The position numbers and the translations under genes are program-made. Positions 1 to 64,000 of a stretch of DNA of 64,000 nt are shown piece by piece. The notes under the pieces were generated by a model that saw only the letters and a program-made list of their open reading frames with translations, was not told the DNA's origin and ran no database searches. The DNA is from Candidatus Edwardsbacteria bacterium RifOxyA12_full_54_48 (GTDB lineage Bacteria > Edwardsbacteria > AC1 > EtOH8), in NCBI GenBank assembly GCA_001777915.1, contig MFFN01000008.1, forward strand, positions 62,001 to 126,000. Direction: 5' to 3'. How positions within the stretch are numbered: the first letter of the stretch is position 1; every line of letters starts with the position of its first letter.

Positions 1-1179
1 AATAAAATATATGCGATCTGCCTGCTGAGCATATCAGCCATGGTCTTTAGCTGTTCCCCGGTCTACCTCAGCCGGAAACCGCCGGAGGGCGAGGTGCTGA
101 TAAGGATCGCTCTGCAGAGGCGGCAGTCCATAGCGGTGGTCTACGGCTCATACAATATCTCGGTCTGGGACCAGAGCCATAAAGGAACCATCCTGCCGGG
201 CGAAAGCTGGAGCCTCCTGCCGGCGGGTCCCGGATTGACGGCCGGAACCAACCGGGGCACGGCCATCGAAGGCATCGCGGGACGGATCCGTCTGTGGTCG
301 GCCGATGAATATTTCATCAACCACAAGCGGGTGAAGGGCGCCATCGAGATCCGCCGCGACAACGACCAGGGACTGCTGATAATCGCCGAGATGCCGCTGG
401 AGGAATACCTGCCGGGGGTGCTGGCCAGCGAGATCGGGGGTTTGGCCGACAAAACGCCGCAGGCGGCCATGGCCCAGGCCGTGATCTCCCGCAGCTACGC
501 CTTGGCCAGGATCGGCGCCAATCCCCAGAGCTATTATGACATCGAAGCCGGAACCTCGCACCAGTGTTTTGACCTGGACAACATGGCCTCCCTGGCAATC
601 AAAAGGGCGGTAAGGGATACCAAGGGTAAAGCGCTGACCTTCCGAGGCAAAGTTATATCACCCAACTTTCACTCCACCTGCGGGGGCAGGACCGCCCGTC
701 CCTCCGAGGTCTGGAACGCCAAAGACGAGGATTTTCCCTATCTGGAACCGGTGGAGGATAAGTGGTGCGGCATCTCGCCCAGATACGCCTGGAGAGACAC
801 CATCCTGGCGGAGGAGCTGGCGGGCAGGCTTTTTCCGGGGAAGCGGGAGGTTGTAAAAGATGTAAAGGTTCTGAAGGTCGGAAGGTCGGGAAGGATAATT
901 TCTTTGCTGGTCTCCACCAGCGCTGGAGATACCGTGCTGACCAAAGCGGCGGTTCGCAACGGGCTGAGGGACAAGCCCCTGCTCAGTGCCTGGTTCGAGA
1001 TAGAGAACCTGAGGGATGCCCAGGGAAATATCGAAAGGATAATTTTGACCGGCCGGGGTTTTGGCCACGGGGTGGGCCTGTGCCAGTGGGGGGCCATCGG
1101 GATGGCCCGGGCCGGCAAAAGCTATAAGAGCATTTTAAAACATTATTACAAAGGGGTGGAGATAGAGAGGGTATATTGA
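1..1179 (+). CDS. SpoIID/LytB-domain lipoprotein (5' end outside window)
   Basis: The reading frame is open from base 1, and the residues before the first ATG (position 40) form a hydrophobic stretch ending MVFSC, a plausible lipobox, so the true start lies upstream of the window. The family includes SpoIID, a peptidoglycan lytic transglycosylase, and LytB-type amidase enhancers. Visible family motifs are LEEYLPGVLASEIGG, AVISRSYALARI and, near the C terminus, GRGFGHGVGLCQWGA. Probably an envelope-anchored peptidoglycan remodelling factor; a sporulation role is not implied. The last 20 codons recur in diverged form at 1911-1971 (see findings). The subfamily function is inferred. Confidence 0.85.
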   Translation, partial: NKIYAICLLSISAMVFSCSPVYLSRKPPEGEVLIRIALQRRQSIAVVYGSYNISVWDQSHKGTILPGESWSLLPAGPGLTAGTNRGTAIEGIAGRIRLWSADEYFINHKRVKGAIEIRRDNDQGLLIIAEMPLEEYLPGVLASEIGGLADKTPQAAMAQAVISRSYALARIGANPQSYYDIEAGTSHQCFDLDNMASLAIKRAVRDTKGKALTFRGKVISPNFHSTCGGRTARPSEVWNAKDEDFPYLEPVEDKWCGISPRYAWRDTILAEELAGRLFPGKREVVKDVKVLKVGRSGRIISLLVSTSAGDTVLTKAAVRNGLRDKPLLSAWFEIENLRDAQGNIERIILTGRGFGHGVGLCQWGAIGMARAGKSYKSILKHYYKGVEIERVY

Positions 1180-1181
1180 AC
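1121..1181 (+). repeat. Direct repeat copy 1 (3' end of the SpoIID gene)
   Basis: These 61 bases, the end of the working gene, match 1911-1971 with 6 mismatches and no gaps, at an offset of exactly 790 bases. Confidence 0.9.
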
Positions 1182-1199
1182 TTGTTATTGTAACTTTCC

Positions 1200-1765
1200 C
1201 GTTACGTTCTTATGACCCTTCACAACCAAGGCTGGTTGCTTTTCTCAGGGCAGGCGCCGAAAGTAACCAAAGGCCTGTCCTGAGGTAGTCTGCTTGCTCG
1301 GCAAACGAAGGAAGTCTTTACCGCCCAGTTTCGCGGAAAGTATGGCGTATGCACCGGCATTCATCGGACCAGAACCGGCTATAAGCAAATAACACGCTGA
1401 ATGCTTTTTCGGCGCTGCAGCAATGCCGCTCCACTGCCTGTCCGCCGAAGCAGAGCGTAGGAGGGATGGCTGAGAACCAACCCCACCCACACTCCACTTA
1501 GTTTGGCACTATAAAAGGCTTTGCTCAGTGCAGGCTCTCCCCGTGGCGGAGAGGGAAGCCGCAAGGCAGGGAGAGGCCCCACGGTCGCATTAGCTCTGCT
1601 GCTGAAAAAAAGGAGGCCGTCCGCTTTCGCACACTTCCGGCATTCACCAGGGCCATAGCTTTAGCGGAGGCACTTAAAAATTTGACATTGTTTGAGCGAA
1701 GCGAGTTTGTCAAATTTAGGCCAACGTTATAGGGCTGCCGAGCAGAGGTTTAGCGACGAGCTTTT
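1200..1765. repeat. Composite non-coding repeat region, about 400-bp element with nested repeats
   Basis: The gap 1180-2164 has no credible gene. It contains an element shared with 40745-41075: matching blocks include GAAAGTAACCAAAG, the CCGCCCAGTTTCGCGG region, GGCATTCATCGGACCAGAAC, TGCTTTTTCGGCGCTG, GGTCGCATTAGC and the ATTTAGG / AGCGACGAG stretch. This copy is larger because other repeats are inserted in it: extra sequence near 1272-1310, a hairpin repeat near 1484-1560 and a 24-base palindrome at 1650-1673. Minus-strand frames here are not conserved as protein between the two copies. Confidence 0.75.
1650..1673. repeat. 24-base palindromic repeat, copy 1
   Basis: One of five copies in the window of an imperfect palindrome with arms close to GTGCC[AG]TAGC and GCG[AG]AGGCAC. 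This copy has GG in place of GT at its left tip and is nested in a larger repeat. Confidence 0.7.
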
Positions 1766-1815
1766 GACCTCACCCTTCCCTCTCCTAATGCTTTAGGAGA
1801 GGGGTAGGGGAGAGG
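1766..1815. repeat. MITE-like hairpin repeat (GACCTCACCC type)
   Basis: Begins GACCTCACCC, has a central hairpin with CTCTCCTAA and TTAGGAGAG arms, and ends in GGGGTAGGGGAGAGGT. The same design occurs at 16501, 18151, 34911, 44204 and inside a CDS at 45734. Confidence 0.65.
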
Positions 1816-1910
1816 TGCGGGACAAAAAAGAAAAAGAACAATGCACAACGCCAGCCCTTCCATTCAAAACGTCCTGTTGCATTAAATGAGGGGGATTCTT
1901 CCCAGCAGGG

Positions 1911-1971
1911 GGTATAAAAGCATATTGAAATATTATTACAAAGGGGTGGAGATAGAGAGGGTATGTTGAAC
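1911..1971 (+). pseudogene. Remnant 3' end of a SpoIID-type gene
   Basis: In the same frame as the working gene this encodes YKSILKYYYKGVEIERVC followed by a stop. Three of six differences from copy 1 are synonymous third-position changes (K, I and L codons), so it diverged as coding sequence rather than as junk. It lies about 75 bases upstream of a strong terminator and is probably the original gene end, displaced by the insert at 1182-1910. Confidence 0.75.
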
Positions 1972-2048
1972 AAACTATAAGGATATTTGCCGGTTCATCA
2001 TTACCTGCTTAACCAGGGCAAAAATGGGGATGTTTTCCAACAGATCTG

Positions 2049-2074
2049 GGCGGTTATAAAAACCGCCTTTTTTT
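2049..2074 (+). terminator. Rho-independent terminator
   Basis: Perfect 7-bp stem GGCGGTT/AACCGCC with a 5-base loop followed by seven T residues. It follows the displaced SpoIID end rather than the working one, which suggests that it was the native terminator of that gene. Confidence 0.9.
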
Positions 2075-2164
2075 ATTTAAAATGCTTAATTTTAAGCTTG
2101 CAAATATCTTTTTTTTCAGTTAATATTATAGTCTAATTGGATTATTTTTCAAGGAGTTAATATA

Positions 2165-3022
2165 ATGGACTACCTAAAATTTTATGGTATGACCGACCAG
2201 CCGTTCTCCAACGCTCCCGACAACCGATTCTACTACGACAGCCCCCAGCATTCCAAGGCCATCCTCAAGCTGTCCCATGCCGCCGAGATGATGAAGGGGC
2301 TGGCGGTGGTTTTGGGCGACATCGGCACCGGAAAGACCACCATCTCCCGGCGAATGCTGGAGATCCTGCCGGACGACCAGTTCGAGACCGGCCTGCTGGT
2401 GATCGTTCACTCCGAGGTCAGCCCGGGCTGGCTGATCTCCAAGATCGCCCTGCAGATGGGGGTGGAGAAGCCGGCTGAAACCAAGGCCGGGATGGTGGGC
2501 CAGCTCTACGAACAGCTGATGAAGATCTACAACGAGGGCCGCAGGGCGGTGATCATCATCGACGAGGCCAACATGCTCAAGAACAAGGAGATCATGGAGG
2601 AGATGCGGGGCCTGCTGAACATGGAGGTCTCCGGCAGCATGCTGATAACCTTCCTGCTGTTCGGGCTGCCCGATCTGGAGCAGTGCCTGGCATTGGATCC
2701 CCCCTTGAGGGAGCGGATCGCGGTCAAGCACAAGCTGGAGCCGCTGACCTCGGAGTCCACCCGGGGCTACATCCAGTACCGCCTGGCGGTGGTGGGCTGC
2801 CAGCACGAGCTGTTCACCGATTCGGCCTACGAGTTCATCCATTTCTACTCCGACGGCAAGCCCCGCCTGATAAACACCATCTGCGACAACGCCCTGCTGG
2901 AGGGATCCATGAGCGGCATCCAGCAGATAGACGAATCGCTGATCGAGACGGTGGTCAGCGACCTGGGCCTCAAGAGCGAGGCCGACGAAACGGGCGGCAA
3001 GAACAAACAGCCGGTGTTTTGA
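2165..3022 (+). CDS. ExeA/GspA-like AAA ATPase
   Basis: A 285-residue P-loop ATPase of the ExeA/MshM type, opening with the family-typical MDYLKFYGMTDQPFS. Walker A GDIGTGKT is at residues 51-58 and Walker B VIIIDEAN near 129-136. Relatives help assemble or place type II secretion and pilus machinery, some by binding peptidoglycan through a C-terminal domain; this protein stops after the ATPase core and lacks that domain. AAGGAG sits 8 bases before the ATG. The PHP-domain gene begins 3 bases after its stop, so they are probably co-transcribed. The secretion role is inferred from family only, since no secretion genes are in the window. Confidence 0.85.
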   Translation: MDYLKFYGMTDQPFSNAPDNRFYYDSPQHSKAILKLSHAAEMMKGLAVVLGDIGTGKTTISRRMLEILPDDQFETGLLVIVHSEVSPGWLISKIALQMGVEKPAETKAGMVGQLYEQLMKIYNEGRRAVIIIDEANMLKNKEIMEEMRGLLNMEVSGSMLITFLLFGLPDLEQCLALDPPLRERIAVKHKLEPLTSESTRGYIQYRLAVVGCQHELFTDSAYEFIHFYSDGKPRLINTICDNALLEGSMSGIQQIDESLIETVVSDLGLKSEADETGGKNKQPVF

Positions 3023-3025
3023 TCC

Positions 3026-3874
3026 ATGACCAGCCAGCAATATTTTGTAGATCTGCATATCCATACCGCGGCCTCCGACGGAATATTCACCCCGCAGGAG
3101 CTGGTGAAGCAGGCGTCCCTGAAAGGGCTCAAGGCCATCGCCATCACCGACCACGACGCCTGGGACGCCATCGAGCCGATCTCCAGCCTGGCCTTCAAGG
3201 TGGGGATCGAGGTCATCCCCGGGATAGAGCTGTCCACCAACATCGAGGGGACCGAGATCCACATCCTGGGATATTTCATCGATTACACCCAGAGCCAATT
3301 CCAGGAGAGGGTGCTGCATTTCAAGAACGCCCGGATCGAACGGGCCCACCGGATGGTGGAGAAGCTGGCCGAGCTGGGGGTGCGCCTGGAGATCGCCCGG
3401 GTGCTGGAGATCGCCGGTTCGGGCTCGGTGGGCCGGCCCCATGTGGCCCGGGCCCTGGCCGAGGAGGGCTACGTGGGCGGCACCGACGAGGCCTTCACCA
3501 GGTATCTGGGCAACGGATGCCCGGCCTATGTGCCCAAGAATTTTTTGACCCCCCGGGAGTCCTTCGACCTGGTCCATTCGGTGGGAGGGCTGGCCTTCTT
3601 CGCCCACCCCGGGATCGAGAACCGGGACGGACTGATAGACCGGTTCGCCTCCCAGGGACTGGACGGGCTGGAGGTGTGGCATTCCAAGCACTCCAACAGC
3701 CAGGTGAAGAACTATCTGGACATCGCCCGGCAGAAGAACCTTCTGGTCTGCGGCGGCTCCGACTGCCACAGCGACAACCTGATGAACAACGGCGGCGGCT
3801 CGGTGAAAGTGCCCTACAGCGTGGTGCAGGAGATGAAACGGCGCCTGGCGAATAAAAAAGAAAAGCAAGCCTAG
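3026..3874 (+). CDS. PHP-domain phosphoesterase (RNase AM / bisphosphate phosphatase type)
   Basis: A 282-residue PHP protein with the metal-binding DLHIHTAASDG at residues 9-19, TDHD at 41-44, FFAHPG in the middle and GGSDCHS near the C terminus. This set is typical of the YciV/TrpH group, which removes 3'-phosphate from nucleoside 3',5'-bisphosphates or acts as a 5'-3' exoribonuclease (RNase AM). It is cytoplasmic and depends on divalent metal. The 3-base gap after the ExeA-like gene and 15-base gap before the mutase gene point to one operon. PHP superfamily assignment is firm; the substrate is not decided by sequence. Confidence 0.85.
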   Translation: MTSQQYFVDLHIHTAASDGIFTPQELVKQASLKGLKAIAITDHDAWDAIEPISSLAFKVGIEVIPGIELSTNIEGTEIHILGYFIDYTQSQFQERVLHFKNARIERAHRMVEKLAELGVRLEIARVLEIAGSGSVGRPHVARALAEEGYVGGTDEAFTRYLGNGCPAYVPKNFLTPRESFDLVHSVGGLAFFAHPGIENRDGLIDRFASQGLDGLEVWHSKHSNSQVKNYLDIARQKNLLVCGGSDCHSDNLMNNGGGSVKVPYSVVQEMKRRLANKKEKQA

Positions 3875-3889
3875 CCAAGGGAGCGATGT

Positions 3890-5101
3890 ATGCTGGACGA
3901 TTCGTTGTTGCAGGAACTGCTGGTCAGCAATGATAAGAAGATAGTGCTGATAGTGGCCGACGGCCTGGGCGGTCTGCCTCGGGAGAGGGACGGCCAGACC
4001 GAACTGGAGGCGGCCGCCAAGCCGCATATCGACGCCCTGGCCATTAAATCGGTCTGCGGGCTGACGGTCCCCGTTTCCCACGGCATCACCCCCGGCAGCG
4101 GCCCGGCCCACCTGTCGCTGTTCGGGTACGATCCGGTCAAATACCAGATCGGCCGGGGGGTGCTGGAGGCTCTGGGCATCGGCCTGGAGATGACCCCGCG
4201 GGACGTGGCGGCCCGGGCCAACTTCGCCACCATGGATCCCCAGGGGCTGATCACCGACCGCCGGGCCGGCCGGATCCCCACCGAGAAGAACCTGGAGCTG
4301 TGCGCCAAACTGCAGGCGGCCATCCCGGCCATCGACGGGGTGGAGGTGATGATCCGGCACGGCAAGGAGCACCGCTTTGTGGTGCTGTTCCGGGGCGACG
4401 GGCTCTCCGGCAACCTGCACGACACCGATCCCCAGAGGGAGGGTTTGGCAGCCATAGAGCCCAAGGCCTTCTTCGAGGAGGACCTCAAGCTGGCCGGGGT
4501 GGCGGCCAAATTCGTCGCCCGGGCCAACCAGGTGCTCAAGGACCAGCATCCGGCCAATACCATTTTACTGCGGGGCTTTGCCAAACATCCCGACATCCCC
4601 TCCCTGAACAAGAGATTCGGCCTCAAAGCCGCGGCCATCGCCGCCTATCCCATGTACAAGGGGCTGGCCAAGCTGGTGGGGATGACCGAGCTGGACACCG
4701 GCCAGACCATCGAGGACGAGTTCGAGACCCTGCGGCTGTATTACAACGATTTCGATTTCTTCTACATCCACATCAAGAAGACCGATTCCTACGGCGAAGA
4801 CGGCAATTTCAACGCCAAGGTCCAGGTGATCACCGAGCTGGACGACGCCATGCCGATGGTCAGCAAGCTGAACCCGGAGGTGCTGGTGATAACCGGGGAC
4901 CATTCCACCCCGGCCCGGATGAAGGGCCACAGCTGGCACCCCAACCCCTTCATGCTGCACTCGCCCTATGTCCGGCCGGACGGCCTGGACAGCTTCAACG
5001 AGCGGAACTGCGCCTACGGCAGCCTGGGCTGCTTCCCGGCGGTGGAGGCCATGCCCCTGATGCTGGCCAACGCCCTGAAGCTGGGCAAGTTCGGGGCCTA
5101 G
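3890..5101 (+). CDS. apgM: Cofactor-independent phosphoglycerate mutase, archaeal type
   Basis: A 403-residue member of the alkaline phosphatase superfamily interconverting 3- and 2-phosphoglycerate. It has the N-terminal metal motif IVADGLGG (residues 21-28), the ApgM signature [18 protein letters not shown] with the nucleophile serine region, and the C-terminal metal site [19 protein letters not shown]. Length and motif order fit the archaeal-type enzyme, found in many anaerobic bacteria, rather than the 510-residue GpmI. AAGGGAG lies just upstream of ATG 3890. It presumably serves central glycolysis. Confidence 0.9.
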
Positions 5102-5114
5102 CAATTTAACACAG

Positions 5115-5813
5115 ATGCTTCCCAAAAAGATTTCGACATATCTGGCCGTTATGATCGCCGGACTGGCATTGCTCCCCCGGCCCGGAGCGGCCCAATCCCT
5201 GACCTTCGGCCTGTGGGGAAATTTGAACGGGGCCAAGTTCGTCCGGAACCCAAACACCAACGCCTCGATCAACGAGAAGATCGGGCTGGGCGGCGGCGGG
5301 TATGTAAATTACCGGATCAACCGGCTGGTCTCCTTCCGGTCCGGGATTCTGTTCAACCAGAAGGGGGCCGAGGTGGTGCAGGCTTTCGGCCGGACCGATC
5401 CGGCCACCGGCATCACCTACGATCATTACAATACCTCGGATACCAGGCTGAACTATGCCGAGGTTCCGGCGGTGATGTGCTTCAGCCTGTCGAGGTCGTA
5501 TCATTCCCTGCTCAATCTATATTTCGGGGTTTACGGAGCCATGCTTATCTCCGGCCGGCAGGTCACCACCGCCAGCGCTTCAGCCGGCATCATCCAGATG
5601 GACAGCGTTTACATAATTTCGGAGTCCGCCTTCAGGAAGGATGATTACGGACTGGTGCTGGGCGGAAATATCCCCCTGGGCCGGATGGAGCTGGGCGGCA
5701 GCTACAGCCTGGGTTTCCCCAGGATATTAAGGTCGGACATCGACGACATCAACCGGTATGTGGACCACCGCAACCGGGTGCTGTCCTTTATCATAGGGTA
5801 CAGGATCAGATAG
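5115..5813 (+). CDS. Outer-membrane beta-barrel protein
   Basis: 232 residues with a signal peptide (hydrophobic core near residues 9-20, cleavage near GAAQS) followed by alternating hydrophobic/polar strands and many Gly and aromatic residues, as in small PorT/OmpX-like barrels. It ends FIIGYRIR, not in Phe. No specific function can be read. It begins 13 bases after apgM without an obvious strong ribosome-binding site and may be translated from the same transcript. Confidence 0.7.
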   Translation: MLPKKISTYLAVMIAGLALLPRPGAAQSLTFGLWGNLNGAKFVRNPNTNASINEKIGLGGGGYVNYRINRLVSFRSGILFNQKGAEVVQAFGRTDPATGITYDHYNTSDTRLNYAEVPAVMCFSLSRSYHSLLNLYFGVYGAMLISGRQVTTASASAGIIQMDSVYIISESAFRKDDYGLVLGGNIPLGRMELGGSYSLGFPRILRSDIDDINRYVDHRNRVLSFIIGYRIR

Positions 5814-5851
5814 AAGCAGTCATCCGGTAAATACCGATAAAAGGAGAGAAC

Positions 5852-6655
5852 ATGAAAAATCAGTCATTATTGCCGGCACTGGCGTTGTGCACTTTCTTTG
5901 CCTTATCTTGCTCCACCGTACCGATCACCGGAAGGCAGCAGTTGGACCTGGTTCCGGCCGGGGAGATGATGGCCATGAGCTACCAGCAGTATGACCAGTT
6001 CCTGAAGGAGAACAAGCTGAGCACCGACCAAAAACAGACCGAGACTGTCAAAAGAGTGGGGTTAAACATCCAGCACGCGGTGGAGGGTTATTTTGCCCAG
6101 CATAACCTTAAATCAGAACTGGACGGATTCGCCTGGGAATTCAACCTGGTAGAGAGCAAGGAAGTCAATGCCTGGTGCATGCCCGGGGGTAAGGTGGTCT
6201 TTTATACCGGCATAATCCCGGTAGCAAAAAATGAAGCCGGGCTGGCGGTGGTAATGGGCCATGAGGTCGCTCACGCTGTAGCCAAGCATGGCAACGAAAG
6301 AATGAGCCAGGGACTGCTGCAACAGATGGGCGGCATGGCCCTGCAGAAGGCGCTGGAGGACAAACCGCAGCAGACCCAGCAGATCTGGATGACCGCCTTC
6401 GGGCTGGGCTCGCAGCTGGGGGTGATGCTGCCATACAGTCGCCTGCAGGAGAACGAGGCTGACCGATTGGGCATGATTTTTATGGCCAAGGCCGGTTACG
6501 ACCCGAACGCGGCACTGGATTTTTGGCAGAGGATGAGCCAGGATTCCGGCGTTAAACCACCGGAGTTTTTAAGCACCCACCCCTCGGACGAGGTTAGAAT
6601 CAAGAACATCAAGACCCTAATCCCTGAAGCCATGAAGTACTACAAAAAACCATAG
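5852..6655 (+). CDS. M48-family metalloprotease lipoprotein
   Basis: 267 residues. A lipoprotein signal ends at FALSC (Cys20), so the mature enzyme is probably membrane-anchored in the periplasm. The zinc motif HEVAH is at residues 137-141, with the downstream glutamate ligand in ENEADRLG. This matches the LoiP/YcaL/BepA-like M48 group, which degrades or quality-controls outer-membrane proteins; the TPR domain of BepA is absent. AAGGAGAG precedes the ATG. The neighbouring outer-membrane barrel fits an envelope role, but the substrate is unknown. Confidence 0.88.
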   Translation: MKNQSLLPALALCTFFALSCSTVPITGRQQLDLVPAGEMMAMSYQQYDQFLKENKLSTDQKQTETVKRVGLNIQHAVEGYFAQHNLKSELDGFAWEFNLVESKEVNAWCMPGGKVVFYTGIIPVAKNEAGLAVVMGHEVAHAVAKHGNERMSQGLLQQMGGMALQKALEDKPQQTQQIWMTAFGLGSQLGVMLPYSRLQENEADRLGMIFMAKAGYDPNAALDFWQRMSQDSGVKPPEFLSTHPSDEVRIKNIKTLIPEAMKYYKKP

Positions 6656-6714
6656 ATGATATCAGGGCCCTTGATCATAATAAAGAGTCAAGCAAAATAT
6701 TAAGGAATCATAAC

Positions 6715-7950
6715 ATGGCCAAGAACATCATCATCAACGCCGAGACCCTGTTCGACGGAAAGAGGAAGCTGAACAACGTCTCGGTGGTCATCGAGAACGA
6801 CAAAATAATTGAGATCGGCAAGAAGAGACAGAAGGCCGATTTCACCGGGGTGGTCACCCCGGCCTTCATCGACGCCCACTCCCACATCGGGATGGCCCGC
6901 TTCGGCGAGCCGGGGGCCGAGGATGAGGCCAACGACATCACCGACCAGTTCCTGCCCATCAACGACCCCCTGAACAGCGTCTATTTCGACGACCTGGCCT
7001 TCCGGGAGGCGGTGGATTTCGGGGTGCTGTACAGCTGCATCGTCCCCGGCAGCGGCAATCTGCTGGGGGGCCGGGCCATGATCATCAAGAATTATGCCCG
7101 CCATCGCCAGGAGGCCCTGCTTAGGGACTACGGCTACAAGATGGCCCTGGGCTATAATCCCCGTTCCACTCACAAATGGAAAGGGACCAGGCCCAATACC
7201 CGGATGGGCATCTACGGGATGCTGGAGAAGAAGTTCGACTCGGTGCTGCTGAAGAAACAGAAGACAGAGCTGGCCCGGGACAAAAAGCTAAAGGAGCTGG
7301 ACATCAAGGTTCGGAGCGGCGAGAAGAAGATGAACCGGGAGGACGTGGAGTTTGAGAAGAAGACCATCGAGAAGGAATACCAGCTGGATTTCGACTGCGA
7401 GGAGAGGGCCCTGCTGGAGCTGTTGGAGGGCAGGAAGACCGCCAAGGTCCACGTCCACAAGGAGGACGACGTGCTGTACCTGATCGAGCTGGCGAAAAAA
7501 TACCAGATCAAGGTCACCGCCGACCACCTGGGCGACGTGCATCACAAGGAGATCTTCGACCAGCTGGCCAATAACGACATCCCGGTGGTCTACGGCCCGC
7601 TGGGGTCCCTGCCCTACAAGGTGGAGCTGAAGAACGAGAGCTACAAGAACACCGAACTGCTGATGAAATCGAAAGCCCATTACGGACTGATGACCGACCA
7701 TCCGGTGATCATGGCCCCGGCCCTGCGGGACAGCCTGAAGTTCTTCCTTATCTTCGGGATGAAGGAGGAGGAGGCCGTCTCGCTGATCAGCTACAAGAAT
7801 GCCGCGATCCTGGGGATAGACGACATCCTGGGCAGCGTGGAGCCGGGCAAGCTGGCCAGCCTGACGGTGTGGGACCGGAACCCGCTGCAGATGGCGGCCT
7901 ATCCCAACTGCGTGATGGCCGAGGGCAAGGTGATCCGGAAGGGGATGTAA
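6715..7950 (+). CDS. Amidohydrolase-superfamily enzyme with a charged helical insert
   Basis: 411 residues with the TIM-barrel metal motif FIDAHSHIG (HSH at 55-57), later ligands in VTADHLGDVHH and TDHP, and a C-terminal composite beta-domain (ILGSVEPGKLASLTVWD). It resembles imidazolonepropionase-like and related amidohydrolases seen widely in bacteria; the substrate is not evident. Residues about 175-235 form a very Lys/Glu-rich, probably coiled helical segment that interrupts the barrel. No signal peptide was seen. AAGGA lies about 10 bases before the ATG. It stands alone before the transposase locus. Confidence 0.8.
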   Translation: MAKNIIINAETLFDGKRKLNNVSVVIENDKIIEIGKKRQKADFTGVVTPAFIDAHSHIGMARFGEPGAEDEANDITDQFLPINDPLNSVYFDDLAFREAVDFGVLYSCIVPGSGNLLGGRAMIIKNYARHRQEALLRDYGYKMALGYNPRSTHKWKGTRPNTRMGIYGMLEKKFDSVLLKKQKTELARDKKLKELDIKVRSGEKKMNREDVEFEKKTIEKEYQLDFDCEERALLELLEGRKTAKVHVHKEDDVLYLIELAKKYQIKVTADHLGDVHHKEIFDQLANNDIPVVYGPLGSLPYKVELKNESYKNTELLMKSKAHYGLMTDHPVIMAPALRDSLKFFLIFGMKEEEAVSLISYKNAAILGIDDILGSVEPGKLASLTVWDRNPLQMAAYPNCVMAEGKVIRKGM

Positions 7951-7964
7951 ATTCATCCATAACT

Positions 7965-8045
7965 CGCCCTAAGGGGCGGAGGGGCCAAGACTGCGGCTTT
8001 AACCGCAGATCATAGAATAAATGGATCATCCGCCCAGAAGGGGCG
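7965..8045. repeat. Three hairpins upstream of the transposase
   Basis: Hairpins CGCCC/GGGCG (7965-7978), CTGCGG/CCGCAG (7991-8008) and CCGCCC/GGGCGG (8029-8045) lie between the amidohydrolase stop and the transposase start. IS200/IS605-type transposases recognise subterminal hairpins, so these may be the element's left end or associated REP sequences. Confidence 0.55.
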
Positions 8046-8061
8046 GTGGAAAAGAGGTTGG

Positions 8062-8514
8062 ATGGGCAGCACCTTGACGCATCTGATCTATCACATTGTG
8101 TTTTCGACCAAAGGCCGACAGAATATCGTCGCCCCGGCCTTGCAAGAAATCTTGTATCCTTACATAGGCGGCATAATCCGCGGTGAAAAGGGAGCGATGC
8201 TCAAAATCGGCGGTGCAGCCGACCACGTTCATATCCTTGCTTCCCTGCCCCCAACCCTGTCTGTTTCCGAAGCCCTGCGCCGCATCAAGGGAAACTCCTC
8301 CAAATGGGTGAACGAAAACGGCAACATAAAAATCCATTTTGAATGGCAGAGGGGCTACGGCGCTTTCACCCTGGGCGAATCCATGATTGAAACGGTCTCG
8401 CGTTATATTGAAAACCAGGAGGAACACCACAGGGTAAAAGGTTTTAAGGAAGAATATCTATTGTTTTTGAAAGAACGGGGGATCACATATGACGAGCGTT
8501 ACATTTGGGATTAG
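8062..8514 (+). mobile_element. tnpA: IS200-like / REP-associated tyrosine transposase
   Basis: A 150-residue Y1 transposase (Transposase_17 fold). The HUH metal motif appears as DHVHIL (His55, His57) and the nucleophile is probably Tyr115 in VSRYIENQEEHH. Both are intact, so it may be active. The start HLIYHIVFSTKGR is typical of the group. It acts on single-stranded DNA hairpins. No accessory tnpB is present. Multiple GC-rich palindromes flank it on both sides, fitting either a solitary IS200-type element or a domesticated RAYT that moves REP palindromes. Confidence 0.85.
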
Positions 8515-8523
8515 ATTTTCTGC

Positions 8524-8583
8524 GCCCCTTTTCGGGGCAGATCAACGCAGAGGCCCATAATGCCTGCGGCTGAAGCTGCAGGC
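8524..8583. repeat. Hairpins downstream of the transposase
   Basis: GCCCC/GGGGC stem at 8524-8538 and a longer imperfect stem with GCCTGC/GCAGGC ends at 8562-8583. They probably mark the right end of the transposase element or its REP partners. Confidence 0.55.
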
Positions 8584-8712
8584 TGGAACCCCGACCCGCT
8601 TACAGCGTGAAAATAAGTCAGTCCGGCGGCGGCTGGTGGTCCTAAAGCGATGAACGTTGCCGCCGGGGAAACTTAAAGGCCTGAACCGCTTTACCAAAAA
8701 AGCCTTGAAAAA

Positions 8713-8892
8713 ATGAAAAACAAAATAAACAAAGACGACCAGTATTACAACCTTGACGATCTGCGATCCGCCCAAAAGCTGACATACGGCCAAAGGATGG
8801 AAATGCTGGAAAAGATCAACGAGTTCCTGATGAAGACCATGCCTGAAAAAAGCAAACAGATCAGCCTGAAACTTCAAGAAAATAATTTTTGA
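8713..8892 (+). CDS. Small uncharacterised protein, 59 residues
   Basis: A 59-codon frame starting MKNKINKDDQYYNLDDLRSA and ending QENNF. It is highly charged, probably helical, and has no signal or membrane segment. Codon use looks protein-like, and it ends 8 bases before the purH ATG. I do not recognise the family. Similar short proteins often accompany nucleotidyltransferases or toxin-antitoxin genes, but no partner is present, so it could be an orphan antitoxin-like protein or a leftover of the transposase insertion. Confidence 0.5.
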   Translation: MKNKINKDDQYYNLDDLRSAQKLTYGQRMEMLEKINEFLMKTMPEKSKQISLKLQENNF

Positions 8893-8900
8893 TCAACACC

Positions 8901-10460
8901 ATGCAGATAAAACGCGCCCTGATAAGCGTCTTCGATAAGACCGGGATTGATAAGTTCGCCCGGGAGCTGGCCGCCCAGGGCTACGAGATTGTCTCCAGCG
9001 GCGGGACAGCCAGGCATCTGCGGGAGAAGGGGATCGATGTGATAGACGTCTCCGACGTCACCGGGTTCCCCGAGATGCTGGATGGACGGGTCAAGACCCT
9101 GCATCCCCGGATCCATGCCGGGATCCTGGCCTGCCGCCACATCCCGGCCCACATGGAGAAACTCAGGCAGAACGACATCGCCCCCATCGACCTGGTGGCG
9201 GTCAACCTGTACCCCTTTGAGCAGACGGTGGCCAAGCCCGGGGTCACCGAGGAGCAGGCCATCGAGAACATCGACATCGGCGGGCCCTCGCTGATCCGGG
9301 CGGCGGCCAAGAACTACCAGGCGGTGGCGGTGCTGACCTCGCCGGAACAATACCAGCCGTTGCTGGACGAGATCAAGCAATACAAAGAAGTGTCGCTGGA
9401 GACCAGGAAAAAACTGGCCGTTTTGGCTTTCGAACTTACCGGCCGGTACGACCTGGCCATAAACAATTATTTCTCCCAACGCATCGCGGGCGGCCAGGAA
9501 TTGCCTGTCGGCATCAACCTTTCCCTCGACAAAGCCATAGGGCTCAGATACGGCGAGAACCCCCACCAGAAGGCCGGGTTCTATATCCCTTCCGGAGCCC
9601 AAATTCCTTTCCAGCAGATACACGGCAAGGAGATCTCGTATAACAATATCCTGGACCTGTCGGCGGCCTGGGAGCTGATCCAGGAATTCAAAAAACCGTC
9701 CTGCGCCATCATCAAGCACACCAATCCCTGCGGCTGCGCCACCGCCGGGACCCTGGTCCAGGCCTATGTGCTGGCCAGCCAGGGCGAGCTGCCGCCCGAG
9801 CCCATCTCGCGGTTCGGCGGGATCATCAGCTTCAACCGGCCGCTGGATACCGAGACCGCCCTGCAGATCGCGGCCCCGGGAAGTTTCTACGAGGTGATCG
9901 CCGCGCCGGATTTCGACCCCGGGGTCAAGGACATCTTCGCCGGACGCAAGGGCTGGGGCCAGAATGTCCGGCTGGTCAAGATGGACAAGGACGCCGTCAG
10001 ATCGGGGCGGCTGGCCAGATCGGCGGCCGGAGGATACCTTATCCAGCGGCCCGACGATATGGTGCTGGATGAGAAGATCCTGCAGCATGTCTCCGGCCCG
10101 GCCCCCACCGAAGATCTGATGACGGACCTGACCTTCGCCTACCGGGTGGTGAAGCATTTAAAATCCAATGCCATCGCCATTGCCAAGGACCAGCAGTTGA
10201 TAGGGGCCGGGGCCGGGCAGATGAACCGGCTGGCCTCGGTCCGGCTGGCCCTGAGGCAGGCCGGGGACCGGGCCATAGGGTCGGTGCTGGCCTCCGACGG
10301 CTTCTTCCCGTTCCACGACAACATCGAAGAGGCGGCGGCCGGGGGGATCGCGGCCATCATCCAGCCGGGCGGCTCGGTCAAGGATGCGGAGGTCATCCAG
10401 AAGGCCCAGGAGCTGAATATCACCATGCTGCTCACCGGCCACCGGCATTTCAGGCACTAG
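8901..10460 (+). CDS. purH: Bifunctional AICAR formyltransferase/IMP cyclohydrolase
   Basis: The last two steps of purine synthesis. ATG 8901 (MQIKRALISVFDKTGI) is preferred over an in-frame TTG at 8889 because family members begin here and the upstream small ORF ends at 8892. The 519 residues carry an N-terminal MGS-like cyclohydrolase domain (SSGGTARHLREKGI, GRVKTLHPRIHAGIL) and a C-terminal transformylase domain with the IKHTNPCG motif. Length is normal. guaA lies downstream beyond the HEAT protein, so IMP production and GMP production are near each other. Confidence 0.97.
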   Translation: MQIKRALISVFDKTGIDKFARELAAQGYEIVSSGGTARHLREKGIDVIDVSDVTGFPEMLDGRVKTLHPRIHAGILACRHIPAHMEKLRQNDIAPIDLVAVNLYPFEQTVAKPGVTEEQAIENIDIGGPSLIRAAAKNYQAVAVLTSPEQYQPLLDEIKQYKEVSLETRKKLAVLAFELTGRYDLAINNYFSQRIAGGQELPVGINLSLDKAIGLRYGENPHQKAGFYIPSGAQIPFQQIHGKEISYNNILDLSAAWELIQEFKKPSCAIIKHTNPCGCATAGTLVQAYVLASQGELPPEPISRFGGIISFNRPLDTETALQIAAPGSFYEVIAAPDFDPGVKDIFAGRKGWGQNVRLVKMDKDAVRSGRLARSAAGGYLIQRPDDMVLDEKILQHVSGPAPTEDLMTDLTFAYRVVKHLKSNAIAIAKDQQLIGAGAGQMNRLASVRLALRQAGDRAIGSVLASDGFFPFHDNIEEAAAGGIAAIIQPGGSVKDAEVIQKAQELNITMLLTGHRHFRH

Positions 10461-10568
10461 AGGATTTCATAAGGAAATCATGACACCAGGAAAATTTCCG
10501 ATGGGCAATAGATTCATAATATTTTCTGGATTCCCCGGGTTCATTATTAAAAAGGGATAGAGAAAATC

Positions 10569-12719
10569 ATGGCCAACATATCTCCCATGCTGATGACCAG
10601 GCTGGTGGGCCAGCTGACCGGCTCCCTGCGCAATCTGAAGATGTATCCGGCCAGCCACCCCACCTCCCAGAAACTGTTCGAGGCCAGTCTCCAGCTGATC
10701 AAGGAGGCCATGGGCACCGACAGCTTTCTGAGCTTCAGCCTGGCCGGGAACATCCTGCTGCTGAACGATAATCCGGTGCCCGATTCCCGCAAGGAGGTGT
10801 TCGCCAATTTCATCTCCGAGCTGGGAAAACGCAGCGTGGGCCAGCTGACCTTTAAACAGGGCCTGGACCGCGACCAGCTTCAGGGATTTTTTGAGACCAT
10901 GGCCATGGATGTGGATCAGGTAAAGGCCAAAGGGGGGCTGGCGGCGGCCCTGGCCCTGCGGGGCATCTCCAACATAGTCGCCACTGGGATCTCCTACGGC
11001 GGAGGTTCGGGGTCCGGCGGCAGCCCGGGCGGCGGGGCCGCCCTGGAAAGCCTGCTGCCGGAGCAGATAATAGCCATGCTTAAAAGCGACCCTACCATGG
11101 TGACCGAGATGCTCTTGAAGGGGGCCCTGGCCATGGCCGACACCCCGGAGGGCCAGGAGAAACTGGTGAGCGACCTGGACCGGCTGGCCCTGATGGCCAA
11201 GACCCAGGGCGGCGGGGAATATGCCTCGATGATGGCCAATGTCATAGGGGGCCTGGATCAGCGCAGCAGCCAGATGGTGGCCCAGGTAAAGCTGGACAAT
11301 CCGGAGTGGTCCGACGTGGTGCGGGAGCTGCTGACCAAGTATTCCGACCAGGAGCTGGCCAAGCTGATCATCGACAAGACCGAGGTGCTGGCCCTGGAGA
11401 CCAAGAACGACCCGGTGGTGCTGGCCGAAAAACTGCGGGGGATGGTGGCCTCCATCCCGGCCGACAATTTCCGCAAGCAGACCCTTTTGCCGCTGGTCCA
11501 GGCCAAGCTGCAGTATTACGGATTGAGCGCCGAGGATTGCGCTTTTGTCTTCGGGCAGATATCATCCACCCAGCCGGTATTGGAGAGATATCTGGCTGAC
11601 ATATCCTCCCGCCCGGCGGCCGAGATGGCCTCGGAGGACGAGGTGAAAACCCTGCGCTGGATAATAAGGCGCGACGAGAACTGCAAACCGGCCCTGGAGG
11701 GTTTTTTGAAACTGCTGGGCGGGGCCGATCCCGGGGTCAGGGAAAGTGCTCTGGAAAAAATGATGCTGCTGGAGAACGACCTGCTGTCCATCGAGCGTTT
11801 CGACCTGGTGGAGCTGGTGATAGACAATATCACCAGCCGGCTGCGCCAGGAGAGCGAAATCAGGATATATCAGCAGGCTCTGGCGGTGATCCAGCTGATG
11901 GCGGACCAGATCAAGAACACCCGGCACCAGTCCCTGGTCTCCCGCATCAGCAAGGATATCTCCGACATCATGCTGCTGATGGCCGATAAGCCGGTGGCCA
12001 GGGACATGATAAAGATCCTGGCGCTGATCGGAGACGAGGCGGCCATCCGTTCCCTGATACTGGGCCTTTTGAAGGATCCCATTCTGGAGGCCGCCGCCAG
12101 CGCCCTGTCCGGCATCAAGGAAAAGGCCCTGCCCTATCTTATGGATACGGTCAAGGAGAGCGAGGACAGCAACATGCGGCTCAAGTGCATGTATGTGCTC
12201 AACAAGATCGGGCAGGGCGTGGAATCCCTGGCCATCAAGGCTTTGGGGGAGGATCGCTGGTTCGTGCGCCGCAACATGGCGGTGTTGCTGGCCCTGATGG
12301 GCACCGAAGACTCCGTCCCCCATCTGGGAGAGTCTCTCGACGACAAGGATGTCCGGGTGCGGCTCGAGGCGCTGAAGGCCATCTACAAGATCAGCGGCAA
12401 GGATTCCGAAGCCTGGCTGATCCGGGCCCTGGGCGACAAGGAGCCCGAGGTCAAAAAGCTGGCCATCGAGTACCTGGCCAAGGTGGGAGACGAGGCCTCG
12501 GTGGACGCCATGACCGAGCTATATGCCAAACGCGACCTGCTGAGCCGGGGGGAGACGCCGGAGGTCAAAAGACAGATCCTGGTCTCCCTGGGGCAGATAG
12601 AGCTGAAGAGCTCGGCCGGTTTCCTGATGAAGGCGTCCAAGGACCGCGACCCGGATCTGGCCCGGACCGCCCAGGACGCCCTGGCGGGGCTGCTCAAGAA
12701 AATGAAACCGCAACAGTAA
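10569..12719 (+). CDS. HEAT-repeat protein with glycine-rich linker
   Basis: A 716-residue cytoplasmic protein, not recognised beyond repeats. Residues 1-140 form a helical region; a Gly/Ser linker rich in GGGSGSGG follows near 142-155; the rest is helical, and from about residue 480 repeated units resembling HEAT repeats appear (for example VRVRLEALKAIYKISG, PEVKKLAIEYLAKVGD, VKRQILVSLGQI). Such proteins are scaffolds for protein-protein contacts. No enzymatic motif was seen. It ends 16 bases before guaA, so they are probably co-transcribed, though a functional tie is not evident. Confidence 0.75.
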   Translation: MANISPMLMTRLVGQLTGSLRNLKMYPASHPTSQKLFEASLQLIKEAMGTDSFLSFSLAGNILLLNDNPVPDSRKEVFANFISELGKRSVGQLTFKQGLDRDQLQGFFETMAMDVDQVKAKGGLAAALALRGISNIVATGISYGGGSGSGGSPGGGAALESLLPEQIIAMLKSDPTMVTEMLLKGALAMADTPEGQEKLVSDLDRLALMAKTQGGGEYASMMANVIGGLDQRSSQMVAQVKLDNPEWSDVVRELLTKYSDQELAKLIIDKTEVLALETKNDPVVLAEKLRGMVASIPADNFRKQTLLPLVQAKLQYYGLSAEDCAFVFGQISSTQPVLERYLADISSRPAAEMASEDEVKTLRWIIRRDENCKPALEGFLKLLGGADPGVRESALEKMMLLENDLLSIERFDLVELVIDNITSRLRQESEIRIYQQALAVIQLMADQIKNTRHQSLVSRISKDISDIMLLMADKPVARDMIKILALIGDEAAIRSLILGLLKDPILEAAASALSGIKEKALPYLMDTVKESEDSNMRLKCMYVLNKIGQGVESLAIKALGEDRWFVRRNMAVLLALMGTEDSVPHLGESLDDKDVRVRLEALKAIYKISGKDSEAWLIRALGDKEPEVKKLAIEYLAKVGDEASVDAMTELYAKRDLLSRGETPEVKRQILVSLGQIELKSSAGFLMKASKDRDPDLARTAQDALAGLLKKMKPQQ

Positions 12720-12735
12720 ATTATCGGAGGGCCTT

Positions 12736-14280
12736 TTGGACAGGATAAACATCATAGATTTCGGCTCGCAGTATACCCAGCTGATCGCCCGCAAGGTCAG
12801 GGAGCAGAAGGTCTATTGCCAGATCATCCCCTGCAATGCCGGGACCGAAAAAATCCTGGCGGGGAATCCCAGCGGGCTGATCCTGTCCGGCGGGCCATCC
12901 AGCCTGTTCGACAAGAACGCCCCCACCATCGACGCCGGAATATTCTCCGCCGGAATACCCATCCTGGGCATCTGCTACGGCATGCAGCTGACCGCCCTGC
13001 TGCTGGGGGGGAAGGTGCAGCGAAGCCGGGAGCGGGAATACGGCCACGCCATTTTAAAACTGGCCCGCAATGATTCGGCCGGCTGGCTGTTCTCCGGGAT
13101 GCCGGACGCCACCCAGGTGTGGATGAGCCATGGGGACAGCGTGCTCAAGGCCCCGGCGGGCTTCGAGACCATCGCCTCCACCGACAGCTGCCGGATAGCG
13201 GCCATGGCCGACAAGAAGCGCCGGATCTACGGGCTTCAGTTCCATCCCGAAGTGGCCCACACCCTGAACGGCCACAAGATGCTGTCCGGCTTTTTATTCA
13301 AGGTCTGCGGCTGCAAGGGCGACTGGACCATGGACTCCATCATCGAACAATCGGTCCAAAGCATCCAGGTGCAGGCCGGCAAGGCCAAAGTGGTGCTGGG
13401 CCTTTCCGGCGGGGTGGATTCCTCGGTGGCGGCGGTGCTGATCTCCCGGGCCCTGGGAAATCAATTGCACTGCATCTTCGTGGACAACGGCCTGCTGAGG
13501 ATGAACGAACGCCAGGAGGTGGAGAAGGTCTTCAAAAAGCAGTTCCGGATACCGTTGATGACCGTGGACGCCTCCAAAAGATTCTACAGCAAACTGAAGA
13601 ATGTTCAGGATCCCGAAAAAAAGCGGAAGATAATCGGAAGGGAATTCATAGAGATATTCGCCGGAGCGGCCAAAAAGATCGGCAAAGTGGGCTTTCTGGC
13701 CCAGGGCACCATCTATCCCGATGTGATCGAGTCGGTCTCCTTCAAGGGTCCCTCGGCCACCATCAAGAGCCATCACAATGTGGGCGGGCTTCCCAAGAAC
13801 ATGCGCAACCTTAAGCTGATCGAGCCCCTGCGGGAACTTTTTAAGGACGAGGTCAGGCAGGTGGGGCTGTCCCTGGGGCTGCCCCGGGAGATGGTGATGC
13901 GCCACCCCTTCCCGGGACCCGGCCTGGCGGTGCGGGTTCTGGGGGAGGTAAACAAGGAACGCTGCGACACCCTGCGGGCGGCCGACCGCATCTTCATCGA
14001 GGAGATCAGAAACGCCGGATGGTACGACCGCATCTCCCAGGCCCTGGCGGTGCTGCTGCCGATCCGGGCGGTGGGGGTGATGGGCGACGAACGGACCTAC
14101 CAGAACGTGCTGGCCCTGCGGGCGGTCAACACCACCGACTTCATGACCGCCGAATGGACCCGGCTGCCGGAAGATCTTCTGGCCCGGGTCTCCAACCGGA
14201 TCGTCAACGAGGTCAAGGGCATCAACCGGGTGGTCTACGACATCTCCAACAAGCCGCCGGCCACCATCGAGTGGGAATGA
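12736..14280 (+). CDS. guaA: GMP synthase (glutamine-hydrolysing)
   Basis: 514 residues converting XMP to GMP. The N-terminal class I amidotransferase has GICYGMQ with the nucleophile Cys, and FHPEV with the His-Glu pair. The ATP-pyrophosphatase domain has the P-loop GLSGGVDSSV, and the C terminus NKPPATIEWE is the family hallmark. The start is TTG 12736, with GGAGG at 12726-12730 giving 5-base spacing; no nearby ATG fits. It follows the HEAT gene by 16 bases. Confidence 0.97.
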   Translation: MDRINIIDFGSQYTQLIARKVREQKVYCQIIPCNAGTEKILAGNPSGLILSGGPSSLFDKNAPTIDAGIFSAGIPILGICYGMQLTALLLGGKVQRSREREYGHAILKLARNDSAGWLFSGMPDATQVWMSHGDSVLKAPAGFETIASTDSCRIAAMADKKRRIYGLQFHPEVAHTLNGHKMLSGFLFKVCGCKGDWTMDSIIEQSVQSIQVQAGKAKVVLGLSGGVDSSVAAVLISRALGNQLHCIFVDNGLLRMNERQEVEKVFKKQFRIPLMTVDASKRFYSKLKNVQDPEKKRKIIGREFIEIFAGAAKKIGKVGFLAQGTIYPDVIESVSFKGPSATIKSHHNVGGLPKNMRNLKLIEPLRELFKDEVRQVGLSLGLPREMVMRHPFPGPGLAVRVLGEVNKERCDTLRAADRIFIEEIRNAGWYDRISQALAVLLPIRAVGVMGDERTYQNVLALRAVNTTDFMTAEWTRLPEDLLARVSNRIVNEVKGINRVVYDISNKPPATIEWE

Positions 14281-14412
14281 TCTGGTGATCAGTGGATCGA
14301 TATTAGATGACGGGGGATGGACATTGGATCGTAAGGATATCCACGGACACTTCCGGCCCAATCAGGCTGGAGAGGTAAATCGGTCATAACGCAAATTAAA
14401 ACTGGGATTATT

Positions 14413-15102
14413 ATGTCAGAAGATTACATCGATCTGGGGAACAAGCTGGAGAAGCACGGCCATCTGGACCAGGCCCTGAACGCCTTCGAGAGCGCCCTGC
14501 AGGCCGAGCCGGACAACGCCGAGGCCTGGTTCAGCAAGGCCCGCATCCTGAGCCGGATGGAGAGCTTCGACCAGGCCATCAAGGCCTACGATCAGGCCAT
14601 CACCCTAAGGCCCGATTTTGCCAAGGCCTGGTGCAACAAGGGCATTGTGCTTGGGGTGCTGGACAGCGACCAGGAGGCGGAGGCAGCCCTGGACAAGGCC
14701 ATCAGCCTGGACCCCAAGATGATCGCCGCCTGGTACAACAAGGGGCTGGCGGTGCGTGACCTGGGGCGCTTTGACGAGGCGGTCAAAATATTCGACCAGG
14801 CCATCAAGCTGGACGCCGAGTACAACGACGCCTGGTACAGCAAGGGCGTCACTTTGCGCCGGATGCAGAAATACGACGAGGCCATGGTGGCCCTTAAAAA
14901 ATCCCTGGTGATATACTCCGATGATGCCGATGCCTGGTACGAGCTGGCCCGGGTCCAGCTGTTCAAGGGGGATGTCAATGCTTCCCTGCAGAGCCTGGCC
15001 AAGGCCATCGAGAACGACGAGGATTACAAGGAGAACGTTACCCAGGACGAGGATTTCAAATCATTGTGGGAGAATCCGGAGCTGAAGAAGCTGTTGGTCT
15101 AG
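14413..15102 (+). CDS. Tetratricopeptide-repeat protein
   Basis: 229 residues made almost wholly of TPR units of 34 residues: repeated AWxxKGxxL and FDEAxxxFDQAIxLDP patterns occur at least five times from about residue 10 to 190. There is no signal peptide, so it is probably a cytoplasmic adaptor. The binding partner is unknown. It is separated from guaA by 132 bases with no other gene and from the kinase cluster by 96 bases. Confidence 0.85.
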   Translation: MSEDYIDLGNKLEKHGHLDQALNAFESALQAEPDNAEAWFSKARILSRMESFDQAIKAYDQAITLRPDFAKAWCNKGIVLGVLDSDQEAEAALDKAISLDPKMIAAWYNKGLAVRDLGRFDEAVKIFDQAIKLDAEYNDAWYSKGVTLRRMQKYDEAMVALKKSLVIYSDDADAWYELARVQLFKGDVNASLQSLAKAIENDEDYKENVTQDEDFKSLWENPELKKLLV

Positions 15103-15120
15103 ATCGCCTTTCTGAGCCTG

Positions 15121-15144
15121 GATTCCCATATGCATGGGAATGAC
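15121..15144. repeat. 24-base GATTCC...GGAATGAC palindrome
   Basis: Begins GATTCCCAT and ends ATGGGAATGAC, one of the common intergenic palindromes in this window (others at 18918, 18969, 19005 and a longer variant at 41329). It is the only notable feature between the TPR gene and the kinase. Confidence 0.7.
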
Positions 15145-15198
15145 AAAGCGTGTCATTTTAAAACGTAAAATATACGGTCATTGTTAAGGAGAATATCC

Positions 15199-16500
15199 AT
15201 GGTCAAGAAAAAGCCGGGCAAAAAGAAGGCTGTCAAAAAGACCATAGCCAAAAAGAAAAAAGTTCAGGTCAAAGCGGTAAAAAAATCCCCTCCCAAAAGG
15301 AAGGCCGTCAGAAAACCGCTTAAGGCCCAGGCGGCTCCGCGGAAAAAAACAAAAAAGAAGGCAACCGTCGCCAGTAAGGCAATAAAAAAATCACCGTCGG
15401 TAAAAAAGGTCCCTAAGTCAGATAGGGCCGCAAAAGATTTTTTGATACTGGTGCTCAACCCGGGCTCCACCTCCACCAAGGTGGCGGTCTACCGGGGCTC
15501 AAAACAGCTGGTGGCCGAATCCATCGGGCACGATAAATCCGAGATAGAGAAATTTCCCCGGATAGTGGACCAGTACCCCATGCGCAAGGCGGTGGTGCTG
15601 GATTTTCTGTCGCGCAATAAGATCGGCGTCAGAGAACTTTCCGCGGTGGTGGACCGGGGCGGGCTGTTAAAGCCCATCTCCTCGGGCACCTATCACATAA
15701 ACCAGTCCATGCTGGACGACCTCAAGGAGGCCAGGCGGGGCGAACACATCTCCAACGTGGGGGCCTTCATAGCCAAGGAGATCGCCGAGCAGGCCGGCTG
15801 CCGGGCCTTTATAGTGGACGCCGTCTCGGTGGACGAGTTCGATCCGCTGGCCCGGATCTCCGGCCTGGCCGAGATCGAGCGCAAGTCATTGTTGCACGCC
15901 CTGAACATGCGGATGGCGGCCCTGCAGGCCTGCCAGGAACTGAAGAAGAAACTGGCCGAGGTCAACCTGATCGTGGCCCATCTGGGGGGAGGGATCTCCA
16001 TCTCCCCGCTGGATCACGGGAAATTCATAGATGTAAATAATGCCAACGAAGGCGGGCCGTTCTCCCCGGAGAGGGCCGGCGGGGTGCCCACCGGAGCCCT
16101 GGTCAAGATGTGTTTCTCCGGCAAATACACCGTTGACGAGATCAAGAAAAAGCTTACCCGCAGCGGGGGCCTGTCGGCCTATCTGGGGACCAACATGGCC
16201 AACCAGGTCAAGGACCGGGTGCTGGCCGGGGACCAGCAGGCCGAGGAGGTCTTCAGGGCCATGGCCTATCAGATAGCCAAGGAGATCGGGGCCTGCGCCA
16301 CGGCGCTTAAAGGGCGGGTTGACGCCATCGTGGTCACCGGGGGAGTGGCCTTCAATGAGATCTTCACCGACTGGATAAAGGAACGGGTGTTGTTCATCAG
16401 CCCCAGGTTCCTGGTCTATCCCGGCGAGGACGAGATGCCGGCCCTGGCCGCCGGGGCCTTAAGGGTTTTAAGAGGAGACGAAAAGGCTAGAGAATATTAG
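15199..16500 (+). CDS. buk: Butyrate kinase-like acyl kinase with a lysine-rich N-terminal tail
   Basis: Converts acyl-phosphate and ADP to carboxylate and ATP. ATG 15199 is chosen because AAGGAG at 15186-15191 is well spaced from it; an in-frame TTG at 15181 lies before that site. The ASKHA kinase core begins near residue 78 (ILVLNPGSTSTKVAVYRG) and has the family blocks VDRGGLLKPISSGTYHIN, VAHLGGGISISPLDHGKFIDVNNA and LVYPGEDEMPALAAGALR. About 75 preceding residues are mostly Lys, Ala, Pro and Val (KKAVKK, KKKVQVKAVKK), like a histone H1 tail; the second copy at 17080 lacks it. Total 433 residues against about 355 usual. Confidence 0.9.
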   Translation: MVKKKPGKKKAVKKTIAKKKKVQVKAVKKSPPKRKAVRKPLKAQAAPRKKTKKKATVASKAIKKSPSVKKVPKSDRAAKDFLILVLNPGSTSTKVAVYRGSKQLVAESIGHDKSEIEKFPRIVDQYPMRKAVVLDFLSRNKIGVRELSAVVDRGGLLKPISSGTYHINQSMLDDLKEARRGEHISNVGAFIAKEIAEQAGCRAFIVDAVSVDEFDPLARISGLAEIERKSLLHALNMRMAALQACQELKKKLAEVNLIVAHLGGGISISPLDHGKFIDVNNANEGGPFSPERAGGVPTGALVKMCFSGKYTVDEIKKKLTRSGGLSAYLGTNMANQVKDRVLAGDQQAEEVFRAMAYQIAKEIGACATALKGRVDAIVVTGGVAFNEIFTDWIKERVLFISPRFLVYPGEDEMPALAAGALRVLRGDEKAREY

Positions 16501-16593
16501 ACCTCACCCTCCTGTCCACTTCGGCAGCATAATAATTCACCATACTCAATGCAGGCTCTCTCCAAATAAATTTGGCGAGGGATAGTTAGGGTC
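16501..16593. repeat. MITE-like hairpin repeat directly after the kinase stop
   Basis: Starts on the base after the stop codon with ACCTCACCC, contains CTCAATGCAGGCTCTCTCC and a hairpin around AAATAAATTT, and ends GGGATAGTTAGGGTC, giving inverted ends. Close relatives follow other genes at 18151 and 44204. Confidence 0.7.
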
Positions 16594-16660
16594 ACAACAC
16601 AGGGTTCATAATGGCAGCAGTAGGCTTAAAAACATTAACTCAAAAGGGGGTCTCATCAAC

Positions 16661-17029
16661 ATGGCTCACGATGTCAAGCAGGACCTGGAAAGGAACCTGG
16701 TGGTAATCAAACATTCAGAACATGTGGACAAGGATGACCTGTGGAATGCCCGGCTGGAGGCCCTGAAAATGGTGCAGGGCCATGAATCACCCAGGATCCT
16801 GGTGGACATGCGGAACATCGATCTGACCACCACCACCATGGAGCGGTACGAGTTCGCCCAGTCGCACAACAAGTATTTCACCAGCCGCACCAAGATAGCC
16901 ACCCTGATAACCAAGGACGATCCCAAGAAACAGGACCACCAGTTCGTGGAGACGGTCAGCCTTAACCGGGGGTTCCTGCTGAGGGTGTTCGAGGACCAGG
17001 GCGAGGCCGAGCAGTGGCTGCTGGGATAG
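16661..17029 (+). CDS. STAS/SpoIIAA-like small protein
   Basis: 122 residues with no signal or membrane segment. The alternating strand-helix pattern (RNLVVIKHSEHV, ESPRILVDMRNIDLTTTTMERYEF, TKIATLI, NRGFLLRVFEDQGEAEQWL) resembles SpoIIAA-like STAS folds, in which the last segment FxxxxxAxxWL is typical. Such proteins are often regulators or lipid-related. AAAGGGGG lies about 12 bases before the ATG. It sits between two butyrate kinases and may share their transcript; the role is unknown. Confidence 0.6.
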   Translation: MAHDVKQDLERNLVVIKHSEHVDKDDLWNARLEALKMVQGHESPRILVDMRNIDLTTTTMERYEFAQSHNKYFTSRTKIATLITKDDPKKQDHQFVETVSLNRGFLLRVFEDQGEAEQWLLG

Positions 17030-17079
17030 GGAAGGTAAAATATTAATATCAAATATCAAAATTTCCGGAGGAACCATCA

Positions 17080-18150
17080 TTGCCCTTCAAAGTTTTGGCC
17101 ATCAATCCCGGCTCGACCTCGACCAAGATAGCGGTCTTTGAGGACGACAAGCCGACCTTCAAACAGACCCTGAGCCATTCCGCCGAGGAGCTGGCCCCCT
17201 TCAAGCGCATCACCGACCAGTACGATTTCCGCAAGAAGGTCATAGAGGAGGTGCTGGGCAAGGCCGGCATCAATGTCAAAGAACTCCATGCGGTCATCGG
17301 GCGGGGCGGGCTTTTCAAGCCCATTCCCTCGGGCACCTATGCCGTCAGCCAGCCCATGAAGGATTATATCCTGGCCGGCACCGGAGGCGACCATGCCTCC
17401 AACCTGGGCTGCCTGATCGCCGATGACATCGCCCGCGATGCCGGGGTCAAGGCCTATATCGTCGACCCGGTGGTGGTGGATGAACTGAACCCCCTGGCCC
17501 GCTATTCCGGCCTGCCGGAGATCCCCCGGGTCAGCATCTTCCATGCCCTCAACCAGAAGGCGGTGGCCCGCCGGGCCTCGAAGGACCTGGGCAAAAGATA
17601 TGAGGAGCTGAATCTGGTGATGGTGCACCTGGGCGGGGGCATCTCGGTGGGCATCCATGAAAAGGGGAAAGTGGTGGACGTCAACAACGCCCTGACCGGC
17701 GACGGGCCGTTCGCACCGGAGCGCTCCGGCGGCCTGCCCACCGGCGACCTGGTGAAGATGTGCTTCTCCGGCAGATACACCCAGGCCGAGATGATGAAAA
17801 AGCTGGCCGGCCAGGGCGGCTGCGTTTCACATCTGGACACCAACGACGGAAGGGAAATGGAGAAGCGGGTCAAGGAAGGCGATGCCAAGACCACCCTGAT
17901 CATCCAGGCCATGGCCTACCAGGTCTCCAAGTGCATCGGCGAGATGGCCACGGTGGTGAACGGCAAGGTGGACGCCGTCGTGCTGACGGGTTCCTTCGCC
18001 TACTTCCCGGAATTCATCGAGTGGATCAAGGAGCGGGTGGCCTGGATCGCCGAGGTCCTGGTCTACCCCGGCGAGGACGAGATGACGGCCCTGGCCGAGG
18101 CCGGGATGAGGATACTGAAGGGCGAGGAGCAGGCCCGGGAATATAACTGA
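17080..18150 (+). CDS. buk: Butyrate kinase-like acyl kinase, second copy
   Basis: 356 residues, the normal family length, starting FKVLAINPGSTSTKIAVF. Conserved blocks include IGRGGLFKPIPSGTYAV, MVHLGGGISVGIHEKGKVVDVNNA, PERSGGLPTGDLVKMCFSG and LVYPGEDEMTALAEAGMRIL. The start is TTG 17080, set by GGAGG at 17068-17072 (7-base spacing). It is clearly paralogous to the tailed kinase upstream, but diverged enough that different acyl chain preferences (butyrate, isobutyrate, isovalerate) are plausible. Substrate cannot be read from sequence. Confidence 0.93.
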   Translation: MPFKVLAINPGSTSTKIAVFEDDKPTFKQTLSHSAEELAPFKRITDQYDFRKKVIEEVLGKAGINVKELHAVIGRGGLFKPIPSGTYAVSQPMKDYILAGTGGDHASNLGCLIADDIARDAGVKAYIVDPVVVDELNPLARYSGLPEIPRVSIFHALNQKAVARRASKDLGKRYEELNLVMVHLGGGISVGIHEKGKVVDVNNALTGDGPFAPERSGGLPTGDLVKMCFSGRYTQAEMMKKLAGQGGCVSHLDTNDGREMEKRVKEGDAKTTLIIQAMAYQVSKCIGEMATVVNGKVDAVVLTGSFAYFPEFIEWIKERVAWIAEVLVYPGEDEMTALAEAGMRILKGEEQAREYN

Positions 18151-18222
18151 CCCCTCCCCAGCCCACTTCATAAGGCAAAATAAAATTTATCTCAGTGCAG
18201 GCTCTCCCCCAAAGGGAGAGGG
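18151..18222. repeat. MITE-like hairpin repeat after the second kinase
   Basis: Begins immediately after the stop codon (CCCCTCCCCAGCCCACTTC), then CTCAGTGCAGGCTCTCCCC and a short AAAG-loop hairpin. Same family as 16501-16593 and 44204-44296. Confidence 0.65.
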
Positions 18223-18243
18223 AAAAAAGAACGATATTGTAGG

Positions 18244-18263
18244 GGGCGATTCGCGAATCGCCC
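18244..18263. repeat. Perfect 20-base palindrome
   Basis: GGGCGATTCG followed by its exact complement CGAATCGCCC. It ends 9 bases before the next start codon, so it could hinder translation initiation, but this type of palindrome is a common intergenic repeat in bacteria. Confidence 0.75.
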
Positions 18264-18272
18264 TGGAAGGCA

Positions 18273-18899
18273 ATGATAAATAAAATATTTGTCTATTTTT
18301 GGCTTACGGGTCTATTCATCTCTCCGGTTTTCGGGCAGGAGTTCGGATCGGCAGTGATCACCTCTGTGCCCGACAGCGCCGATGTTTACATTGACGGATA
18401 TTATTTCGGCAAGACGCCGTTCTGCCCAGTCAAGGTTGTTCCTGGCACCTATGAATTGAAGCTTAAGCATCAGGGTTATGACTCGCTGCTGACTGAAATG
18501 ACGATCGAAAACGGAAAGCGGCTGGTGGGAAAGATCGCGCTCAAGGCTAAGAATGATTCACTGAATACAGATCCTATTGTTGAAGAATCAAGGGATATTC
18601 CCCGGCGGAATGAGTTCGTAGAATTTAAAGTCCCGCCGGAGATCAAAGATAAACAGAACGCATACTATCCCAGTTTGGCAAAGGCAAATGGCGTGGAAGG
18701 AAAAGTTTATTTGCAATTATTGATAGATATTGATGGTTCTATTACGGATGGAGTTGTGGCGAAAAGCAGCGGGGCTTTTTGTCTGGATTATGAAGCCATG
18801 AAATCGGGGTATTCTTTAAAATATAGTTCGGCGATCGGTAAAGACAATAAGCCCACAAGGGTTTGGGTAATGTGGCCGATAACGTTTAAACTTAGATAG
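18273..18899 (+). CDS. Secreted PEGA-domain / TonB-C-terminal-like protein
   Basis: 208 residues. A signal peptide (hydrophobic residues 5-20, cleavage near VFGQE) is followed by a PEGA domain (VITSVPDSADVYIDGYYFGKTPF...VVPGTYELKLKHQGY, about 28-90) and a C-terminal TonB-like fold (YYPSLAKANGVEGKVYLQLLIDIDGSITDGVVAKSSG, about 125-208). There is no N-terminal TonB transmembrane anchor, so it is probably periplasmic rather than an energy transducer. AT content is higher than in the kinases around it. Its place in an acyl-metabolism cluster is unexplained. Confidence 0.75.
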   Translation: MINKIFVYFWLTGLFISPVFGQEFGSAVITSVPDSADVYIDGYYFGKTPFCPVKVVPGTYELKLKHQGYDSLLTEMTIENGKRLVGKIALKAKNDSLNTDPIVEESRDIPRRNEFVEFKVPPEIKDKQNAYYPSLAKANGVEGKVYLQLLIDIDGSITDGVVAKSSGAFCLDYEAMKSGYSLKYSSAIGKDNKPTRVWVMWPITFKLR

Positions 18900-18917
18900 A
18901 AGTATTGAAATAAAATG

Positions 18918-19028
18918 GATTCCTGCCTTCGCAGGAATGACCATAATGGTTACGTAAAATGAGCCGTGGATTCCAGCTTTCGCTGGAATGACACGAAAGA
19001 ATAAGATTCCTGCCTTCGCAGGAATGAC
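18918..19028. repeat. Three copies of the GATTCC...GGAATGAC palindrome
   Basis: 24-base copies at 18918-18941, 18969-18992 and 19005-19028. The first and third are identical; the second has compensating arm changes (CCAGC/GCTGG instead of CCTGC/GCAGG), so the hairpin is kept while the sequence varies. Confidence 0.8.
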
Positions 19029-19054
19029 ATGTTAGCAATAATACAGGAGCATAC

Positions 19055-19951
19055 ATGATCAAATCCTTTTCCGATCTGATGAAACAGGCCCAGGCCAGCG
19101 GGCCCAAAAAAGTGGCGGTGGCGGTGGCCCAGGACGAGGTGGTGCTGGAAGCATTGAGCGAAGCCGCCAAAGAGAAGATCGCCACCCCCATATTGTTCGG
19201 CGATAAGGCCGCCATCGAGCAGGCCGCCCAGAAGGCGGGCGTTAACATCAAGGGCTGGGAGATCCATGACATCAAGGACATGGCCCAGGCCTCCAAGGCC
19301 GCGGTGGCTGCCGTCTCCAGCGGGAAGGCCGATTTTTTGATGAAGGGCCTGGTGGCCACCTCCACCTTCCTGAAGGCGGTGCTGGACAAGGAGGTCGGCC
19401 TGCGCACCGGGCGCCTGCTGTCGCACGTGGCGGTGATGGAATCTTCGTCCTATCCCAAGCTGATCCTGGTCAGCGACGGAGGCATGAACGTCAAGCCCGA
19501 CCTGATGGCCAAGGTGGACATCATCAACAATGCGGTGGCCATAGCCCACAAGCTGGGGGTGGAGAAGCCCAAGGTGGCGGTGCTGGCCGCCATCGAAGTG
19601 CTCAACCCGGAGATGCCGGACACCATAGACGCCTCGCACCTGGCCAAGATGGCCGACCGGGGGCAGATCAAGGGCTGCCTGGTGGACGGCCCGCTGGCCC
19701 TGGACCTGGCGGTCTCGGCCGAGGCCGCCGCCCACAAAAAGATAAAGAGCCAGGTGGCCGGCGAGGCGGACATCTTTCTGACGCCGGAGATCGCCTCCGG
19801 CAACATGCTGGTCAAAGGCTTGATCTACCTGGGCGGGGCCCAGGCCGCCGGGATCATCGCCGGGGCGGCCAAGCCGGTGGTGATGCTCTCCCGGGCCGAC
19901 TCCAAGCAGCAGAAGCTGAACTCCATCGCCCTGGGAGTGGTCAGCTGCTGA
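19055..19951 (+). CDS. ptb: Phosphate butyryltransferase-like enzyme, first copy
   Basis: 298 residues of the phosphate acetyl/butyryltransferase family, which exchanges CoA for phosphate on acyl-CoA and feeds the acyl kinase. Family blocks are ADFLMKGLVATSTFLKAVLDKEVGLRTG, LSHVAVMES, NNAVAIAHKLGVEKPKVAVLAAIEVLNPEMPDT and KGCLVDGPLALDLAVS. Length is typical of Ptb rather than Pta. Its stop overlaps the following diguanylate cyclase start by one base (TGATG), implying translational coupling. Confidence 0.92.
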   Translation: MIKSFSDLMKQAQASGPKKVAVAVAQDEVVLEALSEAAKEKIATPILFGDKAAIEQAAQKAGVNIKGWEIHDIKDMAQASKAAVAAVSSGKADFLMKGLVATSTFLKAVLDKEVGLRTGRLLSHVAVMESSSYPKLILVSDGGMNVKPDLMAKVDIINNAVAIAHKLGVEKPKVAVLAAIEVLNPEMPDTIDASHLAKMADRGQIKGCLVDGPLALDLAVSAEAAAHKKIKSQVAGEADIFLTPEIASGNMLVKGLIYLGGAQAAGIIAGAAKPVVMLSRADSKQQKLNSIALGVVSC

Positions 19952-20889
19952 TGGCCGCCCCAGCCGAAAATAATCCCCCGGGACTGCCCTGCCAGACCTA
20001 TCAGGCCATTCTGGACCAGACCTATGACGGGGTCTATTTTGTGGACAACGACCGGCGGATCACCTATTGGAACAAGGGGGCCGAAAACATCTCCGGTTAC
20101 CAGTTGAAGGACGTGTTGAATTTTCGCTGTTCCGATGATCTGTTATGCCACATCGACACCGGGGGCCGGGGGATGTGCGGCCCGCTGTGCCCCTTGAGCC
20201 GGGCGGTCAACCACGGGCAGGCCACCGGACAGACCCGGGTCTACCTGAAGCACAAGGACGGACGCCGGGTGCCGGTGGACGTGGTCTCCTCGCCCATCAA
20301 TGATCCCGCCGGCCGGCGCCTGGGGGCGGCGCAGATATTCCGGGACGCCAGCATCTACGAGGAGGAGGCCAAGGCCTCGGAGCTGCTGTCCAAGCTGGCC
20401 GCCATGGACCCCCTGACCGAGCTGCTGAACCGCCGCAAGATAGAGATGGAGCTGGACCTGGAGCTGAAAAAATCCCGGCGGCTGGGCCTGCCGCTGTCGC
20501 TGATCTTCTGCGACCTGGATTATTTCAAGAACATCAACGACCAGTACGGCCATCCGGTGGGGGACGAGGTTTTAAAAGGGGTCTCCCGGCACCTGCAGGC
20601 CGGGATCCGGGAGTACGACCGGGCGGCCCGCTACGGCGGCGAGGAGTTCCTGATCATGCTGCCCCAGACCAAGGCCGAGATCGCGGTGGAGATAGCCGAG
20701 AGGCTACGCCTCTCCATCGAAAGGTGGAGGCTGATCCATCGGGAGAAGCTGTGGCCTTTCAAGGTCACCATCAGCCTGGGGGTGGCCGAGCTGAACCGGG
20801 ACGAATCGATGGTGTCCCTGATAGACCGGGCCGACAAGGCCCTGTACCGGGCCAAGCAGGGCGGCCGCAACGCCGTTTACTTGAGTTAA
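19951..20889 (+). CDS. PAS-GGDEF diguanylate cyclase
   Basis: 312 residues. A PAS domain covers about 15-130 and a GGDEF domain 150-312. The active-site motif is GGEEF at 229-233, and the inhibitory I-site RxxD (Arg220-Asp223) lies exactly five residues before it, so an active, product-inhibited c-di-GMP synthase is expected. There is no membrane segment. The PAS domain has four Cys (60, 66, 76, 80) in FRCSDDLLCH and MCGPLCPL, possibly a metal or redox site. It is sandwiched between two ptb genes and coupled to the first. Confidence 0.92.
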   Translation: MAAPAENNPPGLPCQTYQAILDQTYDGVYFVDNDRRITYWNKGAENISGYQLKDVLNFRCSDDLLCHIDTGGRGMCGPLCPLSRAVNHGQATGQTRVYLKHKDGRRVPVDVVSSPINDPAGRRLGAAQIFRDASIYEEEAKASELLSKLAAMDPLTELLNRRKIEMELDLELKKSRRLGLPLSLIFCDLDYFKNINDQYGHPVGDEVLKGVSRHLQAGIREYDRAARYGGEEFLIMLPQTKAEIAVEIAERLRLSIERWRLIHREKLWPFKVTISLGVAELNRDESMVSLIDRADKALYRAKQGGRNAVYLS

Positions 20890-20932
20890 AAACAACCAAA
20901 ATACATAAAATATAAAAATCGGAGAGTAAAAA

Positions 20933-21838
20933 GTGGCACAAGTGACATCATTGAAGCAGATGGCGGAACTGGTAAAAGGCGGACCCCTCAAGAAAGTGGC
21001 GGTGGCCTGCGGGCAGGACCCGGACATCATCGGAGCCCTGGCCCGGGCGGTCAATGAGAAACTGGCTCAGGCCATTCTGATCGGCGACCAGAAGAAGACC
21101 GAAGCTTTGGCCAAAGAGAACAACATCGATCCCAGGATATTCACCTTGATAGACCAGACCGATTATAAAAAAGCGGCCACCCAGGCGGTGGAGATGGTCA
21201 AGAAGGGGGAGGCCGACGTGCTGATGAAGGGGCTGATAGACACTGCGATCTACGCCCGGGCCTACCTGAACAAGGAAACCGGCCTGACCACCGGGGCCAC
21301 GGTCTCCCACGTGGCAGTGTTCGAGGTACCCAACTACCCCCGTCTGCTGATACTTACCGACGCCGCCCAGATACCGTATCCTGATTTCGGCCAGAAGGTG
21401 GACATGATCAACCACGCCGTGGCGGTGGCCAGAAAATTGGGGGTCGAAACCCCCAAGGTGGCGGTGCTCACCGCCACCGAGAAGGTCAATCCCAAATGGC
21501 CCTGCAGCCTGGAGGCGGCCCAGCTGGCCAAGATGGCCGACCGGGGCCAGATCAAGGGCTGCATAGTGGACGGCCCGCTGTCCATGGACGCGGCGGTCAG
21601 CCCGGAATCCGCGGCAGGCAAGGGGCTTAAATCCCCGGTGGCCGGGTATGCCGATATTCTGCTGACCCCCGATATCCAGGCCGGCAACATCCTGTACAAG
21701 ACCCTGACCCAGCTGGCCAAGGCCGAACTGGCGGCCATGGTGATCGGCACCAGCGCTCCGGTGGTCCTGACCTCGCGCACCGATTCCGACGACACCAAGT
21801 TCATGTCGATAATCCTTTCGGTGCTGATGGCCAAATAG
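20933..21838 (+). CDS. ptb: Phosphate butyryltransferase-like enzyme, second copy
   Basis: 301 residues, same family as the copy at 19055 with the matching blocks ADVLMKGLIDTAIYARAYLNKETGLTTG, VSHVAVFE, NHAVAVARKLGVETPKVAVLTATEKVNP and KGCIVDGPLSMDAAVS. The start is GTG 20933 with GGAGAG about 9 bases upstream. Divergence between the two copies, like that between the two kinases, suggests two acyl-CoA specificities rather than recent duplication. Confidence 0.92.
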   Translation: MAQVTSLKQMAELVKGGPLKKVAVACGQDPDIIGALARAVNEKLAQAILIGDQKKTEALAKENNIDPRIFTLIDQTDYKKAATQAVEMVKKGEADVLMKGLIDTAIYARAYLNKETGLTTGATVSHVAVFEVPNYPRLLILTDAAQIPYPDFGQKVDMINHAVAVARKLGVETPKVAVLTATEKVNPKWPCSLEAAQLAKMADRGQIKGCIVDGPLSMDAAVSPESAAGKGLKSPVAGYADILLTPDIQAGNILYKTLTQLAKAELAAMVIGTSAPVVLTSRTDSDDTKFMSIILSVLMAK

Positions 21839-21954
21839 CCGGGCCGGCTTGTCAGACAATGTTTGAGGATCAATGATAAAAGCCGGGCGATGTTAAGACT
21901 GTCCGGCAGGTGGTCTCAAAGATGTTTAAAATGGTTCAATCATCAAGCGGTGTT

Positions 21955-21998
21955 TGTCTGCTTGTTTCTCAAAGATTGCGCATTCTGGCAAGCAGACA
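21955..21998. repeat. Inverted repeat upstream of rpiB
   Basis: Perfect 10-base arms TGTCTGCTTG and CAAGCAGACA around a 24-base loop, 13 bases upstream of the likely rpiB promoter. The rest of 21839-22010 holds nothing else I can identify. It could be a terminator without a T-tract or a repeat. Confidence 0.6.
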
Positions 21999-22010
21999 TC
22001 TCCAGGGTTA

Positions 22011-22039
22011 TTGACTTTATACCAGTGATAATTTATTCT
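22011..22039 (+). promoter_or_regulatory. Possible sigma-70 promoter for rpiB
   Basis: TTGACT, 17-base spacer, TATTCT, ending 22 bases before the rpiB ATG. The -10 is weak. Confidence 0.45.
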
Positions 22040-22060
22040 TAACCCAACAAAGGCTGTTAT

Positions 22061-22510
22061 ATGAAAGTTGCCATCGGGTCCGACCATAGGGGCTATCTCT
22101 TGAAGGAACAGATCAAGAGCACCTTTTCCCCCGACAATATAGAGTTCTCCGATCTGGGCACCAAGAGCGCGGAATCGTGCGATTTTCCCGATCACGCCTT
22201 CCCGGTGGCCCAAGCGGTGGCTAGCGGCCAGGCCGACAAGGGCATCCTGATTTGCAGCACCGGCAACGGCATGGCCATGGCGGCCAACAAGGTCAAGGGC
22301 ATCCGGGCGGCGCTGGCCCTCACCCCCGATATGGCCCGGCTGTCGCGCCAGCACAACAATGCCAACATCCTGGTGCTGCCGGCCGATTTCGTGGACCTCC
22401 AGATGGTCCCCAAGATGGTCAAGGTGTGGCTGGAGACCGAGTACGAGGGGGGCCGCCACCAGCGGCGCCTGGACAAGATCACAAAATACGAGGAGGATCA
22501 TTCCAAATGA
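22061..22510 (+). CDS. rpiB: Ribose-5-phosphate isomerase B
   Basis: 149 residues interconverting ribose-5-phosphate and ribulose-5-phosphate. It has the family start KVAIGSDHRGY, the catalytic Cys65 in ICSTGNGMAMAANK and RQHNNANILVLPAD. The residue after the catalytic Cys is Ser where Gly is usual, a tolerated variant. Its TGA overlaps the next ATG (ATGA), so the downstream thioredoxin-like gene is probably coupled to it. Confidence 0.95.
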   Translation: MKVAIGSDHRGYLLKEQIKSTFSPDNIEFSDLGTKSAESCDFPDHAFPVAQAVASGQADKGILICSTGNGMAMAANKVKGIRAALALTPDMARLSRQHNNANILVLPADFVDLQMVPKMVKVWLETEYEGGRHQRRLDKITKYEEDHSK

Positions 22511-23154
22511 CGCGCATTGCAGCCTGCGGTCTTTTATTGATGGTTATCATGGCATCGTCCCTGACGGCCGGGACGGCCGACCCCGGCCTATGCGGCCAGC
22601 CGGCCCCGATCGTGGTCCTGAAAACGCTGGACGGAAAGGATTTCTACCTGCGGGATCATTGCGGGCAGGTCCGGGGGCCGCGCCACAAGCAGGAACGGGA
22701 AGCGGTGGTCCTCAGTTTTTTTACCTCCTGGTGCAAGAACTGCAAGACCGAGATCCCGGTGCTCCAGCAATTGGCCTCGGAGATGGCCGGGCTTCCGGTA
22801 AAGTTCTACCTGGTCAACGTCGGGCAGTCCCGCGACACCGTGGAGAATTACGTCTTCAACAACGTGGTCTCCCTGCCGGTGCTGATGGACCAGTACGAGG
22901 TGGCCTCCAAGAAATACCAGGTCAAGGAACTGCCCACCCTGGTGATGATAGACAAGGACGGCATACTCAAAGAATACCACACCGGGTTCATCCCGGCCTA
23001 CGGCGACAGCATCAGGATGAAGATCCATTCGCTGCTGGGCATGGGCCAGGCAGGGAATTCCGGCCATGCGGCGGTCCGGCCGGATACGACCAAAGCTGAT
23101 ACCGTAAAGGTGACAGAAAAACCGGGCATTAAAAAGAAGAAAACAAAGAAGTAA
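22507..23154 (+). CDS. Secreted thioredoxin-like (TlpA/ResA-type) protein with basic tail
   Basis: 215 residues. The start at 22507 (ATGA overlap with rpiB) gives a clean signal peptide, so the longer in-frame extension into rpiB is discarded. The thioredoxin fold follows, with the redox motif SWCKNCK (Cys76, Cys79) and the cis-Pro region VKELPTLVMIDKDG. This suits a periplasmic thiol-disulfide reductase. The C-terminal 35 residues are low-complexity and end KPGIKKKKTKK, a strongly basic tail not part of the fold. Confidence 0.87.
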   Translation: MTRIAACGLLLMVIMASSLTAGTADPGLCGQPAPIVVLKTLDGKDFYLRDHCGQVRGPRHKQEREAVVLSFFTSWCKNCKTEIPVLQQLASEMAGLPVKFYLVNVGQSRDTVENYVFNNVVSLPVLMDQYEVASKKYQVKELPTLVMIDKDGILKEYHTGFIPAYGDSIRMKIHSLLGMGQAGNSGHAAVRPDTTKADTVKVTEKPGIKKKKTKK

Positions 23155-23172
23155 TATATTAAGGAAATAACC

Positions 23173-23268
23173 ATGAGCGACCTCAAAAACCGGGACCCCG
23201 AGATATTCCAATCCATCCAGGACGAGACCAAGCGCCAGGAATACGGCCTGGAGCTGATCGCCACATAA
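23173..23268 (+). pseudogene. glyA: Truncated 5' end of glyA (31 codons)
   Basis: An ATG with AAGGAA upstream encodes MSDLKNRDPEIFQSIQDETK and on to GLELIAT, then a stop. It is a cut-off glyA start: bases 23209-23262 match 23947-24000 of the intact gene with two mismatches, while the first 12 codons differ as between related but distinct GlyA proteins. It sits right behind the thioredoxin-like gene with its own ribosome-binding site and is therefore probably the native glyA start, displaced by the segment carrying hicBA. Confidence 0.85.
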
Positions 23269-23352
23269 AACTGCGCAACCGAGTTTCTCTACAGGCAGCA
23301 GAAAACAATTATTGAGTGAATAAAGTGACACTCTCAAAAGCAGGAGGGCAAA

Positions 23353-23580
23353 GTGAAAAACTATAAACACCGGCAATATAACTTCAGCGTCCTGATAGAA
23401 CAGGACGAGGATGGTTATTTTGTAGCCACAGTTCCGGCCTTAAAAAGTTGCTATACTCAGGCAAAAAAGCTGGAGGACTTGTATCCCCGCATCAAGGAAG
23501 TTATCGAACTTTGTCTGCGGGAAGAAAAGCCGGCGGTTATGAAATTCGTCAGTTTGCAGCAAGTCCAGGTTGCTGTCTGA
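23353..23580 (+). CDS. hicB: HicB-family antitoxin
   Basis: 75 residues with the HicB partial RNase-H-like fold: YNFSVLIEQDEDGYFVATVPALKSCYTQAKKLEDLYPRIKEVIELCL. The start is GTG 23353 behind AGGAGGG. It would bind and neutralise the HicA toxin. No separate C-terminal DNA-binding domain is evident in this short form. It lies one base before hicA, within the insert that interrupts the glyA 5' region. Confidence 0.88.
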   Translation: MKNYKHRQYNFSVLIEQDEDGYFVATVPALKSCYTQAKKLEDLYPRIKEVIELCLREEKPAVMKFVSLQQVQVAV

Positions 23581-23581
23581 C

Positions 23582-23833
23582 ATGTCAAGGATACCAGCCA
23601 TTACTGCAAAGACCATTATTCGGTTTTTACAATCGCAGGGTTTTGAACAGGCGCGGCAAAAGGGAAGCCACCGGTTTTTTAGGCATTCCGACGGCCGCAC
23701 CGCCACCGTGCCGGACCATGCAGGAGAAACTCTGGGAAAAGGTATTATGACCCGTATTCTAAAGGACGCAGAACTTTCAATTGGTGTTTTCTTGCACTGG
23801 CATACAGGGCGAAAGACAGGGATTGCCAAATAA
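23582..23833 (+). CDS. hicA: HicA-family mRNA interferase toxin
   Basis: 83 residues from ATG 23582 (an in-frame TTG at 23570 overlaps hicB and is less likely). The dsRBD-like toxin core has the catalytic His in KGSHRFFRHSDGRTATVPDHAGETLGKG followed by IMTRILKDAELS. HicA cleaves mRNA when not bound by HicB. The last 15 or so residues (IGVFLHWHTGRKTGIAK) run past the usual end and may reflect a frameshift in the tail or a changed stop. Confidence 0.88.
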   Translation: MSRIPAITAKTIIRFLQSQGFEQARQKGSHRFFRHSDGRTATVPDHAGETLGKGIMTRILKDAELSIGVFLHWHTGRKTGIAK

Positions 23834-23910
23834 AGAAATTGATCAAGTCAATAAAAACTTTCAAATAACAAAAGTAATTTCAAGTTCACCAATTTTCAAG
23901 GATAAAAAAC

Positions 23911-25218
23911 ATGAGCAATCTATCCCAGTTCGATCCCGAGATCTATCAATCCATCCAGGACGAGACCGGGCGCCAGGAATACGGCCTGGAGCTGATCGCC
24001 TCTGAGAACTTCGTATCCGAGGAGGTGATGGAGGCCCAAGGCTCGGTGATGACCAACAAGTACGCCGAGGGCTATCCCGGCAAACGCTACTACGGGGGCT
24101 GCGAGTTCGTGGACGTGGCCGAGAACCTGGCCCGGGACCGGGCCAAAAAACTCTTCAACTGCGAGTACGCCAACGTCCAGCCGCACTCCGGCTCCACCGC
24201 CAACCAGGCGGTCTACTTCACCTTCTGCCAGCCGGGCGACACGGTGCTGGGGATGGACCTGGCCCACGGCGGCCATTTGACCCACGGCTCGCCGGTGTCC
24301 TTCTCCGGCAAGATGTACAAGATAGTATCCTACGGGGTAAAAAAAGAGACCGGATACATCGACATGGACGACGCGGCCAGAAAGGCCCGGGAGCACAAGC
24401 CCAGGATGATCATCGTGGGGGCCTCGGCCTACAGCCGGCATTACGATTTCGCCAAGTTCCGGGAGATCGCCGACCAGGTGGGGGCCTATCTGTTCGCCGA
24501 CGTGGCCCATCCGGCCGGGCTGATCGCCGCCGGGCTGCACCCCTCGCCCATCCCCCATTGCCACGTGGTGACCACCACCACCCACAAGACCCTGCGCGGC
24601 CCCCGGGGCGGGATGGTGCTGATCGGAAAGGACAGCGAGAACCCCTTCGGGATCAAGCTAAAGACCAAGGCCGGTGAGCGGCTGAAGTTGATGTCCGAGG
24701 TGATGGACAGCACCGTGATGCCCGGCATCCAGGGCGGCCCGCTGATGCACGTCATCGCCGCCAAGGCGGTGGCCTTCAAGGAGGCCCTGGAGCCGTCTTT
24801 CAAGGTCTACGCCCAGCAGGTGATAGACAACGCCCGGGCTTTGGCCGCTAGCCTGGTGGAGAGGGGATATCAGATAGTCTCCGGCGGCACCGACAACCAC
24901 CTGATGCTGATCGACCTGAGCAACAAGACCATCACCGGCAAGGAGGCCGAGAACGCCCTGCACGCCGCCGGGATCACCGTCAACAAGAACATGGTGCCGT
25001 TCGACACCCGCAGCCCCTTCGTGACCTCCGGGTTCCGGATGGGCACCGCGGCCCTGACCACCCGGGGCATGAAGCAGGGCGAGATGAAGACCGTGGCCGG
25101 GATGATCGACCAGGTGCTGTCCCATATCGGAAACCAGAGCAAGATCAAAGAAGTATCCGGCGAGATCAAGGAGCTGTGCCGGCAATTTCCCCTGTATCCC
25201 AACCGATTGAAAGGATAA
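23911..25218 (+). CDS. glyA: Serine hydroxymethyltransferase
   Basis: 435 residues. A PLP enzyme making glycine and 5,10-methylene-THF from serine. It has [16 protein letters not shown], the PLP lysine in [14 protein letters not shown], and C-terminal [16 protein letters not shown] lies before the ATG. Its first 12 codons and upstream region differ from the truncated copy at 23173, so this gene's start may have arrived with the hicBA segment. It ends 4 bases before the next gene and heads a run of one-carbon and nucleotide genes. Confidence 0.96.
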
Positions 25219-25222
25219 GAAA

Positions 25223-25636
25223 ATGGGAGAGATCAAACAGCTAGGCAAGGTCCAGTTCGGGGATGTGGTGGGCACCGCCATCAAGGAGCACTGGTCCGGG
25301 GTGCTGACCATCGACAATCCCGAATACACCGAATACGTGGAATTCAAGGGGGGCTCCATCTCGGGCTTCTCCTCGGCCGAGCGCAAGAAGCTGATCGGCG
25401 AGATCCTGACCGCCGGCGGCCATTTGAGCCCGGAGGAGGTCAAGAGGGCGGTCGACCACCAGAAGAAGAACGGGGGCCGGCTGGGGGACATACTGGTGGA
25501 GCTGGAGATGATAACCCGGCAGCGGCTAGAGGAGGCCATGGCCCTCCATCAGATGAGCGTGCTGGCCCTGTGCCTTTCGGCCAAGGACAGCGAGCTGTCC
25601 TTCGAGCCGGACATCGCCCTGGAAAGCAAGAAATAG
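25223..25636 (+). CDS. DUF4388-like small protein
   Basis: 137 residues with two parts: an N-terminal beta-rich domain (GDVVGTAIKEHWSGVLTIDNPEYTEYVEFKGGSISGF, as in DUF4388, often linked to signalling or gliding proteins), then a helical unit (LIGEILTAGGHLSPEEVKRAVDHQKKNGGRLGDILVELEMITRQRLEEAM) resembling the N-terminal helix bundle of GspE/PilB ATPases. There is no signal peptide. It is translated just after glyA; function is unknown. Confidence 0.65.
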   Translation: MGEIKQLGKVQFGDVVGTAIKEHWSGVLTIDNPEYTEYVEFKGGSISGFSSAERKKLIGEILTAGGHLSPEEVKRAVDHQKKNGGRLGDILVELEMITRQRLEEAMALHQMSVLALCLSAKDSELSFEPDIALESKK

Positions 25637-25639
25637 ACA

Positions 25640-26155
25640 ATGCCGCTTAAGAAGAAGGCCTCCAGACCGGCCCAAAAATCCGGCCGGGCTAAAATTTTGC
25701 CCCGGGGAAAAACCCGGCCCAGCTGGGAAAAGTTTTTTATCAGCCTGGCCCAGATGGTCTCCACCCGGTCCACCTGCCTGCGGCGCCAGGTGGGGGCGGT
25801 GGTGGTGCGCGACAAGCGGATACTGGCCACCGGGTACAACGGGGCTCCTTCGGGACTGGAGCATTGCGACCGGGTGGGCTGCATCCGGGAGCAGCTGAAA
25901 GTGCCCTCCGGGGAGCGGCACGAGATCTGCCGGGCCATCCATGCCGAGCAGAACGCCATCATCCAGGCGGCCACCTGTGGGGTGTCGCTGGCCGGGGGCA
26001 CCATCTACATAACCCATCATCCCTGCGTGCTGTGCTCCAAGATGATCATCAACGCCGGGATCAAGAAGGTGGTATTCCTGGAGGGCTATCCCGATGAGCT
26101 GTCCCGCCAGATGCTCCGGGAGGCAAAACTCAAAACAACCAAGTTTCGATCATGA
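25640..26155 (+). CDS. dCMP deaminase with basic N-terminal extension
   Basis: 171 residues of the ComEB/dCMP deaminase family, which makes dUMP for thymidylate synthesis. The zinc site is HAE at 101-103 and PCVLC at 128-132; the nucleotide region [14 protein letters not shown] is present. Residues 1-28 ([20 protein letters not shown] onwards) are an extra Lys/Arg-rich tail before the fold. The stop overlaps the folK start (ATGA). The neighbourhood of glyA and folK fits a folate and thymidylate theme. Confidence 0.92.
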
Positions 26156-26673
26156 AAATATCCAAGGAGAAGGCCGTCCGGGCTTACATAGGGTTGGGCT
26201 CCAACCTGGGCAAGCGCCTGGGAAACATCCGGAGCGCCATCGCCGCGCTGGAACAGGTCCCGGGCATCATCATTATGAACACCTCGTCGGTCTACGAGAC
26301 CGAGCCGGTGGGAAACGTCAACCAGCCGAAGTTCCTCAATTCGGTGATGGAGATCGAGACCCGGCTGCCGGCCGCCGAACTGCTGATCTCCCTGCAGCGG
26401 ATAGAAAAACACCTGGGCCGGAAGCGGCAGCGGAAAGATGAACCCCGGATCATCGACCTGGACATCCTGTACTACGATCAGCTGGTGACCAGCACCGAGC
26501 AGCTGACCCTCCCCCATGCCCAGGCCGCCATGAGGGCCTTCGTGATGGTCCCCCTGCTGGAGATCGCCCCGGATCTGGTCGACCCCTCCCGTAAAAAGAA
26601 AATAAGCGAAATCCTGGCAGGCTTGGATATCGACGGCCAGGGAGTGAGAAAATTAGATAAGAGCAGATATTAA
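26152..26673 (+). CDS. folK: 2-amino-4-hydroxy-6-hydroxymethyldihydropteridine pyrophosphokinase
   Basis: 173 residues; transfers pyrophosphate from ATP to the pterin in folate synthesis. Motifs are [16 protein letters not shown] at the start, [20 protein letters not shown] and the metal-binding [16 protein letters not shown]; the C-terminal [21 protein letters not shown] is typical. Length is normal. It overlaps the deaminase gene by 4 bases and precedes the nucleoside kinase by 4 bases. Confidence 0.95.
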
Positions 26674-26677
26674 AAAG

Positions 26678-27331
26678 ATGGCACAGATACCCAACTACAT
26701 AGCGGTGGAGGGCGTGATCGGGGTGGGCAAGACCTCGCTGGCCCGAATGCTGGCCGAGCGCTTCAAATCCAAGCTGGTGCAGGAGGAAGTGGAGGAGAAC
26801 CCCTTCCTGACCAAGTTCTATTCCGACCGGCGGGCCTTCGCCTTCCAGACCCAGATCTTCTTCCTGCTGTCGCGCTTCAAACAGCAGCAGAACCTTTTCC
26901 AGCAGGAGCTGTTCAGCCAGGGCATAGTGTCCGATTACCTGTTCGCCAAGGACAAGATCTTCGCCTACCTGAACCTGGACCAGAACGAGATCTCGCTCTA
27001 CGAGCATATGCTGCCGCTGCTGGAGAGGAACATCAACCAGCCCGACCTGGTGGTCTATCTGCAGGCCGAGGTGGACGTGCTGCTCCGGCGGATCAAACAC
27101 CGGGGGCGGCCCTTCGAGCACGGAATGCAGCGGGAATACCTGGCCGAGCTCTCCGAGGCCTATAATCATTTCTTTTTCCATTATTCCGAGACCCCGCTGT
27201 TGGTGGTGAACGTCAACGACATAGATTTCGTGAACAACCAGGATGATTTCAACGACCTGGTGGCGAAGATCTGCCAGCCCCATCCCGGGACCAGATATTA
27301 TGTGCCGGTGGGCAGCAAGGGCAAGAGGTAG
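26678..27331 (+). CDS. Deoxynucleoside kinase (dAK/dGK type)
   Basis: 217 residues. The P-loop EGVIGVGKTSLA is at 11-22, followed by QEEVEENPFLTKFYSD, the DYLFAKDKIF region (DRS-like motif) and a lid around RGRPFEHGMQREYL. This matches the dNK family that phosphorylates deoxyadenosine or deoxyguanosine for salvage. It is cytoplasmic. Which base it prefers cannot be told. It ends the glyA-folK run; 75 bases without a clear terminator precede dapA. Confidence 0.9.
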   Translation: MAQIPNYIAVEGVIGVGKTSLARMLAERFKSKLVQEEVEENPFLTKFYSDRRAFAFQTQIFFLLSRFKQQQNLFQQELFSQGIVSDYLFAKDKIFAYLNLDQNEISLYEHMLPLLERNINQPDLVVYLQAEVDVLLRRIKHRGRPFEHGMQREYLAELSEAYNHFFFHYSETPLLVVNVNDIDFVNNQDDFNDLVAKICQPHPGTRYYVPVGSKGKR

Positions 27332-27406
27332 AAGCCGAGACCATGAACAGAGGACTGAAAATGATAATAATCATACCGATAAACAATATTAAGGAGCGGG
27401 ATTAAA

Positions 27407-28288
27407 ATGATAGATTGGAAAGGCTCTTTCGTGGCCATCGTAACGCCGTTCAGAAACGGTACCCTGGACGTACCGGCCCTGGAACGGCTTTTAGATTTTC
27501 ATGCGGCCAACGGCACCGCCGGGGTGGTCTTCGCCGCCACCACCGGGGAGGGGCCGACGGTCCTGCCGGAGGAATACAAAAAGATCGTCGAAACAACCCT
27601 GAAGAAGGCCCAGGGCAAAATGAAGGTCCTGGCCTATACCGGCACCAACGACACCCTGAAAAGCATCACCAAGACCCAGGAGATGGAGAAAATGGGAGTG
27701 GACGGGGCGCTGGTGGTCACTCCTTATTATAACAAGCCCAGCCAGGAGGGGCTTTACCAGCATTTCAAGGCGGTGGCCTCGGCTACCAAACTGCCCATCA
27801 TGCTGTACAACGTCCCCGGCCGGACAGGGGTCTCCCTGGATCCGGCCACTGTCTGCCGCCTGGCCGCCATCGGGAATATCGTGGCCATCAAGGAGGCCTC
27901 GGGAAACCTGGACAATGTCAGCCAGATAATCACTCTATGCGGGGAAAATATGGCGGTGTTCTCTGGAGAGGACTCCCTGACCCTGCCGATGCTGGCCATC
28001 GGGGCCCAAGGGGTGGTATCGGTGGTGGCCAATGTCGCCCCCAAGGATACCGCCAAAATGGTGGATAAATTCCTCAAGGGGGAGGTTGATGGGGCCCGAA
28101 AGATACACCTCAAGCAGTTTTCCCTGATCAAGGCCCTGTTCGTGGAGACCAGCCCCGGGCCGGTCAAGGCCGCCCTGAATCTGATGGGGCTGTGCCATGC
28201 CGAGATGCGGATGCCGCTGGTGGAGGTGTCGGAGGCCACCAAGAAACTGCTTAAAGCCGAGCTGAAAAAATACGGACTTATAGTTTAA
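27407..28288 (+). CDS. dapA: 4-hydroxy-tetrahydrodipicolinate synthase
   Basis: 293 residues catalysing the first step of the lysine/diaminopimelate branch. The TTGE motif is at 45-48, Tyr134 in LYNVPGRTG, and Lys162 in AIKEASG is the Schiff-base residue; the TIM-barrel length is normal. AAGGAG precedes the ATG. No other lysine genes are nearby. The queH gene starts 3 bases later. An N-acetylneuraminate-lyase-like relative is less likely because the pyruvate and semialdehyde motifs match DapA. Confidence 0.95.
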   Translation: MIDWKGSFVAIVTPFRNGTLDVPALERLLDFHAANGTAGVVFAATTGEGPTVLPEEYKKIVETTLKKAQGKMKVLAYTGTNDTLKSITKTQEMEKMGVDGALVVTPYYNKPSQEGLYQHFKAVASATKLPIMLYNVPGRTGVSLDPATVCRLAAIGNIVAIKEASGNLDNVSQIITLCGENMAVFSGEDSLTLPMLAIGAQGVVSVVANVAPKDTAKMVDKFLKGEVDGARKIHLKQFSLIKALFVETSPGPVKAALNLMGLCHAEMRMPLVEVSEATKKLLKAELKKYGLIV

Positions 28289-28291
28289 CCG

Positions 28292-28828
28292 ATGTCCCGG
28301 CTTTTGCTGCATATCTGCTGTGCTCCCTGTCTCTGTTATCCGCACCAGTCGCTGTCGGACGAAAAGGCGGGGATCACCGGTTTCTGGTTCAACCCCAATA
28401 TCCATCCCTACAGGGAATACCAGGCGCGACTGGGCTCGGTCCGCGATTTTGCCCAAAACCACGGACTGGAAATGATCTATGACGATTCCTATCCATTGGA
28501 GGAGAATGTTTCCCTGCTGCTTAAGGACCGCTGCCGGGCCTGTTATTCCATCCGGCTGGAGGCCGCCGCCCGGGAAGCCGCCCAGCGGGGATATGACGGC
28601 TTTTCCACCACCCTGCTGTACAGCATATATCAGAAACACGACCTGATCAGGGGCCTGGGGGCGGAGATCGGCCGGGAACACGGGGTGAAATTCATCTACC
28701 GGGATTTCAGAAAAGGCTGGGAGGAGGGCCGGACCAAGGCAATGGAACTGGACCTTTACCGCCAAAAATATTGCGGCTGCATCTTCAGCGAGCGGGACAG
28801 ATATATGAAAACCAAAAAGAAAATATAA
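28292..28828 (+). CDS. queH: Epoxyqueuosine reductase QueH
   Basis: 178 residues (former DUF208). It reduces epoxyqueuosine to queuosine in tRNA. Conserved cysteines are visible as HICCAPC (9, 10, 13), CRAC (81-84) and CGC (161-163), which hold the Fe-S and second metal site; SGxLYSIYQKHDLI-like TLLYSIYQKHDLI is present. It replaces the unrelated QueG. queA and tgt lie about 5 kb downstream in the same direction. Confidence 0.94.
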   Translation: MSRLLLHICCAPCLCYPHQSLSDEKAGITGFWFNPNIHPYREYQARLGSVRDFAQNHGLEMIYDDSYPLEENVSLLLKDRCRACYSIRLEAAAREAAQRGYDGFSTTLLYSIYQKHDLIRGLGAEIGREHGVKFIYRDFRKGWEEGRTKAMELDLYRQKYCGCIFSERDRYMKTKKKI

Positions 28829-28846
28829 AAGATCAAAAAAAGGACG

Positions 28847-29272
28847 ATGAATCAGAAAAAGGAAAATATCCTGCGCTTCGGGGTCTCGGTGGAGGAGAGC
28901 CTGGTCGAGAAATTCGAAAAACTCATCCGACGCAAGGGATACACCAACCGTTCCGAGGCCATCCGGGACATGATCCGAAATCTGCTGGCGGCCCAGGCGG
29001 CCGAGAGGGGGCAGGAGATGGTGGGGGCCATTCTGATAATCTACGACCATCACCGGCCGCACCTGGTGGAGAAACTGCTGGCCCTGCAGCATGACGCCGA
29101 CGCCGAGATCGTCGCCTCCCAGCATGTCCATCTGGACCACCATCACTGCATGGAGACCATCATAGTCAGGGGGCCGGTGGAAAAACTGGAGGACCTTCAG
29201 GGAAGGATCGGGGCCCTGAAAGGGGTGGGCCAGTGCCTGCTGTCCCGGGCCAGCTGTCAGGTGCTGCACTGA
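28847..29272 (+). CDS. nikR: Nickel-responsive regulator NikR
   Basis: 141 residues: an N-terminal ribbon-helix-helix DNA-binding domain (ILRFGVSVEESLVEKFEKLI, NRSEAIRDMIRNLL) and a C-terminal ACT-like nickel domain. The square-planar ligands are His82, His93, His95 and Cys101, with the same 11-2-6 spacing as E. coli NikR. It should repress nickel import when nickel is plentiful. The palindrome 32 bases downstream, in front of the nickel operon, is its probable operator. Confidence 0.96.
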   Translation: MNQKKENILRFGVSVEESLVEKFEKLIRRKGYTNRSEAIRDMIRNLLAAQAAERGQEMVGAILIIYDHHRPHLVEKLLALQHDADAEIVASQHVHLDHHHCMETIIVRGPVEKLEDLQGRIGALKGVGQCLLSRASCQVLH

Positions 29273-29289
29273 CGGCAGAATAAATTACC

Positions 29290-29318
29290 TTGACAGGTTT
29301 TGTAAATCGTGCTACAAT
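29290..29318 (+). promoter_or_regulatory. Strong sigma-70-type promoter of the nickel operon
   Basis: Consensus TTGACA (29290-29295), exact 17-base spacer, TACAAT (29313-29318). The -10 lies inside the left arm and loop of the NikR-type palindrome. Confidence 0.9.
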
Positions 29319-29340
29319 TATATTAATCGTAGCACGATTT
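29304..29340. promoter_or_regulatory. Probable NikR operator
   Basis: Perfect 12-base inverted arms AAATCGTGCTAC and GTAGCACGATTT with a 13-base AT-rich spacer. The inner GTGCTAC-N13-GTAGCAC closely resembles the GTGTTAC-N13/14-GTAACAC sites predicted for NikR in other bacteria. It overlaps the -10 and the start region, so binding should block transcription. Confidence 0.85.
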
Positions 29341-29369
29341 TAATTTATAAGAGGGCAAGGAATTCTGGG

Positions 29370-30065
29370 ATGCTGAGAATGTTTTTGGGGATCATGCTGG
29401 TTTGGTTTGCCGGCTGGGCGCAGGCCGCCCGGCCGCTGGACACCGACGACGCCGGAACGGTGGAGAAAGGGAAATCGGAAACGGAGGTATCGTTCGACCA
29501 TTGCCAATACCGGCCGGACGGGACCTGCCAGGTTCCGGGGATCGCCATCAAACACGGCCTGACCGACCGCCTGGACCTCGGGCTGGGCTTTTCCCACAGC
29601 ACCGATCAGGATGCCGACGGAAACACTGTTGGCTGGGGGATGTCACCGCTGGAAGTGGGCTTTAAAATGGCTCTGCTGAAAGAACATCAAACACTGCCGG
29701 ATATCTCCTTAAGCGCCGGCTTCGAGACCGGCTCAGCCGGATACGGCCTCAATCTTATCTTCAGCCGGGAATATGGAGATCTGGGCCTGCACTATGACCT
29801 GGGTTACAATTCATCCGGGGAAGCCTTGGTCCGGGGCAGCATCGGAACCTCCCTGGCGGCCGAATATACCTTTGCCGACAAGTACCGGATCTGCGCCGAG
29901 CTCAACGGGGAGATCTTGGATGACCGCTCGGAGGTCATTGGGAACAGCGGTCTGATAGGCGGCTCGATTACATTGGGTCCGGTTGACTGGGACCTGGGCA
30001 TCCGAATTCATGATCAGCGCGGCCCCCAGACCACAATCACCACGGGCATCACCGCAGGATTTTAA
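29370..30065 (+). CDS. Outer-membrane beta-barrel in the nickel operon
   Basis: 231 residues with a signal peptide (cleavage near AQA-ARP) and amphipathic beta strands ending ITAGF, with a terminal Phe typical of BAM substrates. It resembles the MetA/phenol-degradation-type transporter barrels (IAIKHGLTDRLDLGLGFSH). As the first gene behind the NikR-controlled promoter, it is a good candidate outer-membrane entry route for nickel or a nickel complex. That role is inferred from position alone. Confidence 0.75.
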   Translation: MLRMFLGIMLVWFAGWAQAARPLDTDDAGTVEKGKSETEVSFDHCQYRPDGTCQVPGIAIKHGLTDRLDLGLGFSHSTDQDADGNTVGWGMSPLEVGFKMALLKEHQTLPDISLSAGFETGSAGYGLNLIFSREYGDLGLHYDLGYNSSGEALVRGSIGTSLAAEYTFADKYRICAELNGEILDDRSEVIGNSGLIGGSITLGPVDWDLGIRIHDQRGPQTTITTGITAGF

Positions 30066-30081
30066 CAACAAGGAGAGGAAA

Positions 30082-30948
30082 ATGAAAACCTGGACTTTGT
30101 CGCTGGCATCGGCGGTGATTTTGCTGGCCGGCTGCTCAAAAAAGGAAGAGCCAGCCCGGCTGACTGTGGTCACCTCCTTCTATCCCATGTACATCATGAC
30201 CGCCAATATCGTCAAGGATGTTCCGGGGGTCAAACTGATCAACATGGCCCCGCCTTTCACCGGCTGCCTGCATGACTATCAGATGACGCCCCAGGACATG
30301 AAGACCCTGAGCCGGGCTGATATTCTGGTGATCAACGGGGCCGGGATGGAGTCATTTCTGGACGATGTGATCCGGCAGAACACCAAGCTGTCGGTAATAG
30401 ATGCCAGCAAGAATATCGAGTTGATCGAAGAAAAGGGCCACGCCAACCCCCATATATTTGCCAGCATTTCCGGGGCCATCCAACAGGTGCGCAATATCGC
30501 GGCCGGGCTGGAGAGGGCCGATCCGGAATACATCGGCTATTATCGGGAGAATGTCCAACGGTATCTGGTGAAGCTGGAATCGCTCAAAGCCAGGATGAAC
30601 TTAGCCCTCAAGGATGTCCAGAACAGGAATATCATCACCTTTCACGAGGCCTTTCCCTATTTTGCCCGGGAATTCGATCTGAACATCATGGCGGTGATAG
30701 AAAGAGAACCGGGCTCCGAGCCCAGCGCCGGCGACCTGGCCCAAATCATCGAGCTAGTAAGAAAAAACAAGGTCAAAGCCATCTTCGCCGAGCCCCAGTA
30801 TCCGGCCGGGTCCGCCCGGGTGATTGCCCGGGAGACCGGGGCCGAGGTCTACACGCTTGATCCCGCGGTCACCGGACCCATGGAGCCGGAGGCCTATGTT
30901 CAGGCCATGGAGAAGAATCTGGAAGTGCTGAAGGAAGCGTTAAAGTAG
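30082..30948 (+). CDS. ZnuA-like metal-binding lipoprotein
   Basis: 288 residues; ATG 30082 is chosen over an upstream in-frame start because AGGAG precedes it and a lipoprotein signal follows (LLAGC, Cys18). The cluster-9 binding-protein fold has likely metal ligands His64 (GCLHDYQMTP), His124 (ANPHIFAS) and His188 (TFHEAF), and GxEPSAGDL in the second lobe. The usual His-rich loop is short. In this operon it would deliver nickel (or cobalt) to the NikMNQO importer, an unusual pairing of an ABC-type binding protein with an ECF transporter. Confidence 0.85.
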   Translation: MKTWTLSLASAVILLAGCSKKEEPARLTVVTSFYPMYIMTANIVKDVPGVKLINMAPPFTGCLHDYQMTPQDMKTLSRADILVINGAGMESFLDDVIRQNTKLSVIDASKNIELIEEKGHANPHIFASISGAIQQVRNIAAGLERADPEYIGYYRENVQRYLVKLESLKARMNLALKDVQNRNIITFHEAFPYFAREFDLNIMAVIEREPGSEPSAGDLAQIIELVRKNKVKAIFAEPQYPAGSARVIARETGAEVYTLDPAVTGPMEPEAYVQAMEKNLEVLKEALK

Positions 30949-30977
30949 TCCAAATACATATTGAGGAGCAATGTAAC

Positions 30978-32024
30978 ATGCACATGGCAGATGCCCTGAT
31001 CTCGCCGGCGGTGGGCGGAGCAATGTGGGCCGCCACCGCAGGAGTGGCCGCCTATTCCATCAAAAAGGTCCAAGAGGGGTTGGACCAGAAAAAAATTCCC
31101 CTGATGGGCGTGATGGGGGCCTTCATCTTTGCCGCCCAGATGATAAATTTCTCAATACCCGGCACCGGTTCCAGCGGGCATCTGGGCGGGGGGTTGCTGC
31201 TGGCCATACTATTGGGCCCCTATGCCGGGTTCCTGACCATGTCCTCCATCCTTATAATTCAGGCCCTGTTCTTCGCCGACGGCGGCTTGCTGGCTCTGGG
31301 TTCCAATATCATCAACATGGGTTTTTTCACCTGTTTTGTGGCCTATCCGCTGATCTATAAAAAAATGATCGGGAAAGATATTTCCCCCAAACGGATCATG
31401 ATCGCATCGATGGCTGCCGCCATCATTGGACTTCAGCTGGGGGCTTTTGCAGTGGTCCTGGAAACGCTGTTCTCCGGCAAGACCGAACTGCCGTTCAGCA
31501 CTTTCGTTCTCTTGATGCAGCCCATCCATCTGGCCATCGGGATGGTCGAGGGATTGGTGACCGCGGCGGTGATATCCTTCGTCTGGAAGGCCCGGCCGGA
31601 GATCATGGAAAGGGCGTCATTGAACCAGGCCCTGGGCGGCGGCCTGTCCCTTAAAAAGGTGATGACCGGCCTGGCGGCGGCGGCGGTATTGACCGGGGCG
31701 GTGCTCTCCTGGTTCGCCTCCACCCATCCCGACGGCTTGGAATGGGCCATGTTCAGAACCTCCGGCCAGGAGGAATTGGAGGCCGCCGACCCGGCTCATG
31801 AAAAACTGGCCGCAGTGCAGCAGAGGACCGCTTTTCTGCCGGATTACGGGTTCAAGGTTTCCGGAGGCGAAAGGCCGGCCGGTGAACAAAACGAAAAATG
31901 GCCGGCGGTCAACGGCGGCACCAGCCTCTCCGGACTGGTGGGCGGCATGATGACCCTGCTGTTGGCGGCCTTTATGGGCTTCATTATCAACCTGAGCAAT
32001 AAAACCAAGAAAAAGTCAGCCTAA
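30978..32024 (+). CDS. nikMN: NikMN nickel-specific ECF substrate component (M-N fusion)
   Basis: 348 residues. The N terminus MHMADALISP supplies the Met1-His2 metal site of CbiM/NikM proteins. About six membrane segments follow to residue 235, then an N-domain with PDGLEW and a final membrane helix. Fusion of M and N is common in nickel systems. Together with NikQ and NikO it forms the import complex in the inner membrane. Confidence 0.94.
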   Translation: MHMADALISPAVGGAMWAATAGVAAYSIKKVQEGLDQKKIPLMGVMGAFIFAAQMINFSIPGTGSSGHLGGGLLLAILLGPYAGFLTMSSILIIQALFFADGGLLALGSNIINMGFFTCFVAYPLIYKKMIGKDISPKRIMIASMAAAIIGLQLGAFAVVLETLFSGKTELPFSTFVLLMQPIHLAIGMVEGLVTAAVISFVWKARPEIMERASLNQALGGGLSLKKVMTGLAAAAVLTGAVLSWFASTHPDGLEWAMFRTSGQEELEAADPAHEKLAAVQQRTAFLPDYGFKVSGGERPAGEQNEKWPAVNGGTSLSGLVGGMMTLLLAAFMGFIINLSNKTKKKSA

Positions 32025-32094
32025 AAAACAAACAGACCACCGATAGGATATGAAGGCCCAATTAATAAACTTTATAAATAAGTATTTGTGTCTT

Positions 32095-32157
32095 GGTGCC
32101 ACTTCGAAAGGGGTACAGTGAACCTGTCGAACTGCTCAGTGCATAGCTTTGTGGTAA
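32095..32157. repeat. Nested palindromic repeat between nikMN and nikQ
   Basis: An outer pair of the CTTGGTG / CTTTGTGG type holds an inner CACTTCGA...TCAGTGC palindrome, the same inner unit (other orientation) as at 51561 and 51685. It sits inside the nickel operon without interrupting a gene. Confidence 0.6.
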
Positions 32158-32172
32158 AAAATTATTGAGTAT

Positions 32173-32982
32173 ATGTCCAATATCATAAACGCCATATATA
32201 ACATCCGGCAGTTTGACGAGCTGGCCGGCCGGGATTCCTTCATCCACCGATTGCATCCCCTGGCCAAGCTGCTGTCCACCCTGGTTTACACGGTGCTGCT
32301 GGTCTCCTACGACAAGTACGCCACAATTGCCCTGCTGCCTTTGGTATTCTTTCCGGTATTCGTTGCAGCAGCAGCGAAAATCCCCGTGGACCCCCTGTTA
32401 AAGCGTCTCTTGTACATCGAACCGATGATAGTGGGCATAGGTCTTTTGAACCCCTTGTTCGATCAGGGGACCGTAAATTATTTGGGATATACGATGTCGT
32501 CCGGATGGCTGATCTTCTGGTCGATATTTTTAAAAGGGACCCTGGCCGTGACCTCGGCCCTGCTGCTGATAGCCACCACCGGTATGGATGGGGTGGCGCT
32601 TTCCCTGAGAAAACTGAAGGTTCCCAGGATATTCGTTCTCCAGATGATCCTGACCTACCGGTACATATCCGTTCTGCTGGAGGAGGCCGCCAGAACCGTC
32701 CAGGCTTACGCCTTGCGGGCTTTCAGTTCCCAAGGGCTTAAACGGGAGGTGTGGGGCCCGCTGCTGGGGCAGATCCTTTTAAGGACCGTGGACCGGGCCC
32801 AGAGGGTCTATGATGCCATGTGCCTGCGGGGCTTTAGAGGCGAATACCATACCGGAAAAGGGCCGGGGGCGGGCTGGATCGACATCATGTATGTATCGAC
32901 CTGGGGCGCATTTTTTGCCCTGTCCCGCATGATAAACCTCCCCTTGTGGCTGGGAAACGTGATGACGGGAGTTTCAAAATGA
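32173..32982 (+). CDS. nikQ: NikQ/CbiQ transmembrane coupling protein (EcfT)
   Basis: 269 residues with several membrane helices and the EcfT signature region near the C terminus (VQAYALRAFSSQG, AMCLRGFRGEY: two A/C-R-G/A motifs that contact the ATPase). It links NikMN to NikO. Its stop overlaps the nikO start by ATGA. Confidence 0.92.
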   Translation: MSNIINAIYNIRQFDELAGRDSFIHRLHPLAKLLSTLVYTVLLVSYDKYATIALLPLVFFPVFVAAAAKIPVDPLLKRLLYIEPMIVGIGLLNPLFDQGTVNYLGYTMSSGWLIFWSIFLKGTLAVTSALLLIATTGMDGVALSLRKLKVPRIFVLQMILTYRYISVLLEEAARTVQAYALRAFSSQGLKREVWGPLLGQILLRTVDRAQRVYDAMCLRGFRGEYHTGKGPGAGWIDIMYVSTWGAFFALSRMINLPLWLGNVMTGVSK

Positions 32983-33746
32983 GCCATCATATCACCGAGG
33001 CCAAAGATCTATTCTATTCCTATCCCGACGGCCATCAGGCCGTCAACGGCCTGTCCTTCCGCATCCACCACGGGGAATCGGTGGGCATCATCGGCGCCAA
33101 CGGGGCGGGGAAATCCACCCTGCTGATGCTTTTGACGGACATTCTTACGCCGGCAAGGGGCGAGGTGGTCATCGGCGAGGTCGGGCTTACCAAGCACACC
33201 CTGAACATGATCCGGCAGAGGCTGGGGATGGTGTTCCAGAATCCCGACGACCAGCTGTTCATGACCACGGTCCATGACGACGTGGCCTTCGGCCCGCGCA
33301 ACCTGAAGATCGACGAGCCCCAGGTGGAGCAGAGGGTGGTCTCAGCGTTGGAACAGGTCGGCATACTGCATCTTAAAGACCGGGCCCCGTTCCATCTCTC
33401 GGCCGGGGAAAAACGGGCCGCCGCCATCGCCACGGTGCTGTCCATGTCCCCGGACATCCTGATACTGGACGAGCCCACCTCTTCGCTGGACCCCAAGTCC
33501 CGGCGGCGTTTGATGAATATACTCAGGGGATTCGAGCATACCAAGATAATCACCTCCCACGATCTGGATATGGTGCTGGAGATCTGTCAGCGGGTCATCG
33601 TCATGAAAGACGGACAGGCCATAGCCGACGGCCCGGCCAAAGATATTCTGACGAACCAGGGATTGATGGAGGAGGCCGGCCTGGAGATCCCCTTAAGCCT
33701 GCAAGGGTGCCCGGTGTGCGGAAGATCGAAATCGGGCACAGATTAA
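32979..33746 (+). CDS. nikO: NikO/CbiO ATPase of the nickel ECF transporter
   Basis: 255 residues. The start MSHHITEAK at 32979 overlaps the nikQ stop and is preferred to the longer frame. Walker A GANGAGKST, signature LSAGEKRAAA, Walker B ILILDEPTSSLD, followed by the switch His in TSHDLD. The C-terminal CPVCGRSKSG adds a Cys pair that may bind metal. It powers nickel import. Confidence 0.94.
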   Translation: MSHHITEAKDLFYSYPDGHQAVNGLSFRIHHGESVGIIGANGAGKSTLLMLLTDILTPARGEVVIGEVGLTKHTLNMIRQRLGMVFQNPDDQLFMTTVHDDVAFGPRNLKIDEPQVEQRVVSALEQVGILHLKDRAPFHLSAGEKRAAAIATVLSMSPDILILDEPTSSLDPKSRRRLMNILRGFEHTKIITSHDLDMVLEICQRVIVMKDGQAIADGPAKDILTNQGLMEEAGLEIPLSLQGCPVCGRSKSGTD

Positions 33747-33783
33747 CGCTGATCAGGTGGATCAAATATAGATGCTTTTCGAG

Positions 33784-33808
33784 GACGCCTTAAAAGGCGT
33801 CTTTTTTA
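33784..33808 (+). terminator. Rho-independent terminator of the nickel operon
   Basis: GACGCC stem and GGCGTC complement with a short loop, followed by six T residues. Confidence 0.93.
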
Positions 33809-33812
33809 TGAA

Positions 33813-33841
33813 TTGAACAAACCAGTATCATATGCTATAAT
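33813..33841 (+). promoter_or_regulatory. Sigma-70-type promoter of queA-tgt
   Basis: TTGAAC, 17-base spacer, consensus TATAAT, starting just after the nickel operon terminator and ending 43 bases before the queA ATG. Confidence 0.8.
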
Positions 33842-33883
33842 AAAATCAAGGTATGATTCAAAATAAAACAGCTGACGATTCTG

Positions 33884-34909
33884 ATGAATATGAAACTCTC
33901 CTCCTTTGACTATAATCTCCCTCCGGAGCTTATCGCCAAAAGCCCCGCCGAGAAGCGGGATGCCTCCCGGCTGATGGTGCTTCATCGCGGTGACGGCCGG
34001 ATAGAACACCGCCGGTTCAGTGATATCGTTGAGTACCTAAGGCCCTCCGATATCCTGGTGGTCAACAATACCAGGGTGATCCCGGCCCGGCTGATGGGCC
34101 ATAAAAAAAGGACCGGGGGAGAAGTGGAGATCCTTTTATTGCGGCAGGAGGCTGAAAGCCGGTGGAACTGCTTGGTTCGTCCCGGGCGCCGCCTGATGCC
34201 GGGGGCCAAGGTCGGGTTCGGGGACGGGATGATGGAGGCTGAGATAATTGAATACCGCCCGGGCGGACAGAGGCTGGTCAGATTCACTCATCAGGGCGAC
34301 TTTTATGTAACTCTGGAAAAGGTGGGGCAGGTGCCCCTGCCGCCCTATATCGACCGAGGTCCCCATCAGGCGGACAAGGACCGCTATCAGACCATCTATG
34401 CCAAGGACGCCGGGGCGGTGGCTGCGCCGACCGCCGGCCTGCACTTCACACCGGAGCTGATGGAGAGGATCAAGGCCAAAGGGGTCGAAGTGCTGGAGAT
34501 CCTTTTGCATGTCGGCTGGGGAACCTTCAAGGGGGTGGAGGCCGATGATATCCGGGAACACAAGATGGAGGCCGAGTACTATAATATCAGTCAGGCAGTG
34601 GCGGTGATATTAAAAAATGGGAAATTGGAAAATCGTAGAATCGTGGCCGTGGGAACAACCACCAGCCGGGCTTTGGAGAGTTTTGGGCAGAGCGGCCAGC
34701 TGTCGGATTGGACCGAGATATTCATATACCCGCCGTATGAGTTCAAATTAGTAGATTCGATGATCACCAATTTCCATCTGCCGAAATCCACCCTGATCAT
34801 GCTGGTGTCGGCCCTGGCCGGGCGGGAGAAGGTAATGAGGGCCTACCAAGAGGCAATTCAGGAAAAGTATCGTTTCTATAGCTACGGCGACGCCATGATG
34901 ATAGTCTGA
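33884..34909 (+). CDS. queA: S-adenosylmethionine:tRNA ribosyltransferase-isomerase
   Basis: 341 residues; uses SAM to convert preQ1-tRNA to epoxyqueuosine-tRNA. Family blocks: FDYNLPPELIAKSPAEKRDASRLMVL, DILVVNNTRVIPARL, AVAAPTAGLHFTPEL, HVGWGTFKGVEADDIREHKMEAEYY and FHLPKSTLIMLVSALAG. ATG 33884 or ATG 33890 could start it; no clear ribosome-binding site decides. tgt follows after 91 bases. Confidence 0.96.
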   Translation: MNMKLSSFDYNLPPELIAKSPAEKRDASRLMVLHRGDGRIEHRRFSDIVEYLRPSDILVVNNTRVIPARLMGHKKRTGGEVEILLLRQEAESRWNCLVRPGRRLMPGAKVGFGDGMMEAEIIEYRPGGQRLVRFTHQGDFYVTLEKVGQVPLPPYIDRGPHQADKDRYQTIYAKDAGAVAAPTAGLHFTPELMERIKAKGVEVLEILLHVGWGTFKGVEADDIREHKMEAEYYNISQAVAVILKNGKLENRRIVAVGTTTSRALESFGQSGQLSDWTEIFIYPPYEFKLVDSMITNFHLPKSTLIMLVSALAGREKVMRAYQEAIQEKYRFYSYGDAMMIV

Positions 34910-34910
34910 A

Positions 34911-34958
34911 CCACCCCCAACCCCCTCCTTGATCAAGGAGGGGATGTAGGGGAGGTCT
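34911..34958. repeat. MITE-like hairpin repeat between queA and tgt
   Basis: Starts in CCACCCCCAACCCC, has a CTCCTTGATCAAGGAG palindrome in the centre, and ends GTAGGGGAGGTC, matching the GACCTCACCC-type family. Confidence 0.65.
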
Positions 34959-35000
34959 ATTTATAAAAGAGCCATAACCCATTCAGTCCAACGAAAAGAA

Positions 35001-36122
35001 ATGCATTTTAAATTAGAACATACTTCCGGGCGGGCCAGAAAAGGCACGATCACCACCGCCCATGGCGAGATCCCCACCCCCATCTTCATGCCGGTGGGCA
35101 CCCAGGGCACGGTCAAGGCCATGACCCCGCAGGATCTTGAAGCTGCCGGGGCCCGGATCATCCTGGGCAATGCCTACCACCTCTATCTGCGGCCCGGACA
35201 GGAGCTGGTCAAAAAGGCCGGAGGCCTGCATAAGTTCATGGGCTGGGACCGGCCGATCCTGACCGATTCCGGGGGATTCCAGGTCTTCAGCCTGGCCGAT
35301 CTAAGGAAGATCAAAGAAGACGGGGTGGAGTTCCAGTCGCACCTGGACGGCTCCCATCATAAATTCACCCCCGAGAATGTGATGCAGCTGGAGGTCGACC
35401 TGGGGGCCGACATCATCATGAATTTTGACGAGTGCATTCCCTATCCCTCCACCCCTGAATATACCGAGGACTCCACCGCCCGGACCACCCGCTGGGCCAA
35501 AAGATGCCGGGAGAAATTCCTGGAACTGAAAGAAGGCGACACCGACAGCCAGGCGCTTTTCGGGATCGTCCAGGGCGGCACCCATCCGGAACTGCGCCAG
35601 CGCAGCGCCCGGGAGATGCTGGAGATAGGATTCGAGGGATATGCCATCGGCGGGCTGGCCATCGGGGAGCCCAAGGAGGCCACCTGGGAGGCCATCGAGG
35701 CCGCCAACCAGATCCTTCCTACCAATAAACCAAGGTACATGATGGGAGTGGGCTTCCCCGAGGACATCATCAAAGGCGTCTGGCTGGGGGTGGACATGTT
35801 CGACTGCGTGATCCCCACCCGCAACGCCCGGAACGGCTCCCTGTTCACCTCTTCGGGCAAACTGGCCATGAAGAACGCCGTTCATCAGAACGACCTGGGC
35901 CCGGTGGACGAAGGCTGCGACTGCTACCTGTGCCGCAACTTCAGCCGGGCCTACCTCCGGCACCTGTTCATGTCCGGAGAGATACTGGCCGCCCACCTGG
36001 CCACGGTGCACAACCTGCGGTTCTACCTGGCGATGATGGAAAATATCAGACAGGCCATATCAGATGATAAGTTTGATGAATGGAGCCGGGGATTTCTTGA
36101 CAGCTATCACAGCCAGCAATGA
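35001..36122 (+). CDS. tgt: tRNA-guanine transglycosylase
   Basis: 373 residues; exchanges G34 of tRNA for preQ1. Catalytic Asp in TDSGGFQVFSL, nucleophile Asp in DCVIPTRNARNG, GGLAIGEPKE, and the zinc site CDCYLCRNFSRAYLRHL. Full length. Its stop codon lies in the loop of a terminator hairpin. Confidence 0.97.
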   Translation: MHFKLEHTSGRARKGTITTAHGEIPTPIFMPVGTQGTVKAMTPQDLEAAGARIILGNAYHLYLRPGQELVKKAGGLHKFMGWDRPILTDSGGFQVFSLADLRKIKEDGVEFQSHLDGSHHKFTPENVMQLEVDLGADIIMNFDECIPYPSTPEYTEDSTARTTRWAKRCREKFLELKEGDTDSQALFGIVQGGTHPELRQRSAREMLEIGFEGYAIGGLAIGEPKEATWEAIEAANQILPTNKPRYMMGVGFPEDIIKGVWLGVDMFDCVIPTRNARNGSLFTSSGKLAMKNAVHQNDLGPVDEGCDCYLCRNFSRAYLRHLFMSGEILAAHLATVHNLRFYLAMMENIRQAISDDKFDEWSRGFLDSYHSQQ

Positions 36123-36137
36123 CCCTGCTGGCTTTTA
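36111..36137 (+). terminator. Terminator overlapping the tgt stop codon
   Basis: 8-bp stem AGCCAGCA/TGCTGGCT, with the stop codon in the loop, followed by a short T run. Confidence 0.7.
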
Positions 36138-36156
36138 AAATATTCCATCATTTATA

Positions 36157-36184
36157 TTGCTTTTAGGGACATAATCGGTATAAT
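36157..36184 (+). promoter_or_regulatory. Probable promoter of the phosphatase-TPR-copA operon
   Basis: TTGCTT, 16-base spacer, consensus TATAAT; start point expected near 36191. Confidence 0.7.
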
Positions 36185-36216
36185 GGAAGTGGTTTCACAT
36201 TTCAAAGGAGATGTCG

Positions 36217-36849
36217 GTGGAGCTGATATTGGTCAGGCACGGCCAGACCCAATGGAACCGGGAACAGATATTCCGGGGGTCAAAGGACATAGAGCTGGAC
36301 GAGACCGGGCGCCAGCAGGCCGAAGCCCTGGGAGAACGGCTGAGATCGCGCCGGATAGATGCCATCTATTCCAGCTCGCTCAAACGGGCCATGTACACCG
36401 CCGAGGCCATCGCCCGCCTGCAGGGACTGCCGGTGATGGTGGGACCCGGGCTGGTGGACATGTGCTTCGGGGAGTGGGAGGGGCTGGCCCACCAGGAGGT
36501 GAAGCAGAGGTATCCCAAGCAATACCAGGCCTGGCGGGAGAACCCCTGGAAGGCCAGGATCCCGGGGGCCAGCAACATCAAGGATATCCAGGCCCAGTCC
36601 CTGAGGGCCATCAAAGGCCTGATCGAGGACAATCTGCCGGAATCCACCGTGGCGGTGGTCACCCACCGGGTGATCCTCAAGCTGATCCTGATGAAGATGC
36701 TGAACATGGGCCCGGAGGGGTTCTGGAACATCAAGCTGTCGTCCTGCGGCCTGACCACCGTGGAATGGGACGGAAAAAGGTTCGTGCTGACCTGCCTGAA
36801 CGACACCGGCCATCTGGATGATCTGAACATCAAACAAATAGATTTCTAA
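36217..36849 (+). CDS. Histidine phosphatase family protein
   Basis: 210 residues of the phosphoglycerate-mutase-like superfamily: LILVRHGQTQWN with the catalytic His, SSLKRAMYTAEAIA, FGEWEGL and VVTHRVILKLIL with the second His. GTG 36217 is preferred: AGGAG at 36206-36210 is 6 bases from it, while the in-frame ATG 36211 would directly abut the site. Relatives include alpha-ribazole phosphatase and general phosphatases; no cobalamin genes are nearby, so the substrate is open. It heads an operon with a TPR protein and CopA. Confidence 0.87.
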   Translation: MELILVRHGQTQWNREQIFRGSKDIELDETGRQQAEALGERLRSRRIDAIYSSSLKRAMYTAEAIARLQGLPVMVGPGLVDMCFGEWEGLAHQEVKQRYPKQYQAWRENPWKARIPGASNIKDIQAQSLRAIKGLIEDNLPESTVAVVTHRVILKLILMKMLNMGPEGFWNIKLSSCGLTTVEWDGKRFVLTCLNDTGHLDDLNIKQIDF

Positions 36850-36860
36850 AAACCAAGATA

Positions 36861-38288
36861 ATGCACAAGGGATGCTATAAAATAGAACGGCACTGGATAT
36901 CGTCAGCCGACGGCAACAAAGAATGCTATCCCAGCGGTATCGCCCTGAGGAAGGCCGAGGTCCAGGTGGTGACCGGACTGTGGGACAAAGCGGTCGATCT
37001 GTATCAGCAGGTGCTGGCCGCCGCTGAGCGCCTGGGGGCAGATCACCAAAGGGCCGAAAGCCTTTTCCGACTGGGGGAGGTGTTCAGGCTGAAGAGCGAA
37101 TACCCGGCGGCATTGGAGCATTTATCAAAAGCCAAGCAGTTGTTTGAGGAGCTGAGCGAAGGGGGAGGAGCGGCCAAAGCGGCAGGCGCCATGGGCGGAG
37201 TATTTGGAGAGCAGGGAGATTATCAGCAGGCCCTGGAATGCTTTAGCGAACGAAAAGACTGGGCGGAAAAAACCGGGGATAAAATGGAGCTGGGGATAGC
37301 CTGGGGCAACCTGGGGGTGATCTATGCCGAGCAGAAGATGCTGGACCGGGCCCTGGAATGCTACCGGCAGCAAAAGAAGCTGGCCGAAGAGACCGGCGAC
37401 CTGTTGGGAGTTTCGCTGGCCGAGGGGAATTCCGGCAATATGTACCTGTACCAGGGCGAATATGATACGGCCATTGAGCATATGCAAAGGCAGATGGAGC
37501 TGGCCGCCAAGATCGGGGACAAAAGGACCCTCTGCGGCGTGACCTGCAATCTGGGGTTGTTGTTTAAGAGACAGGCCCAGCTGGAGAAATCGCTGGAATA
37601 TCTGCATAAGGCGGTCCAGGCGGCTTCGGAAATAGGGTATATCCGGGTGGTTTCCGTGGCCACGGGGAATGAGGGGGTGGTCTGCCTGCAGCTTGGCCGG
37701 TGGGATCAGGCCAGACATCATCTTGAGGAGCATAAAAAACTTACCGAAGAAATGGAGGATTGTCCGGGCCAGATCATAGCACTGGTGAATCTGAGCAAAC
37801 TGGAGGAGTTGGCCGGGGACCCGGACAAGCCCCAAAGCCTTTTGCGCGCCGCCCTGGAGATTGCCGGCAAAAGCAAGCTGACCAACCTGAGGGTGATCAT
37901 TTTAAACACCCTGGCAGAACTTTTATTGGAACAAAATAATCCCGCCGAAGCTTCCAATTTGCTCCGGCAGGCAGCATCGTTGAACCGGGAACAGGAGGAT
38001 CCCGAGCAGACAGCCGTGATGGGATTTTTGTCTTTATTGCTGGAACTGGAACAGGGGGAAGCTTCGGCACTCAAGGGATTAAAAGAACTGGCTGAAAGTG
38101 AAGCATCGGAATCCATCAAAATGGGGGCCTGCATCGGGCTTTACCGGCATACCGGCGATAACGATTACCTTGAGGCGGCCGGAGAGCTTTCGGAAAAGTT
38201 GTATGCCCAGACCCGGGATGTGGAATACAAGATAAGGATGGACCGGCTGCGGGCCAGGAAACCAGTCAAGACGAGAGAGTATACATGA
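36861..38288 (+). CDS. Large TPR-repeat protein
   Basis: 475 residues of tandem 40-residue TPR-like units (LGIAWGNLGVIYAEQKMLDRALECYRQQKKLAEETGD and variants, from about residue 25 to 420), as in LGN-type and signalling scaffolds. There is no signal, membrane segment or catalytic domain. It overlaps copA by ATGA and follows the phosphatase by 11 bases. Why a TPR scaffold should be tied to copper export is unclear. Confidence 0.82.
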   Translation: MHKGCYKIERHWISSADGNKECYPSGIALRKAEVQVVTGLWDKAVDLYQQVLAAAERLGADHQRAESLFRLGEVFRLKSEYPAALEHLSKAKQLFEELSEGGGAAKAAGAMGGVFGEQGDYQQALECFSERKDWAEKTGDKMELGIAWGNLGVIYAEQKMLDRALECYRQQKKLAEETGDLLGVSLAEGNSGNMYLYQGEYDTAIEHMQRQMELAAKIGDKRTLCGVTCNLGLLFKRQAQLEKSLEYLHKAVQAASEIGYIRVVSVATGNEGVVCLQLGRWDQARHHLEEHKKLTEEMEDCPGQIIALVNLSKLEELAGDPDKPQSLLRAALEIAGKSKLTNLRVIILNTLAELLLEQNNPAEASNLLRQAASLNREQEDPEQTAVMGFLSLLLELEQGEASALKGLKELAESEASESIKMGACIGLYRHTGDNDYLEAAGELSEKLYAQTRDVEYKIRMDRLRARKPVKTREYT

Positions 38289-40720
38289 AAAAAACCGAGA
38301 TCCCCGTCCGCGGGATGCATTGCGCCTCCTGCGTCAATAACCTCGAACAGCATCTGAAAAAGCTCGGAGGGATAGTTTCGGCCAGCGCCAACCTGGCCGC
38401 CGAGAAGGCCTTCATCGAATACGATGAGGGGCAGATCGATGTCGCCGGGATAGTCAAGGCCGTCAGCGATGCGGGCTATCAGGTCCCAGTCCAGAAGCTC
38501 TCCCTGCCGGTGGGCGGGATGCACTGCGCCTCCTGCGTGCTTAACGTGGAGAAGTCCTTGAAGAAAAGCCCGGGGGTGGTATCGGCCAGCGTCAATCTGG
38601 CCACCGAGCAGGCCGACATCTCATATCTTCCGGAGATGACCAGCCGGGATAAAATAAAGACCGCCATCACCGAAGCCGGATACCAGGTGTCGGAAGGATC
38701 CGCCAAATCCGAAAATGTGCCAGTTGCTCCGGCGGTCTCATTGGATGTCCGGCGGGAGGAATATTACCGGTCGCTTAAGCGAAGGTTTCTGTTCGCCCTG
38801 ATATTTGCCGTTCCGGTCTTCCTGGGCGGGATGCACATGTTCCTGCCATTCCTTCCCGGCTGGCTGCATGATCCCTACATCATGCTGGGCCTGGCGGCCC
38901 CGGTCCAGATATTCTCCGGCTGGCCGTTCTACCAGGGTTTGTGGGCCTCCATAAAACGGCGCAATGCCGATATGAATACCTTGGTGGCGGTGGGGACCAC
39001 CGCCGCCTTCGGCTACAGCCTGGCGGCCACCTTCTGGCCGGAATTCTTCGCCGGTGCGGGACGGGAGCCGGCCTACTATTACGATTCGGCGGCGGTGATC
39101 ATCACCCTGATCCTGCTGGGCCGAATGCTGGAGGCCAAAGCCCGGGGCCGGACCTCGGAGGCCATCAAGCGGCTGGTCGGCCTGCAGGCCAGGACCGCCC
39201 GGGTGGCCAGGGATGGCAATGAGATCGAAGTGCCGCTGGATCAGCTTATAGTCGGGGATATCATCATTGTCCGGCCGGGGGAGAGGATCGCCGCCGACGG
39301 GGTCATCACCCAGGGGTATTCCACCATCGACGAATCGATGATCACCGGGGAGAGCATTCCGGCTGACAAAAACATCGGCGACCAGGTCATGGGCGGCACC
39401 ATCAACAAGACCGGAGCCTTTCGCTTCAGGGCATCAAAGATCGGGCGGGATACCATGCTGGCCCGGATCATCAGACTGGTGGAGGAGGCCCAGGGCAGCA
39501 AGGCTCCGATCCAGAGGCTGGCCGACCGGATCGCCGCCATCTTCGTCCCGGTAGTGATGGCGGTGGCCGCCGCCACCTTTGTCGCCTGGCTGATCTGGGG
39601 GCCGTCGTTCAATATGGCCCTGATCAACGCGGTGGCGGTGCTGGTGATCGCCTGCCCCTGCGCCCTGGGGCTGGCCACCCCCACCGCCATCATGGCCGGC
39701 ACCGGACGGGGGGCCGAGCTGGGGATACTGATCCGGCGGGGCGAGGTGCTGGAACAGGCGGGCCGCATCACCAGCATTCTGTTCGACAAGACCGGGACCC
39801 TGACCTCAGGGAAAATAGCCGTCACCAATGTGGCGGTGATGCCGGAATTCAATGAGGACGAACTGCTGGCCCTGGCTGCTTCGGCCGAAAGTTCATCCGA
39901 GCATCCCATCGGCCAGGCCATAATGGATTACGCCCGGCTGAAAAAAATATCATTGTTGGAAGTTTTAGATTTCAAGGCTTTGCCAGGCTCCGGCCTCAGC
40001 TGCCGGGTGGGCGGGCGGATGGTGGAGGTCGGCCACCGGCAGATGATGGAGCAGAAAGGCATCGGCTACACCAAGCTGGAAAAACTGGCCGGACGCCTGC
40101 AGCAGGAGGGCAAGACGGTGGTCTATGTTGCCATAGATTCCCGGCCGGCCGGGATCATCGCGGTGGCCGACACCCTGCGGGAGAATGCCGTCCGGGTCAT
40201 CGCCGACCTTAAGGGCCTGGGTCTGAGGACCGCCATGATCACCGGGGACCACCGGGAGGCGGCCATAAACATCGCCGGACAGCTGGGGATCGACCAGGTG
40301 CTGGCCGAAGTTCTACCCGGCGATAAGGCAGCCGAAGTCAAAAAGCTGCAAGCCGCCGGGCAAAAGGTGGCCATGGTGGGCGACGGGATCAACGACGCTC
40401 CGGCCCTGGCCCAGGCCGACATCGGGATAGCCATGGGCCGGGGCACCGACGTGGCCATCGAGTCGGCCGACATCATCCTGATCAGTGATAATCTGGAACT
40501 GATAGCCGGATCGCTGAAGCTTTCTAAGGCCACCCTGAGGGTGATCAAGCAGAATCTTTTCTGGGCCTTCTTCTACAACGTCATCGGGATACCGGTGGCC
40601 GCCGGGGCGCTGTATCCCCTCTGGGGGATACTGCTCAATCCCATGCTGGCGGCGCTGGCCATGGCCTTCTCCTCGGTCAGCGTGGTGAGCAACAGCCTTA
40701 GGCTGAGAAAGTGGAAATAA
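38285..40720 (+). CDS. copA: Copper-exporting P1B-type ATPase
   Basis: 811 residues. Two N-terminal metal-binding domains with GMHCASC (Cys13/16 and Cys81/84), a membrane CPC motif in VIACPCALGLATPTA, the phosphorylation site DKTGTLT, SSEHPIGQAI (HP motif) and GDGINDAPALAQADIG. It exports Cu(I) across the inner membrane. No copper regulator is beside it. Its last 22 codons recur at 41195-41269 as a displaced copy. Confidence 0.96.
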   Translation: MKKTEIPVRGMHCASCVNNLEQHLKKLGGIVSASANLAAEKAFIEYDEGQIDVAGIVKAVSDAGYQVPVQKLSLPVGGMHCASCVLNVEKSLKKSPGVVSASVNLATEQADISYLPEMTSRDKIKTAITEAGYQVSEGSAKSENVPVAPAVSLDVRREEYYRSLKRRFLFALIFAVPVFLGGMHMFLPFLPGWLHDPYIMLGLAAPVQIFSGWPFYQGLWASIKRRNADMNTLVAVGTTAAFGYSLAATFWPEFFAGAGREPAYYYDSAAVIITLILLGRMLEAKARGRTSEAIKRLVGLQARTARVARDGNEIEVPLDQLIVGDIIIVRPGERIAADGVITQGYSTIDESMITGESIPADKNIGDQVMGGTINKTGAFRFRASKIGRDTMLARIIRLVEEAQGSKAPIQRLADRIAAIFVPVVMAVAAATFVAWLIWGPSFNMALINAVAVLVIACPCALGLATPTAIMAGTGRGAELGILIRRGEVLEQAGRITSILFDKTGTLTSGKIAVTNVAVMPEFNEDELLALAASAESSSEHPIGQAIMDYARLKKISLLEVLDFKALPGSGLSCRVGGRMVEVGHRQMMEQKGIGYTKLEKLAGRLQQEGKTVVYVAIDSRPAGIIAVADTLRENAVRVIADLKGLGLRTAMITGDHREAAINIAGQLGIDQVLAEVLPGDKAAEVKKLQAAGQKVAMVGDGINDAPALAQADIGIAMGRGTDVAIESADIILISDNLELIAGSLKLSKATLRVIKQNLFWAFFYNVIGIPVAAGALYPLWGILLNPMLAALAMAFSSVSVVSNSLRLRKWK
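40649..40715 (+). repeat. Direct repeat copy 1 (3' end of copA)
   Basis: 67 bases matching 41195-41261 with a single, synonymous difference (a Leu codon). Confidence 0.95.
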
Positions 40721-40744
40721 TAAAAACAGGTTGCACATCCAATG

Positions 40745-41180
40745 GTTAGGCCGGATGTTACTTTCTTGTGACCAAGAAAGTAACCAAAGAAGTCTTTGCC
40801 GCCCAGTTCCGCGGATAGCAAGGCTTACGCCCCGGCATTCATTGAACCAGAACAAGCAGGAGGCACATGACGCAATGACTGCTTTTTCGGGGCTGAAGCA
40901 TAGCCGCTCCGCTGAAGGCGGGAACCCACCTCCGGGTCGCATCAGCGCTGCTGTCCGGCTAAAAGCTGCCGTGAAAAATGTTTTGCCTGCGGGTGCCTAA
41001 TTTCGTGATCAAGACATTTAGGCAGCTGGCTATAAAAACTACCAGGCAGCGGTGCAGCGACAGTTCTTCCGCCACCGCAGGTAAATCCATATAGGCGGAT
41101 CCGCCTTTGGCGTGACTTTGTAGCTTTCTCTTCAAAGAGAAAGCGGAGAAAGGATAATTTTACGGAAACGGGAAATAATC
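40745..41180. repeat. About 400-bp non-coding repeat element, second copy
   Basis: The gap 40721-41438 has no gene. It opens with a palindrome around GTTACTTTCTTGTGACC and its complement, then shares ordered blocks with 1256-1765. This copy lacks the nested repeats found in the first, so it is closer to the basic element. It ends near a second palindrome with GCTTTCTCTT/AAGAGAAAGC arms. Confidence 0.75.
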
Positions 41181-41194
41181 TGAAGAGTCTTATT

Positions 41195-41269
41195 GCGGCG
41201 CTGGCCATGGCCTTCTCCTCGGTCAGCGTGGTGAGCAACAGCCTGAGGCTGAGAAAGTGGAGGCCCTAA
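41195..41269 (+). pseudogene. copA: Remnant 3' end of a copA gene
   Basis: Reads AALAMAFSSVSVVSNSLRLR then KWRP and a stop, against KWK in the working gene. It is an alternative, protein-like gene end that lies downstream of the insert. Confidence 0.85.
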
Positions 41270-41291
41270 GAAGGTTTGAAATATTGAGTAT

Positions 41292-41374
41292 GTCATTCCA
41301 GACTTGATCGGGAATCCACCAGAGATATGGATTCCTGCTCCCCGCCTTTGCGAGGACAAGCTTCGCAGGAATGA
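41292..41374. repeat. GGAATGAC-type palindromes before the esterase
   Basis: GTCATTCC...GGAATCC at 41292-41316, then GATTCCTGC...GCAGGAATGAC at 41329-41374. The latter has a longer loop than the 24-base copies near 18918, suggesting an insertion into a palindrome. Confidence 0.65.
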
Positions 41375-41438
41375 CATACCGTGTTTATATCTTTTGGGAT
41401 TTATATTAAAAGCAAAAATAGTGTTTAAGGAGGCTGAC

Positions 41439-42428
41439 ATGAAAAAACTCTTATTGACTATCACTGCCCTGCTGGGCCTGGTCTCTCTGGCCGCGGCCCA
41501 GACCGATTCGGGAGCCGTCTACATCCAGATGGCCAACACCAGCTACGGGCAGAAGCTGTACCGGCAGTCCATCGAAGATTACCAGGCGGCATTAAGATTC
41601 CGGCCGGGGCATACCACGGTGATCTACAACATCGCCTGCAATTACAGCCTGCTGGGCGATGAAAAGCAGGCGCTGGCCTGGCTCAACCAGGCCATCGACG
41701 CCGGGATGTACAATTTTGATCAGGACGAGGATTTTAACAACATCCGCAAATCCAAGGGCTATAAAAAGGCCCTGGCCCGGTCGGCAAAATTAATGGAAAA
41801 GATAAAGGGCCGCACCAACCAGCCGGTGGTGCTGCTGCCCGAGGGGTTCGATCCGGGGAAAAAATATCCCCTGCTGATAGCCATGCACGGCTTCGGAGGA
41901 GAGCCGGTGAACTTCTCCAAGGCCTTCAAAGCGGCCGGCAGCAAGAAGGGCTACATCGTCTGCTGTCCCTACGCACCCGAGGTGATGGGCAAGAACAGCT
42001 TCAACTGGGGGGAGTGGGAGCAGGCCGACCGGCGGATCATGGAGACCATCGCCTTGCTGAAGGCCAAGTATCAAATAGACGAAAAGCGGATGATCATCGC
42101 CGGCTTCTCCCAGGGCGGGTATTACAGCTACTACCTGGGCCTGAAGCATCCCGACATCTTCATCGGCTCCATTCCCATCGGTCCGGGCTACGGGACCGAA
42201 CTGGATCCCCTGATGGCCGAAGCCGCCAAAAATAAGATCATATTTTATGTGCTGATGGGCGAGCTGGAGCCGGAGGAAAGGATAGAGAAGAATATCCAGG
42301 CCATCAGGCAGTTCACCAAGGCCGGGATCACCGCCAGCTTCAATTTCTTCTCCGGGGTGGGGCATGCCCTGCCGGGGGATGCGAACTTCGAGCTGGTCCG
42401 GGCCATAGAGTGGATAGAGAAGTATTGA
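41439..42428 (+). CDS. Secreted alpha/beta hydrolase (esterase) with TPR-like N terminus
   Basis: 329 residues from ATG 41439 (AAGGAGG at 41427-41433 decides the start). Signal peptide to about AAAQT, a TPR-like helical region (YRQSIEDYQAALRFRPGHTTVIYNIACNYSLLGDEKQAL, 35-100), then a hydrolase fold: GFSQGG nucleophile, MHGFGG oxyanion region and a C-terminal GVGHALP catalytic His. Similar to phospholipase/carboxylesterase or feruloyl-esterase-like proteins. Periplasmic or exported; substrate unknown. Confidence 0.85.
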   Translation: MKKLLLTITALLGLVSLAAAQTDSGAVYIQMANTSYGQKLYRQSIEDYQAALRFRPGHTTVIYNIACNYSLLGDEKQALAWLNQAIDAGMYNFDQDEDFNNIRKSKGYKKALARSAKLMEKIKGRTNQPVVLLPEGFDPGKKYPLLIAMHGFGGEPVNFSKAFKAAGSKKGYIVCCPYAPEVMGKNSFNWGEWEQADRRIMETIALLKAKYQIDEKRMIIAGFSQGGYYSYYLGLKHPDIFIGSIPIGPGYGTELDPLMAEAAKNKIIFYVLMGELEPEERIEKNIQAIRQFTKAGITASFNFFSGVGHALPGDANFELVRAIEWIEKY

Positions 42429-42476
42429 GGGGCTATGCCACAAAGACACAAAGGCACAGAGCGACTTATGGTTCTA

Positions 42477-42625
42477 GTCATTGCGAGAAGACATCTGCGC
42501 CTGACGGATGAAGCAATCCAAGTTTTTGGATCGCTTCGCCTAGGCTACCTTATTTGACCACTTCCAGTGCCGTAGCTTCAGCGAAGGCACTCGCATGTTT
42601 GATATCGGGCATTACTCGCGATGAC
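42477..42625. repeat. MITE-like element with GTCATTGCGAG inverted ends
   Basis: In the gene-free stretch 42429-42767. Left end GTCATTGCGAG (42477-42487), right end CTCGCGATGAC (42615-42625), an internal GAAGCAATCC/GGATCGCTTC stem, and a nested 24-base palindrome (42567-42590). Before it lies CACAAAGACACAAAGG-type simple repeat. Confidence 0.7.
42567..42590. repeat. 24-base palindromic repeat, copy 2
   Basis: Arms GTGCCGTAGCT and AGCGAAGGCAC; nested in the larger element. Confidence 0.75.
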
Positions 42626-42656
42626 GTAGGCCGCGGATATTTTATTGCGAATTCAC

Positions 42657-42685
42657 TTGCATTATCATGGGGCGGGGTGTATATT
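42657..42685 (+). promoter_or_regulatory. Promoter of the T9SS-cargo gene
   Basis: TTGCAT, 17-base spacer, TATATT. The spacer contains TGGGGCGGGGTG, which is repeated in the promoter at 44593-44621. Confidence 0.75.
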
Positions 42686-42767
42686 TCATAAAGGCACATG
42701 GCAAAACATATAAATTCAAAAGCCATGTGCAAATGTCCTAAAAATCATTAAATAGGAGATATCAAGC

Positions 42768-44180
42768 ATGTTTAAACCTTTCATCTCTTTTATGATGGCG
42801 ATGGGCCTCGCTTTAACGGGGGCGGTTCTTAATGCCCAGGAATTCCCGGTTGCCGTAGGAAGGGATTCCACCATTGGGTCGTGCGCGGTCTATGGGGGCG
42901 AGAACGGAATTATAACCATTTTGGGAGATACCTTGGATCAGAGCAATGTCACCGCCCAGCTGATCGGGTACCCGGATAGCCTGATCGGGGCCAGGATCTC
43001 GATCGGCCGGCAGGCCGAATTCCCCGGGGCGCTGACGGCCTTCGACGGGACCAACTATCTGCTGGCCTGGCGGGAGAGCGACAATTCCCTCAACGGCCAG
43101 TTCATCAGCACCTCGGGCGGATTGGTGGGAAGCTATTTTACCATCGCGGCAAACGCATCCCTGATGCATCCCGGCGACTTCGGCCTGGCCTTCAACGACA
43201 CCTCTTATATGGTGCTATTCGTCAAGACCGACACCCTGCTTTACGGCCAGCGGGTTTCCAAGAGCGGCAGCCTGATCGGCGGGCAGATCCAGATCAGCAG
43301 CAATCTGGCCCGCGACATCTCCCTGGCTTATGACGGGGCCAATTATCTGACGGCCTGGGTCGAGGTGATCCAGGACAGCGACAAGGATATCTATGGGCAG
43401 TTCGTCGGAGGCAACGGTTCCCTGAGTGGATCCAATTTCCTGATCGACGGCGGACCGAACCTGAGCGATAATCCGACCAGCTTGGCCTTCGACGGCTCCA
43501 GGTATCTGCTGGTCTATCACGAAACGCCCGACACCGGCACCAAGTGGACCATAATGGGGCGATTCATCACCACCTCGGGGGTGCTTCAGGATTCTATTGT
43601 GGTTTGCGACTCAATCCTGGACCCCGGCATGCCCAGCATCGCTTTTGACGGGACCAATTACCTGATAACCTGGTCGCAGTACTCCATTCTGTCGCTCTTG
43701 GGAAGATTCTGGTCACCGGCTGGGATTCCGGTCGATGCTCCATTTGTAATATTCGATTACGTAGCCGGCAAGGTTCCCGTTGGAGGCTGTGGGTTCGGCG
43801 GCGGCAAGTACCTGGCCGTCGGTTCAAGGATGGATTATAATTTCACTGACGGCGATGTTTACGGAAGGTTCATTGAACCGCTGACCGGAGTGGCGGGCCG
43901 GGAAGAGCGGCCGACAGGTCGGTTTGCCTTGACCCAGAATTATCCCAATCCGGCCGATCGGCCGGCGGTGATCAGCTATCAGCTGCCCGCCAGCGTTTTT
44001 GCTGAACTGAAGGTTTACGACATGCTGGGCCGGGCGGTGAAGACGCTGGTCAGCGAACACCAGGGCGCAGGGAGCCACAGCGTTAAATTTAATCCCGGCA
44101 GCCTGGGGAACGGGGTATATTTTTATCGTTTACAGGCCGGTGGTTTTGTGGAGACGAAAAAACTGGTGTTGATGCGGTAA
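42768..44180 (+). CDS. Secreted beta-propeller-like protein with T9SS C-terminal sorting domain
   Basis: 470 residues. Signal peptide (cleavage near LNAQE), then repeated blades with the pattern FDGTNYLLAWRES, YDGANYLTAWVE, FDGSRYLLVYHE and FDGTNYLITWSQ. A C-terminal Por-type sorting domain follows (about 385-470: FALTQNYPNPADRPAVISYQ through LKVYDMLGRAVKTLV and GVYFYRLQAGGFVETKKLVL). This tail sends proteins through the type IX system to the surface in Bacteroidetes and related phyla. No T9SS machinery is in the window. Function of the propeller is unknown. Confidence 0.88.
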   Translation: MFKPFISFMMAMGLALTGAVLNAQEFPVAVGRDSTIGSCAVYGGENGIITILGDTLDQSNVTAQLIGYPDSLIGARISIGRQAEFPGALTAFDGTNYLLAWRESDNSLNGQFISTSGGLVGSYFTIAANASLMHPGDFGLAFNDTSYMVLFVKTDTLLYGQRVSKSGSLIGGQIQISSNLARDISLAYDGANYLTAWVEVIQDSDKDIYGQFVGGNGSLSGSNFLIDGGPNLSDNPTSLAFDGSRYLLVYHETPDTGTKWTIMGRFITTSGVLQDSIVVCDSILDPGMPSIAFDGTNYLITWSQYSILSLLGRFWSPAGIPVDAPFVIFDYVAGKVPVGGCGFGGGKYLAVGSRMDYNFTDGDVYGRFIEPLTGVAGREERPTGRFALTQNYPNPADRPAVISYQLPASVFAELKVYDMLGRAVKTLVSEHQGAGSHSVKFNPGSLGNGVYFYRLQAGGFVETKKLVLMR

Positions 44181-44203
44181 GCAGGATTGATATCATTTTA
44201 TTA

Positions 44204-44296
44204 GACCTCACCCCTGCCCACTTTCGTTTGTCATTTATTATCGCCATCTCAGTGCAGGCTCTCTCCAAATAAATTTGGAGAGGGTGTTAGGTTAGG
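44204..44296. repeat. MITE-like hairpin repeat after the T9SS-cargo gene
   Basis: Starts GACCTCACCCCTGCCCAC, contains CTCAGTGCAGGCTCTCTCC and a CTCTCCAAAT/ATTTGGAGAG hairpin, ends GTTAGGTTAGG. In the gene-free region 44181-44655. Confidence 0.75.
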
Positions 44297-44434
44297 CCCG
44301 GATGGAAGGCCATCCGGGCTTATGTTTTTATTCAGCGATACCATTCCGCCAAAGGCGGACAGGAAATAATATCGCTGGTAATTCAACAAGGCTTTGCCGA
44401 AGCCTATTGGCAGAGGCCGCAACTGCGGCCTTGT

Positions 44435-44458
44435 GCGCCTTCGCCGTAGCTACGGCGC
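44435..44458. repeat. 24-base palindromic repeat, copy 3 (opposite orientation)
   Basis: GCGCCTTCGC ... GCTACGGCGC, the reverse-complement form of the family, nested in other inverted repeats between 44380 and 44560 (including AGGCCGCA/TGCGGCCT and an AGCCTAT pair). Confidence 0.7.
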
Positions 44459-44592
44459 TTGAAATTGCCAACAATACAAGCGTAGGCGAATGATACCAAG
44501 CGATAGGCTTCCTCCTACGCTTTGGCTGCGGCGGATAAATTAGCCTATCGCTAAAACACAAAACCTGATAAAACCATTTATGAAATTTCTTC

Positions 44593-44621
44593 TTGATTTT
44601 GCCTGGGGCGGGGTGTATAGT
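44593..44621 (+). promoter_or_regulatory. Promoter of the CsgG/LpoB-like gene
   Basis: TTGATT, 17-base spacer, TATAGT. The spacer has the same TGGGGCGGGGTG as the promoter at 42657. Confidence 0.75.
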
Positions 44622-44655
44622 TGATACTGTAAACACTAAATATATCGGTGATGAA

Positions 44656-45861
44656 ATGAATCTTAAATATTTTGCCTTATTCATTTTTCTTATCGCCCAT
44701 GCCGCCCTGGCCGGACCCAGGCCCACCGTGGCCATCATGGATCTGCAATGCCAGGGCCTTTCTGCTGCCGATGCTGTCATAGTAACCGACCGCCTCCTCT
44801 CGGAGCTGGGCAAGGCCGGGACTTACGACATCGTAGAGCGCACCAAGCGCGATGAGATATTAAAAGAACAGGGTTTTACCATGACCGGGGCCTGCGACCA
44901 GACCAGCTGTCTGATCGAGGCCGGCAAGATGCTGTCGGCTTCCAAGATGGTGGGCGGCAGTATAGGCAAGTTCGGGCAGGCCTGGGTGGTGAATTTAAGG
45001 CTGGTGGACGTTACCACCGGAAAGATAGATAAGACGGTGGACCGGGATTTTAACGGGCCGCAGGAGAGCCTGCTACTTTTAATGCGGGAGGCGGCCGGGG
45101 AACTGGTGGACAAGGATATTTTATTGCCCGAGGAAAAAGCCCTGCTGGAAAAGGGGCGCAAGGACATTGAAAAGATAGAAACGGAATACGCCCAGTCTCA
45201 GCAACAAAACCAAACTTTTGAACAGGAAAAGATCTCCGAGGCCGAGGCCAGACGGCGGCAGGAGGAGGCATACAAGGCCAGGCTTTACGCCCAGAAACAG
45301 GAGGAGGAACGACGGATAAGGCTTAAGGCGCTGGAGAAGGAGAACGAACAGAAGAAAGGGGAATACCGGAAGCAGTTGAAGGAAAAGGCCAAGCAGGACG
45401 AAAAGGAACGCCGGGAACGGCTGATGGCCCTGGGCTACATTAAGCCCTACCGGGGCACGGCCAAGGCTTTTATGTGGTCGGGGGTTGGTTTGACCGCTGG
45501 GGCCGGAGTGCTGAAGATACTTGCCAATAAGGAATACGACAAATACCAAAGCGCGGAACTGACCGCCGATGCCGTGGAGGCCCGGGACAACACCGAGAAA
45601 TTAGACAAGTTTACTTATATAACGGCCGGCACGGCCGGGGCTTGTTTTCTTACTTCGGGGATTTTATATTTGGTTGGCAATAAAAAGCCGATGAGCCTGA
45701 CGGAAAATGGTCCGGAATTGGACCTATATTTTACTGACCGCCCCCTAACCCCCTCCCGTGAGGAGGGGGAACAGGAAGCCCCTTCCCTTGCGGGGAAGGG
45801 GGTGCCTGCACGCCGTAGCCTTTGCGAAGGCGTGGGGTTAGGTCTGACCTGGAGGTTTTAG
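44656..45861 (+). CDS. CsgG/LpoB-like periplasmic protein with coiled coil and in-frame repeat insertion
   Basis: 401 residues from ATG 44656, which gives a signal peptide ending near ALAGP; a longer frame overlaps the promoter. Residues 20-160 resemble the CsgG/LpoB/TolB-N fold (PTVAIMDLQCQGLSAADAVIVTDRLLSEL, YDIVERTKRDEILKEQGF). A charged coiled coil (about 175-260) and two short hydrophobic segments follow. The last 39 residues before GLTWRF come from an intergenic-type repeat inserted in frame at about 45734-45849. Function unknown. Confidence 0.75.
   Translation: MNLKYFALFIFLIAHAALAGPRPTVAIMDLQCQGLSAADAVIVTDRLLSELGKAGTYDIVERTKRDEILKEQGFTMTGACDQTSCLIEAGKMLSASKMVGGSIGKFGQAWVVNLRLVDVTTGKIDKTVDRDFNGPQESLLLLMREAAGELVDKDILLPEEKALLEKGRKDIEKIETEYAQSQQQNQTFEQEKISEAEARRRQEEAYKARLYAQKQEEERRIRLKALEKENEQKKGEYRKQLKEKAKQDEKERRERLMALGYIKPYRGTAKAFMWSGVGLTAGAGVLKILANKEYDKYQSAELTADAVEARDNTEKLDKFTYITAGTAGACFLTSGILYLVGNKKPMSLTENGPELDLYFTDRPLTPSREEGEQEAPSLAGKGVPARRSLCEGVGLGLTWRF
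45734..45849. repeat. MITE-like repeat inside a coding sequence
   Basis: CCTAACCCC near the left end and GGGGTTAGG near the right are perfect inverted ends, flanking two hairpins (CCCCCTCCC/GGAGGGGG and CCCCTTCCC/GGGAAGGGG) and the fourth 24-base palindrome (45810-45833). It is translated as part of the CsgG/LpoB-like protein. Confidence 0.8.
45810..45833. repeat. 24-base palindromic repeat, copy 4 (within CDS)
   Basis: Core GCCGTAGC ... GCGAAGGC with tips AC/GT; same family as copies at 1650, 42567, 44435 and 49329. Confidence 0.75.
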
Positions 45862-45863
45862 CA

Positions 45864-47177
45864 ATGAAAAAATATATTGCCCAATTATCTGTTATCTGTG
45901 TGCTGTTATCTATTGTGGGTTGCGGGAGGAAGTGGAATAATCCAGTGGAATCTGCTGTGCCATTGCCGGGGGTGCCCGGTTTAATTTCACCTGCCAATAA
46001 TGCATGGATTTGGAATGCACAAGATACGATTACATTTACATGGTCTAAAGTTGATGGTGCGACAAAATATAAATTACGGCTGAGTAATTATTCAACCATA
46101 TCTGATTCATTTGTTGCAATTGAAATAGCGGACACGTTTTATAATTGGGTAGATACTAATAAGTTAGGTAAAATTTATTGGCAGGTAAAGGCGTGGAATC
46201 CGATCAATGAATGGAAACCAAGTTTAATAAATGTATTTGAAAAAGGTCCATATGTAATTGGAAAAACATTTACCACATATTATGGTGGAGAACCCAATTG
46301 CCAAATTATTTATAATAATTACACGTATTTTTTTTATAATACAGAAATTGCCATTTACGATATATCTAATTACAACACACCGCTCCATATAAAAAATGTT
46401 ATTTATCCCAGAGGTAATTCAACCGGGTTAAAGGCAATTTTAGCAAATAATTTGTTATATATACTTGTTGCTGGTGATGGTTTAAGCATTGCATCATTAA
46501 CAGATCCATTAAACCCAACAGAAATAGGCTATGTAACTAATTGTACACAAATAGATGTGCCAAGAAATATTGGCATTGCCGTTCGTGATACTATAGCGTA
46601 TGTTGCCAATTTCTATAATGGTCTATTTCTTATTAATATCAAAGACCCAAATAATCCAACCAATGTGTCTTCTTGCAATATTGGAAAATATTCATATGAT
46701 GTAACTATATCAGGTAATTATGCATATATAGCAAAACAAGATTCTGGAATAACTGTTGTTGATATTAGTGATCCAGTAATGCCCGTTGTTGTAAATAACA
46801 TTAGTTGTCCAAGAACAATATTTCACACTTTTGCGAATTCTAATATATTATATGCATCATATTATAAGTTCTCTTTAGCAAATCCAATATATCCCGAAAT
46901 AATGTTAGAAGACATTGCTTTCTGGTTTCACAAATTAAGAATGGGCGGGGGTATATTATTTGGCGGTATGTATGTTTATCAAGAGAATAATATTACTAAA
47001 ATTGCCGAGTGTGTTAAAATTAATGGTGATACTTTAGCAAGCTTTCCGGATTTTGATATTAACAGCAATTACCAGTATAGTTATGCCAGGTATTACAAAC
47101 AGGTCAGTGGTGGGCGACAAGATATTGGAAGTGGTGTTTGTGTTTTTAAAGTTGCGCCGTTTAGTGTTACTAAATAA
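45864..47177 (+). CDS. LVIVD/beta-propeller lipoprotein, AT-rich
   Basis: 437 residues. Lipoprotein signal ends at IVGCG (Cys20). An Ig/fibronectin-like segment (PGVPGLISPANNAWIWNAQDTITFTWSKVDGATKYKLRL) is followed by LVIVD-type blades (AYVANFYNGLFLINIKDPNNPTNVSS, AYIAKQDSGITVVDISDPVMPVVVNN). Surface or periplasmic; binding partner unknown. GGAGG at 45851-45855 lies in the end of the previous gene. Base composition is far more AT-rich than its neighbours, suggesting recent acquisition. Confidence 0.8.
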   Translation: MKKYIAQLSVICVLLSIVGCGRKWNNPVESAVPLPGVPGLISPANNAWIWNAQDTITFTWSKVDGATKYKLRLSNYSTISDSFVAIEIADTFYNWVDTNKLGKIYWQVKAWNPINEWKPSLINVFEKGPYVIGKTFTTYYGGEPNCQIIYNNYTYFFYNTEIAIYDISNYNTPLHIKNVIYPRGNSTGLKAILANNLLYILVAGDGLSIASLTDPLNPTEIGYVTNCTQIDVPRNIGIAVRDTIAYVANFYNGLFLINIKDPNNPTNVSSCNIGKYSYDVTISGNYAYIAKQDSGITVVDISDPVMPVVVNNISCPRTIFHTFANSNILYASYYKFSLANPIYPEIMLEDIAFWFHKLRMGGGILFGGMYVYQENNITKIAECVKINGDTLASFPDFDINSNYQYSYARYYKQVSGGRQDIGSGVCVFKVAPFSVTK

Positions 47178-47191
47178 GCATTAAGGATATA

Positions 47192-47707
47192 ATGAAAATG
47201 GAAAAAGATTTATATATTAGAATACTACAATTTGGAGATAAAAATCCGGAAGGTTTTAGTTATACCCAATTAATAAAGGAATGTAATATTAGAGACAAAG
47301 AGATTGACATTGTTGATAAATATTTTTCCCATGCTTATCATAACCCCTTTAAGGGCGCAAAGGGGGATCCGCCCCTTGAAACACCGTTTTTCTTATTATA
47401 TGCACCCGCAAACCTTGAAGGTAAATATAAAGACGAAAAAATAAAATATATTTTAACGATTGAGGCAAAGTTTAAATATATTGATTACCTTGAATTAACC
47501 GAAGCAATGAAAAATGCAAAAATAGCTACACGAATTGCCATTGCCTCAATATTAATTACTTTGGCTGTTTCAATATTCACAATATTTTTTAATAAAGTAG
47601 AAATAAAAAAGCCAATAGAGATTATAAATAACAATGAAGAATCGATAAAAAGCATCAATCAAAAATTAGATACTTTGATAATGCAGACAAGAACATATAA
47701 AAAGTAA
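47192..47707 (+). CDS. Unrecognised protein with one membrane helix, AT-rich
   Basis: 171 residues, not recognised. A soluble N-terminal part (MEKDLYIRILQFGDKNPEGFSYTQLIKE, winged-helix-like in appearance) to about residue 110, one membrane helix (IAIASILITLAVSIFTIFF, about 115-135), then a short helical tail. ATG 47192 or 47198 could start it. It shares the strong AT bias of the preceding gene and lies 14 bases after it, so the two probably arrived together. Confidence 0.65.
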   Translation: MKMEKDLYIRILQFGDKNPEGFSYTQLIKECNIRDKEIDIVDKYFSHAYHNPFKGAKGDPPLETPFFLLYAPANLEGKYKDEKIKYILTIEAKFKYIDYLELTEAMKNAKIATRIAIASILITLAVSIFTIFFNKVEIKKPIEIINNNEESIKSINQKLDTLIMQTRTYKK

Positions 47708-47756
47708 AAAGACATGGCTTGAATATAAAAATTTATTCGGTTATAATACACTCACG

Positions 47757-47778
47757 GTGCGGGTATTACTGCCCGCAC
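47757..47778 (+). terminator. Possible terminator after the AT-rich pair
   Basis: Stem GTGCGGG/CCCGCAC with an 8-base loop, followed by a loose T-rich stretch. Confidence 0.5.
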
Positions 47779-47882
47779 TAATTTATTTTAGCCCGCTAAA
47801 CACGCGAAAAGGCGCCAAAACATTTTAGTTTCTTTAGCGTATTTCGCGGGAAAGAATCCAACCCCTTCTCAGGAGAATCCAT

Positions 47883-49232
47883 TTGGACCGCACCCAGGAA
47901 CTGGGCCATACCCCGGTAGGCAAACTGCTGTGGAAATATTTTCTGCCGGCCATCATCGGCGTGCTGGCCAACACCCTGTACAACATCGTGGACCGGATAT
48001 ACATCGGGCGGGGGGTGGGGGCGCTGGCGCTGTCCGGCCTGTCGGTCACCTTTCCCATCATGATCATCGCCATGGCCTTCGGCATGCTGGTGGGCATGGG
48101 CTCGGCTTCATTGGTCTCCATCCGGCTGGGCCAGCAGAACAAGCCGGAGGCCGAGAAGATCCTGGGCAACGCCTTCACCTTGCTGATCGTCATCTCCTTC
48201 GGCATCACGGTGCTGGGGCTGGTCTTCCGGGACACCATTTTGTCCCTGTTCGGGGCCGGGCCGGACACTTTGGGCTACGCCAAGCAGTACATCACCATCA
48301 TCCTGTGGGGGAACATCTTTCAGGGGCTGGGCTTCGGGATGAACAACATGATCCGGGCCGAGGGCCACGCCAAGACCGCCATGTACACCATGCTGATCGG
48401 GGCGGTGGCCAACGCCCTGCTGGACCCTCTGTTCATCTTCGTTTTTAAGATGGGAGTGGCCGGGGCGGCCATCGCCACGGTGATCTCCATGGCCATCACC
48501 AGCGCCTGGGTGCTGCTGCACTTCACCGGGAACAAAAGCGGACTGCGGCTTAAGACCGCCAATCTGCGGCTGGAAAAGAAAATAGTGCTGGGGATCTTCT
48601 CCATCGGGATGGCGCCCTTCGCCATGCAACTGGCCGGCAGCGTCATCAACGCCCTGTTCAACATCCAGCTGATAAGATACGGCGGGGACCTGGCGGTGGG
48701 GGCCATGGGGATCATCAACAGCGTGGCCATGATGGTGGTGTTCTGCGTGATCGCCATCAACATGGCCTCCCAGCCCATCATCGGCTTCAACTACGGGGCC
48801 AAGCAATACCACAGGGTCAAGCGCACCCTCAAGCTGGCCCTGATCGCGGCCACCGGCATCACCGTAAGCGGTTGGCTGGCGGTGGAGATATTCCCCGGGG
48901 CCATCATTTCGCTGTTCAACACCAGCGATCCCGGACTGCTGGCCATAGGGGTCAGGGGGATGAGGATCCTGCTGTTCATGTTCCCGGTGGTGGGCTTCCA
49001 GGTGGTGGGCTCCAACTTCTTCCAGGCCATCGGCAAGGCCAGAATCTCCATGTTCCTCAACCTGCTGCGCCAGGTGATCGTGCTGATACCGATGGTGCTG
49101 ATCCTGCCGCCGCTTTTAAAGATCGACGGGGTGTGGCTGTCCGGGCCGCTGGCGGATTTAATCGCGGCCTCCATCACCGCGGTGATGATCCTGAGGGAGG
49201 TGAAAAAGCTGAACCGGAAAAGCGGTGCTTGA
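47883..49232 (+). CDS. MATE-family efflux transporter
   Basis: 449 residues with about 12 membrane segments, starting ELGHTPVGKLLWKYFLPAIIGVLANTLYNIVDRIYIG, the typical MATE opening, and a matching second half. It uses ion gradients to export drugs or metabolites. The start is TTG 47883, set by AGGAG at 47872-47876. It stands between repeat-rich gaps; the substrate is unknown. Confidence 0.92.
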   Translation: MDRTQELGHTPVGKLLWKYFLPAIIGVLANTLYNIVDRIYIGRGVGALALSGLSVTFPIMIIAMAFGMLVGMGSASLVSIRLGQQNKPEAEKILGNAFTLLIVISFGITVLGLVFRDTILSLFGAGPDTLGYAKQYITIILWGNIFQGLGFGMNNMIRAEGHAKTAMYTMLIGAVANALLDPLFIFVFKMGVAGAAIATVISMAITSAWVLLHFTGNKSGLRLKTANLRLEKKIVLGIFSIGMAPFAMQLAGSVINALFNIQLIRYGGDLAVGAMGIINSVAMMVVFCVIAINMASQPIIGFNYGAKQYHRVKRTLKLALIAATGITVSGWLAVEIFPGAIISLFNTSDPGLLAIGVRGMRILLFMFPVVGFQVVGSNFFQAIGKARISMFLNLLRQVIVLIPMVLILPPLLKIDGVWLSGPLADLIAASITAVMILREVKKLNRKSGA

Positions 49233-49464
49233 TAATTTACCGCGAAGACGCGAAGCCCACAAAGAAAAATTATAAAAATCTTGGCGCACTTGGCGCCTTC
49301 CGCTTACGCTTTATATCGGCTTCCTCGAGTGCCATAGCTACAGCGGAGGCACTGACGGTTCAAAAAGCAATTGCAATTAATATCAATAAGATCAGCGTTC
49401 ATCAGCGTTCTATACAGTTGCGTTCAATGAAAAGGCTGAACGGTAAAATTCGTTAAAATATAGT
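49233..49464. repeat. Repeat-rich gap after the MATE gene
   Basis: No gene. It contains CGCGAAGACGCGAAG / CTTGGCGCACTTGGCG inverted sequence, the fifth 24-base palindrome (49329-49352) and a doubled CAGCGTTCATCAGCGTTC motif near 49394-49411 that recurs near 50586. Confidence 0.6.
49329..49352. repeat. 24-base palindromic repeat, copy 5
   Basis: Arms GTGCCATAGCT and AGCGGAGGCAC. Confidence 0.75.
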
Positions 49465-49493
49465 TTGATTTTAGAAATGGCATCAACTATAAT
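49465..49493 (+). promoter_or_regulatory. Promoter of the outer-membrane barrel gene
   Basis: TTGATT, 17-base spacer, consensus TATAAT; transcription would start near 49500. Confidence 0.75.
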
Positions 49494-49506
49494 TAGCACA
49501 GTAAAT

Positions 49507-49534
49507 AGGGTCATTATTTAATTATAATGACCCT
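49507..49534. promoter_or_regulatory. Perfect hairpin in the 5' leader
   Basis: 11-bp stem AGGGTCATTAT/ATAATGACCCT with a 6-base loop, a few bases after the expected start point and followed by TTTCTATT. It could be an attenuator, an mRNA-stabilising hairpin or an operator. Confidence 0.65.
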
Positions 49535-49564
49535 TTCTATTGGCTGGTCAAACAGGAGAAGATA

Positions 49565-50554
49565 ATGAAGAAATTGGTGGTTATTCTTGTTGGATTATTT
49601 TGCGTCAATATTTCTACTGCCAGCGATGTCCGGGTAAAAGGGCTGGGGGGCAGCACCATCATCGAAGATTTAGAAAACGATATCTATGATAATCCGGCAT
49701 TAATGTCAGGCATGCAATATGATTTTGCGGCTTTGGGTTTCAGCAACAGTTTAACCAGCAACGAGACTTTCTATGTTCTTGACAGCATCTGCCAGTATTA
49801 TAAAACTTCCAGAAATTCACCAACGATAGATATAAAGGCTGGTTTGAATGACAGAAAGACAACTAATATTGCAATAAGTTATACCGAAAATATCAACATT
49901 AATGATTCCTCAAGAATCAACTATGGAATCATCAATCTTGGATTGGCACAAAAGGCAGGCAGGTTCGGCTACGGTTTCGGTTATGACCGATCATTCAATG
50001 TTAATAATAATTGGTATGGTGTCAAAGCCGGGATATCAAACATGGACAGCCTGAATAACCTGGCGTTTCTCGTAAATTATTATAAAAGAAATTATGGGGA
50101 GACATATCTTATAGAATTGAAATGGCGTTCCATTCGCAGCAAAAACAGGACCCTTTGTTTAAAAGGCGGGTTGAGCCAGCCTTTAGGACATCGCGGGAAT
50201 TATTTCCGTCTGGGGGTTGGTATGGCCTATTATCTAAGGCTATTAAGAACCAGAATAATATTTGATATTTACGAAGGTATTGATCTGGATATGAGCGAAT
50301 ATATTTCGCTTATTGGTGACGGGCATTTGGCATTAGAGACATATATATTATCCCCATGGACGGTACGTTGTGGAACGGATGGACCGGTGCTGGATCTGGG
50401 CACAACAGTTAAAATCAACGAAAAAATAAAAATCGAATATTCCTTTGAAACGGAAAACCACACAACTTATAAACGGGTAGATACTCTTTACGTTAATAAT
50501 AGAACCGAATCAAAAACCCAATGCCATTATTTAAAAGCCATTTACGCGTTTTAA
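49565..50554 (+). CDS. Outer-membrane beta-barrel, FadL/PorV-like N terminus
   Basis: 329 residues. Signal peptide to about STASD, then VRVKGLGGSTIIEDLENDIYDNPALMSGMQYD, which resembles the start of PorV/FadL-type barrels (LGGA...DDA...NPA). The rest is alternating strands ending YLKAIYAF, with a C-terminal Phe. AGGAG precedes the ATG. AT content is above the local average. It could be a T9SS-associated or transport barrel, but nothing specific shows this. Confidence 0.75.
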   Translation: MKKLVVILVGLFCVNISTASDVRVKGLGGSTIIEDLENDIYDNPALMSGMQYDFAALGFSNSLTSNETFYVLDSICQYYKTSRNSPTIDIKAGLNDRKTTNIAISYTENININDSSRINYGIINLGLAQKAGRFGYGFGYDRSFNVNNNWYGVKAGISNMDSLNNLAFLVNYYKRNYGETYLIELKWRSIRSKNRTLCLKGGLSQPLGHRGNYFRLGVGMAYYLRLLRTRIIFDIYEGIDLDMSEYISLIGDGHLALETYILSPWTVRCGTDGPVLDLGTTVKINEKIKIEYSFETENHTTYKRVDTLYVNNRTESKTQCHYLKAIYAF

Positions 50555-50603
50555 TAGGTTATTCTAATACTGAAACGATAAGATCTGCGTTCATCAGCGT
50601 CCG

Positions 50604-51383
50604 ATGAGAGTATTGACTGACAAGACCATCATCGAATCATTCCTGCGCCAAAACCCCGCCCTGCACCTCTATGAGCTGGGCGACCTGGACGATTTTTTCT
50701 TTCCCTACACCACTTGGTACGGTCATGAAGAAAACGGGGAGGTAAAATCCATTGCCTTGCTGTATAATGGTACCGAGCTGCCGGTCCTTTTGGCCCTGGA
50801 CCAGCCGGGATCCCCTTTCATGGAAGAGCTTCTGGCTCAGCTGGCCGGTGAATTGCCGGACAGGCTCTACTGTCATCTGACCCCGGGCCTGGAAGAGATC
50901 TTGAAAGAAAAATTTAGCTTAGAATCGCACGGCACCCACCATAAGATGGTGCTGTCCCGGCCGGAGGTTCTAAAAAATATCGATACTGCCGGGACCACGC
51001 CATTGGGTGCCTCCCACAGGGAAGAGATATCGGATTTCTACGCCGCCAGTTATCCCGACAACTGGTTCGATGCCCGGATGCTGGAGACCGGACAGTACTT
51101 CGGCCTGCGTAAAGAAGGCCGTCTGGCGAGCATCGCCGGGATTCACGTCTATTCGCAGCAGTACAAAGTGGCGGCGCTGGGGAACATCGCCACCTGGCCG
51201 GAACTGCGGGGCCAGGGGCTGGGGACAAAGGCCACCGCCGCGCTGTGCCAGAATCTTTTGCAGACGGTCGATGTCATCGGGCTCAACGTCAAGGCCGACA
51301 ATGCCGGGGCCATCAGATGCTACCGAAGGCTGGGCTTCGAGACCTGCGGGGAGTACGGGGAATTCATGGCCTACCGCACCTGA
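50604..51383 (+). CDS. GNAT-family N-acetyltransferase
   Basis: 259 residues; the second half is a GNAT fold with the acetyl-CoA loop TWPELRGQGLGTKATAALC and the C-terminal NVKADNAGAIRCYRRLGFETCGEYGEFMAY (FR47-like). The first half is a degenerate GNAT-like or substrate domain. Substrate unknown. No clear ribosome-binding site lies before ATG 50604. Confidence 0.85.
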   Translation: MRVLTDKTIIESFLRQNPALHLYELGDLDDFFFPYTTWYGHEENGEVKSIALLYNGTELPVLLALDQPGSPFMEELLAQLAGELPDRLYCHLTPGLEEILKEKFSLESHGTHHKMVLSRPEVLKNIDTAGTTPLGASHREEISDFYAASYPDNWFDARMLETGQYFGLRKEGRLASIAGIHVYSQQYKVAALGNIATWPELRGQGLGTKATAALCQNLLQTVDVIGLNVKADNAGAIRCYRRLGFETCGEYGEFMAYRT

Positions 51384-51534
51384 TCATAAGGCTTTACAAA
51401 AATATCCTTTCGGTGTATAATTATTTCTGATCAATTATAAGAACAGCCAAGACCCCCCATGCTAGCGGGGCCTTGGCCTTTCGGCGTTTACGGTTCGGGA
51501 ACGCTGCCCACGAAATACACGAAAAACACAAAAA

Positions 51535-51868
51535 ATTAACCAAGAATATTTTCACACAAAGCATGCACTGAGCTTGTCGAAGTGACACAGAGGCACAAAG
51601 AGGTAATCTTAATACCCAAGAAACCCGAAACGAACTCAGTGATCTTGGTGGCTTAGTGAGAGGTGGGTTGTTTCTCACACAAAGCATGCACTGAGCTTGT
51701 CGAAGCGACACAGGGACACGAAGGGTAATCTTAGTTCTGGTAATTACAAAATAATCTTGGTGCCTTAGTGGCTCAGTGAGAGGTTGGTTGTTTCTCACAC
51801 AAAGGCACAGAGGCGCAAAGTTTAAAATCATTATAATTAGTGGTCTTGGTGTCTTAGTGAGAGATTGA
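51535..51868. repeat. Tandem-like repeat tract upstream of mfd
   Basis: The gap 51384-51893 has no gene. Units of about 110-125 bases share CTTGGTG-CTTAGTGAGAGGT and TTTCTCACACAAAG ... ACAGAGGCACAAAG. Two units carry an extra palindrome CACTGAGCTTGTCGAAGTG (51561-51585 and 51685-51708); the third (51793-51820) lacks it and shows the empty site. Before the tract, near 51449-51484, is a CCAAGACCCCCC / GGGGCCTTGG imperfect inverted pair. Confidence 0.75.
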
Positions 51869-51893
51869 AATAAGTTTAATCACAAAATATAAT
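51865..51893 (+). promoter_or_regulatory. Promoter-like sequence abutting the mfd start
   Basis: TTGAAA, 17-base spacer, consensus TATAAT ending one base before ATG 51894. If used, the mRNA would start inside the frame. Confidence 0.5.
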
Positions 51894-54800
51894 ATGATCT
51901 GGGATAAATTTTCAAAAGCGGTCTACCACAGCCCGTCGTTCGCCAAGCTTTTTAAGCTGTATGCCTCCGATCAGAAGCTTTTCGGCCTGACCGGGCCCTG
52001 CGAGGCCGGCAAGCCGGTGATCGTCTCCGGGCTGTATGCCAAACAGCCCCGGACCCTGCTGTGGATCACCCCCGGCGACGAGGAAACCGAGCGGCAGCGG
52101 GACAATCTCTCCGTCCTGCTGGGCCCGGACAACATCAGATGGTGGGCGGCCTGGGACATCCTGCCGGGCGACCAGAAGGAGCCGGACGTGGAGCTGGTGG
52201 GCAGCCGGATGGAATGCCTCCAGGCCCTGTCGTCCAGACAGCCGGCGGTGATCCTGGCCTCGGCCCGGGCGGTCATCCAGCGCACCGTCAACCCGGCCGA
52301 GTTCGGCCAGCGGAGGATAGACCTTTCTTTGGGCATGAAGATCGATCGGGAGGAGCTGCTGGCCCGGCTGATAGACTCCGGCTATGAGCGCCAGCCGGCC
52401 GTGTCGGGCATCGGGGACATCAGCCTGCGGGGCTCCATCATCGACATCGCCAGCTTCAGCGAGGAGGGGCCGGTCAGGCTGGAGCTGGACGACGACATCC
52501 TGGTCTCGCTGCGCCGCTTCAGCCTGCTGGACCAGCGCTCCACCGCCCGGCTGGAACGGGCCACCATCCTGCCCCGGATGGAGGTCTCCCAAAGGACCGC
52601 CTTGCTGCTGGAGCACCTGCCGGAGAATTGTTTGGTGATCATGGACGAGCCGGGGGAGATCTCCTCCGAATGGGCCGAGCTGTCCGAGGAGTACCGGGAC
52701 ATGGTCAACGATAACCGATTCGCCTCCGGCGAACAGTTCCGGCGGGGGCTAGCAACTTTCAGCCGACTGCTGGCGACCTCCGGGGCCGGCTTCGGGATGT
52801 CCGAGGAGAGGTCGCCCGAGGAGATCGTCCGCATCGGCATCCAGCCGGTGGAGCCCTTCATGTCCAATCTGGACCTGCTGGGGGCCAGGATCGAGAAACT
52901 GCACCAGGAGAACTTTCAGATCTTTCTGCTGTGCGACAACCAGGGACAGCAGGAGCGCCTGAACGAGATCATCGACGGCCAGAGCCGGGCAAGGGTCGCC
53001 GAGATCACGGTGGCCGGGCTGCACAGCGGCTTCGTCTTTCCCGAGGCCCTTTTGTGCGCCGTCACCGAGCGGGAGATCTTCGCCCGGGAGAAACGGAGAA
53101 GGGCCCGAAGGTTCTTCAAGGGGGGCGGGGCCATCCGCAGCCTGGAGGCCCTGAGGAAGGGCGATTTCATGGTGCACGTGGACCACGGCATCTGCCAGTA
53201 TCAGGGTCTGAGCAATCTTAACATTGAGGGCCGGCAGACCGAGTGCCTGCTGCTGATCTTCCGGGACGGCGACAAGCTGTACCTGCCGGTGGACCAGCTG
53301 AAAAGGGTCCAGAAATACTCGGCCGAGGAGGGCCAACACCCCAACCTCTCCAAGCTGGGCTCGGCGGCCTGGGAGGAGACCAAGGCCCGGGCCAAGCGCT
53401 CGGCCCATGACATGGCCAAGGAACTGCTGGTCCTGTATGCGGCGCGAAAATCCCAGCCGGGGATAAGCTTCTCGCCCGACACCCTGTGGCAGAAGGAGCT
53501 GGAGGCCTCCTTCATCTACCAGGAGACGCCCGACCAGCTGAGGGCCATCGGGGAGATCAAGGCCGACATGGAGAGCGACAAGCCCATGGACCGCCTGCTG
53601 TGCGGCGACGTGGGCTACGGCAAGACCGAGGTGGCCATCCGGGCGGCCTTCAAGGCGGTGATGGACGGCCGCCAGGCGGCGGTGCTGGTGCCCACCACGG
53701 TGCTGGCCGAACAGCATTACCAGACCTTCCGGGAGCGGCTGGCCGACTACCCGGTGAAGGTGGAGATGCTGTCCCGCTTCCGCAAGCACGGCGACCAGAA
53801 GAAGGTCATCAAAGCGGTGGCCGCCGGCGAGGTGGACATCGTCATCGGCACCCACCGCCTGATCCAGAAGGACGTCCAGTTCAAAAAGCTGGGCCTGCTG
53901 GTGGTGGACGAGGAACAGCGCTTCGGGGTGGCCCACAAGGAGAAGCTCAAACAGCTGTTCAAGGCGGTGGACGTGCTGACCATGACCGCCACCCCCATCC
54001 CCCGGACCCTGCACATGTCATTGCTGGGGGCCCGGGACATCTCCAACATCGAGACCCCGCCCAAGGACCGGCTGGCGGTGATCACCGAGGTGTCATTATG
54101 GAACGCCGACCGGATCAAAGAGGCCATCCTGCGGGAGGTGGACCGGGGCGGCCAGGTTTTCTTCCTGCACAACCGGGTGCAGTCCATCGCCGCCATGACC
54201 GCCTATATCGCCAGTCTGGTGCCGGGGGCCGAGGTGGCCCTGGCCCACGGTCAAATGGAGGAGCGGGAGCTGGAGCGGGTGATGCTGGCCTTCGCCGCCA
54301 AGCGCTACGACGTGCTGGTGGCCACCACCATCATCGAGTCGGGCCTGGACATGCCCAACGTCAACACCATCATCATCAACCGGGCAGATAAGTTCGGCCT
54401 GGCCCAGCTGTACCAGCTGCGGGGGCGGGTGGGGCGCTCCAACAAGCGGGCCTTCGCCCACCTGATCATTCCCAAGGGGGGGCGGATCAACGAAATTGCC
54501 CGCAAGCGGCTGAGGGTGATCGAGGAGCTGTCCGAGCTCGGCTCCGGTTTCCAGCTGGCCCTGCGGGACCTGGAGATCAGGGGGGCCGGGAACCTTCTGG
54601 GGCGGGAGCAGCACGGCAACATGATCGCGGTGGGCTTCGAGCTCTACTGCCAGCTGCTGGAGGAGGCGGTCCGGGAGCTGAAAGGCCTGCCGGCGGTGCC
54701 CCAGATCGACGTCAAGGTGGAGATCCCGGGGAGGGCTTTGATCCCGCAGGATTATGTGGAGGATCCCAACGAGAGGATCAACCTCTACCGCCAGCTGAAC

Positions 54801-55139
54801 AGGATCGGCGATATGGAAAAATTCGACAGGATCCGCGAGGAGATGTCCGACCGCTTCGGCCCGCCGCCGGAGGAGGTCAGCCGTCTTATCGAGGCGGCCC
54901 GGCTCCGGCTGGGGGCGGCCAGCCTGGGCGCGGTCCGGATAAAATGGGAGGGGTCAAAACTGGAGGTCTGGTGGCCGGAGGACCGCAATCCCTCCCGGGA
55001 GAAGCTGGAAAAACTGGTCCGGACCATCCGCCAGCCCCTGGAGTTCATCGCCGCAAAAAATTTCTGCGCCAGGATAGCCCTGGGCAGCCGGCCGGATATA
55101 TCGGCCGTTTCCGGGGAGCTTTTCGCCGCCGGAAATTGA
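51894..55139 (+). CDS. mfd: Transcription-repair coupling factor
   Basis: 1081 residues. It removes stalled RNA polymerase and recruits UvrA. Order: UvrB-like N-terminal region, RNA-polymerase-interacting CarD-like domain (VHVDHGICQYQGL), helicase core with Walker A GDVGYGKTE and DEEQRFGVAHKEKLK, RecG-like TRG region (ATTIIESGLDMPNVNTIIINRAD, LYQLRGRVGRS), and C-terminal TRCF domain. The start is uncertain because no ribosome-binding site precedes ATG 51894. No other repair genes lie beside it. Confidence 0.96.
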   Translation: MIWDKFSKAVYHSPSFAKLFKLYASDQKLFGLTGPCEAGKPVIVSGLYAKQPRTLLWITPGDEETERQRDNLSVLLGPDNIRWWAAWDILPGDQKEPDVELVGSRMECLQALSSRQPAVILASARAVIQRTVNPAEFGQRRIDLSLGMKIDREELLARLIDSGYERQPAVSGIGDISLRGSIIDIASFSEEGPVRLELDDDILVSLRRFSLLDQRSTARLERATILPRMEVSQRTALLLEHLPENCLVIMDEPGEISSEWAELSEEYRDMVNDNRFASGEQFRRGLATFSRLLATSGAGFGMSEERSPEEIVRIGIQPVEPFMSNLDLLGARIEKLHQENFQIFLLCDNQGQQERLNEIIDGQSRARVAEITVAGLHSGFVFPEALLCAVTEREIFAREKRRRARRFFKGGGAIRSLEALRKGDFMVHVDHGICQYQGLSNLNIEGRQTECLLLIFRDGDKLYLPVDQLKRVQKYSAEEGQHPNLSKLGSAAWEETKARAKRSAHDMAKELLVLYAARKSQPGISFSPDTLWQKELEASFIYQETPDQLRAIGEIKADMESDKPMDRLLCGDVGYGKTEVAIRAAFKAVMDGRQAAVLVPTTVLAEQHYQTFRERLADYPVKVEMLSRFRKHGDQKKVIKAVAAGEVDIVIGTHRLIQKDVQFKKLGLLVVDEEQRFGVAHKEKLKQLFKAVDVLTMTATPIPRTLHMSLLGARDISNIETPPKDRLAVITEVSLWNADRIKEAILREVDRGGQVFFLHNRVQSIAAMTAYIASLVPGAEVALAHGQMEERELERVMLAFAAKRYDVLVATTIIESGLDMPNVNTIIINRADKFGLAQLYQLRGRVGRSNKRAFAHLIIPKGGRINEIARKRLRVIEELSELGSGFQLALRDLEIRGAGNLLGREQHGNMIAVGFELYCQLLEEAVRELKGLPAVPQIDVKVEIPGRALIPQDYVEDPNERINLYRQLNRIGDMEKFDRIREEMSDRFGPPPEEVSRLIEAARLRLGAASLGAVRIKWEGSKLEVWWPEDRNPSREKLEKLVRTIRQPLEFIAAKNFCARIALGSRPDISAVSGELFAAGN

Positions 55140-55173
55140 AAACTTCCAGCAATCCCACTTAGGTTGCCAGGGG

Positions 55174-55202
55174 TTGACAAAGCGGGGTTTAAGGGCTATA
55201 TT
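55174..55202 (+). promoter_or_regulatory. Promoter of the mcsA-mcsB-clpC operon
   Basis: Consensus TTGACA, 17-base spacer, TATATT, leaving a leader of about 250 bases before mcsA. No CtsR-type heptad repeat or CIRCE element was seen nearby. Confidence 0.8.
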
Positions 55203-55327
55203 TACTTATGTTAGCTGATATGAAAGTATGGCACCATGATGAAGGCATTATACTTGTAAGCCCGATTATGTAGCGGCACTTATCCCTCAACTTGTGTTGC
55301 TTCGAAGTTCCCCTTCAAATGCTAACA

Positions 55328-55404
55328 AGACTGTCGGTATCAGGGCAGGCTCTCGGGATGACATTGCTATGTCCCCCTGAGGAAGCTATTATGTCTGACA
55401 GTCT
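55328..55404 (+). promoter_or_regulatory. Possible structured leader of the clpC operon
   Basis: Outer stem AGACTGTC (55328-55335) with GACAGTCT (55397-55404), and an inner stem TCAGGG (55340-55345) with CCCTGA (55375-55380). The rest of the gene-free stretch 55140-55460 shows no ORF worth calling. Confidence 0.45.
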
Positions 55405-55460
55405 GAATGGGTGCGGGAGTTTATTCCTCAATTATTTAAAAAATTATTGAACAACTCATT

Positions 55461-55970
55461 ATGATCTGCGATCTGTGCAAAAAAAACCAGGCGGTGATGC
55501 GCTACACCGAAGTGCGGGACAGCCGGAACACCGACTACAACCTGTGCCGGGAATGCGCCGAGCTCAAGGGCCTGGCCAAAAGCCTGAACCTGGCCCTGTC
55601 CTCCCTGGGGGACATGCTGGCCGGGATGATCCGCGATATCGGCGCTGAGCAGGATGACGATAATCAGGCCCAATGCCCCCAATGCGGGCTGGCCCTGACC
55701 GATTTCAAAAAACTGGGCCGGCTGGGCTGCCCCGGCTGCTATCAGGTGTTCAACGCCAGCCTCAAACCACTGGTCAGGCAGATACACGGCCTCAACGATC
55801 ATCTGGGCAAGGCCGCCCCGGCCTCCGGTGAGATCAAAGCCGCCCCCTCCGAAAACCGGGTGGAGCGGCTTAAGCTGGACCTGCAGGCAGCGGTGCTCAA
55901 AGAGGAATACGAGAGGGCGGCAGCCTTGCGCGACCAGATCAAACAATTGGAGACCAGCGGGGCCAAATGA
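55461..55970 (+). CDS. mcsA: McsA-like zinc-finger protein, activator of McsB
   Basis: 169 residues. Two CxxC pairs (CDLCKK ... CRECAEL; CPQCGLAL ... GCPGCYQVF) and a C-terminal UVR motif (LKLDLQAAVLKEEYERAAALRDQIKQLE). In Bacillus McsA binds metal and activates the arginine kinase McsB. It overlaps mcsB by ATGA, supporting the assignment. Confidence 0.9.
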   Translation: MICDLCKKNQAVMRYTEVRDSRNTDYNLCRECAELKGLAKSLNLALSSLGDMLAGMIRDIGAEQDDDNQAQCPQCGLALTDFKKLGRLGCPGCYQVFNASLKPLVRQIHGLNDHLGKAAPASGEIKAAPSENRVERLKLDLQAAVLKEEYERAAALRDQIKQLETSGAK

Positions 55971-57037
55971 ACCTTCCCGACAACGGCATACAGGGCCTGA
56001 TCGGCCAGGAGGCCGGATGGCTTAAACCTTCGGACAGCGATCCCGGAGTGGTGATCTCCAGCCGGGTCCGGCTGGCCCGCAATCTGGCGGAGCATCTTTT
56101 TCCCGGCCGCTCCGGGCAGGCTGAGCGCAGCCTGGTCCGGGAGGAGGTCAGAAAAGCTTCGTCAGCGGTTAATTATTTCGGCGGTGCGGCCTTTTTCGAC
56201 CTGGATATCCTGAACCAGCTCGACAGGACCGCCCTGTGGGAGCGCCGGCTGATCAGCTCGGACCTGATGGACAAAAAGAACGGGGCCGGGGTGCTGGTGG
56301 GAAGGGACCAGTCGCTGGACCTGATGATCAACGAGGAGGACCACATCCGGATGCAGAGCCTGCTGCCGGGCCTGGATCTGATCGAGGCCTTCCGGATAGT
56401 CGACCAGGTGGACGATCAGCTGCAGCGGAGACTGGCGATGGCCTATTCCCCGGAGTGGGGATTTCTGACCTGTTGTCCCAGCAACCTGGGGACCGGCTTA
56501 AGGGCCTCGCTGCTGATCCACCTGCCGGCCCTGGTGCGGGCCAAAAGGATAGAAAAACTTTTGAATCAAATGGAGGAGCAGGGGATCCTGGTGCGGGGCT
56601 TCTACGGCGAGGGCAGCGAGGTGGCCGGGGATATCTTCCAGATCTCCAACCGGGCCACCCTGGGCCGGAACGAATTGGAGATAATAGAGCATGTGGAGCG
56701 GGTGGGCCGCAGCCTGATGGAACAGGAAATGGAGGCCCGCCGATACATCATGGATCACGCCCGCCGGCAGACCGAGGACAACATCTGGAGGGCCTTCGGC
56801 ATCCTGGCCAACGCCAGGATGCTTTCCTCCCGGGAATTTTTGGAGCTGACATCCTCCCTGCGTCTGGGCATTTTCCTGGGCCTGTTTCCCAGGATGGGGC
56901 TGAATGCCCTGAACAAACTGCTGATCACCACCCAGCCGGCCCATCTGCAGATCATGCTGGACGCCCAGCTGGAGGCCCATGAACGGGACGGGGAAAGGGC
57001 CAAAATGGTCAGGGCTATCATGGCAGATTTTATTTAA
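55967..57037 (+). CDS. mcsB: Protein arginine kinase McsB
   Basis: 356 residues of the phosphagen-kinase family. It phosphorylates arginines on damaged proteins and marks them for ClpC. Motifs: VISSRVRLARNLAEHLFPG, NEEDHIRMQSLLPGL and TCCPSNLGTGLRASLLIHLPAL (catalytic Cys region). Full length. A creatine-kinase-like metabolic role is unlikely given mcsA and clpC on either side. Confidence 0.94.
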   Translation: MNLPDNGIQGLIGQEAGWLKPSDSDPGVVISSRVRLARNLAEHLFPGRSGQAERSLVREEVRKASSAVNYFGGAAFFDLDILNQLDRTALWERRLISSDLMDKKNGAGVLVGRDQSLDLMINEEDHIRMQSLLPGLDLIEAFRIVDQVDDQLQRRLAMAYSPEWGFLTCCPSNLGTGLRASLLIHLPALVRAKRIEKLLNQMEEQGILVRGFYGEGSEVAGDIFQISNRATLGRNELEIIEHVERVGRSLMEQEMEARRYIMDHARRQTEDNIWRAFGILANARMLSSREFLELTSSLRLGIFLGLFPRMGLNALNKLLITTQPAHLQIMLDAQLEAHERDGERAKMVRAIMADFI

Positions 57038-57081
57038 ACTTTTCAAACCTCAAAACAGTCCAATATCAATAAGTAATTATC

Positions 57082-59562
57082 ATGAAAGACAATAGATTCA
57101 CCGAAAGGGCCAGAAGGGTCCTGTTCCTGGCCCGCGAGGAGGCCCGGCGCCTGCAGCATGACTACATAGGCACCGAGCATATCCTTTTGGCCGCTCTCCG
57201 GGAGGGCGAGGGGGTGGCGGTGGCGGTGCTGTTGAGCCTGGGCGTAAGCACCGAGCAGATCCGCCGTAAGGTGGAGGAGCTGATGCCCAAGGGCGGCCAG
57301 ACCATCCTGATGGGCGAACTGCCATTCAACCTGTCGGCCCGCCGGGCCATGGAGCTGGCGGTGGAGGAGGCCAAAACCCTCCAGCACAATTATGTGGGCA
57401 CCGAACACCTGCTGCTGGGGCTGATGGAAGATCAGGACGGCATAGCCTCCCGGGCCCTAGTGTCGTTGGGCATTAGTGCGGAGCTGATGCGCTCCGAGAT
57501 CATGCGCCTGCTGTCCAGCGAGCCGGGATCATCGCCGACGCCTCAATCAAACGGGCAGAGCAAGACCCCGGCCTTGGATTATTTCTGCCGGGACCTGACC
57601 CGGCTGGCCCAGGACGGCAAGCTGGACCCGGTGATCGGGCGGGGCCGGGAGATAGAAAGGGTCATCCAGATATTGTCCCGGCGCAAGAAGAACAACCCCC
57701 TGCTGATCGGCGAGGCCGGGGTGGGCAAGACCGCCATCATAGAGGGGCTGGCCCAGAAGATAATCAGCGGCGAGGTGCCGGAGCCCCTGTTGTCCAAGCG
57801 GGTGATGGCCCTGGACCTGGCCGCGGTGGTGGCCGGGACCAAGTACCGGGGGCAGTTCGAGGAGCGGATGAAAGCTTTGATGAACGAGCTGCGCCAGACC
57901 CAGGACAACATCATCTTCCTGGACGAACTGCACACCATCGTGGGGGCCGGAGGGGCCGAGGGGGCGCTGGACGCCTCCAACATGCTCAAACCCGCCCTGG
58001 CCCGGGGGGAGATGCAGTGCGTGGGGGCCACCACCCTGGACGAGTACCGCAAGCATATCGAGAAGGACGGCGCTTTGGAGCGCCGGTTCCAGAGCATCAT
58101 AGTGGAGGCCCCGTCGGTGGACCAATCGCTGAAGATATTAAAGGGTCTGCAGGAAAGATACCAGGACCACCACAAGGTGAAATACAGCGATGAGGCCATT
58201 GAATCGGCGGTCCGGCTGTCCGACCGCTACATCACCGACCGCTATCTGCCGGACAAAGCCATCGACGTGCTGGACGAGGCCGGCTCGCGGGCCAGGCTGT
58301 CCACCTCCGAGCCGCCGGCCGAGATAAAATTCTTGGAGAGCCAGCTCAAGGACATAAAAGCATGCAAGGTAGAGGCGGTCAAGGGCCAGGATTATGAGAA
58401 GGCGGCCACCTTAAGGGATTCGGAGAGGAACAAGCGCCAGGAAATAGAGCGGCTGCGAGAGGCCTGGAAGAAGAGCCGCGACCTGGTGGCGGTAAAGATA
58501 ACCCAGGAGGACATCGCCTATGTGATCTCCCGCTGGACCGGGATCCCCATTGTCAAGCTGGAGGAGAAAGAGTCCGCCCGCTTATTGCGGATGGAGGAGG
58601 AACTCAGGAAGCGGGTGGTGGGGCAGGACCAGGCCCTGGAGGCCGTCTCCCGGGCGGTGCGCCGCAGCCGGGCCGGCATCCGGGACACCGCCCGGCCGAT
58701 GGGCTCGTTCATCTTTCTGGGCCCCACCGGGGTGGGCAAGACCGAGCTGGCCAGGGTCCTGGCTTCTTTCCTGTTCGGAGATGAGAACGCCCTGATCCGG
58801 GTGGATATGTCGGAATACATGGAGAAGTTCGCCGTCTCCCGGATGGTGGGGGCTCCTCCGGGCTACGTGGGGTACGAGGAGGGCGGCCAGCTGACCGAGA
58901 AGATCCGGCGCAAGCCCTATTCGGTGGTCCTGCTGGATGAGATAGAGAAGGCCCATCCCGACGTGTTCAACATGCTGCTGCAGGTGCTGGAGGACGGCCA
59001 GCTGACCGATTCCTACGGCCGGAAGGTAAGCTTCAAGAACGCGGTGCTGATCATGACCTCCAATCTGGGGGCCCGGGAGATCAAGAAGGGCGTCAGCCTG
59101 GGATTCCAGAATAACGACCAGCTGCTGGCCTTCGACCAGATGAAGGACAAGGTGCTGTCGGAGCTTAAAAAAACCTTCAACCCGGAATTCCTGAACCGGG
59201 TGGACGAGGTGGTGGTATTCAATTCCCTGGGCCGGCCGGAGATGGGCCGGATCGTGGACATCCTGATAGGCCAACTTTCCCTGCGGCTTAAGGAAAAGAA
59301 CATCACCATCGGCATCTCGCCCCAGGCCAAGGAACTGCTGGTGGCCAGGGGATTCGATCCCACCTACGGGGCCAGGCCTTTGCGCCGCACCATCCAGAGG
59401 ATGGTGGAGGACCCTCTGTCCCAGGAGATCCTGAAGGCCGATATCAGGTTCGGGAACAGGGTGCTGATAGAAGCCGAAGGTGAGGTCTTGAAATTCGTTC
59501 CCCAGTCCCCGGGAAAAATCAGGGGAGGCGTCAGGAAAAAAACTCCCCGGGCGAAGAAATGA
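57082..59562 (+). CDS. clpC: ATP-dependent Clp protease ATPase subunit ClpC
   Basis: 826 residues. Paired Clp-N repeats (about 1-145), AAA1 with Walker A GEAGVGKT, a middle domain with a UVR motif ([26 protein letters not shown]), AAA2 with GPTGVGKTE, and the clamp-like C-terminal domain. The UVR middle domain marks it as ClpC rather than ClpA or ClpB. It unfolds substrates for ClpP, which is not in the window. The C terminus ends in a basic stretch ([10 protein letters not shown]). Confidence 0.96.
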
Positions 59563-59566
59563 GTCC

Positions 59567-59598
59567 ATGACCAGGCTGGCCATAGCCAGCCTGGTCAT
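59567..59598 (+). terminator. Hairpin after clpC
   Basis: Perfect 14-bp stem ATGACCAGGCTGGC/GCCAGCCTGGTCAT with a 4-base loop, followed by GTTTAATT. Strong stem, weak T-tract. Confidence 0.75.
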
Positions 59599-59620
59599 GT
59601 TTAATTGGCGAGGTTTTCAA

Positions 59621-59649
59621 TTGACTGCATAATCCCGGAATGTTATAAT
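59621..59649 (+). promoter_or_regulatory. Strong promoter of the bamA operon
   Basis: TTGACT, 17-base spacer, consensus TATAAT. Confidence 0.88.
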
Positions 59650-59717
59650 TACAAGCCGATGCCCGCCCAAGTTTTTTTGGAACAGCTAAACCCGATAACT
59701 AAAAAAGAAAGACATAC

Positions 59718-61979
59718 ATGAAGCGCTTTTTATTTCCGTCAATAGTTATGGTAATTTCGCTCTTGGTCCAGACCTTGCCGGCCAATGCCGTCATCATAGC
59801 CGACCTCAGGGTAGAGGGTGTCGAACGAATCGATCCGGAGGTGGTGCTGAACGCATCGGGGATACTGCCGGGCGACCAGCTGAACGACAACAACATCTCC
59901 GAAGCGGTGAAGAAGATATACCAACTGGGTTATTTCACCGAGGTGGCGGTGGCCAAAGATTCGACCGAGAGCGGATATCTGCTGGTATTTTCAGTGACGG
60001 AAAAAGCCATCGTGGAAAGGATAGAATTCCTGGGCAATAAGAAGATCAAATCAGATCAGCTGGAGGAAAAGATCGCCCTCAAGCCCGGCAGTTTTCTGGA
60101 TCCTCAGTACCTGGCCCAATCCAAGGATACCATCCGGGCCCTGTACATGGAGAAGGGCTACTTCAACGCCCAGGTTGAGGATACCCTGATAGAGTCGGGC
60201 AGCCGCTATGCGGTCCGTTTCAAGATCGAGGAGGGCAAGAAGATCCGGGTCAAGAAGATACTGGTCAGCGGCAACCAGGCCCTGTCAGACGGGGCCGTCA
60301 TCAAAGCCATGAAGACCAAGCCCCGGGGCTGGACATTGGTCTGGAAGGTGATCCCCTGGTTCCGCAGCGGATCCTTCAACCAGGACACCCTGACCCAGGA
60401 CCTGGACCGGGTGACCCGGCTGTACAAGAACCACGGCCATCTGGAGATAGCCGCCAGGCAGGATTCTCTGTCCTACAACCGGAAGATGGACCGAGTGGAC
60501 ATCCACCTGGAGGTGGCCGAAGGGCCGGAGTTCAAGATTGGCCGGGTGGAGTTCTCCGGCAACGACAAGATCGATACCAAGAGGCTCCACCGGATGACCG
60601 AGCTGAAGCCGGAAAAGATCTTCCGGATAGACGACGCCGACAAGACCCTGGAGAACCTGTTCTCCATCTACACCGAGGAGGGCTACATCTACTGCCACAT
60701 CGAGCCCTTCCAGGACCTGCGGGATTCCACGGTGGACATCACCTATAACATCATCGAGAACAAACCGGCCTATGTCAACAAGGTGATCATCTCCGGCAAC
60801 ACCAAGACCCGGGAGAAGGTGATCCGCCGGGTGCTGACCGTCAAGCCGGGCGAGCTGTTCCGGCGTTCCAAGGTGATGCGCAGCCAGCGGGAGATCTTCA
60901 CCTTGGGCTATTTCGAGGACGTCCAGCTGAACTACCAGCCGGCCGACACCCTGGGCAACATCGACCTGATCTTTGACGTCAAGGAGAAGACGGTGGGCCA
61001 GTTCCAGATCGGGACCACCTACGGGGCCACCGACGGCCTGGCCGGCTTCGTGCAGATCGGGGTCCCCAATTTCCTGGGCCGGGGCCAGCAGGTGAACCTG
61101 AAGACCGAGTTCAGCAACAAGAAGTTCAACGTCGATCTGGGCTTCACCGAGCCCTGGCTGTTCGACACCCCGACCTCGGTGGGCGTCAATGTCTATCACA
61201 CCCAATATACCTATTCCGAGTACACTCAGAAAAAGACCGGCGGCAGCCTGAGTCTGGGGCGCCCCATCCCCTGGCTGGATTACACCCGGGGCTACTGGTC
61301 CTACAGCCTGGAGCGGATCAATATCACGGATATGTCCGAATCTTTTGCGCAAGCCATGAGCACTCAAGCATTCCCATCCATATCATCGAGCACCTCGTTT
61401 ACGCTGGTGCGGGACAGCCGTGACCGGCCCTTCAACGCCAGCCGCGGCACCCGGACGGTGGGCCTGGCCAAGTACGCCGGCGGCATCCTGGGGGGCCGGA
61501 TCGATTACCAGAAATACCTGCTGGAGTACCGGCACTACCGGCCGCTGTTCTGGAAGTTGGTGGGGATGGCCCGGGCCAAGACCGGGGTGGTGGACGGCTA
61601 CAGCAGCCCCTCCACGGTGCCGGCTTATGAAAGATTCCGCATCGGCGGCTCGGGGGACGACGGGGTAAGGGGCTATCCCGACCAGAGCATCAACCGGGCC
61701 ACCTACGGCGGCCGGATAATGCTGATCAGCAACCTGGAGGTCAAATACAGCTTCAACCAGAGCGTCTACCTGCTGGCCTTCGCCGATGCCGGGAACACCT
61801 GGACCCAATACGACCAGATCCATCCCTCGGTGCTGTACAAGGGCGCCGGCCTGGGGGTCAGGGCCGAGGTGCCGATGCTGGGCGTCCTGGGCCTGGACTG
61901 GGGATGGGGATTCGACTGGGACAAGAACGTGCAGTCAGACAAATGGCAGCTGCATTTCCAGCTGGGGACTTCGTTTTAA
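59718..61979 (+). CDS. bamA: Outer-membrane protein assembly factor BamA
   Basis: 753 residues. Signal peptide (to about ANAVI), five POTRA-like repeats (about 25-420, for example VERIEFLGNKKIKSDQLEEKI and VNKVIISGNTKTREKVIRRVLTVKPGE), then a 16-strand barrel with the VRGF-like VRGYPDQSI loop and a terminal Phe (LGTSF). It inserts barrels into the outer membrane. It is followed by the skp-like gene and lpxD, the usual diderm order. Confidence 0.96.
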   Translation: MKRFLFPSIVMVISLLVQTLPANAVIIADLRVEGVERIDPEVVLNASGILPGDQLNDNNISEAVKKIYQLGYFTEVAVAKDSTESGYLLVFSVTEKAIVERIEFLGNKKIKSDQLEEKIALKPGSFLDPQYLAQSKDTIRALYMEKGYFNAQVEDTLIESGSRYAVRFKIEEGKKIRVKKILVSGNQALSDGAVIKAMKTKPRGWTLVWKVIPWFRSGSFNQDTLTQDLDRVTRLYKNHGHLEIAARQDSLSYNRKMDRVDIHLEVAEGPEFKIGRVEFSGNDKIDTKRLHRMTELKPEKIFRIDDADKTLENLFSIYTEEGYIYCHIEPFQDLRDSTVDITYNIIENKPAYVNKVIISGNTKTREKVIRRVLTVKPGELFRRSKVMRSQREIFTLGYFEDVQLNYQPADTLGNIDLIFDVKEKTVGQFQIGTTYGATDGLAGFVQIGVPNFLGRGQQVNLKTEFSNKKFNVDLGFTEPWLFDTPTSVGVNVYHTQYTYSEYTQKKTGGSLSLGRPIPWLDYTRGYWSYSLERINITDMSESFAQAMSTQAFPSISSSTSFTLVRDSRDRPFNASRGTRTVGLAKYAGGILGGRIDYQKYLLEYRHYRPLFWKLVGMARAKTGVVDGYSSPSTVPAYERFRIGGSGDDGVRGYPDQSINRATYGGRIMLISNLEVKYSFNQSVYLLAFADAGNTWTQYDQIHPSVLYKGAGLGVRAEVPMLGVLGLDWGWGFDWDKNVQSDKWQLHFQLGTSF

Positions 61980-62007
61980 TCAGTAAAAAAAGGGAGAGGC
62001 GTTGGGT

Positions 62008-62967
62008 ATGAAGATCAGATATCCCCGAGAGATATTTTTCCTGCTTCTGGCGGTCTTGTTTTTGCCGGGCAGCGCCTACAGTCAGAAGGTGGGCTACCTG
62101 GATTCCAAGGCCGTGTTCGCCCAGTACCGGGGTGCCGCCGACGTTCGGCAGGAGATGAACCGGGTCATAGAAGGCTGGAACAAGGAGATCTCGGCCAAAC
62201 GCAAGATGGTAGATTCTCTGGATAAAAGCTTGGAGCTGACGGACCTGGTGATCAGCAGCGAGCGGCGCAAAGCCAAAAAAGAGGAGATAGCCCTCAGGAA
62301 ACAGGAGCTGGAGGCCTTTGTAAAAGAGATCTTCGATCCGGGCGGAAAGGCCGACCAGAAGAACCGTGAGCTGTCCAAGCCCATGGCCGAGAAGATAGGG
62401 AATGTGGTCAAGCGGGTGGCCCTGGACAATAACCTGCTGATGGTGCTGGATTCATCGTCGGGACTGGTGGTCTATGCCTCCAAGGAACTGGATATCACCG
62501 AGCAGGTGCTGGAGGAGCTGGCCAAGGAGGAGGGAACGGCCGTCAAGGTTCTGCCCAGCATCGCCCTGTTTCCCGTCTGGGAGCTGGACGCCGAGGCCAT
62601 CAAGAGGAAGTTCGGCAAGCAGGCTCAGGAGTTTATCTTCACTGCGCTGGAGAGGGGGCAGAAACTGAAGCCGGTGGCCAAGAAACAGGTTGAGGATATC
62701 GTAAAGGACAAGGGGCTCTCCAAGTCCGAGGTCAAGGAGGCCCGCGGCCTGGAGATGGCCAAGATACTCGATGCCAGCTATATGACCCTGGGGCAGATCA
62801 CCCAGAACCTGGCCAACAATCAGATAACCATCACCATCAAGGTATACAACGTGGAGCGCGACCAGATGATAGCCGAGGAGAGCGAAAAGGTAGACGGCGA
62901 GGGCGAGCTGGTGATGGGCTGTGAAAGCCTGGCGGAAAAAATCAGCCAGAGGATATCCCAGCAATGA
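62008..62967 (+). CDS. OmpH/Skp-like chaperone fused to an LpoB/CsgG-like domain
   Basis: 319 residues from ATG 62008 (AGGGAGAGG is better spaced for it than for TTG 62002). Signal peptide to about AYSQK; residues 25-165 are a Skp/OmpH domain with a long coiled coil (GYLDSKAVFAQYRGAADVRQEMNR, NLLMVLDSSSGLVVYAS). Residues about 180-319 form an alpha/beta domain like LpoB/CsgG/TolB-N (IALFPVWELD, GLEMAKILDASYMTLGQITQNLANNQITITIKVYNVERDQMIAEE). Ordinary Skp is about 160 residues. The stop overlaps lpxD by ATGA. Confidence 0.82.
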   Translation: MKIRYPREIFFLLLAVLFLPGSAYSQKVGYLDSKAVFAQYRGAADVRQEMNRVIEGWNKEISAKRKMVDSLDKSLELTDLVISSERRKAKKEEIALRKQELEAFVKEIFDPGGKADQKNRELSKPMAEKIGNVVKRVALDNNLLMVLDSSSGLVVYASKELDITEQVLEELAKEEGTAVKVLPSIALFPVWELDAEAIKRKFGKQAQEFIFTALERGQKLKPVAKKQVEDIVKDKGLSKSEVKEARGLEMAKILDASYMTLGQITQNLANNQITITIKVYNVERDQMIAEESEKVDGEGELVMGCESLAEKISQRISQQ

Positions 62968-64000
62968 ACGGATACCAAGCCAGCCTGCTGGCCAGGGAAT
63001 GCGGGGGACAGCTGCAGGGTCCGGATGTGGAACTGACCGGCTTGGCGGGCCTGAAGGAGGCCCAGCCCGGCCAGCTCAGCTTTTTGGCCAATCCCAGTTA
63101 TGCCGAATATCTGGGATCCACCAGGGCTTCCTGCATCATCGTCCCCCAAAATGTTGCGGCCCAGGGACGGACCCTGATAATTTCCGACAACCCATACTTA
63201 AGCTTCGCCAAGGCCGTGACCTTTTTTTACAATGCCGTCAAAATAAAGCCCCGTCCGGGCATCCACTCTGCCGCGATCGTCGATCCCACGGCTCACATAG
63301 ACAAGAGTGCCACCATCGGGGCTTATGTGGTCATCGAGGCCGGGGCCAGAATAGGAGCCAATACGGTGATCATGCCCCTGTGCTATATCGGCCGGGAAAC
63401 AATGGTGGGGGATGATTGCCTGATCTATCCCCAGGTTTCCATACGGGAGGGCTGCCGGATAGGCAACCGTATCATCATGCACGGCGGGGTGGTGGTGGGT
63501 GCGGACGGCTTCGGCTACGCCAAGGACGGAGATAGATATTTCAAGATCCCCCAGGTGGGCAATGTCATTCTGGAGGACGACGTGGAGGTGGGGGCCAACA
63601 CCGCCATCGACCGGGGGGCCCTGGGGCCCACCATTGTCAAACAGGGGACCAAGATAGACAATCTGGTGCAGATCGCCCACAATGTTCATATCGGAAAAGA
63701 CGGAGTTGTTGCCGGACAGTCTGGGGTGGCCGGCTCAACCTTCATCGGCGACCGGGTGGTGATGGGGGGGCAGGTCGGCATCATCGGACACCTGAAGATA
63801 GGCGATGACGTTACTTTTGGCGCCCAGTCCGGGGTCCTCAAATCCATCCCCAGCAAGACCGTGGCTTCCGGTTATCCGGCCAAAAAGCATACCGAGGCCC
63901 GCCGCCGGGAGGCCAGTGTGGCCCTGCTGCCGAATTACATCAAAAAGATAAACGCCATGGAAAAAAGAATAGTTGAGCTGGAGAAGAGGCTGAAAGATAA
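62964..64000 (+). CDS. lpxD: UDP-3-O-acylglucosamine N-acyltransferase (3' end outside window)
   Basis: 345 codons are visible with no stop, so the gene runs past base 64000. It performs the third step of lipid A synthesis. N-terminal LpxD domain, then hexapeptide repeats forming a left-handed beta helix (HIDKSATIGAYVVIEAGARIG), GGVVVGADGFGYAKDG, and the catalytic His region QIAHNVHIGKDGVVAGQSGVAGS. The C-terminal helix (MEKRIVELEKRLKD) means the end is close. Confirms an LPS-type outer membrane. Confidence 0.96.
   Translation, partial: MNGYQASLLARECGGQLQGPDVELTGLAGLKEAQPGQLSFLANPSYAEYLGSTRASCIIVPQNVAAQGRTLIISDNPYLSFAKAVTFFYNAVKIKPRPGIHSAAIVDPTAHIDKSATIGAYVVIEAGARIGANTVIMPLCYIGRETMVGDDCLIYPQVSIREGCRIGNRIIMHGGVVVGADGFGYAKDGDRYFKIPQVGNVILEDDVEVGANTAIDRGALGPTIVKQGTKIDNLVQIAHNVHIGKDGVVAGQSGVAGSTFIGDRVVMGGQVGIIGHLKIGDDVTFGAQSGVLKSIPSKTVASGYPAKKHTEARRREASVALLPNYIKKINAMEKRIVELEKRLKD

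Follow-up and report, generated by a model that had tools for sequence, protein, structure and literature searches.

It is customary to regard the metabolic enzymes of bacteria as freely soluble. The window analysed here, a stretch of 64,000 nucleotides from Candidatus Edwardsbacteria bacterium RifOxyA12_full_54_48, encodes a butyrate kinase, BukA, which begins with a lysine-rich segment resembling histone H1. This raises the questions of whether the segment is a genuine part of the protein and what it might do there. Lysine-rich H1-like tails are themselves of a known kind; within the partial coverage of our literature search, no description was found of such a tail fixed on a butyrate kinase or on a set of metabolic enzymes of one phylum.

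BukA is a complete kinase behind a lysine-rich tail

The bukA ORF (15199-16500, 433 aa) runs uninterrupted from the ATG at 15199 to the stop codon at 16498-16500 (Table 1). Residues 1-79 contain 31 lysines, four arginines, a single Asp or Glu and no aromatic residue (39% Lys, 15% Ala, 11% Val, 9% Pro and 5% Arg). AlphaFold gives pLDDT values of about 30-43 across residues 1-78 (all below 50), without secondary structure, and values above 90 over most of the kinase part. By the score that we used, the tail is the most lysine-rich non-acidic 40-residue window among the ORFs of approximately 2.07 Mb (76% of the genome). No regular or tandem KPAA repeats were found in it, a Pfam search with the tails alone gave no match over the cut-off and Rfam gave no match close to the bukA locus.

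The remainder of the protein has the features of a working enzyme. TIGR02707 (butyrate kinase) matches from residue 83, covering model positions 2-350, and its 473 bits exceed the cut-off of 289; the closest solved relative is butyrate kinase 2 of Thermotoga (PDB 1x9j, E=6e-101, query 81-433). The NPGSTSTK motif and the residues RGG 74-76, H104, D128, H154, H182, R213 and E333 (core numbering) are kept in six aligned BukA sequences and are invariant in a 25-sequence alignment that includes all ten BukA proteins from the phylum. The six sequences also keep nearly all positions at which 128 other butyrate kinases show at least 95% conservation, and the departures are mostly at small or hydrophobic sites. 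Because the active-site residues are retained, it is unlikely that BukA is a regulatory pseudo-kinase, and we reject the idea of a degenerate protein with a regulatory role only; the alignments point to an active butyrate kinase.

Table 1. Coordinates of the features at the bukA locus and of the other tailed proteins
Feature	Position	Strand	Remarks
TPR protein, conserved neighbour upstream of bukA	14413..15102	+	Pfam TPR; synteny
BukA Shine-Dalgarno AAGGAG	15187..15192	+	6-nt spacer to ATG; read in sequence
BukA N-terminal lysine-rich, H1-like tail, predicted disordered	15199..15435	+	Residues 1-79, net +34
BukA butyrate kinase domain, acetokinase/ASKHA fold	15436..16500	+	Active-site residues present; TIGR02707, PDB 1x9j, family-invariant columns
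SpoIIAA-like protein between bukA and bukB	16661..17029	+	PF11964 weak, below cut-off; synteny
BukB, tail-less paralogous butyrate kinase	17080..18150	+	TIGR02707 527 bits
Phosphate butyryltransferase 1 (ptb)	19055..19951	+	NF004472 402 bits; PF01515
Phosphate butyryltransferase 2 (ptb)	20933..21838	+	NF004472 380 bits, TIGR02706 364 bits, both just below cut-off; PF01515
Tailed polyprenyl-diphosphate synthase	L205-L213; G000:C6:131887-133086		N-terminal tail
Tailed RsfS	L262-L271; G000:C1:136358-136699		N-terminal tail
Tailed acyl-CoA mutase large subunit	L332-L338; G000:C4:114992-115486		N-terminal tail
Tailed PPDK	L339-L348; L303 16338-19298		C-terminal tail

These results bear out a preliminary description of the locus, which had reported an H1-like tail ahead of a complete kinase, a ribosome-binding site that sets the start before the tail and a paralogue 1.9 kb away without one. 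The paralogue, BukB, has no tail and begins 0.6 kb past the end of BukA (1.9 kb from start to start). The gene order purH-HEAT-guaA-TPR-bukA-(SpoIIAA-like)-bukB-ptb-GGDEF-ptb is largely kept across the phylum. The SpoIIAA-like gene is present in one or two copies between bukA and bukB in most relatives, and in one relative, G001, there is an in-frame TAG near the C-terminus of BukB (L115, G001:C57:38363-39421).

The tail is kept throughout the phylum

We compared ten genomes of the uncultured phylum Candidatus Edwardsbacteria, which represent four genera and include four from the genus of the window. All ten have a BukA orthologue, and in all ten it carries a basic tail of 61-112 aa with a net charge of +26 to +37, in frame with the kinase and with no more than one aromatic residue. 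An SD-like sequence and a start codon precede the tail in every orthologue. Four relatives (L080, L082, L086 and L087) lack any ATG, GTG or TTG from mid-tail to the first beta strand, which rules out a translation start after the tail in these four. The preliminary description had named a start after the tail, or a tail absent or frameshifted in relatives, as grounds for doubt, and none of these was found. A start downstream of the tail is rejected, as is an assembly or frameshift artefact, and the in-frame tail behind an SD sequence and a start codon in ten of ten genomes excludes chance or misannotation.

The tail has a dN/dS of 0.28-0.59, a sign of purifying selection, which shows that it is translated and constrained. 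This constraint is chiefly on charge: the closer pairs have 32-34 of 36-38 basic tail positions in common. Tail identity is 51-67% within the genus against approximately 90% for the core, and 40-67% against 81-96% overall. The letters of the tail thus drift quickly and the alignments indicate no conserved specific contact, while frame and charge persist. With the tail as query, a protein search gave confident matches to orthologues from the genus only. Judged from the sequences, BukA is a butyrate kinase with a genuine, translated polycationic tail of the H1 type, disordered by prediction.

Outside the phylum, no lysine-rich extension was found on the butyrate kinases of 76 loci, mostly from Clostridia, or of the 69 extra-phylum genomes that have such a kinase in a 386-genome survey. 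The unusually long frames among these either join the kinase to phosphotransacylase-like sequence or consist of open, non-coding sequence, and have at most nine lysines in any 40 residues. That the tail is a common feature of butyrate kinases is not borne out by the loci and long frames examined. Apparent N-terminal phosphotransacylase-like fusions, judged by eye, were seen in other phyla (the Buk frames of G012, G299 and G329; L186, L187 and L192).

Other proteins of the phylum carry similar tails

A scan for strongly basic, non-acidic 40-residue windows, covering the same 76% of the genome, showed BukA to be one of several tailed proteins in this phylum, rather than the isolated oddity that the preliminary description had implied. 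Pyruvate phosphate dikinase (PPDK) has a C-terminal lysine-rich tail in all ten genomes. N-terminal lysine-rich tails are found on polyprenyl-diphosphate synthase in nine genomes (shorter in G004, G005 and G007), on ribosome silencing factor RsfS in eight of the eight orthologues read out (L266 and L268 were left out) and on the large subunit of a B12-dependent acyl-CoA mutase, related to methylmalonyl- and hydroxyisobutyryl-CoA mutase, in all seven genomes that have the gene. The RsfS extension starts at a TTG 12 nt past GGAGG. The solved-structure matches of PPDK, the mutase and the polyprenyl synthase end where the tails start. Basic lysine-rich ends are also present on ribosomal protein L21 (C-terminal) and IF-2 (N-terminal) in the same genome. 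The same scan on 0.85 Mb of control loci from other phyla, mostly clostridial and taken around buk genes, gave one internal match and no terminal tails. A DNA pattern search of the genome for lysine-rich runs was insensitive; it picked up the polyprenyl synthase and missed BukA. Taken together, the putative tethers on several enzymes and on RsfS look like a means, shared by the whole lineage, of giving soluble enzymes a place in the cell.

Two further observations were made at these loci. An ORF for a MeaB/ArgK-like GTPase adjoins the gene for the tailed mutase, and a tiny ORF on the minus strand of L284 (at about 9878), with the end MACAKKAAKKVVKKAVKKVAKKKK, may encode a free histone H1-like peptide.

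The PPDK tails differ in type within the phylum. In G004, G005 and G007 the tail consists of two to three copies of (R/P)GRPKGSKNK, the later ones slightly degenerate; the consensus of the plant type-I AT-hook is RGRP(A/P)GSKNKPKP (PMC7896510). The Pfam AT-hook model reported no match to these repeats. In the genus of the window the same end of PPDK has TPRR and KKAVKK sequences instead. Because AT-hook-type and H1-type tails replace each other at this one site, the comparison suggests that they share a job, namely DNA binding. A GRP core with basic flanks was not found in any of the ten BukA tails examined.

What the tail may bind

We infer polyanion binding by the tail, DNA as its target and an effect on metabolism. 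Our best explanation, to which we would give an even chance, is that BukA is a working kinase whose polycationic H1-type tail serves as a tether, with nucleoid DNA as the likeliest anchor and BukB left free. The disordered tail would hold the kinase on a cellular polyanion, nucleoid DNA being the first candidate and the ribosome or RNA the second, and BukB would provide a free enzyme pool. The gain for the cell might be local ATP, acyl-phosphate near DNA or an even spread of the enzyme through the cell. By analogy, the AT-hook-type sequences on the PPDK tails make DNA the favoured target. RNA and other anions are ligands of polycations too, however, and this counts against a DNA-specific reading.

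The ribosome is a serious alternative target, kept in play by RsfS, L21 and IF-2, whose basic lysine-rich ends occur in the same genome as that of BukA. The tail would then moor the kinase to ribosomes or RNA, as the basic extensions of ribosomal proteins do, and couple ATP supply to translation. Tails on L21 and IF-2 are common in other bacteria, however, and so may be unrelated, and the AT-hook-type repeats on the PPDK orthologues point to DNA; on balance we regard mooring to the ribosome as rather unlikely.

It is also conceivable, if improbable, that the tails have no nucleic-acid partner and instead draw enzymes into charge-driven metabolic clusters, either with one another or with anionic metabolites such as acyl-CoA, acyl-phosphate, ATP and diphosphates. 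Every tailed enzyme uses anionic substrates, and the steps of BukA and the acyl-CoA mutase could be neighbours in acyl-CoA metabolism. Most tail-less enzymes, including BukB and both Ptb proteins, have such substrates too, however, and the AT-hook-type tails would have no obvious role in clusters of this kind.

The fast divergence of the tail and its wide range of lengths would also be expected if the tails were a by-product of this lineage under weak constraint, arising by slippage of AAA/AAG repeats or expansion of Ala, Lys and Pro, with at most an effect on solubility. Against this, the tail is retained in all ten genomes with a dN/dS below 1, conserved charge and no loss of frame over four genera, and tails are restricted to specific proteins, being present on BukA but not on BukB. 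We consider a by-product of this sort quite improbable.

The preliminary description had proposed that the tail binds nucleic acid or polyphosphate. The idea of a polyanion tether is supported, with DNA favoured through PPDK, but its polyphosphate part fares badly. Lysine-rich sequences bind polyphosphate and AlgP sits on polyphosphate granules (PMC9239181), so that an AlgP/PhaF-like link between BukA and polyphosphate or PHA granules could be imagined. Neither PPK1 nor PhaC was found in any of the ten genomes, however, and none of the four genomes from the window's genus, where the BukA tail is kept, has PPK2; a granule anchor is disfavoured and we think it very unlikely. A self-acylation sensor, in which butyryl-phosphate made nearby would acylate tail lysines and so alter charge and activity, is scarcely credible: about 30 lysines adjoin an acyl-phosphate enzyme, and lysine is acylated non-enzymatically by acyl-phosphates, but PPDK, RsfS and the polyprenyl synthase make no acyl-phosphate and yet have similar tails.

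Tethering to DNA, as we prefer to read the BukA tail, can be extended to the other enzymes. The whole phylum would then moor butyrate kinase, acyl-CoA mutase, PPDK and polyprenyl-diphosphate synthase to the nucleoid by H1-like or AT-hook tails, with energy metabolism organised on the chromosome; this wider proposal is a tentative one, and falls short of an even chance. A phylum that keeps H1-like tails on specific fermentation and anabolic enzymes would exemplify metabolism organised on DNA or ribosomes. The tails would be portable parts, transferable to other enzymes, and the tailed and tail-less pair of BukA and BukB offers a natural control.

Comparison with known systems

The whole kinase domain of BukA (residues 81-433) aligns with butyrate kinase 2 of Thermotoga maritima (PDB 1x9j/1saz) and the catalytic motifs are kept, but the Thermotoga enzyme has no N-terminal tail. 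The (R/P)GRPKGSKNK repeats that end PPDK in G004, G005 and G007 resemble the type-I AT-hook of the plant AHL proteins, although these are PPC-domain transcription factors and BukA itself is without AT-hook-type sequence. A precedent for DNA binding is offered by AlgP (AlgR3) and PhaF of Pseudomonas, whose lysine-rich K/A/P tails attach to DNA and keep granules in position (PMC9239181). In both, tandem KPAA repeats form the C-terminal part of a granule protein that is not an enzyme, whereas the tail of BukA is N-terminal and non-repetitive and belongs to a metabolic kinase, and the genomes that encode it have neither PPK1 nor PhaC. Like the tails of AlgP and PhaF, however, that of BukA is rich in Lys, Ala and Pro, strongly basic and predicted to be disordered.
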